A DNA stretch of 35,807 nt, taken from contig RFIF01000294.1 in NCBI GenBank assembly GCA_003695655.1, positions 1 through 35,807 of the forward strand, written 5' to 3'. Source of the stretch: Cyanobacteria bacterium J069. GTDB lineage: Bacteria; Cyanobacteriota; Cyanobacteriia; Elainellales; Elainellaceae. The notes below the pieces were generated by a model that was not told where the DNA came from, did not search any database, and saw only the letters and a program-made list of their open reading frames with translations. The translations under genes were made by a program, and so were the position numbers. Positions 1 through 35,807 of this stretch are shown here, piece by piece. Position 1 is the first letter of the stretch. Every line of letters begins with the position of its first letter.

Positions 1-423
1 CTCAAAGGCGGCAACTTGTTCTAGCTGCTGAGTGAACTGATTGCTAATTAGGGTTGCGCTTTGATCATTTAGACGCAGCGTATTGGTCACGCCTAGAGGA
101 ACAAGCAACAGCAGAAAGATACCAAACAAAAGTGAAACCCAAGAGAGGAACTTGAGAACGGGTCGTTCCCACTTTCCACGAAACTGCATTTCACCAAAAA
201 AGATTAGTGCAGCCGCCAGGAGAGGAACAGGTACACGCTCTACAATGGCACCCATCGTTTCAAATTCCCAAACCGGATTGGTGAACCGGGGTGGGAACAG
301 AATCGTGAACAGATCGAGCGCAGTCAGAACTAGTAATCCATACCCAGCCCACCGCATCAGCACGGGTGAAAAGGGCTTACTCATGGGCGAAGGGGTAGGA
401 GATTCGGGCTGAGATTGGGTCAT
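1..423 (-). CDS. HpsJ-like, cyanoexosortase A-associated membrane protein (partial, runs off left edge)
   Basis: My reverse-strand translation from ATG at 423 is open to the window edge: MTQSQPESPTPSPMSKPFSPVLMRWAGYGLLVLTALDLFTILFPPRFTNPVWEFETMGAIVERVPVPLLAAALIFFGE..., with hydrophobic helices. Adjacent and co-oriented with the exosortase genes. Absent from the ORF track because it is truncated. Confidence 0.7.
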   Translation of the reverse strand, partial: MTQSQPESPTPSPMSKPFSPVLMRWAGYGLLVLTALDLFTILFPPRFTNPVWEFETMGAIVERVPVPLLAAALIFFGEMQFRGKWERPVLKFLSWVSLLFGIFLLLLVPLGVTNTLRLNDQSATLISNQFTQQLEQVAAFE

Positions 424-551
424 GGGATATTCTCCGATAAAGCATGTATTAACGATGTTTTTCATCAGCCTGGGCGATCGCCGTAGCGAGCCTCTCAGCG
501 ACGCCTATTTAGCATCCGGCTGAATGAGCGGGCTAGACCTTAAAGGCGGCT

Positions 552-1271
552 TTAAGGATCAGGAAACTGGGGCTGCCACCACTGATGCCAGTCGGCCCAG
601 ACGGCTTTGAGCTGTGGATAGATTTGTTCAGGGGAAGCCGATTGGAGCGGAGTAGACAGAACTGTCCACAGGCAGCGGCCATCGCGCAAAGTCTCCCGAC
701 CCAGCAACACAGGCAGTGCGCGCTCCGGTCGCAAATCAAGAGCATAGCGGTTCTGCATAAACTGGGCTTCGGTGACGGTGCTAGATCCCCGTGGGTTGAT
801 GCAACTGGTGAGATAGGCGTGGGTTTCGTCTGAGTAGATGCTGTAAAAGCCGCCAGCCTCATCCTGCTGAATAGTAGATGGGAAGGGAGCGGTGAGTGTC
901 GGCTTGCCATATTTCAGCAGTAAATTGCGAACGCTGGGGTCGGTGTTGACGAGATAGCGAATTTCTACGTCTAGTGGGCGATCGCCCTGCATATAGCGAT
1001 AGCTTCGCCCTGACCTCATTTCTGCCTGGGCCTTTTCAGGAATCGGTAGAACTGTTGAATACTGAGATTGCCAGCCAGGTAGTGGCACCGTTTCTGGGAA
1101 AGTGAACGAGACGGCTGCCCGCCCCACTGCTTCGGGAAATAGCAGCAGGCGTCCCAGCACAACCAGCACACCGCCAAAGGTCAGCGCCAGTAGTGGCAGC
1201 CGAAAGGATTTCGCAGTCAGATTTGCAGTCATGAACCTTGCAGTTGCAAAAAGAACTATGGCTCTTGCCAT
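552..1271 (-). CDS. cyanoexosortase A system-associated protein
   Basis: 239-aa ORF with an N-terminal hydrophobic segment and a FPETVPLPGWQ region, directly downstream of and overlapping the exosortase ORF. Identity rests on context and sequence resemblance. Confidence 0.75.
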   Translation of the reverse strand: MARAIVLFATARFMTANLTAKSFRLPLLALTFGGVLVVLGRLLLFPEAVGRAAVSFTFPETVPLPGWQSQYSTVLPIPEKAQAEMRSGRSYRYMQGDRPLDVEIRYLVNTDPSVRNLLLKYGKPTLTAPFPSTIQQDEAGGFYSIYSDETHAYLTSCINPRGSSTVTEAQFMQNRYALDLRPERALPVLLGRETLRDGRCLWTVLSTPLQSASPEQIYPQLKAVWADWHQWWQPQFPDP

Positions 1272-2245
1272 TCAATCGGGTCATCTGGCAGCATTCCGCC
1301 TTCTGCCGGGTCATCCATGTCATCAGCCAATTCTGCCCAGTGCTCTGAGGCCTCTTGCCAGCGCAATAGCAACCAGCACGCTCCACCAAAAACCAGCACA
1401 GCAATCATTGAAAAGATCAGCGACCCCGTACCCTCATGCCAGTATTCAAAAGCCTCGGGACGAGAAGACGCGACCAAATATGCCATCAGAGACACGCGCA
1501 CCCCATTTACTCCAAACGCAATCAGCGCTGATAACATGACAGCCAGGATGCGGCGCAGCCAGCTCAGCGGAAACATCACCACAAACAGCCCCGCCAGCGA
1601 CAGCAGGTAAGTTATGCCCTCAATGCCAGAGCAGCCGGGATAGACCTCGACCGATCCAGTCGTGAGATGGATATTCACGCCGTCTCGCACTACCTCAAAC
1701 CCGCCATACCAAAGCAGTACCGTCGAAAATTTGGCAGTCCAGAGTGTGGGGTCAAACAAGGGTGGAAGGAAGACCTTGGGTGCACCCAAAAACAGAAGCA
1801 ATAATAGTTCTTGCCAGTACTGCTTCAGTCCTTTGAAGCCGGACGCCATCAGTGCTAACCCTAACCCAGCGGTTAGAGGGGCTAAGAGCATAAAGGCTTC
1901 ACCAGGGAGGGCCAGGCTGCGCAGCAGGACAAACGCCGTGAGCAGCGCCCCGACAAGGCTGGCAGCTATGCTGCTGTCAAACCGTAGGGTGTGCTGGCGA
2001 TCGCCCAACAGCGACGCCAGCGCTGCAAAAAAGAGAATGCTGCTGCCCAGCAAATCGACATTGTCGGCTCGCCAAACCAGGGTCAGGTGAATTGCGGCTA
2101 GCCCAGCAGCGATCGCCACTAGCCAAAACCGGAATTCTTTTACATGTCTGAATTCCAAAGATGGGAACGCTTTCATATAAACGGCTAGAGAGGATTCAGC
2201 GCACGATGCTAGTGTGCCCAGCCGCGATCGCTTCCTAACAGACAC
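1256..2245 (-). CDS. crtA: cyanoexosortase A (multi-pass membrane transpeptidase-like); start uncertain, possibly internal Met near 2176
   Basis: Exosortase catalytic signature: Cys in VYPGCSGIEG, Arg in NGVRVSLMAYL, His in EYWHEGTGSLIF, with multiple TM segments. Confidence 0.88.
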   Translation of the reverse strand: MSVRKRSRLGTLASCAESSLAVYMKAFPSLEFRHVKEFRFWLVAIAAGLAAIHLTLVWRADNVDLLGSSILFFAALASLLGDRQHTLRFDSSIAASLVGALLTAFVLLRSLALPGEAFMLLAPLTAGLGLALMASGFKGLKQYWQELLLLLFLGAPKVFLPPLFDPTLWTAKFSTVLLWYGGFEVVRDGVNIHLTTGSVEVYPGCSGIEGITYLLSLAGLFVVMFPLSWLRRILAVMLSALIAFGVNGVRVSLMAYLVASSRPEAFEYWHEGTGSLIFSMIAVLVFGGACWLLLRWQEASEHWAELADDMDDPAEGGMLPDDPIEWQEP

Positions 2246-2740
2246 AACATTTGACGCAAATTACCCCAGAAAATCCTGTCTATTGCATCTAAATTGCATG
2301 TTTAAAGCACCAGTTTGCACAAGCAATTTGAAGGCATTGGTGAAAAATACGGTCAATTTGTGTCGGTACAACTTGCGGCATTCGATCATGTCTAAGCTCA
2401 GCACTACCTTTTCCACCCTGCAACCAAAAGCCACCAATCGTCTACCCATGGCTACTTCCAAAGCAGCTCTAATCCAGCGCAGCCAATAATTGTCTTCATC
2501 AGAGTGTCTTCCTCATTAAAGCCACACAAAACTTACACAGTTTAAGGAGAAAATGCACTGATTCAGCCCCTTTTACGAGCAGAAACTCGTACGTAATCTC
2601 CCGCTGTTTGTCCAGGTTTGGCAGATGTTACACCAAGTGTAGACAGTCATTGATCTTGCGATAAACCTACTGGTCTGGTTTTCTTAGTCTAGTTTTCTGT
2701 TGACTGTCGAACAGAGAACCTCAGGAATGGAGCTTGCTGG

Positions 2741-3556
2741 ATGGACAGCGTTAAAATTCTGAACGTGCAAATTGATAACCTGTCAACACAGGAGTTGCTC
2801 GAAAAGCTCACCAGCGGAGTGGTTTACACTCCCAATGTGGATCACCTGGTAAAACTCCAAAAAGACCCATCCTTCTTTAAGGTCTATAGCGCTGCGGACT
2901 ATCGGGTTTGTGATAGCAAGATCTTGATGTATGTCTCCCGATTCTTGGGAGCACCCATCCAAGAAAAAATTTCTGGGTCAGATCTGTTTCCTGCGTTTTA
3001 CGAATATCACCGAGACAATCCCGATATTCGCATCTTTTTGCTAGGGGCAAAAGAAGGGGTTGCTGCCGCCGCCCAGCAGCAGATCAATCAGAAAGTGGGA
3101 CGCGATATTGTGGTGGCAACCCACTCTCCTACGTTTGGGTTTGAGAAAGACGAGCAGGAGTGCGATCGCATTCTCAGCCTGATTCGTGAGTCAGGCGCGA
3201 CAGTGCTCGCCGTGGGCGTAGGCGCACCCAAACAGGAGCTGTTCATCCATAAATATAAAGACCAATTGCCCAACATCAAAATCTTTTTGGCAATCGGGGC
3301 AACGATCGATTTTGAAGCTGGTAACGTCAAGCGATCGCCCAAGTGGGTCAGCGAAGCCGGACTGGAGTGGCTCTATCGCCTCACCTCAGAGCCAAAGCGG
3401 CTGTGGCGGCGCTATTTAATCGAAGATCCGCTGTTTTTCTGGCTGGTGCTACTCCAAAAACTGAACGTTTACACCAATCCCCTGAGGCAGACCTCAAGCG
3501 ATGCTCTGGAGCGGATGGATTACAGTAGTCCCCGTGAGGCTCTAGCAACCGAGTAG
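2741..3556 (+). CDS. WecG/TagA/CpsF family glycosyltransferase
   Basis: 271 aa; VVYTPNVDHLVKLQKD, DSKILMYVSRFLG, FLLGAKEGVAAAA, VGVGAPKQELFI, AIGATIDFEAGNVKRSPKWVSEAGLEWLYRL are typical of the family. Confidence 0.93.
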   Translation: MDSVKILNVQIDNLSTQELLEKLTSGVVYTPNVDHLVKLQKDPSFFKVYSAADYRVCDSKILMYVSRFLGAPIQEKISGSDLFPAFYEYHRDNPDIRIFLLGAKEGVAAAAQQQINQKVGRDIVVATHSPTFGFEKDEQECDRILSLIRESGATVLAVGVGAPKQELFIHKYKDQLPNIKIFLAIGATIDFEAGNVKRSPKWVSEAGLEWLYRLTSEPKRLWRRYLIEDPLFFWLVLLQKLNVYTNPLRQTSSDALERMDYSSPREALATE

Positions 3557-3674
3557 CCCTCCAGAAATACTGCTTCTTCCAGCAAAAAGCAAAACGCTAC
3601 AAAATCCTGCGCGGTGATGCTGTGCAGGATTTCGTCTATCCTGCCTCTTCCTCCTGCCCGCTGCTCCCAAATCA

Positions 3675-5168
3675 TTACCACTCGTCATCATCATCTGTAT
3701 GATAAGAACCTGACGGTTCAGCCGCTTTGCGGGTGGGCTGAAGAAACTTTTCGTAGGGGGATACCGTGGGCAAGAGTTCCAACTGGGGCGATCGCCCTCG
3801 TTCCGTCTTGACCCGACGGCGACGCGACACCCCTTCTTCGGTCGTTTCCTCCGCTACCACTTCATAGAGAATCGCCTGCTTGTCCCCGTCGCCTCGTCGC
3901 AGCACTCGCCCCAACCGCTGGATATATTCTCGGCTTGAACCAGTGCCCGACAGAATGATGGCAATGCGGGCATCCGGCACATCCACGCCCTCATTTAGCA
4001 CATGAGAAACTGCCAGGGTTTGATAGGTGCCTTCACGGAACTTTTGTAGAATATCGTGACGTTCTTTGACTGGGGTTTGATGAGTTAACGCTGGAATCAA
4101 GAACTCTTTGGAAATGCGGTAAACCGTGGCGTTGTCGTTAGTAAAGACAATCGTGCGATCGGGATAATGCTGTGACAGCAAGTCGGTGAGGACGCGCAGT
4201 TTTCCTTCAGTACCGAGGGCGATCGCCCTGGCTTCCCGGTGGGCTAGCATGGCGCGCCGTCCTGCTTGCGACTGGGCGCTGAGCCGCACAAACTGCTGCC
4301 ACCCTGACAGGCTACCCAGAAATACCTTATGCCGTTCGAGAAACGCATTACGGGTTTCGATCAAGCTTGTATAGCGATCGCGCTCCTGCTGCGACAGTTT
4401 TACCTTCACCTGCACAATCTCGTGGTGCGCCAGCGCATGACCCGAAAGCTCCTCTGCGGTGCGGCGATAGACCACTGGGCCCAGCAGGATGTCCAAATCC
4501 GCATGGCGACCGTCGCTGCGGTCTGGCGTGGCAGTTAGCCCCAGACGATACGGGGCGATCGCGTATTCAGCAATTACCCGGTTAAAATCGCTGGGCAGAT
4601 GGTGACACTCATCGCAGATCAGCAGCCCGTAGCGGTTGCCCAAAGACTCGGCGTGAATAGCGGCACTGTCGTAGGTGGCGATCAGGATCGAAGTGCGATC
4701 GCGCGATCCGCCCCCCAACAGCCCCACCTCCGCATCGGGAAACGCCGCCAGTAGGTGGGCATACCACTGGTGCATCAAATCCAGTGTCGGCACGGTGATC
4801 AGGGTGCTGCGCGGCGTTGTCTGCATCGCCATCTGCGCCAGATAGGTCTTGCCCGCCGCAGTCGGCAGCACCACGACGCCCTGTCGCCCTGCCGCTTGCC
4901 ACGCTGCCAGGGCTTCCTGCTGGTGTGGATAGGGCTGCCGCTCAAAGGCTGTATTCAGCGTAATTGGCTCAAACGCCTTGGCCTCGTCTGCAAACGCGGT
5001 TCCTTCTGCCCGCAGACGCTCCACCAGCGGACGATACTGAATCGCGGGCACCCGAAACCGCTCTACCCGGTCATCCCAAGTTGCAAAGTCTACCCAAGAC
5101 TTGCCCCGAGGCGGCGGGTGCAAAATCAGCGTGCCCCGATCAAATTTGAGGACGGGCGTGCGGGCCAT
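3675..5168 (-). CDS. DEAD/DEAH box superfamily II helicase (XPB/SSL2-like)
   Basis: Walker A-like VVVLPTAAGKTYLA, DECHH box, LGLTATPDRSDGRH, and helicase C motifs GVDVPDARIAIILSGTGSSREYIQRLGRVLRRG. Start trimmed to MARTPVLKFDRGTL at 5168. Confidence 0.92.
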   Translation of the reverse strand: MARTPVLKFDRGTLILHPPPRGKSWVDFATWDDRVERFRVPAIQYRPLVERLRAEGTAFADEAKAFEPITLNTAFERQPYPHQQEALAAWQAAGRQGVVVLPTAAGKTYLAQMAMQTTPRSTLITVPTLDLMHQWYAHLLAAFPDAEVGLLGGGSRDRTSILIATYDSAAIHAESLGNRYGLLICDECHHLPSDFNRVIAEYAIAPYRLGLTATPDRSDGRHADLDILLGPVVYRRTAEELSGHALAHHEIVQVKVKLSQQERDRYTSLIETRNAFLERHKVFLGSLSGWQQFVRLSAQSQAGRRAMLAHREARAIALGTEGKLRVLTDLLSQHYPDRTIVFTNDNATVYRISKEFLIPALTHQTPVKERHDILQKFREGTYQTLAVSHVLNEGVDVPDARIAIILSGTGSSREYIQRLGRVLRRGDGDKQAILYEVVAEETTEEGVSRRRRVKTERGRSPQLELLPTVSPYEKFLQPTRKAAEPSGSYHTDDDDEW

Positions 5169-5280
5169 GCAGTACGCTTGTTTTACCTGAGTGATCTGCC
5201 CGTATTGTACGTCAGAGACGCCATTCCGTTTTAGACTGGAGGATGCTCGGATAAATGTGCTGTTTTCAAAGAAGACACCT

Positions 5281-6006
5281 GTGCGCAAAAAGGTTATTGC
5301 TGGCAACTGGAAAATGTATAAAACCCAGTCAGAGGCTCAGGAGTTTCTGCAAGGGTTTTTGAAGCATCTGACGGAGACACCGGAGGATCGAGAAGTCGTT
5401 CTCTGTGTTCCTTATACCGATCTTTGGCTGCTGTCTAAAAACCTGCATGGAAGCCGAATTCGGCTGGGTGCGCAAAATATCCACTGGGCATCGGAAGGAG
5501 CCTATACTGGGGAGATCTCTGGCCCGATGCTGGCGGAAATTGGCGTGCGCTATGTAGTCGTGGGACATAGCGAACGCCGCCAGTACTTTGGCGAAACGGA
5601 CGACACAGTAAACCTGCGCCTCAAGGCGGCTCAAGAATTTGGGCTGACACCGATTCTCTGTGTGGGCGAAAGCAAGCAGCAGCGCACTACTGGGCAGACA
5701 GAGCCATTTATCTTTAACCAGCTTGAGAATGACCTGATTGAGGTTGATCAGTCTAACCTGGTGATAGCCTATGAGCCGATTTGGGCGATTGGCACGGGGG
5801 ATACCTGTGAGCCTGACGAAGCAAATCGTGTGATTGGCCTGATTCGCAAACAAATCGACAATCCCAATGTACCGATTCAATATGGTGGTTCTGTAAAACC
5901 TGACAACATTGATACCATCATGGCGCAGCCAGAGATTGACGGTGTTTTAGTGGGTGGGGCCAGCCTAGCGCCCGACAGCTTTGGGCGTATTGTAAACTTT
6001 CAGTAG
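5281..6006 (+). CDS. tpiA: triosephosphate isomerase (GTG start)
   Basis: [59 protein letters not shown]. The track ORF begins upstream at 5191; the homologous start is GTG at 5281. Confidence 0.97.
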
Positions 6007-6057
6007 TTTGTTTTGCTCCTACTTCTAGAATGACATCGCTTTTAGCATGGCATCGCG

Positions 6058-6092
6058 AAAAGAGAGCCAGAATGTTGCTCTGGCTCTCTTTT
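6058..6092. terminator. bidirectional-looking intrinsic terminator downstream of tpiA
   Basis: Perfect stem AGAGAGCCAGA (6061-6071), loop ATGTTGC, TCTGGCTCTCT (6079-6089), flanked by A-run left and T-run right. Confidence 0.85.
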
Positions 6093-6112
6093 GTGCGATT
6101 GATCAACAGGGA

Positions 6113-6205
6113 GGGCGTTGCTGAATGACGCTATGATTTCGTCGGATTGAGGACAGAGTCTCAAGGCTTTCAGAAACTATTTCATAGACCGATTCAGCAA
6201 CGCCC
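6113..6205. mobile_element. MITE-like palindromic element (93 bp)
   Basis: Terminal inverted repeats GGGCGTTGCTGAATgacgCTATGA (6113-6136) and TCATAGaccgATTCAGCAACGCCC (6182-6205); 20/24 positions match as inverted repeats. Flanked by AGGGA at 6108-6112 and 6206-6210. Confidence 0.65.
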
Positions 6206-6218
6206 AGGGAGTATTAAC

Positions 6219-7169
6219 CTACGCTGAAGCTTCTTGCTTCTTGCGACGGCGACGAGTATACATTAGACCAGCGGCGATCGCCGTTCCAGCCATTGTGGTG
6301 GGTTCGGGCACTGCTGTAGAACCTGCCATCACAATGCCGTCATTGCCGCACTCTGCAAACAGGCTCGCCATGAAGTTGCCGACTGGCAACAGGCTGCGAT
6401 CGACGCTGAAACCAAACGTGTAATTACCTGTGGCGCTAAAGTTGCCGAAGTTCAACCCCAGTGCCCTGAAATCAGCAGCTCCTAACATGTTGATGCCGCC
6501 CAGATAGCTGCCCGACTTCATGTTGGTTTGAGCGGCCGTGTTGTAAGCAAAGTAGGAGTTGTTTGCATCCAAATCGCCCAGAGAAGCAGAACCACCGACT
6601 TTCGCAACTTCGGTCGTATGCTGCTGGTGGCTGCTATAGCCAGAGTTGACGTTGGTGAGGCTGTTGGTCGTGACGCCGCCATACAGCCCCAGCGGGCTGG
6701 TTCGAGTGGTTTTGGTGACTTTTGCCCTGCCCCTGCTGTCAATCGTGCGAGTTTCGGTCACGACCTTTACGTTGGTGTCGTTGGTGCTGTCAAACCGGAT
6801 GGCAAACAGGCTGCTCTGAGCCGCGTCGAAGCTGGCAGTGTTGGTGAAGTTCAATACCAAATCGCCGTAGCTGATCTTCTTATTTCGGGCACCATCCAGA
6901 TCGTAACCATTCAGGGACAGATTCGAGTTGATCGCAAAGACCACACGATCTTCTAAAACACGGAAGGCCATGCCAAAGAACTCAAAGTCGCTGTTTTGCC
7001 CGACGACCAAACGCTTGTTGGTAGCATCCCACTCTGTTCCGTCGTTGAACGAGTCGATTGCGTAGTTCCAGCCACCAACCTGAAATGCTTGGGCTTGGGA
7101 ACCGGTCAATGCCAGAACGCCCAGCGTAGCAGCGGTGCAGAGAAGAGTTTTGAATGCTTGCAGTTTCAT
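6219..7169 (-). CDS. PEP-CTERM exosortase-dependent surface protein (XDD3-like family)
   Basis: N-terminal signal peptide MKLQAFKTLLCTAATLGVLALTGSQAQA; C-terminal VPEPTTMAGTAIAAGLMYTRRRRKKQ = PEP motif, hydrophobic segment, basic cluster. Confidence 0.85.
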   Translation of the reverse strand: MKLQAFKTLLCTAATLGVLALTGSQAQAFQVGGWNYAIDSFNDGTEWDATNKRLVVGQNSDFEFFGMAFRVLEDRVVFAINSNLSLNGYDLDGARNKKISYGDLVLNFTNTASFDAAQSSLFAIRFDSTNDTNVKVVTETRTIDSRGRAKVTKTTRTSPLGLYGGVTTNSLTNVNSGYSSHQQHTTEVAKVGGSASLGDLDANNSYFAYNTAAQTNMKSGSYLGGINMLGAADFRALGLNFGNFSATGNYTFGFSVDRSLLPVGNFMASLFAECGNDGIVMAGSTAVPEPTTMAGTAIAAGLMYTRRRRKKQEASA

Positions 7170-7747
7170 AGGTTAAAGAATGCCCTTGAGCACTAGTGTT
7201 TTTGGCAGCCTGTATTGCTGCACAGGCTATGCGAAACCAATCCTTCGCACCCTTGTATTTAGAATGCACGTTTAACCATGAAGAACGGGCTATATGTGAA
7301 GTGATTTTTAACGAAGCATCTGTTTTATTTTGTCCGGTTTCTTTGACCTTTCAAAGGTAAATTCACCAGCTTAAATTGGATTAACTGAGGGTTTGGCAAA
7401 GCATTCAATGATTTAAAGGAAATTACTGAGTTTGAGGGCGAGAACCTACCGAAAGAGGTTCCTCAAAAGCGGCTTAACGGATGAGTCAACCAGAATCGGC
7501 ATTAGTAATTATGCAGATTTTCGGGCGATCGCCTCTGTAAATCCCGCCTCTTAATAGCTGCGCTCAATATCTGCCTGGTAGGTGAGGAAAGACGATCCTG
7601 GAGCATCCTGAAAACCGAACCAGCTTAAAAAATCAATTCGATACAGTAGAAATGTCAGTAAGCCCCATAGGTCGAAGTAGCCCAGGGTCTGAAAACAACG
7701 CAACACTCACTGCAACGACTACTCAATATTTCAAGGAGATGAGCATT

Positions 7748-8185
7748 ATGGCATTAGTTCATTGGGTTCCTTTCCGTGAATTAGAAACCTTGCAAAGAGA
7801 CATGAACGAACTGCTGGACGTTTTCAATATGGATGGCGATCGCAAACCGGGTGTTCGTTCAGTGCCCGCGATTGAACTGCAAGAAACGCCGGACGCCCTG
7901 GTATTAAAAGCCGAAATTCCGGGCGTGGATGCCAAGGATGTAGATATTCAGGTAACGGCTGATGCGGTGGCGATTAAGGGCGATCGCAAGTCGGAAGTCC
8001 ACACTGAAGAAAATGGCATCAAGCGTTCTGAGTTTCGCTATGGCAGCTTTAGCCGCGTGATTCCGCTGCCGACGCGCATCCAAAACGACAAGGTTGCAGC
8101 CGAATATAAGGACGGCATCTTGCATCTGACGCTGCCGAAGGTGGAAGCGGAAAAGAGTAAGGTTGTCAAAGTGACGCTCAACTAA
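7748..8185 (+). CDS. Hsp20/alpha-crystallin small heat-shock protein
   Basis: MALVHWVPFRELETLQRDMNELLDVF, PAIELQETPDALVLKAEIPGVDAKDVDIQVT, EFRYGSFSRVIPLPTRI, YKDGILHLTLPKVE. SD-like AAGGAG at 7733-7738 supports the start at 7748. Confidence 0.95.
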   Translation: MALVHWVPFRELETLQRDMNELLDVFNMDGDRKPGVRSVPAIELQETPDALVLKAEIPGVDAKDVDIQVTADAVAIKGDRKSEVHTEENGIKRSEFRYGSFSRVIPLPTRIQNDKVAAEYKDGILHLTLPKVEAEKSKVVKVTLN

Positions 8186-8249
8186 GGTTTGACCCGTTGA
8201 GTCCTGCGTTTGCTTCCTGGAGTCACGCTGGTTTTTGAGCTAACCGTTG

Positions 8250-8281
8250 CCGCCATCTCTGTGGAGGTGGCGGTTTTTTTT
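8250..8281 (+). terminator. intrinsic terminator downstream of hsp20
   Basis: Stem CCGCCATCTC (8250-8259) / GAGGTGGCGG (8264-8273) with one G:U wobble, followed by an 8-T run. Confidence 0.88.
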
Positions 8282-8442
8282 GGGGCTGAGTGCTTTTGGT
8301 GTGGTTGAAGTGTGGCGATCGCGCTGCTTAAGATGAAGGGGTATCCAATTCTGGATTTCAGAGTGGTGACTTTGGATTGCCAGTCACAAGTCTAGTTTGT
8401 ACCTTCTGGCTCAACTCCAACTTATGCGGGAGACCTCAGCAG

Positions 8443-9045
8443 ATGAAGACAAAATTTTCCGATTGGGCGGCAGCGCTTTTGACCTTATCAGGAGTTGCAG
8501 GGGTAGTGCTGACTGGGCGATCGCCTGCCACGGCTGTGCAACTGGCGGACGGCACCGTGTATTTTGAACAGCCGCCCAGCTTGATCGACTATGCAACCAC
8601 CCGCACGACTACCTTTGCCCCCAATGCTACCTATTATTTCACCGTGTCTCTGCCGTCGAATGCCGGAGAACCCCTGGAGCGAGTGACCATTGAGCAGCGC
8701 GACAGCAGCACTCTTGCCCGTCGAGTTGATTACCGAGTTGACGCAACCTATGCTTTTGTGGGGACGCGCCAAAGCCAGGGCGATTCTCGGCGATCGCTGC
8801 CGCTGGGGACGGTGGCATACGATAGAGATACACAGGCGATCGCCATCACTTTTGACCCGCCCGTGCCGCCTGGAACCACCGCAACCGTGGCACTGCGCCC
8901 CCGGCGAAATCCTCAACTCGACGGCACCTATCTATTTAGAGTCGTCGCCTTTCCGCCAGCGCCAGAAAATGGCAGCGCCCACGGGCAGTTTCTCGGATTT
9001 GGGCGCTTGCGCTTTGATCGTCCTGAGTTTTTTCGATGGTGGTAG
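8443..9045 (+). CDS. DUF2808 domain-containing protein with signal peptide
   Basis: MKTKFSDWAAALLTLSGVAGVVLTGRSPATAVQLADGTVYFEQPPSL, YYFTVSLPSNAGEPLERVTIEQ, TYLFRVVAFPPA...GFGRLRF. Start trimmed from the track ORF. Confidence 0.75.
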   Translation: MKTKFSDWAAALLTLSGVAGVVLTGRSPATAVQLADGTVYFEQPPSLIDYATTRTTTFAPNATYYFTVSLPSNAGEPLERVTIEQRDSSTLARRVDYRVDATYAFVGTRQSQGDSRRSLPLGTVAYDRDTQAIAITFDPPVPPGTTATVALRPRRNPQLDGTYLFRVVAFPPAPENGSAHGQFLGFGRLRFDRPEFFRWW

Positions 9046-9089
9046 TGCAGGGATCAGGTTCTAAGAGTCAGGTGTTAGAAAGCCTCTGC

Positions 9090-10244
9090 TTATTCAATTG
9101 AGCCGCCGCAAGAGCTGCCTGCTCCGGCCGTGCAGCCAAAGCAGTGCCGTGCTGTCACGATCTCCCGCTGAGCCAGCAGGTCAGGATGGAAGTCATGAAT
9201 CGTAGCAGGCTGACCATTGGGCAACTGCGCTGCTAGTTCCAGCATTTGGTTAAAGTCGCAGTCGAACAAACGCCCATCCCATGAAACCGATAGCGTATTG
9301 CGGCACATCAGACCGGCGATCGTGTCTGGATTGAACGAGTTCACCAGCACTTCCATATAGCGCTCCAGATTGCCCGACTGCTCCAGCCATTCCAGATAGC
9401 GTGAAATGGGCATATTGTTAAGCGCAATCAGGCGGTCAAATGTGATGCCATGATTTTTCAGCAGCCCGGCTTTCCATTCCTGCTCCATCTTGACTTGGCT
9501 GCCCGCGAGGAATGCGCCGACGGGATTAGACATGAGTGTTAGACGGCGGTTTGGGTCGCCCTGGCCATAGCCCGTCGCGTTGAGCCGACGCAGCGCCTCA
9601 ATTGACTTTTCAAACGTGCCGTCGCCGCGCTGGCTGTCAGTGCTGGATTTCCGATAGTGTGGGAGGGAGCAAACGACTTCGACTCCGCGCTCCGCCAGCC
9701 ATTCGGGCAAGTCTCTGAGGCTGGGAATTAGCAGCACCGTCAGGTTGCAGCGGTCGATCACATGCTTGCCTCGCTTGACGCACTCATCGACGAGATAGCG
9801 GAAGTGGGGATTGAGTTCGGGTGCGCCGCCTGTGATGTCTACCGTGTGGGCGGTGGTGTGATCCAGCGCCTGTAGACAGGCATCCACGGTTTTGCGGGAC
9901 ATGACTTCGCTGCGGTCGGGTCCAGCGTCTACATGGCAGTGGCGGCAAGTCATGTTGCAAAGCTTGCCAATGTTAATCTGAAAAATTTCTAGCTTAGCGG
10001 GCTGCAACGTTGGCCAGCCATGCTGCTGTAGCCGCTTGTCAAAGTCGCCGCGATCGCCCTTAAGTGGCACGGCGTTAAGCGTTTGAAGCTGCTGCTGCGG
10101 GTCTGTTAAGGGCGATCGCCGTTTGAGTAGCGAAGTTGTTGGCTTGGGCCCAGCGCTTTTGCTCTCCAGATCCAGGACTTGCGTAATTTGTGTAGCGGTG
10201 ATTTCAGGTGTTGCGGTATCCATTCGTTCAGTGTCTTCAAACAT
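9090..10244 (-). CDS. arsS: arsenosugar biosynthesis radical SAM protein ArsS family
   Basis: Radical SAM CxxxCxxC as CNMTCRHC; VDITGGAPELNPHFRYLV; SWDGRLFDCDFNQML; C-terminal CFGCTAGAGSSCGG. Confidence 0.88.
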   Translation of the reverse strand: MFEDTERMDTATPEITATQITQVLDLESKSAGPKPTTSLLKRRSPLTDPQQQLQTLNAVPLKGDRGDFDKRLQQHGWPTLQPAKLEIFQINIGKLCNMTCRHCHVDAGPDRSEVMSRKTVDACLQALDHTTAHTVDITGGAPELNPHFRYLVDECVKRGKHVIDRCNLTVLLIPSLRDLPEWLAERGVEVVCSLPHYRKSSTDSQRGDGTFEKSIEALRRLNATGYGQGDPNRRLTLMSNPVGAFLAGSQVKMEQEWKAGLLKNHGITFDRLIALNNMPISRYLEWLEQSGNLERYMEVLVNSFNPDTIAGLMCRNTLSVSWDGRLFDCDFNQMLELAAQLPNGQPATIHDFHPDLLAQREIVTARHCFGCTAGAGSSCGGSIE

Positions 10245-10271
10245 TGCAGATGTTGCCTCGCAGATGTTGCC

Positions 10272-10619
10272 TCACATTGCCAGTTGCTTGACGTGGTCGA
10301 GCATCTGCATCCCATGCACGAGGGATGCACCACCCCGAATTGCGGTCGCCACATGAAGCGCCTCTGTCATCTGTTCCAAATCGGCTCCTTGCTGAAGACT
10401 TTCTTTGCTGTAGGCATCAATGCAGTAAGGACACTGCACGGTGTGGGCAACGGCCAGCGCGATTAGCGCTTTTTCGCGAGCCGACAGCGCGCCGTCGGCA
10501 AACACCGCCCCATAGTAATCAAAAAATTTCTTGGCTAGCTCAGGGTTGCCCTCTGCCACTTGACCAAAATTAGGGAGATGCTCAGGCTGATAGTAATGAC
10601 TCATGGGAAACTCTTGCAA
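10272..10619 (-). CDS. arsenosugar biosynthesis-associated carboxymuconolactone decarboxylase/peroxidase-like protein
   Basis: 115 aa; ALIALAVAHTVQCPYCIDAYSKESLQQG (CxxC of the AhpD/CMD fold) directly upstream of arsS on the same strand. Confidence 0.8.
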   Translation of the reverse strand: MQEFPMSHYYQPEHLPNFGQVAEGNPELAKKFFDYYGAVFADGALSAREKALIALAVAHTVQCPYCIDAYSKESLQQGADLEQMTEALHVATAIRGGASLVHGMQMLDHVKQLAM

Positions 10620-10936
10620 AATGAGGCAAAAAACTCAGACAAACCAGCCGCCAACTGCTTGCGAGAAACAGGCAAGCCGGCAGCAGTCAATGAACTGTGA
10701 GTTATTCTAACGAGTCCAATAGCCCAGCGCATTGATCTAATCAGACCAAGCTGAAACTGGGCTGAGAAATTCCTGAACCGAGCGTGAACTCAAAGTAGCC
10801 CTGCGGGGAATGCGATCGCCCATTGCGGCTTTTCAAAATAGACCTATAGCAATCGGGCGATCGCCCGAACCTGTTGAAGCAAGTCTTTTCTAAATTTACC
10901 CAGTTCGATCATTACTGCTGAGTTCAACCTATCCCG

Positions 10937-11191
10937 ATGACAAATCCTTCTCCTCATAAATCGGCTCCCGAACGTGGCTCCATGATTGCCAACGGCGGCG
11001 GCAACGTCAACCAGGCTGGCGGCAACGTGACCACGACGACCACCACCAATTACAACTTTGTCTTTTTCATCATCGGACTCGTGGCATTGGGCGGGCTGGC
11101 CTGGGCGCTAAACCTCGGCAATATCCAAGGGGGCAACTCTGGCCAGACGACAGCTCCACCTGTCACCAGTCCAACTGCCTCGCCTGAGTAA
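10937..11191 (+). CDS. small single-pass membrane protein, unknown function
   Basis: 84 aa; NGGGNVNQAGGNVTTTTTTNYNF then TM-like VFFIIGLVALGGLAWAL, low-complexity Thr/Pro/Ser tail. Co-oriented with the next ORF. Confidence 0.6.
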   Translation: MTNPSPHKSAPERGSMIANGGGNVNQAGGNVTTTTTTNYNFVFFIIGLVALGGLAWALNLGNIQGGNSGQTTAPPVTSPTASPE

Positions 11192-11287
11192 GCCTCACGC
11201 TTTAGAGAGCCTCATGCGATGTCAATTCGGCAAACTTACACAGCGCCAGGCCAATTCCGATCAAACCTAGCTTAGGAGAACTCAGCC

Positions 11288-11908
11288 ATGCTGACCAAGC
11301 CGCCGCAGCATGACCCCGCTGCGGCTCAGGTTGCCTACGCGGGCAAAAATCTGATTCAGGTCGGTGGAGATTACATCCGCTATATTCAGTTCAACTTCAA
11401 GACCGGGAACTGGGGCGTGGCGATCGCCAACCTCGCCATCCTCGGTCTAATTTTCTACGGTCTGGCGGAAGGCATCAACCGGGCTGCGTCAGTGGCGATC
11501 GCCCTAGTGCTACCTGAAACGAACCCAGAAACATTTTGCACCCGCTCAACCCAGCAAATCGAAACCCTGAACCGGGAACTGGATCAGCTCCGGCAAGATG
11601 TACGGGCAATTCCCGTGGTAACTGGCCCACCCGGCCCACAGGGTATCCCCGGAGAACCTGGCCCGCCTGGCCCGCCCGGTGCCGTCGGGCCGCCCGGCCC
11701 TAGAGGCGCACAAGGGCCCCCAGGCGGGCAGGTGATCATTCGAGAACCCGTGCCCTCATACCCTGAACGGCCCGATTTAGAGATGCCTGAACCATCTGAG
11801 CAGCCAGCGCCAGATTCCCAAACCGGGGCAGGCACTACGTCTCCCGGTGACCTCGTCACCAACCCGCCAGTTGTGGACATTCCCCGACGCGGCCCTTTAG
11901 TTCGCTGA
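11288..11908 (+). CDS. membrane-anchored collagen-like (Gly-X-Y) protein
   Basis: 206 aa; TM-like segment, heptad-like [18 protein letters not shown], then [33 protein letters not shown] (11 triplets, nt 11624-11722) and a Pro-rich tail. SD-like TAGGAG precedes the ATG. Confidence 0.82.
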
Positions 11909-11956
11909 CCTTCAACTTGAGACCTTCAACTTGAGCAGAAAATAGCTACAAAAAAC

Positions 11957-11986
11957 AGCCGTGCTATCAATGGAGACAGCGCGGCT
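11957..11986. terminator. likely bidirectional terminator between convergent genes
   Basis: Stem AGCCGTGCT (11957-11965) / AGCGCGGCT (11978-11986), A-run on the left side, between the convergent collagen-like gene and clpC. Confidence 0.6.
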
Positions 11987-12019
11987 ATTTCATCTAAGGA
12001 AATGAGAGGTTCTTAAACC

Positions 12020-14491
12020 TTATTCCGCAGACTGGGGTAGCAGTTCCCGCTTTTCACCAGAAACCACCTTCACCTGTCCGTCTTCACCCACGTCAACGAC
12101 CGCCACATCGCCATCCTTGACTCGACCGGAGAGAATTTCTTCGGCCAAAGAGTCTTCCAGGAGACGCATAATGGCACGACGCAGCGGACGAGCGCCGTAG
12201 CTGGGGTTATAGCCTTCTTCCACCAAGCGGTCTTTGAACTTCTCGGTGACCTCTAGCGTAATCCCCTGCTCTAACAGGCGACCCGACACCTCGCGCAACA
12301 AGATATCGCCAATCCGCTTGACCTCATCCTTCGTCAGTTGACGGAAGACGATGATTTCGTCCAGACGGTTGAGGAACTCTGGGCGGAAGTATTGCTTCAA
12401 CTCTTCGTTCACCAGGGAGCGGATGCGGTTGTATTGAGACTCGGCCAGGTCTTCCGAAGACAGGTCGAAGCCCAGACCACCGCCGCCCTTTTCGATCACC
12501 TTCGAACCGATGTTAGAAGTCATGATCAGCAAGGTGTTCTTAAAGTCCACCGTGCGACCCTTGGCATCGGTCAAGCGACCATCTTCCAGGATTTGCAGCA
12601 GCATGTTGAACACATCAGGGTGGGCTTTTTCGATTTCGTCGAACAGCACCACGGTATATGGGCGACGACGCACCGCTTCCGTGAGCTGTCCGCCTTCGTT
12701 GTAGCCGACATAGCCTGGCGGCGAACCGATCAACTTAGAAACGGTGTGCCGCTCCATGTATTCCGACATGTCGAGGCGAATCATCGCGTCTTCGGAACCG
12801 AAGAAGTACGCTGCCAGCGCCTTGGTTAGCTCAGTCTTACCAACCCCAGTGGGGCCAGAGAAGATAAAGCTGGCGATCGGGCGATTGGGGTTCTTTAGAC
12901 CAACGCGAGCGCGGCGGATGGCACGAGACACCGCTTTCACCGCTTCATCTTGACCGATGAGGCGATTATGCAGCGTATCTTCCATGTGGAGCAGCTTTTC
13001 GGATTCGCTTTCCGTCAGCTTGTTTACCGGAACACCCGTCCATGCAGCTACGATTTGGGCAATATCTTCTTCGGTAACGACCGGAGAATCTTCGCCACCT
13101 GTCGCTTCGCTCTGCTTAGACTGAACAATGGCGCGGATTTCGGCTCGCAGTTCCATTTCGCGATCGCGCAACTCGCCCGCCCGTTCAAAGTCCTGATTGC
13201 GAACCGCGTCGTCTTTTTCTTTCTGAACCTGGCGCAGCTCCTTATCTAGTTCCTTCGCGGCCGGAGGCATTTGCGAGTGGAACAGACGGACGCGAGAACC
13301 TGCTTCGTCGATCAGGTCGATGGCCTTATCGGGCAGGAAGCGGTCAGAAATATAGCGATCAGACAGTTTCGCGGCGGCTTCGAGCGCGGCGTCTGAGATT
13401 TTCAGCTTGTGGTGCTGTTCATAGCGATCGCGCAGCCCGCGCAAAATCTCGATCGTATCAATGACCGACGGTTCACCCACCATCACTGGCTGGAAGCGGC
13501 GTTCCAATGCGGCATCGCGCTCGATGTGCTTGCGATACTCATCCAGCGTCGTTGCACCAATGCACTGAAGTTCGCCCCGAGCCAGGGCAGGCTTCAGGAT
13601 ATTGGCAGCGTCGATCGCCCCCTCAGCGGCACCTGCGCCGATCAGAGTGTGGACTTCATCGATCACCAGGATGACGTTTCCAGCCTGGCGGATCTCGTCC
13701 ATGATTTTCTTGAGGCGTTCCTCAAACTCACCCCGATACTTGGTGCCAGCCACCAGTAAACCAATATCGAGCGTCACCACTCGTTTTTCTTCCAGGATGT
13801 CAGGAACGTCACCGCTGGAGATGCGCTGGGCTAACCCTTCGGCGATCGCCGTTTTGCCCACCCCCGGTTCCCCAATCAGCACTGGGTTGTTCTTAGTGCG
13901 GCGGCCCAGGATCTGGATGACCCGCTCGATCTCCTTCTGACGACCCACCACTGGATCAAGCTTGCCTTCCCCAGCCATCTGGGTCAGGTTGGAGCCGAAC
14001 TCGTCGAGCGTGGGGGTCTTGGTGCGTCCCTGGCTGCCGCCAGGCGTGACCTCCGCCGTTTCGCCCAGCATCCGAATGACCTGAGTGCGAACCTTAGAGA
14101 GATCAACGCCCAGGTTTTCTAGAACCCGGGCGGCCACACCTTCGCCTTCGCGAATCAGTCCCAAAAGGAGGTGTTCAGTTCCAATGTAGTTATGTCCGAG
14201 CTGGCGGGCCTCTTCGAGGGATAGCTCTAAAACTCGCTTGGCCCGTGGGGTGAAGGGAATCTCAACCGCCACAAAGCCCGACCCGCGACCGATGATCTTC
14301 TCAACTTCAATCCGAGCGTCCTTCAGGTTGACGCCCATCGACTTCAACACTTTGGCGGCGACGCCGGTCCCTTCTCCAATCAGACCTAGGAGGATCTGTT
14401 CAGTTCCTACAAAGTTGTGACCCAGGCGACGAGCTTCTTCCTGGGCAAGCATGATCACCTTAATGGCTTTCTCTGTGAAGCGTTCAAACAT
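12020..14491 (-). CDS. clpC: ATP-dependent Clp protease ATP-binding subunit ClpC
   Basis: [37 protein letters not shown]; two Walker A motifs GEPGVGKTA and [13 protein letters not shown]-like region. Start trimmed from the track ORF. Confidence 0.98.
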
Positions 14492-14658
14492 GGCAGTCTC
14501 TATCACCTGCTGCGTGCCGGTACTGCTGATTCTAGCATAGGGTAGGTGAATCCACCCGGCTGCCAGACGCAGACAGCCAGTCCGAAGGGTGAGCCTGATC
14601 CCGAGCGATCGCAACCCAAAAAGCAATAGGCATTTTTGCCACTCCGAAGGGGATCTTG

Positions 14659-15297
14659 CTAAGAAAAGATCCCTGTGTCAAGAGGTAGGGGCCGAAAGTC
14701 AGCCATATTTTGATCCAGCGTTAGCTGCCAATTCTGCTGGGAGTGGCGATCGCCCACCCATTTCCACCACATCCGCAGCGTTTCGCCAAACTCTTGATTC
14801 TGCAAGCCTTTGCGCCAGAGAATGAGCGCATCTTCTGTGGGGTTTTGATAGTAGCGCGGGCGCAACCCCACCTCTGCAAAGCCAAACTTGCGGTAGAGGG
14901 CGATCGCCTGTTGATTAGACGCCCTCACCTCCAGCGTCGCCCAAGACATTTCTCGCTGCCAGGCTGCCTGCATGAGTGCCGTCAGCAGCAGTTGCCCCAA
15001 CCCCCGCCCCCGCATTTGGGGTTGTACGGCCAAGATCGTGACATGCGCCTCTTCGAGAATCATCCACAAACAGGCAAGACCGATTAATCTGACCTCGGAT
15101 TCTAAAGGTAAGCATGGCTCTCTATCTGCTTCCTGCGACGGCTCAACCTGAGACAGTGCCAGCAGTATGCTGTTTGGGCTGTCAAGTTCTCGGCGGTAGC
15201 CGTCGGCAGCCCACATTCCCCCTAGGCACTGCTGATCGAGCATCACTGCTGCCGCAATTTGGTGGGGCTTTAGTTGTGACAGATGTATCGAATCCAT
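14659..15297 (-). CDS. rimI: GNAT N-acetyltransferase, RimI-like (ribosomal protein alanine acetyltransferase)
   Basis: [70 protein letters not shown]. Confidence 0.9.
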
Positions 15298-15691
15298 GCA
15301 TGTCGCTTATGCAGAAAATCTATCTCCTCATTCCACAGGAAGAGCAGTGCCCAATTGTAAACTAGAAAAACTGGCATTTGATTTCACACCCACGTTCAAG
15401 CAGCCTTAGCAAGGCTCAACTATGTACTAGGCTCAACTATTACAAGTATCAGTTACCAGCTCAGCCGAGTGTTCAACGCCTCCTCGCTGAAATAACCCTA
15501 CTTAAATAAAGGGGATTCCATAAACGGGGATTTCTAAATAAAGATTTCCTGCTTTAAAGATTAAAGATTGCCCGCTTTAGCCCAACCCCCCGGCTTCTCC
15601 TGGCGATCCGCCGACAACCTGTGCTTCTGTAACTGCACGTCTGTATCTGCACTTTCTGCACTTCTGTAAATTACAAGGACAGTTCCGCCTG

Positions 15692-17125
15692 ATGGTTTCG
15701 ACTCCTGTGCCCGCCCTGGACAACTCTGGTCGCCAGTATTTACCCAACTTCGATACAGCGACCCCTTCGCCCAACCAATATCTGCTGCCGCTGACGGCTC
15801 GGAACAACGAGCATGACCATTTGGAAATTGGCGGCTGTGATGTCGCTACGCTGGTCGAACAATTCGGTTCTCCTCTCTATATATTGGACGAGGAAACCCT
15901 CCGCACTGCCTGCCGACAGTATCGAGACGCTTTTAGCAAATACTATCCGGGCGAGTCGCTGGTAATCTACGCCTCCAAAGCCTGGAACTGTCTGGCGGTG
16001 TGTGCGGTGGTGGCGAGTGAAGGGCTGGGGCTGGATGTGGTGTCTGGTGGCGAACTCTATACTGCTCTCCAGGCAGGGGTGCCCGCAGATACCATTTACC
16101 TGCATGGCAATAATAAGTCTGTGGAGGAGCTGGCACTTGCAGTCAGCGCGGGCTGCACGATTGTGGTGGATAACTGGCACGAACTCCAGAATCTGGTGGC
16201 GATCGCCGCTGACTCGGAAACCTCGGAAACCTCGGAAACTGCGGCTGCTCAGCCGATCCGCATCCTGCTACGTCTCACCCCCGGCATTGAGTGCCACACC
16301 CATGAATATATCCGTACTGGACACCTGGACAGCAAGTTTGGCTTTGATCCTGAGCAGTTGGATGAGGTATTTGCCTATGTGAGTCAGCAGCCTGCGCTTC
16401 TATGCGTGGGGCTTCATGCCCACATCGGTTCGCAAATCTTTGAGCTACAGGCCCATCAGGATTTGACGGGTGTAATGGTGCAGTGGTTGGCTAAAGCGAC
16501 GCAATACGGGCTGCCGATTAGCGAACTGGATATCGGCGGCGGTTTGGGCATCCGCTATACCGAGTCGGATGATCCCCCCAGCATTGATGAGTGGGTCAAA
16601 GTAGTTTGCGAAGGCATTATCCGCGCCTGTGAGCAGCAGGGTGTGGCGCTGCCCCGGCTCATTTCGGAGCCAGGGCGATCGCTCATTGGGCCCGCCTGTG
16701 TAACGGCCTATCGCATGGGTGGACAAAAAACGGTGCCTGGGATTCGTACCTACGTCACCGTAGACGGCGGCATGTCTGACAATCCCCGCCCCATTACTTA
16801 CCAATCGGTGTATCGGGCCCTGGTGGCCAACAAGCTGTCGGCTCCATTGACAGAGTCGGTGGCGATCGCTGGCAAGCACTGCGAATCGGGCGACATCGTG
16901 ATCAAGCAGGCACAAATCCCTGCGACGCAGCCCGGCGACGTGCTAGTGGTGATGGGCACGGGCGCATACAACTACAGCATGTCGTCCAATTACAATCGGT
17001 TGCCCCGCCCGGCGGCAGTGCTAGTCAACCAGGGCGACGCCAGCTTAATCTTGCAGCGCGAAACGGTCGAAGATCTGACCCGGCAAGATCGGCTGCCCGA
17101 ACGCCTGATACGCCGCGATGCTTAG
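15692..17125 (+). CDS. lysA: diaminopimelate decarboxylase
   Basis: PLYILDEETLRTACRQYRDAF, ASKAWNCLAV, GLHAHIGSQIFEL, LDIGGGLGIRYT, SEPGRSLIGPA, GKHCESGDIV, MGTGAYNYSMSSNYN. Confidence 0.97.
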   Translation: MVSTPVPALDNSGRQYLPNFDTATPSPNQYLLPLTARNNEHDHLEIGGCDVATLVEQFGSPLYILDEETLRTACRQYRDAFSKYYPGESLVIYASKAWNCLAVCAVVASEGLGLDVVSGGELYTALQAGVPADTIYLHGNNKSVEELALAVSAGCTIVVDNWHELQNLVAIAADSETSETSETAAAQPIRILLRLTPGIECHTHEYIRTGHLDSKFGFDPEQLDEVFAYVSQQPALLCVGLHAHIGSQIFELQAHQDLTGVMVQWLAKATQYGLPISELDIGGGLGIRYTESDDPPSIDEWVKVVCEGIIRACEQQGVALPRLISEPGRSLIGPACVTAYRMGGQKTVPGIRTYVTVDGGMSDNPRPITYQSVYRALVANKLSAPLTESVAIAGKHCESGDIVIKQAQIPATQPGDVLVVMGTGAYNYSMSSNYNRLPRPAAVLVNQGDASLILQRETVEDLTRQDRLPERLIRRDA

Positions 17126-17230
17126 GCTGCTGCCAGGCATGACTGAGAACGACTTCGGAGCATATTCGGACTTGATGTTGGGAGTCAGTCCTGGCTATGA
17201 CTGTAGGCAAGACTGCTAGGCAGGTTAAGG

Positions 17231-17258
17231 AAACCAGAAACCAGAAACCACAAACCAG
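17231..17258. repeat. 7-bp short tandem repeat (AAACCAG x4, third copy AAACCAC)
   Basis: AAACCAG AAACCAG AAACCAC AAACCAG read directly. Confidence 0.9.
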
Positions 17259-17905
17259 ATTTACTGTCAGGCGCATTGCAGCGGCAGGGGCGATCGCGCT
17301 CAACCTGGGCGATCGCTCTCCGGAGTGGCTGGCAAACCCGTTGTATCAGGAAAAGGACGACCTGCTGGTTTGCCGATCCCATCCTTCACTCACTGGTTCT
17401 TCTGGCCTTTGCCCTCTTACAATAGGGGGTGCGTTCTGCCCTCACGTTCTGCCCTCAGTAGAACAAGCTTGTCGATGGCTAGGCAGGATGATCCTGCTGG
17501 TTCTGATGTTCACCTGTATTCTGGTCATCCCAAACGCCAGATAAAATCCGGTTGACTGGTTGCATGACTGGTTACATGACTAGTTACTTTGTCTTTTTTG
17601 AATGCGGCGCACAGCGCTACGCCAAAAAATATAAAGATCGCCTAGCAATGAATCTGACGGCAAATCTGAGCGGGCGCAGGAGTAGACTTCCTGGCTTGGG
17701 GTTGACCTTTCACTCTCCAAAAAGTAGAACGGTTTGCGTGCCAGGATAATACTATGAGTCCTTGCGGGTATCTGTCTGAATGAGCTGGTTGCCAAACCAG
17801 GTTCCAGCTAAAAGCTCAAAGATACTCAAAGTGCATGTTTAAGCGCAGTCATGTCTGCCATCGCGGCAATTTATACGGGGCATAATGCCTAGCACCAAGT
17901 AACTG

Positions 17906-18850
17906 ATGGGATCTCTGCTGAAGCAATGGCTGACAAACCCTGACTGGACTCAGTCCTTGCTGCTGCACGGGATTGACGTTGTGTTGGTGCTGGTGTTGAC
18001 CTATATGGTGCTAGTGATTATTGGCGATCGCCGCACGCTCTGGATGGTCAGGGGACTCATCGTGCTGATGCTGGCCTCCGCCCTCAGCAAAGCCCTCACC
18101 CTCCAACTGCTGAGCTTTGTCCTCGAAAAACTGGTCATTGGCTCTGCCGTTGCCATGGCCTTCATGCTGCAAGCCGAGTTTCGGCGGCTGCTAGAGCAGC
18201 TAGGCCGGGGTGAAATCTGGCAACTGCTCAAGCCCGCCACCGAATCACTGCCTAAGTCTGACAGCGTTATTGACGAAATAGTCGATGCGGTTAAAGAGCT
18301 ATCTCAAAATCGCACAGGCGCACTGCTGATCTTGGAAACCAGTCGCCCGATTGATGAGCGTGATTTCTCGGTTCCTGGCGTCCGGCTTAATGCAGAAGTC
18401 TCCAAAGAACTCTTGCAAACGATTTTTCAAACCTCAACGCTGCTCCACGATGGCGCAGTCCTGATTCGGGGGTCGCGGCTGGCGGCCGCAGGTGTGATTT
18501 TGCCTTTGTCAGAGCGCAGCGCTTCCCGGCAGTTGGGCACCCGCCACCGAGCCGCAATGGGAATTACTGAGCGAGTGGAGCAATGCCTCTGTATAGTGGT
18601 ATCGGAAGAAACGGGTTCTATTTCTTTGGCAGAAGGCGGGATCTTAAACCGCCCGCTCACCAGCAGCAAATTGCGGGAACTGCTCCTCGCTCGGTTCTCT
18701 CAATCGGTAGAGCGCGAACCCGTTGCGCCGCAGTTGCGGAGTCTGGGCCGCCAATTTATCGACCGACTCAAGCCATTCTTGCCTCCCCCTTTTCGTGTTT
18801 CCAAGTCGGCTTCTCGGAGAAAAAATGACAGCAAAGCCAACCGTTCTTAG
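17906..18850 (+). CDS. cdaA: diadenylate cyclase (c-di-AMP synthase), CdaA type
   Basis: N-terminal TM helices; DisA_N motifs [24 protein letters not shown] and [13 protein letters not shown]. Confidence 0.96.
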
Positions 18851-19580
18851 AGACCTGCCCGCAGATTTGCAGCAGGAGCGTCTGCCCAAACATGTTGCTG
18901 TGATTATGGACGGCAACGGACGCTGGGCAAAACAGCGGGGCTTACCGCGCATCATGGGGCATCGGCGGGGCGTGGATACTCTCAAAGAACTGCTGCGCTG
19001 CTGCCGAGACTGGGGCATTGAGGCGCTGACCGCCTATGCCTTTTCGACGGAAAACTGGGGGCGTCCACTGGAAGAGGTGGACTTTTTAATGACCTTGTTT
19101 GAGCGAGTGCTGCGGCAGGAACTGCGAGAAATGATGGAAGAGCAGGTGCGGATTCGGTTTGTGGGCGATTTGTCCCGGTTGCCAGCGTCGCTGCGGTCTG
19201 AGATTGAACGCTCGATGGCAGAAACCAGCCAGAATCAAGGAATTCAGTTCTCTGTGGCCACGAACTATGGGGGGCGACAGGAGATTGTGCAGGCTTGTCG
19301 GGCGATCGCCATGCAGGTCGAGCAAGGCAAGCTGCACCCCGGAGAGATTGACGAAGCGCTGTTTTCTCAGCATCTTTATACCAAGGGGACGGGCGATCCT
19401 GACTTGCTGATTCGTACCAGCGGTGAGATGCGGATTAGCAACTTTTTGCTGTGGCAGATGGCCTACGCCGAGATGTATATCACCGATACGCTGTGGCCCG
19501 ACTTTGACCGGGCGGAGTTTCATCGGGCGCTGGTGGACTATCAACAGCGCGATCGCCGCTTCGGTCGCCTTTCCTCCTAA
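18825..19580 (+). CDS. uppS: isoprenyl transferase (undecaprenyl diphosphate synthase family)
   Basis: [66 protein letters not shown]. Start trimmed; overlaps the cdaA 3' end by 26 bp. Confidence 0.97.
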
Positions 19581-19725
19581 AGCATGGTTCCAATTTTCCC
19601 AACAACCTCTTTACCTGTCCTGCCGGTCTTCTGCTGGTCTTTTTAGAGCGCTCATCGCTGACAAGATGCCCACCGGGGCGATTAATTGGTTTTGACTTGC
19701 AATCCCCTATTTCCTGGAGTGAACC

Positions 19726-20544
19726 ATGTCAAACTGGCGCGGAATGCTTGGACGATTCTGGACAGATGCAAACTGGCAACTGGTAGAAGTGCTGACGAAT
19801 CCAGCCAAGGTCACGCTGTTGTTTATGGCGTTGCTGGTGCTGCTGTGGGGATTGCCCCTGCTCATGCCTGTGTCAAAAAACTGGATTAAGCAACGAAAAT
19901 TTTTGAATCGAATGCTGATTTTGGTGCTGGTGCTGTATTGGCTAACGATTTCGCCCCTCGGCGCAGCCGCATTAACCTATCCCCTAACCACAGCCCTGCC
20001 GGCTGATTTGGGACAGCCCGCCGATGCGATTGTCGTGCTCACCCGCAACCGACGGGATGAGGGGCGGCGCTATGAAACAGCGATTGACCTGTATCTGCAA
20101 GGGCGATCGCCCCGCATTTTCGTGACCACGGAAGGGAATCTGGAAGATGCTGCAAACCTGCTGCAAGCGCGGGGCCTGCCGCTGTCAATCCTGAGTGCGA
20201 CGAACTGTGCCCGCACCACCAAGGATGAAGCCGAGACTGCCGCCACGATCCTGGGACCGCAGGGCGTCGAAACAATTATCTTAATTACAGATCCGGCTCA
20301 TCTGCGGCGAGCCACGCTGACCTTTGAAGGCTACGGGTTTGCAGTGATTCCCCATGCGGAGACAGCGCCCATTCCCGATGCCCGGCGATCGCTGCTGGCC
20401 CTGCGAGAATATCCAGCCCTGGTTAGCTATTTGCTGCTGGGTCGGTTTCGCCCCGAGTCTCCCAATGCGCTGAGAAACCCTGCCCCAGAGCAACTCGAAA
20501 AAGTTGAGGCGCGGGAGTGTGCGATCGCTCCATCCGCCAGTTGA
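19726..20544 (+). CDS. YdcF/ElyC/SanA-like DUF218 family membrane protein
   Basis: Two N-terminal TM segments, then ADAIVVLTRNRRDEGRRYETAIDLYLQGRSPRIFVTTE, ARTTKDEAETAATIL, IILITDPAHLRRATLTFEGYG. Confidence 0.85.
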   Translation: MSNWRGMLGRFWTDANWQLVEVLTNPAKVTLLFMALLVLLWGLPLLMPVSKNWIKQRKFLNRMLILVLVLYWLTISPLGAAALTYPLTTALPADLGQPADAIVVLTRNRRDEGRRYETAIDLYLQGRSPRIFVTTEGNLEDAANLLQARGLPLSILSATNCARTTKDEAETAATILGPQGVETIILITDPAHLRRATLTFEGYGFAVIPHAETAPIPDARRSLLALREYPALVSYLLLGRFRPESPNALRNPAPEQLEKVEARECAIAPSAS

Positions 20545-20573
20545 GCCATCTAGAAACCCGCCTTTCAGCCAGG

Positions 20574-20879
20574 TTACGGCCCCACAAAGATCGCCTCATC
20601 CAGATCGCGGCGGCTCAAAGAATACTTGAATGATCGCAGCAGATCCTGTCCGTTGTCGCCAGCTCCGACATAGCGCACGGCGATCGAATCCACGTCCATC
20701 ACAATCTGTGCCTCCCACTGGGGGCGCTGCACATACCAGCAATGCAGATTGTCGCGGTCTTGCTGACACCCCTTAGAAACGAGCCATTGCTCAATCTCAG
20801 GCAGCGGGTGATTGTAAAGCGGCGTATCGGCGGGGGGGAGGGGCATGGGGTCGTGGATAGTGGGGTAATCAAGTGACAT
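20574..20879 (-). CDS. DUF3143-like small protein
   Basis: 101 aa; PADTPLYNHPLPEIEQWLVSKGCQQDRDNLHCWYVQRPQWEAQIVMDVDSIAVRYV, next to a J-domain gene. Confidence 0.7.
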   Translation of the reverse strand: MSLDYPTIHDPMPLPPADTPLYNHPLPEIEQWLVSKGCQQDRDNLHCWYVQRPQWEAQIVMDVDSIAVRYVGAGDNGQDLLRSFKYSLSRRDLDEAIFVGP

Positions 20880-21018
20880 AGGATGAGGAGAACTAAGGGA
20901 ATGAGGTGATGAGGCAATGGAGTGCCCAGGCGAATGGATGAGTGCTATGAGTGCTTTGGCTCTTTACATTATTCAAGCCAGCTATCGCGATTGGTGCGGT
21001 CTGTGCTGGTTGCTTGCT

Positions 21019-21053
21019 CTAGCTGTCTGGGCTAGCTGTCTGGGCTAGCTGTC
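21019..21053. repeat. 13-bp tandem repeat CTAGCTGTCTGGG x2 plus partial third copy, overlapping the J-domain gene stop codon
   Basis: Copies 21019-21031, 21032-21044 and partial 21045-21053; stop codon (TAG on minus) at 21045-21047. Confidence 0.9.
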
Positions 21054-21743
21054 ATCGCTGACGACTGCGGCATTGCCTTCTAGCTCGGTGGCTGCTGGGT
21101 CGGTGGCTGCTGGGTCGGTGGCTGCTGGGTCGATGGTGGGGAGCACAGGCGCAGTGGGTGTGGCGTTGGCATGGCGAATCATTTCTACCAGGCGCTCAGG
21201 TTTTAGACTGGCGACTGAAAGCTCGCCTGAAAACTCGCCCCGCGACACGCCCACCGCTAGCACCAGCAGCAGGCAGGCCACAAAGGTAACACCCAGAATA
21301 AACAGTGCAAATAGTTCTCCCCCAGACAGGGGGCGATCGCTGGGGTCAAGGTAGGCATTCGAGCGCTGTCGGTGGGCTTCAGACCCGGATCGGTTAAAAT
21401 CAGCCCGAGCCTGCATGACCGAGACACGGGAGTAGCCCAGCTTGAGGTCATAAACTGACCGCCGTTCTGGACTGCTGAGGGTGGCATAGGCCTCATTCAA
21501 GTCGTGAAACTTGGCAGTGGCAACGTCGGGCGGCAGTTCGGTCGTATCAGGGTGATAGAGCTTGCTCAAATCTCGATAGGCTCGACGGATCTCTTGCGCC
21601 GACGCCGTATAGCGCAGCCCCAAGACCGTGTAATAGTTCGCAGATTTTGATGTGAAATTGGTTGCATCGGGTGGTTGCCCTGGCACTGTCCGTCCTCCGA
21701 TTTTGGGAGCAGCCCCATCAATTTGAGGGCATTGGTTATGCAC
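21045..21743 (-). CDS. J-domain (DnaJ-like) membrane protein
   Basis: NYYTVLGLRYTASAQEIRRAYRDLSKLYHPDTTE contains HPD; C-terminal TM-like region LFALFILGVTFVACLLLVLAVGV and repeat DPAATDPAATDPAAT. Confidence 0.9.
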   Translation of the reverse strand: MHNQCPQIDGAAPKIGGRTVPGQPPDATNFTSKSANYYTVLGLRYTASAQEIRRAYRDLSKLYHPDTTELPPDVATAKFHDLNEAYATLSSPERRSVYDLKLGYSRVSVMQARADFNRSGSEAHRQRSNAYLDPSDRPLSGGELFALFILGVTFVACLLLVLAVGVSRGEFSGELSVASLKPERLVEMIRHANATPTAPVLPTIDPAATDPAATDPAATELEGNAAVVSDDS

Positions 21744-21829
21744 AACTAGCGCCGAGGTTGCGAAAGGTGCGTTTGCGGCTCACCTCAGGCGATCGCATTC
21801 TGATCATGCTCTTATATTTTTAATTAATT

Positions 21830-22951
21830 TTAACCAGATGTCTGGGCGATCGTGCCATGAGGAGTCTCTCGAAGCATTTCGCGAAACCACTGCTCTGTGC
21901 GATCGCCCATCTTTGGCATCGAGTAATAAGCCTCGGCCCGCCGTCGGCAGGCGGCGCGATCAATCTGCTCAATCTGGCGCACCGCCTGGATTAGCCCTGT
22001 GACCTGATCCGGTTCCACGAGCCATCCCGTTTCTCCATCCACGACGATCTCGGCTGGCCCACCCCGACGATAGGCAATCACAGGCACCCCGCAGGCCAGC
22101 GCCTCCACGGCCACATTGCCAAACGCCTCGACCCATTTCGGCGTCATCAGCAGGGCGCGACATCGCCCGAGTTCCTGCTGCAACTGCTCCGTCGCCAGAA
22201 ATCCGCGATAGTCTATTGGCGCAGTAGGGTAGCGCTGCTGAAGCTGCTGCCAGTAGTCTGGATCGGGCATTGCACCCCATACTGAGAGGGGGATTCCGGT
22301 TTGGGCGGAAACGGCGATCGCATCTTCCAGTCCCTTCTCCGGAGCCAGGCGACCCACCCAGCCCAGTCGATGATCCGGCTCCGCACAAAAGCCATAGCGA
22401 GACAGATCTAGCCCATTGCCCAGCACGCGAAACTGGTCGGCACAGGCAAACGTCTGCGCCTGAGCGTGGCTATGGGCTGCCAGCGTGCCGGGAAAGGCTG
22501 CCGCCACCTGCTGAATCGCGGCATCCATCGCCGCCGTCAGTGCCCCCATGCTGATCAAATGAGCGATCGGGCGCTGAAAAAACGGCGTCAGATACAGCGG
22601 CAGCCAGTCGTATGCAAAGTTTACCAGCAGGTCATAGTCATGTTGCACCTGGCGGGCGTAGTCCCACATGTAACCCAGCACCGACGCTGGGGGCATCACC
22701 ACGGGGTCGGTGTAGTGCTGATTTTGGGCGCTGGTTTGTAGCTTCCCGGCGATCGCCACAATCGGCACTTCCGAGGCATCTGGCAGTTGAGACCCCTCCG
22801 GCGCGACAATTCGCACCAAATGCCCCCGATTTGCTAGCTCTGTCGCCAGATTATAAAGCGTTAGCTCGACGCCGCCACCCAGCCCGGTGCCCAAGGGCGC
22901 AACCGGCGTCGAGAGCAGCAGCAGCCGCAGAGGAGAAGACGCAGAGGTCAT
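21830..22951 (-). CDS. glycosyltransferase family 4 protein
   Basis: LGGGVELTLYNLATELANRGHLVRIVAPEG, LGWVGRLAPEKGLEDAI, EAFGNVAVEALACGVPVIAYRRGGPAEIVVDGETGWLVEP. Confidence 0.94.
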   Translation of the reverse strand: MTSASSPLRLLLLSTPVAPLGTGLGGGVELTLYNLATELANRGHLVRIVAPEGSQLPDASEVPIVAIAGKLQTSAQNQHYTDPVVMPPASVLGYMWDYARQVQHDYDLLVNFAYDWLPLYLTPFFQRPIAHLISMGALTAAMDAAIQQVAAAFPGTLAAHSHAQAQTFACADQFRVLGNGLDLSRYGFCAEPDHRLGWVGRLAPEKGLEDAIAVSAQTGIPLSVWGAMPDPDYWQQLQQRYPTAPIDYRGFLATEQLQQELGRCRALLMTPKWVEAFGNVAVEALACGVPVIAYRRGGPAEIVVDGETGWLVEPDQVTGLIQAVRQIEQIDRAACRRRAEAYYSMPKMGDRTEQWFREMLRETPHGTIAQTSG

Positions 22952-23988
22952 AGCGGAGGCGTTTGGAGGTGCGATCGCGCATGGTCACAGTCTTGCTGAA
23001 TTTGAGCCTTGAGCGCATCGAGCGAGTCAAACTTTTGCTCGGGGCGGAGAAACGCCTCTAAGCTGACGATCAGCGTTTTGCCATAGAGGTCGCCCGCCCA
23101 ATCTAGCAGGTGAACCTCGATTTGGCGCTGGGTGCCGTCTACAGTGGGGCGATAGCCTACGTTCATCACGCCCGGCAGCGCCCGCAGAACCGGACTCTCC
23201 AGGTCGGCAGCCGAGTCGGGGCGAGGGGAACGGTCGAGTGCTGGAGTAGCGATGTTGTGGAGACTGACGCGCACAGCATAGACCCCTAGCTGGGGGAGAA
23301 ACTTTTCTGCGGGCAGGCGCAGGTTGGCGGTGGGAAACCCGAGCGATCGCCCTAGCTGTTGCCCCTGCACCACTTCGCCCACCAGCGTATAGGGCCGTCC
23401 TAGCAGCCGGGCGGCTGGCTGCACCTGTCCCTGCCGCAGATAGTCGCGGATGCCAGAACTGCTGACCCGTTCTCCGTCTAGCATATGCATGGGCACGACG
23501 TGAACCGGAATGTTGTATCCAGCAGCGATCGCCCGCAAATCCTGCGCGGTTCCCGCCCGTCGATGCCCAAAGCAAAAGTTTTCGCCGACGCTGATTTCTT
23601 GGGCGCTCAGCGATCGCACCAAAACCTGCTCGACAAAGTCCGCTGGGGAGAGGTTGGATAGCGCCTGGTCAAAGGGCAGCCGCACCAGTTGCTCGACCCC
23701 GATTTGGCTGAGCTGCATTACTTTTTCATCAAGCGGCGTCAGCAAATCGCGCCGCTTACCTGTAAAAAACTCACGCGGATGGGGATTAAACGTCACGACT
23801 GTCGGAATCAGCACCGAGGTGGGAGGCGGCGAAACCGCAAGCATATCCGCAGGCGTCGTCCGACACCGCTGAGCCGCAAGCCACACTGGCTCAATCACAG
23901 TTTGATGTCCTGAGTGAACGCCGTCAAAGTTTCCCAGGGCAACGACTGTCGGAGTTTTTACCGTCTCTAGGCAGGAAGTGATCCACAC
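22948..23988 (-). CDS. ribF: bifunctional riboflavin kinase/FAD synthetase
   Basis: VVALGNFDGVHSGHQTVI, FGHRRAGT, SSSGIRDYLRQGQV, GRSLGFPTANL, GVMNVGYRPTV. Confidence 0.96.
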   Translation of the reverse strand: MWITSCLETVKTPTVVALGNFDGVHSGHQTVIEPVWLAAQRCRTTPADMLAVSPPPTSVLIPTVVTFNPHPREFFTGKRRDLLTPLDEKVMQLSQIGVEQLVRLPFDQALSNLSPADFVEQVLVRSLSAQEISVGENFCFGHRRAGTAQDLRAIAAGYNIPVHVVPMHMLDGERVSSSGIRDYLRQGQVQPAARLLGRPYTLVGEVVQGQQLGRSLGFPTANLRLPAEKFLPQLGVYAVRVSLHNIATPALDRSPRPDSAADLESPVLRALPGVMNVGYRPTVDGTQRQIEVHLLDWAGDLYGKTLIVSLEAFLRPEQKFDSLDALKAQIQQDCDHARSHLQTPPL

Positions 23989-24038
23989 GCTTTACATTTT
24001 GACACAGAGTCAGACCCGCAGCGGGTGGAACCACGCCT

Positions 24039-24950
24039 TCAAGCAGAAATACTCGCTTCAGAGGCAGTCGGCTTGCCATCTGGCTTGCCGTCTGCGGCTT
24101 CTGCCAACACGTCAATCTCTAGCCCTTCATAAGCCACGATACTGTTGGCAAAACTCTTGCGGGCGTCTTCTTGCACCTGATCCATAAACTCGTCGCTATG
24201 CAGCGGGTCATGATGAAAAATCACCAGTTTTTTGACATTGGCAGCTTTAGCGACCTTGACCGCTTCCTGCCAGGTAGAATGTCCCCACTCCTTCTTGGGA
24301 GACTTTTCAGAGTAATATTCCTCGTCGGTATAGGTCGCGTCGTAAATCATGACGTCGGCGTTGCGGCAGAGCCATAAAACGTTCTCATCTAGCCGATCGG
24401 GAAAATGCTCTGTGTCCGTAATGTAAGCTACAGCGCGATCGCCCCAGTTGATCCGATAGCCCACCGACTCGCCAGGGTGATTCAGCAGGGCGTTTTCCAC
24501 CAGCACCTCACCGACCTGCACGGACTCGCCAATTTCCAAATCACAAAAGGACATATCTGCCCCCATAATTTGCAGCGGCACGGGGAAGTTGGGGTGGAGC
24601 ATCTGGTCATTGAGGCGCTGCTCAATGGTGGAACCGTTGGGGGCGATCGCCCCGTAAATATTGAATTTATTGCCCTTAACAAACGCAGGCACAAAGAACG
24701 GAAACCCTTGGATGTGATCCCAGTGGGAATGAGTGAAGAACATATTCACCCGTAGCGGCATCTCGCGCAGTAGGGACTGTCCCAACACTCTCAGACCAGT
24801 TCCGCCGTCAAAAATCAGCCGCTCCCCGGCTACCTGCATTTCCACACAGGAAGTGTTGCCGCCATAGCGCACCGTCTCTGCACCAGGACAGGCGATGCTG
24901 CCTCTCACGCCCCAGAAATGAATCGTAAACTGGTTTTTCACGCTAGACAT
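24039..24950 (-). CDS. MBL-fold metallo-hydrolase
   Basis: IHFWGVRGSIACPGAETVRYGGNTSCVEM; FTHSHWDHIQGFPFF metal-binding motif; IYDATYTDEEY, GHSTWQEAV, IFHHDPLHSDE. Confidence 0.92.
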   Translation of the reverse strand: MSSVKNQFTIHFWGVRGSIACPGAETVRYGGNTSCVEMQVAGERLIFDGGTGLRVLGQSLLREMPLRVNMFFTHSHWDHIQGFPFFVPAFVKGNKFNIYGAIAPNGSTIEQRLNDQMLHPNFPVPLQIMGADMSFCDLEIGESVQVGEVLVENALLNHPGESVGYRINWGDRAVAYITDTEHFPDRLDENVLWLCRNADVMIYDATYTDEEYYSEKSPKKEWGHSTWQEAVKVAKAANVKKLVIFHHDPLHSDEFMDQVQEDARKSFANSIVAYEGLEIDVLAEAADGKPDGKPTASEASISA

Positions 24951-25417
24951 GTGTGGTTCTTACTGGACTGACATCGGCCCTGCCAAACAAGACCTTCGTT
25001 GCGTGCGCCTGCAATTGGGGTCTCCCTCCAAGCTGTTTAAGTGCGCTGCCTGTGATAGAGATCTTGTGACAGAAAACTCGTAAGAGCGCTAATCCTGAAG
25101 TGATCCGCAAACTACAAGCATGGTGTGCAAGTTCTGAAGCAAGGGTCAGAGACCAAACCAGCCTAGAATAACCCGCTGAAACAGACTCACCGTAACCAAG
25201 CGTTTCCAAGTAGTGTTGAGCCATCTGGAGGTAGAGGCTGGCTCAAAAACACCATTTACCAATCTATGCCCCATTGTAAAGGGGGAAAGACCGTCCGGTT
25301 GCATCCTTGTTCTAGAGTTCCCTATCAATCATGCCATCGCTCCAAAATCCGCGAGATTTTTTTGGTTACTTTTTGTCCACTAGCTTTTTGTCTACTCGTT
25401 GGGGTGACTAGTTTTAG

Positions 25418-25456
25418 TTTGGGTGACTAGTTTGGGTGACTAGTTTGGGTGACTCG
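25418..25456. repeat. 13-bp tandem repeat TTTGGGTGACTAG (about 3 copies)
   Basis: TTTGGGTGACTAG at 25418-25430 and 25431-25443, then TTTGGGTGACTCG; degenerate GGGGTGACTAG just upstream. Confidence 0.9.
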
Positions 25457-25827
25457 GTTGGGAGCTATCCTGTGAGCCGCATGGATGAAGCGGCACAGGT
25501 TGAACTGCATCAAGACGAGCTGCATGGATTAAGCTACAACTTCCTATTTCATTTGGATGAGTCACCTTAGCATTACCCCAACTCCAAATACATGCTTTAA
25601 CAGAGACTTACCGGAGCGATCGCCCACCTTAGGAAGACTGGGCAACCCGCTATAACCTTAAGCGCCCTGAGCAGATCTGTCTAGAATCTAAATCCCCACA
25701 TGCGCCCTGGCATCCGCAATCGATGCAAAAAATTCAGACTTCTCTACTTTTTGAAATTTGCCTTAAGAACAATGCAATTTTCTGCCTAGAGCCGGGCGAT
25801 GCGGTAAGTCCCAGCATCCCCAGGTCT

Positions 25828-26667
25828 TTATTCAACCGTTAAGGGCCAATCTCGGAGGTGATGCAACCCCTGAGCACAGGAGAGATTGTATTGCAGCGGC
25901 GTAATCGTGATGTAATGCAGGCGAATCGCTTGGACATCCGTCATCATCTGATTCAGCCAGGCCCCACTCGCCTCGCCCAGCTTGCTGGCAGAGGTGACCA
26001 CTAGCTCAAGATCTGGCTGAGGCACATCTTCCAACAGTTCCCCCGCTAGCCAATAGTAGGTTTTACCTCGCGGGTCAACGCGCTTTTCAAACTGGTCGAT
26101 GTATCGCCGCAGCCCTTGCCGCGTCACCGCAACGCCAGCTAGTTTTTCAGCGGGCACCGCCGGAACGTTGACATTCAGCAGCATGGGCTGGGGCAATGGA
26201 TTGGCCGCCAGATAGCTGACGAGCCGCTGAGCGAAGTTTGCGGCGGGCTGAAACTCCTGCGACGCGAAACTGGTGAGGCTGAACGCTATGCTAGTCAGAC
26301 CTTCGATGACCCCTTCCATCGCCGCCGAAACGGTGCCGGAATACAGCACGTCGGTTCCCAGGTTGGAGCCGTGGTTAATTCCAGACAGCACCATGTCGGG
26401 CGGGCTGTCGAGCAGCGCACCCAGCGCCAGCTTGACACAATCGGATGGAGTTCCAGAACAGGCCCAGGCTTTTACGCCTGGCTGAAAGACGCTGTCGATC
26501 TCTTCAGCACGAATGGGTTTGTGTAGGGTTAACCCGTGTCCGGTGGCCGATCGCTCTCGATCGGGGCATACAACAGTCACCTGATGCCCAGCCTGCGCCA
26601 GCGTATTTGCTAGTGTGCGAATGCCCAGGGAGAAAATGCCGTCATCGTTGCTGATTAAAAGATGCAT
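25828..26667 (-). CDS. surE: 5'/3'-nucleotidase SurE
   Basis: [77 protein letters not shown]. Start trimmed to 26667. Confidence 0.97.
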
Positions 26668-26990
26668 AGTGGTTTGGTAAGGTGAGAACCCATTCAGAAA
26701 TATCAAAGCGATTTGCTTGGCAATTCATTTCGCCATTCCTCTATTGTGAAGGGCTAACCTCGGTAAACTGGATGAGTAGTTAGGGATTAAGGGTTGGGGG
26801 TTAGGGGTTAGGCTTTTGCACAAACGCGCTGAAAAGAGGCACTGAAAGAGGCCCTGAATGTCAAGGTGGCAGGAGGGGTGGCGATCGCTCTATTGCTCTT
26901 ACATTCTTCTAATTTCTACGTTCCTCGTAGTGGTGAGATTTTTCAAACTACAATCGCTCAGTGACGCGGCCTTCGATTAGGCATTTCGAC

Positions 26991-27052
26991 TATTCGATTC
27001 AGACATTATTCGATTCAGACATTTTGATCCAGACACTTTTCTTCCAGACACC
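26991..27052. repeat. degenerate tandem repeat abutting the pheS start codon
   Basis: TATTCGATTCAGACAT at 26991-27006 and 27007-27022 (identical), then TTTGATCCAGACAC and TTTTCTTCCAGACACC. Confidence 0.85.
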
Positions 27053-27055
27053 AGT

Positions 27056-28057
27056 ATGACGACCCAGTTGGTAGAGCTAGAGACCCAGCTAACCGCATTA
27101 CAACAAGAAGCCGAGGGGGCGATCGCCGCAGCGACTTCCCTCGACGAGCTAGAACAGCTCCGCATTAAGTACCTGGGCAAAAAAGGCAGCCTGTCACAGG
27201 TGCTGGGCGGCATGGGGCGGCTAGAAGCAGCCGAGCGTCCTCGCATTGGGGCATTGGCCAACGACGTGAAAGAAGTCGTGCAAACCGGGCTAGAGCAAAA
27301 GCGCACGGCCCTGCAAGCCGCCCAGATCGAAGCCCAGCTAACCGCCGAAACGCTGGATGTGACGATGCCGGGCACCTATCGTCCCCAGGGGCGCAACCAC
27401 CCCCTCACCAGCACGATCGACCGCGCCCTCGATATTTTTGTAGGGCTGGGCTACACCGTGGCTCAAGGGCCAGAAATGGAAACCGACTACTATAACTTTG
27501 AGGCGCTGAATACCCCCCTCGACCACCCCGCGCGGGACATGCAGGACACCTTCTACCTACCGGATGGCAATCTCCTGCGCACCCACACTTCCTCGGTGCA
27601 GATCCGCTATATGGAAGCCAACGAGCCGCCCATCCGCGTGGCGGCTCCCGGCCGGGTCTATCGCCGCGACACGGTGGATGCGACCCATTCGGCGGTGTTT
27701 CACCAAATTGAGATTCTGGCTGTGGACGAGGGTCTGACCTTTACTGACCTGCGCGGCACGATCAAGATTTTTCTGGAGGAAATGTTTGGGGAGATTGAAG
27801 TGCGGTTCCGACCCAGCTTCTTTCCGTTTACCGAACCTTCAGCCGAAGTGGACGTGCGCTGGCGGGGTCGCTGGCTAGAGGTGCTGGGTTGCGGCATGGT
27901 CGATCCGAATGTGCTCAAGTCTGTGGGCTATGACCCTGAGATTTATACTGGTTTTGCGGCCGGGTTTGGGGTTGAACGGTTTGCGATGGTGCTGCACCAA
28001 ATGACCGACATCCGCGATCTCTACAAGAGCGACCTGCGCTTTCTGCGACAGTTTTAG
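27056..28057 (+). CDS. pheS: phenylalanyl-tRNA synthetase alpha subunit
   Basis: [112 protein letters not shown]. Confidence 0.98.
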
Positions 28058-28171
28058 CACCGCAGCTTTAGTGCGACATTTATGGCGCGGCGGTTTGAGA
28101 AATTGGGCGTGAAAGTCGGCGACAAAATGTTACGTTTGTTGAAGCTGGGAGAGTGAGTTTCTAAGGTTGCT

Positions 28172-28672
28172 ATGCATTTATTTCGACCGTTCTTGGGTCT
28201 GGTTTTGGTGCTGTGTCTGGGGCTGATGGGGCTGCCGCAGGGGGCGATCGCCGCGAGTTCTGCCGCCATCCGTGCCTACGATGACGTAGAAGCAACCACG
28301 AAAAACTTTGCGGGCCAGCAGTTGATTCAGGCTGAGTTTGCCAATGCTCAACTGGATGGAGCCAACTTTAGCGGTGCCGACCTGCGGGGCGCAGTCTTCA
28401 ACGGCTCTACGCTCAAAGGGGCAAATCTGCAAGGTGCGGATCTGACCGATAGCATTGCCTACCTCAGCAACTTTGCAGGGGCCGATTTGAGCAATGCCGT
28501 GTTGACTTCTGCCATGCTGCTCAAGAGCAGCTTTAAGGGCGCAACGGTGGCAGGCGCTGACTTTACATTCGCCATGCTCGACCGAGATCAGGTGCTTCAG
28601 CTCTGCCAGATCGCAGACGGCGTTAACCCGGTGACGGGAGCCGACACCCGCGAATCACTGGGCTGTAAGTAA
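28172..28672 (+). CDS. secreted/lumenal pentapeptide repeat protein
   Basis: Signal peptide MHLFRPFLGLVLVLCLGLMGLPQGAIA followed by A(N/D)LxG-type pentapeptides (GANFSGADLRGAVFNGSTLKGANLQGADL) and C-terminal LCQIADGVNPVTGADTRESLGCK. Confidence 0.92.
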   Translation: MHLFRPFLGLVLVLCLGLMGLPQGAIAASSAAIRAYDDVEATTKNFAGQQLIQAEFANAQLDGANFSGADLRGAVFNGSTLKGANLQGADLTDSIAYLSNFAGADLSNAVLTSAMLLKSSFKGATVAGADFTFAMLDRDQVLQLCQIADGVNPVTGADTRESLGCK

Positions 28673-28688
28673 ACTGGGCTATAAGTAA
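28657..28688. repeat. 16-bp tandem duplication spanning the stop codon of the pentapeptide gene
   Basis: ACTGGGCTGTAAGTAA (28657-28672) and ACTGGGCTATAAGTAA (28673-28688); 15/16 identity; gene stop TAA at 28670-28672. Confidence 0.92.
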
Positions 28689-28702
28689 AGCGACTTGCCC
28701 CC

Positions 28703-31700
28703 CTATTCCAGCAAGTCAGGCACCTGGCACAGTCGTTTGAGGTTACTGCGCGGCTGATTCTTTTGCAGGAATTGAGTCGCTGTGGCGGCATCCAGCGGCC
28801 GGCTGAAAAGGTAGCCCTGCATTTCCTCGCACTGGAGCGATCGCAGCTTTGCCAGTTGATCCACGGTTTCGACTCCTTCGGCCACGACGTTTAGATTGAG
28901 TCCCTGCCCCAGCGCCACAATTGCTGCGACGATCGCCGCATCATCTGGGTTTTCAATCACATCTTTGACGAAAGAGCGATCGATTTTCAGGGTGTGCAGC
29001 GGGAACTGTTTCAGGTAGCCCAGCGAAGAGTAGCCCGTGCCAAAGTCGTCCATGGCGATGCGGACGCCCATGAGCTGAAGCTCTTTGAGCAGTGTGGTCG
29101 TGAACTCGACATTCTGCATCGCGGCTGTTTCGGTGATTTCTAGCTCCAGGCAGGTGGGAGGCAAACCCGTTTCTGCCAGAATGCTGGCGATCGTACCCAC
29201 CAAGTTTGGCTGCTGAAACTGGCGAGCCGATAGATTCACCGCTACCCGCAGCGGGCCCAGACCAGCATCGAGCCAGTGCTTGTTTTGCAGGCAGGCCGTC
29301 CGCAGCGCCCAAGACCCAATCGGCACAATCAGCCCATTTTCTTCCGCCAGCCCGATAAAGGTCTGCGGTGAAATCAACCCAAGTTGGGGATGCGTCCAGC
29401 GCAGCAGCGCCTCCATCTGAATGATTTCTCCTGTGAGAATGTTTACCTGGGGCTGATAGTGGAGGGTAAATTCCTGGCGCTCCAGGGCGTAATGGAGGCT
29501 GCTGTCGAGAGCGAGGCGCTCTGTAGACTGGCTCGTAATCGCCGTGGTGTAAAACTGGTGATTGTTTCGCCCCTGTTCTTTGGCCAGATAGAGCGCCGCA
29601 TCGGCATTTTTTAGCAATGTCTGGGCATCGGTGCCATGTTCGGGAAAGAGGGCAATGCCCATGCTGCAAGTGATGTGTAGCTCATGGCGATCGACATAAA
29701 AAGTGGGGCGCAGCATTTCAGAAATGCGCTCGGCGATGCTGCGGGCATCCTGGGGCGACTTGAGGTTGGACAGCAGCAGGGTGAATTCGTCGCCGCCCCA
29801 GCGGGCGATTGTGTCTTCTTCGCGCAGGCAGCAGATCAAACGTTGGGTTGCTTGCTCCAACAGGCGATCGCCCACGGCATGGCCTAGGGTGTCGTTGATC
29901 GTTTTGAACCGGTCTAGATCCAAAAAGATCACGGCAAAGGCTTCGCGGCTGCGGCGGGCGCGGGAGAGCGTGAGATACAGGTGGCGGTTGAACATCATGC
30001 GGTTGGGCAGCCCCGTCAGCGCATCGTGAAATGCCTGATAGCGCATTTGCTCTTCGGTGCGCTGTCGTTTGATGGCTCCGCCCAGACTCGCGGCGATCGC
30101 CAGCAGGCTCGACTCTTCACTGGCCGACCACTGTCGCTCTGTGTTGCAGTCATCCAACCCGATAAATCCCCAAAACTCATCTTCGATAAAAATCGGCACC
30201 ATCATTGTGGCCAACACGTTTTCCTGTTGCAGGATGGCCTGCTCAGCCGCCGGAAAATCTCGCGTGATCCCCTGCACCGTCTTGCCCAGCATAAATTGCT
30301 CATACCAGCGGTTCAGCCCATAGGTTGCGTAGAGCTGGTTTTGCCACTGGGGCGAAGTCGGCGCTATCGACTGCTCAAACCATTCGTAGCGCACGCTCAT
30401 CGCCCGTACTCCCGTCATGATGTGGGGATGATTTTCGACTATAAACACGCGATCGACTTGGGTGGTCTGGCCCATGATGGCGATCGCCTGCGGAATTGCC
30501 ACGGACAAATCTTCGTAGGCCAGCAGGCAGTTTGTCGCTTTTGCAACGCCCTGTAACAGGTTGTCGCGCTTGAGCAGATCAATTTCGGCCCGCTTGCGCC
30601 GGGTAATGTTTTCAACAGTGCCCTCAAACCGGACAAGCTGACCCGTCGCATCGTAGAGCGCCCGGGCCGACTCGGAAATCCAGATGATGCTGCCATCCTT
30701 GCAATAAACCTCCGACTCAAAGCCTTGCACAGTGCCCAGCGTTAGCATCAACTGCACAAATTCGGCGCGGCGCTGCGGGTTCACATAGAGCTGATTTTGG
30801 ATGTCGGTTAGATTGGTTATCAGGTCGGCCGGCGAGTCATAGCCATAGAGCCTGGCCAGCATGGGATTGACCATCAAGTATTGGCCGTCGGGCGTGCTCT
30901 GAAAAATGCCTTCGACTGCGTTTTCAAAAATGCCCCGATATTTCGCCTCAGCCACTTGCAGGGCCTCGACTGCCCGCGCTTGCTCGATGGCGATGCCCGC
31001 CAGCGGAGCGGCAATTTCCAGGAGCGACCAGTCTGCGTCTGAGGGCAGGCGCGGCGTTGAGCTGTGAATGGCGATGCTTCCTAAGACACTGTCTTGGGAT
31101 GACAAGATTGGCACCGACCAGCAGGAGATCACTCCAAACTGATGGGCAAAGTCTCGATAGTCTGCCCAGAGGGGATCTTGGCGCACGTCTGCCGTAATCA
31201 CGGGCGATCGCCGATACATCGCTGTGCCGCAAGCGCCCACTTTTGGCCCAATGGTCAACCCTTTTAGCTGCTCCACATAGTCAGCCGGCAGCCCATTTGT
31301 AACGCCAGCACAGACTTGCTGCCCGTCAGCATCGAGCAGCAAGAGGGAACTGGATAGTCCGCCCGTCTGGGCTTCGATGACTTGTAGCAGCAGGCTCAGG
31401 GTTTCCGACAGATCCGCTCCGGTGGCAATTTTTTCGAGGACGCGCTTTTGTCCGGCCAGCAGATTTTCTGACTGCTTGCGCTCGGTAATGTCGCGGGAGA
31501 CGGCAATAATTTCTTGCACTTGCTCGGTCAGCGGATCACACAGCATTTTGCTGCGCGTTTCAAACCAAATGTAGTGACCGCTGGCGTGCCGAATTCGGTA
31601 GACCACGGGCACATGGCTCAGCAGAGGCGACGGAGACGAGGCCAATGGCTGGAAGCGATCGCCATCTTGAGGGTGCAATAAATCACAGAGCGATCGCCCC

Positions 31701-34228
31701 ACCAACTCCTCAGGCGCATAGCCCAACAGCGCCTGACAGGCCGGCGAAGCGTAGAGATAGGTGCCATCGGGCGCATGGCAGGAAATTAAATCTGTGGCGT
31801 GTTCGGCTAACAGCCGATAGCGACCCTCGCTCTGACGGAGGGCATCTGCCGTCTGGGCCCGCTCCAGGGCCAGCGAAATGGCTGCCGCCCCTGCCCTCAG
31901 CAGATCCACTTCCGCAGGTGTCCAGACCCGCGCCTCTACGCAGTTTGAAAAGCCAACAAAGCCAAAAAACTCACCGTTCACCATGAGCGGCAGCACCAGC
32001 AGGGACAGCACTCCCTGCGGTTCGAGCACGGCCCGCTCTGTAGCAGACAACTCCGCCACAATTCCTGTATAAGAGCGACCGGCGGACAGGACTTGCTGAA
32101 ACTGGGTGGAATAGTCCCGATAGGGCAATCCTTGCAGCAGCGGCCAGTCAATATTGGGCGCAATGCCCTCAGCGCACCACTCCTGCACATAGTGCATCCG
32201 CAGATTACCTGCTGCGTCGCAGCGATTCTCAAAGACATAGACCCGACTGGCTCCAGAAATTCGCCCCAGCCTTTCAGAAACTGCTGTGTAAATGTCGGCC
32301 TGGTTGTCCAACGAGAGCAATTGCTGCTGCAAGTCTACAAGTGTTGCCAAATATTGCTCCCGCAAGGCCAGCGCTTCTTCGGCCTGCTTGCGCTCGGTCG
32401 TGTCGTCGTAGGAGCCAAGAATGCCGATAATTTTGCCAGCCGCATCAAAAATGGGCACTTTGCTGGCATCCTGCCAAATTTCGCGACCGTCAGCCAGCAC
32501 TTTTTTGCGAACCATGTGCAGCTTTGCCTGCCCCGTTTCTAGCACTTGGCGATCGCTGATGACATATCGCTCTGCCTGATCCTCAGGCCACAGGTCATAG
32601 TCTGATTTGCCTAGTAGCTCATTGGGATCTTCTAGCCCTGCCGACCGCGCAAAGTGGCGATTGCCGCCCTGATACCGCAAGTTGCAGTCTTTCCAAAAAA
32701 CATGCTGGGGAATGTTGTCGAGAATCAGCCGCAAGAAGGCTTTTTGCTCTTCCAGGGCACGCTCGGTGCGCTTGCGGTGGGTGATGTTGCGCACGCTGAC
32801 GATAAAGGTTGGTTCGTCCACTTCCTGGAGAGATGACAAACCGCAGTCGGCTATCCGGGCTTCAAAGAATCGCTCCTCTTCGGCAAACAGCAGGCTGTAT
32901 TCCAGAGTTTGCACAATGCCGGTCTGGGCAGCCTGGGCGATCGCCAGCATCATCGACTGGGCAACGCGAGCGGGCAGCAGTTGATCAATCTGGCGGCCGA
33001 GCTGATCGCTCAAGGGTTGCACCAAATCTTCCTCTTGCTCTGCCTGGATATGTAAACAGGTGCCCTGTCGATCAACCAGAAACAGCATCTCTGGCAGCGC
33101 CCGTAGTAAGTTGCGGTTGATGGTTTCACTTTGGCGCAGGGCCTCTTCGGCCTGCTTGCGGTTGGTGATGTCTTCTACGATGCCAAAGGTAAACTGGAGC
33201 GCCCCAGCATCGTCTCGCACCGCACACACCGTTAGATTCGCCCAAAAAACTTCGCCCGTCTTGCGAATATAGCGCTTCTCAATTTGATAGTCATTGCGCC
33301 GCCCCTCCAGCAGTTCTTGCATTAAGGCCACGTCAGTCGCCAGGTCATCGGGATAGGTGTAGTCGGCAAACCTCATGCTGCAAAACTCTTCCCGGCTGTA
33401 TCCAAAGATTTGGGTCGAAGCGGGGTTAATGTCGATCACTCGCCCATCTAGGGCCGTCATGCCAACGCTGAGGTTGGTATGTTCAAACACCGCGCGAAAC
33501 CGAGCCTCGTTTTGCCGTAGCGCAACTTCGGTCTGATGAAGCTGCATTACCGTGCCCAACTGGGCGGCGATCGCCACCATCAGCCTCAGCAACTGCGGAT
33601 CTTGGGAACGAGACTCCTGGCTGCCAAAAACCAGTACCGCCAGCAGGCGATCGCCCACTATCACGGGCACCCCCAGCGCTAACCGGATTTCGGGATCTTG
33701 CCCAGCCGCTCCAGGCTCGATAGTAAGGGCGATCGACGTTGAGTCTGCCAAATCTGGCAGCGCAGGCTGCAATCTGAGGTCGGTCATCCATTCAGCCCGA
33801 CGACTGCGCCACACGCGCCCTGGCAGCGCAGGCCCCAAATTCCCCCTGAGATTAGACGCCAGACTGAGCAACGGCGTCTTTGCCTGGCAGCCCAGCTCCA
33901 TTGACCGTTCCAGGCACTCCTGCACCCAAGCAGCCGCACACCGAAGCCGCTCCTTTCCGTCTGCTGGCAACCAGCACTCGCCCAGCGCCCAGCCCGTAAC
34001 CTGGCAAATTTGCTGGAGGAGCTGACGCAGATGAGCGGCAAAATCCTCTGGACTCACATCCACTGTCCAGGTTCGCTGATCAAACAATCCTTCTAAAAGC
34101 TGTAAACCCTCCACGACCCCAGACCTCTCAAGCTCATCAGGGTCTGAGGTCTCCGGCACGCGATCCAACCCACCAGAAACATCCGTCTCACAGGTCACAC
34201 GCCGCGGTTGGTCAGGCATCAGCATCAT
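28703..34228 (-). CDS. multi-sensor PAS/GAF diguanylate cyclase/phosphodiesterase (GGDEF-EAL), 1841 aa
   Basis: Several PAS/PAC units ending in DITxRKxAE-type linkers, interspersed GAF-like regions, RWGGDEFTLLLSN (intact GGDEF) and QMEALLRWTHPQLG (intact EAL); no obvious TM segment. Confidence 0.95.
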   Translation of the reverse strand: MMLMPDQPRRVTCETDVSGGLDRVPETSDPDELERSGVVEGLQLLEGLFDQRTWTVDVSPEDFAAHLRQLLQQICQVTGWALGECWLPADGKERLRCAAAWVQECLERSMELGCQAKTPLLSLASNLRGNLGPALPGRVWRSRRAEWMTDLRLQPALPDLADSTSIALTIEPGAAGQDPEIRLALGVPVIVGDRLLAVLVFGSQESRSQDPQLLRLMVAIAAQLGTVMQLHQTEVALRQNEARFRAVFEHTNLSVGMTALDGRVIDINPASTQIFGYSREEFCSMRFADYTYPDDLATDVALMQELLEGRRNDYQIEKRYIRKTGEVFWANLTVCAVRDDAGALQFTFGIVEDITNRKQAEEALRQSETINRNLLRALPEMLFLVDRQGTCLHIQAEQEEDLVQPLSDQLGRQIDQLLPARVAQSMMLAIAQAAQTGIVQTLEYSLLFAEEERFFEARIADCGLSSLQEVDEPTFIVSVRNITHRKRTERALEEQKAFLRLILDNIPQHVFWKDCNLRYQGGNRHFARSAGLEDPNELLGKSDYDLWPEDQAERYVISDRQVLETGQAKLHMVRKKVLADGREIWQDASKVPIFDAAGKIIGILGSYDDTTERKQAEEALALREQYLATLVDLQQQLLSLDNQADIYTAVSERLGRISGASRVYVFENRCDAAGNLRMHYVQEWCAEGIAPNIDWPLLQGLPYRDYSTQFQQVLSAGRSYTGIVAELSATERAVLEPQGVLSLLVLPLMVNGEFFGFVGFSNCVEARVWTPAEVDLLRAGAAAISLALERAQTADALRQSEGRYRLLAEHATDLISCHAPDGTYLYASPACQALLGYAPEELVGRSLCDLLHPQDGDRFQPLASSPSPLLSHVPVVYRIRHASGHYIWFETRSKMLCDPLTEQVQEIIAVSRDITERKQSENLLAGQKRVLEKIATGADLSETLSLLLQVIEAQTGGLSSSLLLLDADGQQVCAGVTNGLPADYVEQLKGLTIGPKVGACGTAMYRRSPVITADVRQDPLWADYRDFAHQFGVISCWSVPILSSQDSVLGSIAIHSSTPRLPSDADWSLLEIAAPLAGIAIEQARAVEALQVAEAKYRGIFENAVEGIFQSTPDGQYLMVNPMLARLYGYDSPADLITNLTDIQNQLYVNPQRRAEFVQLMLTLGTVQGFESEVYCKDGSIIWISESARALYDATGQLVRFEGTVENITRRKRAEIDLLKRDNLLQGVAKATNCLLAYEDLSVAIPQAIAIMGQTTQVDRVFIVENHPHIMTGVRAMSVRYEWFEQSIAPTSPQWQNQLYATYGLNRWYEQFMLGKTVQGITRDFPAAEQAILQQENVLATMMVPIFIEDEFWGFIGLDDCNTERQWSASEESSLLAIAASLGGAIKRQRTEEQMRYQAFHDALTGLPNRMMFNRHLYLTLSRARRSREAFAVIFLDLDRFKTINDTLGHAVGDRLLEQATQRLICCLREEDTIARWGGDEFTLLLSNLKSPQDARSIAERISEMLRPTFYVDRHELHITCSMGIALFPEHGTDAQTLLKNADAALYLAKEQGRNNHQFYTTAITSQSTERLALDSSLHYALERQEFTLHYQPQVNILTGEIIQMEALLRWTHPQLGLISPQTFIGLAEENGLIVPIGSWALRTACLQNKHWLDAGLGPLRVAVNLSARQFQQPNLVGTIASILAETGLPPTCLELEITETAAMQNVEFTTTLLKELQLMGVRIAMDDFGTGYSSLGYLKQFPLHTLKIDRSFVKDVIENPDDAAIVAAIVALGQGLNLNVVAEGVETVDQLAKLRSLQCEEMQGYLFSRPLDAATATQFLQKNQPRSNLKRLCQVPDLLE

Positions 34229-34341
34229 AGAGTAAGACTGGGATAAGAAAGAAAGCTGCGGGATCTTGGTTTCAATAACTGGAACAATCTAAACAATCTG
34301 AACCTGCCGGACAGCAACCTGCACTTCCCACATTCTCTGTA

Positions 34342-34381
34342 AGAAGGCATGAAACGCAAAAAGAAGGCATGAAATGCAAAA
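34342..34381. repeat. 20-bp direct tandem repeat
   Basis: AAGAAGGCATGAAACGCAAA and AAGAAGGCATGAAATGCAAA; degenerate third-copy-like ACAATGTGTGAAATGC follows. Confidence 0.9.
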
Positions 34382-34542
34382 CAATGTGTGAAATGCTCGG
34401 TATGACCAAGCTCAAGATTGGAAATATATTCTTGATATAAAGTGAAAATAATGCAGCGCTAGTCTGCAAGCCTAACTAGAGCAAAAGCTATCCCGCAACG
34501 GAAATATTGCGGAGGGCGCTTATATTTAAGGGTTCACGATTA

Positions 34543-34615
34543 TTACGTGCTCACTAAATTATTAAGTTTATTCAGTGTTCACTAATTCAGTGTTCACTAA
34601 CTAAGTGTTCACCAA
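34543..34615. repeat. 15-bp iteron-like repeat TTCAGTGTTCACTAA
   Basis: Identical copies at 34571-34585 and 34586-34600, variant CTAAGTGTTCACCAA at 34601-34615, and an isolated variant TTACGTGCTCACTAA at 34543-34557. Confidence 0.88.
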
Positions 34616-34851
34616 TTGTTTAATCGAATCGCAGTTCTATGGTGCATCATGCCATAGTTTTCCAGCTTCCAGCTTCCCTAATAGTAATATCATGATATGA
34701 TAGTGAAACGCTATGATTGACACCCGCAATCCATTGTTGCAACCAGGCAAAACTGAGTAAGGGAAACCAGCTAGAGAGCAAGAGGTAGAAATCCGAGGGC
34801 ATCACCTCTAAAGACCCCTGAAGACTTACGTAAAGATCTAAGAATAAGCAT

Positions 34852-35466
34852 CTAGGAAGAGCAGCGGACGGGGCCCAAATATTGCTTGAGAGAGGGGGAA
34901 AACACCTCGTAAATCAGCGTGATGGGATGGCCATGGTGCCAGAAAAGGTAGTGCCTGCCCCAAAAAGGCCCGGCTTCTCCAAAAGCCAGCTCCAGATTTG
35001 GGGAATGCCCAAAATAAATCCCCTGCACATCTCGATATAGTTCCGTCCGCAGCCGTGTCAGGTTCACCCAGATACCCAGCGAGCGGTTTTGCAAATACTC
35101 ATCTACATGCTCGGCATTCCACCAGGATGTGGCATAGGCGAGGCGCTGCCCTGAGGCAGTGCGCAACCAGACCTGTCGCCGCACTCGCGGTCCGGGCACC
35201 ACAGAAATCTGCTCAGGCGCGTAGTCGCCATCCATCCCGACCAGCGACATATCGATCACGTCCACCTCGGTCGGCTCGCCCGTTAGCAGTTGCAGGTGGC
35301 GCGTCGGCGATCCATCCCCCAGCAGCAGCATCTGCCAAGCTGGAGCCAACTGATGGTGTGGCAGTCCCTTTTGCACCATGTCTTCACCCCCCTGCCAGAG
35401 CGGGTCTAGGGCTTGCCAAGCGGTCGGCAAGGGTGGGCGTTGGGTCGGCTTGGTGGCTGGAGTCAA
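34852..35466 (-). CDS. chorismate lyase-like protein (4-hydroxybenzoate synthesis)
   Basis: APAWQMLLLGDGSPTRHLQLLTGEPTEVDVIDMS, PGPRVRRQVWLRTASGQRLAYATSWWNA, RSLGIWVNLTRLRTELYRDVQGIYFGHSPNLE. Confidence 0.82.
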   Translation of the reverse strand: MTPATKPTQRPPLPTAWQALDPLWQGGEDMVQKGLPHHQLAPAWQMLLLGDGSPTRHLQLLTGEPTEVDVIDMSLVGMDGDYAPEQISVVPGPRVRRQVWLRTASGQRLAYATSWWNAEHVDEYLQNRSLGIWVNLTRLRTELYRDVQGIYFGHSPNLELAFGEAGPFWGRHYLFWHHGHPITLIYEVFSPSLKQYLGPVRCSS

Positions 35467-35807
35467 GGCTGGCTAGGGGTTAGGGGTTGGAAGTTAGGGG
35501 TTGGGCTAAAACTTGTGGAGTAAACTGCTTGGATGCCAATTCACTCGATCCTAATGTGCATGCCCTCACGATTCTGAGAAGCGGTAGAATGGCGATTTAC
35601 AAAACTTTAAGCTTGTATTTGCATCATAACGTGAATTCCGCCAGCAGTTAGGCCAGCGCTGGGCTGAAGCTGCTCCCGTTGGCATCAGCATTGCAGAAGA
35701 ATCCCCTGCAATTCCTGACCCCCAACCCCTAATCCCTTTAAAGGGCGCAGGGCTTACGCAGTTGAAACGAGTTTTATAGATTCTGGATGATTTTTCGCGG
35801 GCTGCGC

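Follow-up and report, generated by a model that had tools for sequence, protein, structure and literature searches.

Two neighbouring cyanobacterial genes, here called A and B, encode small predicted membrane proteins that carry the same tandem-heptad motif at their N-termini, and the pair is conserved as a cassette in other cyanobacteria. They lie in the window, the whole 35,807-nucleotide stretch of DNA that was analysed. In the preferred reading, to which an even chance is given, A and B would make up a two-protein inner-membrane signalling pair that co-assembles through the motif, with B as the sensor and A as its partner or effector. The motif is kin to the N-terminal motifs of a group of NACHT gene pairs, and the part of B beyond the membrane is exchanged between relatives, a collagen-like tract being one of several forms.

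Genes A and B and their common N-terminal module

The cassette consists of two open reading frames on the same strand separated by 96 bp, much as the original prediction had it (about 95 bp). The features of the pair are as follows.

10937..11191, + strand: gene A, small membrane protein of 84 aa with the motif, one transmembrane (TM) segment and a short Pro/Thr/Ser tail
10982..11038, + strand: motif block of A, 19 columns, MIANGGGNVNQAGGNVTTT (profile A9, permutation test)
11060..11116, + strand: TM segment of A, VFFIIGLVALGGLAWALNL, residues 42-60 (ALGGLAW kept in the family)
11288..11908, + strand: gene B, collagen-like membrane protein of 206 aa (ORF, Pfam, homologues)
11327..11383, + strand: motif block of B, including the tetrad IQVG (alignment, permutation test, profile A9)
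11411..11467, + strand: TM segment of B, residues 42-60 (AlphaFold model, alignment)
11525..11605, + strand: periplasm-proximal helix/coiled-coil region of B with Cys84 at its head (AlphaFold helix 80-106, pLDDT ~90; alignment)
11624..11722, + strand: collagen-like tract of B, 11 Gly-X-Y triplets, residues 113-145 (Pfam PF01391, residues 113-146)
11735..11905, + strand: Pro-rich C-terminal tail of B (alignment: unconserved beyond the genus)

Compared with the complete genome of a relative in the same genus (G001), dN/dS is ~0.27/1.54 for A and ~0.13/1.48 for the N-terminal part of B, and the differences fall mostly at third codon positions; both are therefore real genes under purifying selection. 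No terminator-like site was found between A and B or directly 3' of the pair, and no promoter-like site on the + strand at A/B. Upstream of the cassette lie an arsenosugar biosynthesis-associated peroxidase-like gene (10272-10619, - strand; TIGR04169, 174 bits), which adjoins the cassette in G001 too, and a gene for a DUF2808 protein (8377-9045, + strand; PF10989, E=4e-42).

Neither A nor the N-terminus of B belongs to a family in Pfam or NCBIfam, in keeping with the first reading of the sequence. A has no Pfam match at all, and the only Pfam match of B is to Collagen, at E=7e-6 and 26.1 bits against a cut-off of 27.2; no NTPase domain is found in B by Pfam. In NCBIfam the collagen tract alone is matched, by the SclB and Lcl models, at 21.7 and 20.6 bits against cut-offs of 325-500, and by these cut-offs B is not an Scl/Lcl-type adhesin. 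The likeness of B to the collagen-like adhesins Scl1/Scl2 and Lcl is confined to the Gly-X-Y tract; B differs from them in having an N-terminal signal-anchor-type TM segment rather than an LPXTG or secretion signal, in being paired with A and in having a tract that can be replaced.

The N-terminus of A, GGNVNQAGGNVTTTTTTNYNF, is rich in Gly, Asn and Thr and precedes the TM segment. An N-x-x-Q-x-G-G-[N/D] motif had been proposed ahead of both TM segments. A common motif is indeed there, but it is longer: aligned on the core Q, A and B share Q-x-x-x-A-G-[RK]-[ND]-[LV]-x-Q-[VA]-G-[RG]-[DN]-Y, a block of ~19 residues made of two tandem heptads, such as AGRDLIQ-VGRDYIR. This block scores 27.2 between A and B, where permuted columns give -15.1 +/- 5.4 and reach 9.1 at most (n=20,000), and A and B from the same cassette score higher than cross pairs (31.05 against 26.97, p=0.007). 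In profile-profile comparison by hhalign the first profiles align with a probability of 94.5% (E=7.7e-8), and profiles of 19 sequences each reach 97.3% (E=2e-11) over 52 columns that include the TM segment. Searched against the whole genome, profile A9 finds the A block at E=2.1e-4 and the B block at E=1.4e-8, values that are not independent because the profile was built with the window's own A and B sequences. Taken together, the alignments show homology of the two N-terminal modules, which are paralogous over ~50 residues, the TM part weakly so; the pair was first described as paralogous on a shorter motif, and over this stretch that description holds. The distance matrices of A and B are correlated (Mantel r=0.51, p=5e-5), as shared ancestry alone would lead one to expect, so the correlation supports joint inheritance and is no proof of contact. 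A search of 291 genomes at the DNA level with the pattern Q-[TIAV]-G-R-D-Y was dropped, as almost all its matches were due to chance, often in Ser codons or in mid-protein.

Both proteins are predicted to be N-in bitopic proteins of the inner membrane, with the motif in the cytoplasm. Lys and Arg residues around the TM segment number 28 before and 17 after it for A, and 39 before and 32 after it for B, a weak positive-inside bias.

The cassette in other genomes and the kinship of its motif with that of NACHT gene pairs

Relatives of B came from G001 and G015 in the first searches, and next from Mastigocoleus, the filamentous cyanobacterium CCT1, Scytonema and Myxacorys. A profile of the B N-terminus matched 18 of 390 genomes from the class, including one false positive, a polytopic membrane protein in G013; three order-wide matches (G022, G027, G028) were set aside as collagen-only similarity. 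Run on the same genomes, the A profile finds an A gene less than 1 kb from B in thirteen, and in G387 the two span overlapping contigs; nine of these 14 genomes lie outside the training set of the A profile. In G157, A can be read from the sequence directly upstream of B. Counting also the two cassettes of G204, those of Mastigocoleus and Scytonema, the divergent pair of G161 and a plasmid of Acaryochloris, the pair is present at ~20 loci, and A adjoins B in nearly all of them, which bears out the original description of a two-gene membrane cassette with conserved adjacency. A precedes B in the cassette, with two exceptions, G204 (contig 199) and Acaryochloris, in which B comes first. B stands without a recognisable A in G026, in G274, where the motif is degenerate, and on a plasmid of Anabaena cylindrica; G062 holds the remnant of an A/B fusion. 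No relatives of A or B were found on viral contigs.

Some of these loci have features of their own. A natural fusion in G235 (~1093-1668, L061) joins an A-type N-terminus and TM segment to an Ig/FxLYD-like ectodomain that, by eye, resembles the ectodomain of the G294 B. On the Anabaena plasmid pANACY.03 (6824-7627, L186), the B-like N-terminus follows repeats of the IQGDHN/IQGNDN/VIGDSN type and precedes a long coiled coil, and in place of A the gene upstream encodes a membrane protein with pentapeptide repeats.

Several cassettes have neighbours of conflict type. The order B-A-vWA(TerY)-PP2C-kinase is found both in G204 (449-6910, L078) and on the conjugative plasmid pREC4 of Acaryochloris marina MBIC10699 (6548-12509, L185). 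Thus B-A sits immediately upstream of the TerY-P triad (vWA, PP2C, kinase) at these two loci, but most other cassettes lack the triad, which is also absent beside A/B in the window. The B proteins of G204 and pREC4 carry an N-terminal extension of ~150 aa with repeated [ST]PW[KR][VL]-like segments, which are possibly substrates of the linked kinase. In G112, the pair is followed by nSTAND5-like and nSTAND1 genes.

A wider connection comes from the motif itself. Below E=1e-3 a motif-only profile returns only members of A/B, yet its weak tail of proteins with N-terminal QIGQAGRDLTQ, individually non-significant, led to a recurrent pattern in which the gene for a protein of ~140-150 aa directly precedes a larger gene whose product shares its N-terminal motif. 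The larger partner contains a NACHT domain (Pfam) in six cases (G135, G019, G111, G008, G030 and G011) and is a PDZ/TM protein in G118. Such pairs also recur in G007, G047 and G070; the loci in all ten genomes are among L156-L164, L169-L175 and L181-L182. The small protein, of ~150 aa and helical, typically has SQSIS..GQIGQAGRDLxQ at its N-terminus and ..APWLGVAA at its C-terminus, and two of the examples tested with PADLOC match PDC-M14B (E=1.9e-9 and 1.3e-6).

Compared with the A/B motif by hhalign, the profile of this NACHT-pair motif (A10) reaches a probability of 96.6% (E=5.7e-10), and it beats column permutations for both B and A (p<=5e-5); the likeness is limited to the first heptad, the second scoring negative. 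A10 also matches the B protein of G026, which lies outside its training set, at E=1.2e-8. There, a PDC-M14B-like protein is encoded immediately 5' of B, so that B occupies the slot of the NACHT protein. By profile comparison, then, the A/B motif is related to the N-terminal motifs of NACHT/partner pairs, a kinship that speaks for a signalling or conflict system and less for pure envelope structure. The two kinds of pair have in common a small motif protein 5' of a larger one and the sequence QxGxAGRDLxQ; they differ in that the small partner of the NACHT pairs is helical, longer than A and without its TM segment, and in that the second heptad is mostly absent. A10 has no match in the window's own genome (86% complete) or in the complete genome of G001, so the cassette can stand alone and needs no such NLR.

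The ectodomain of B and the question of an envelope stalk

The B protein of the window does have 11 Gly-X-Y triplets followed by a Pro-rich tail, as first described, and the tract is retained in its close homologues. None of the three outcomes that the original prediction named as refuting it, namely N-termini that fail to align, genes that are separated in relatives and a tract lost from close homologues, was observed. Collagen-like tracts are present in 14 B proteins, with 8-56 triplets in those measured, and in 10 of the 14 a cysteine heads a coiled coil that precedes the collagen. This order would fit a rod of three chains, possibly linked by disulfides, on the far side of the membrane from the cytoplasm; trimerisation and surface exposure of B are predictions. 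In other B proteins the tract is replaced. Those of G026 and G218 share a Cys-rich region read here as SPOR-like (it has no Pfam match), the G026 protein also giving a weak SH3_3 match below the curated cut-off (E=0.0036), and those of Scytonema, G133, G294 and Myxacorys/G274 end in other domains. The ectodomain of the Myxacorys protein has a beta-rich AlphaFold model with no PDB match at E<=0.001, and no function is inferred for it. To judge from these sequences, the C-terminus of B is an exchangeable module, with collagen as one form among several, and a plain secreted collagen adhesin was rejected as the definition of the family because the tract is replaceable.

The original prediction saw in the pair a surface or envelope stalk complex. 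The membrane pair stands, but the stalk is too narrow a description, as collagen does not define the family and the motif is kin to that of the NACHT pairs. A structural role in the envelope is nevertheless the strongest of the alternatives, if on balance a rather unlikely one: A and B would co-assemble in the inner membrane through the motif, and the trimeric coiled coil and collagen rod of B would serve as a periplasmic spacer or stalk with no part in signalling. The collagen-type proteins, mostly with conserved Cys, coiled coil and collagen in that order, are as such a stalk would need them, and SPOR- and SH3-like modules, which are often peptidoglycan-binding, would suit an envelope protein. 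On the other hand, the patchy distribution of the cassette (18/390 genomes) fits an accessory signalling or conflict function better than housekeeping structure, and the locus beside TerY, PP2C and kinase genes on a conjugative plasmid, the exchange of ectodomains and the motif link with the NACHT pairs all argue in the same direction.

A candidate motif-based signalling pair

In the preferred reading, that of a signalling pair, the short N-termini of A and B, predicted to be cytosolic, both carry the tandem-heptad motif, and the motif of B would bind and template that of A. This homotypic or heterotypic co-assembly would probably be of beta type and possibly amyloid-like, as in RHIM and BASS3. 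The exchangeable C-terminus of B outside the cytoplasm, whether a collagen-like stalk, SPOR/SH3-like or another beta domain, may sense or cluster at the envelope, and A would be the small membrane partner, most likely the effector or output. Such an arrangement would parallel the cyanobacterial pairs of a small protein and a NACHT protein, with a membrane sensor in place of the latter. It would also bear out, as a supported inference, the proposal that the NxxQxGG segment is an assembly module.

The amyloid-like nature of this assembly is plausible. The tetrad [IV]Q[VILC]G occurs in 15 of 21 B proteins and in one of 19 A proteins, and the RHIM core, G-(I,V)-Q-(I,V)-G (PMC7885112), accommodates the IQVG of B; the Frankia BASS3 peptide contains VQVGDGN (PMC8086366). 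As in RHIM, PP and BASS3, the [IV]Q[VI]G core of B is followed by D/N-Y and hydrophobic residues, with G and N/D as turn residues. The A/B motif differs in its tandem 7-residue repeat, in the T/N rather than I/V before Q in A and in its spacing: G-[RG]-D after the Q-x-G core of B is one residue short of the spacing in RHIM and of the G-x-x-N of Frankia BASS3. There is no significant profile match to these motifs, and the B profile, searched against the sequences of the PDB, gave chance TM-like matches only. A/B is a candidate rather than an established member of BASS3/RHIM and, by analogy, would work like a motif-pair system of adjacent genes.

The N-terminal module could instead be an amphipathic helix on the membrane surface, or a targeting element, with A and B associating through their TM helices. 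AlphaFold gives the B motif a helical model (residues 22-38, pLDDT ~80), though a single chain cannot decide on a polymeric beta fold, and both proteins have conserved residues at the TM segment, ALGGLAW within that of A and GNW ahead of that of B. However, the counterpart in A is rich in Thr and turns (VTTTTTTN), the Chou-Fasman propensity, a crude measure, is higher for beta than for alpha in 21/21 B and 16/19 A segments, and the same motif is found at the N-termini of soluble-type NACHT proteins, on which membrane targeting would be odd. The membrane-helix explanation is improbable. Least probable of all is a toxin/antitoxin-like or abortive-infection pair with A as a small pore-forming toxin and B as its inhibitor or trigger: A is tiny with a single TM segment, the cassette is patchy and at times adjoins conflict genes, and a PADLOC phage-defence-candidate protein takes the position of A in G026, but PADLOC matches neither A nor B, the PDC-M14 models included, and the second gene mostly encodes an elaborate ectodomain protein, not a small antitoxin.

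Amyloid signalling pairs have been described in fungi and in filamentous bacteria, including cyanobacteria (PMC7889193), so the principle of paired motifs is already known and A/B is not claimed to be categorically new. The NLR-associated pairs (BASS/Bell-NLR, and fungal HET-S/NWD2 and HELLP/PNT1) resemble A/B in their adjacent genes, in a common terminal motif of ~20 residues and in combining a small membrane-linked partner with a larger sensor, and the same motif in two adjacent genes across genomes is what A/B presents as well. In contrast with those pairs, both A and B carry the motif at the N-terminus, both are predicted bitopic membrane proteins and B has an exchangeable ectodomain, collagen or other, with no NACHT or NB-ARC domain, amyloid formation being hypothetical for A/B. 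Neither partner is an NLR (NACHT, NB-ARC or nSTAND), the component by which the known bacterial pairs are defined: NACHT is found only in the related pairs and nSTAND only in adjacent genes, as in G112. No account of collagen-like proteins with the A/B motif or of the cassette was found in the open-access literature searched, which is weak evidence but agrees with the early suggestion of an undescribed system, and the cassette itself is real and conserved.

The function of A/B is a prediction. A tentative and somewhat doubtful extension of it is that amyloid-type signalling in bacteria would have a branch with transmembrane receptors, to which the pair belongs: a sensor facing the envelope, often with a collagen stalk, would take the place of the cytosolic NLR and pass its signal through the membrane by templating its N-terminal, RHIM-like motif onto a very small effector in the membrane. 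It has been asked in reviews of amyloid signalling whether motifs of this kind serve bacterial proteins or pathways that are independent of NLRs (PMC7889193). A/B is a concrete candidate: the pair is compact (~84 and 206 aa), modules are exchanged, fusions occur in nature and a putative membrane sensor stands where the NACHT partner would be. If this is true, some bacterial collagen-like proteins would gain a signalling instead of an adhesive role.
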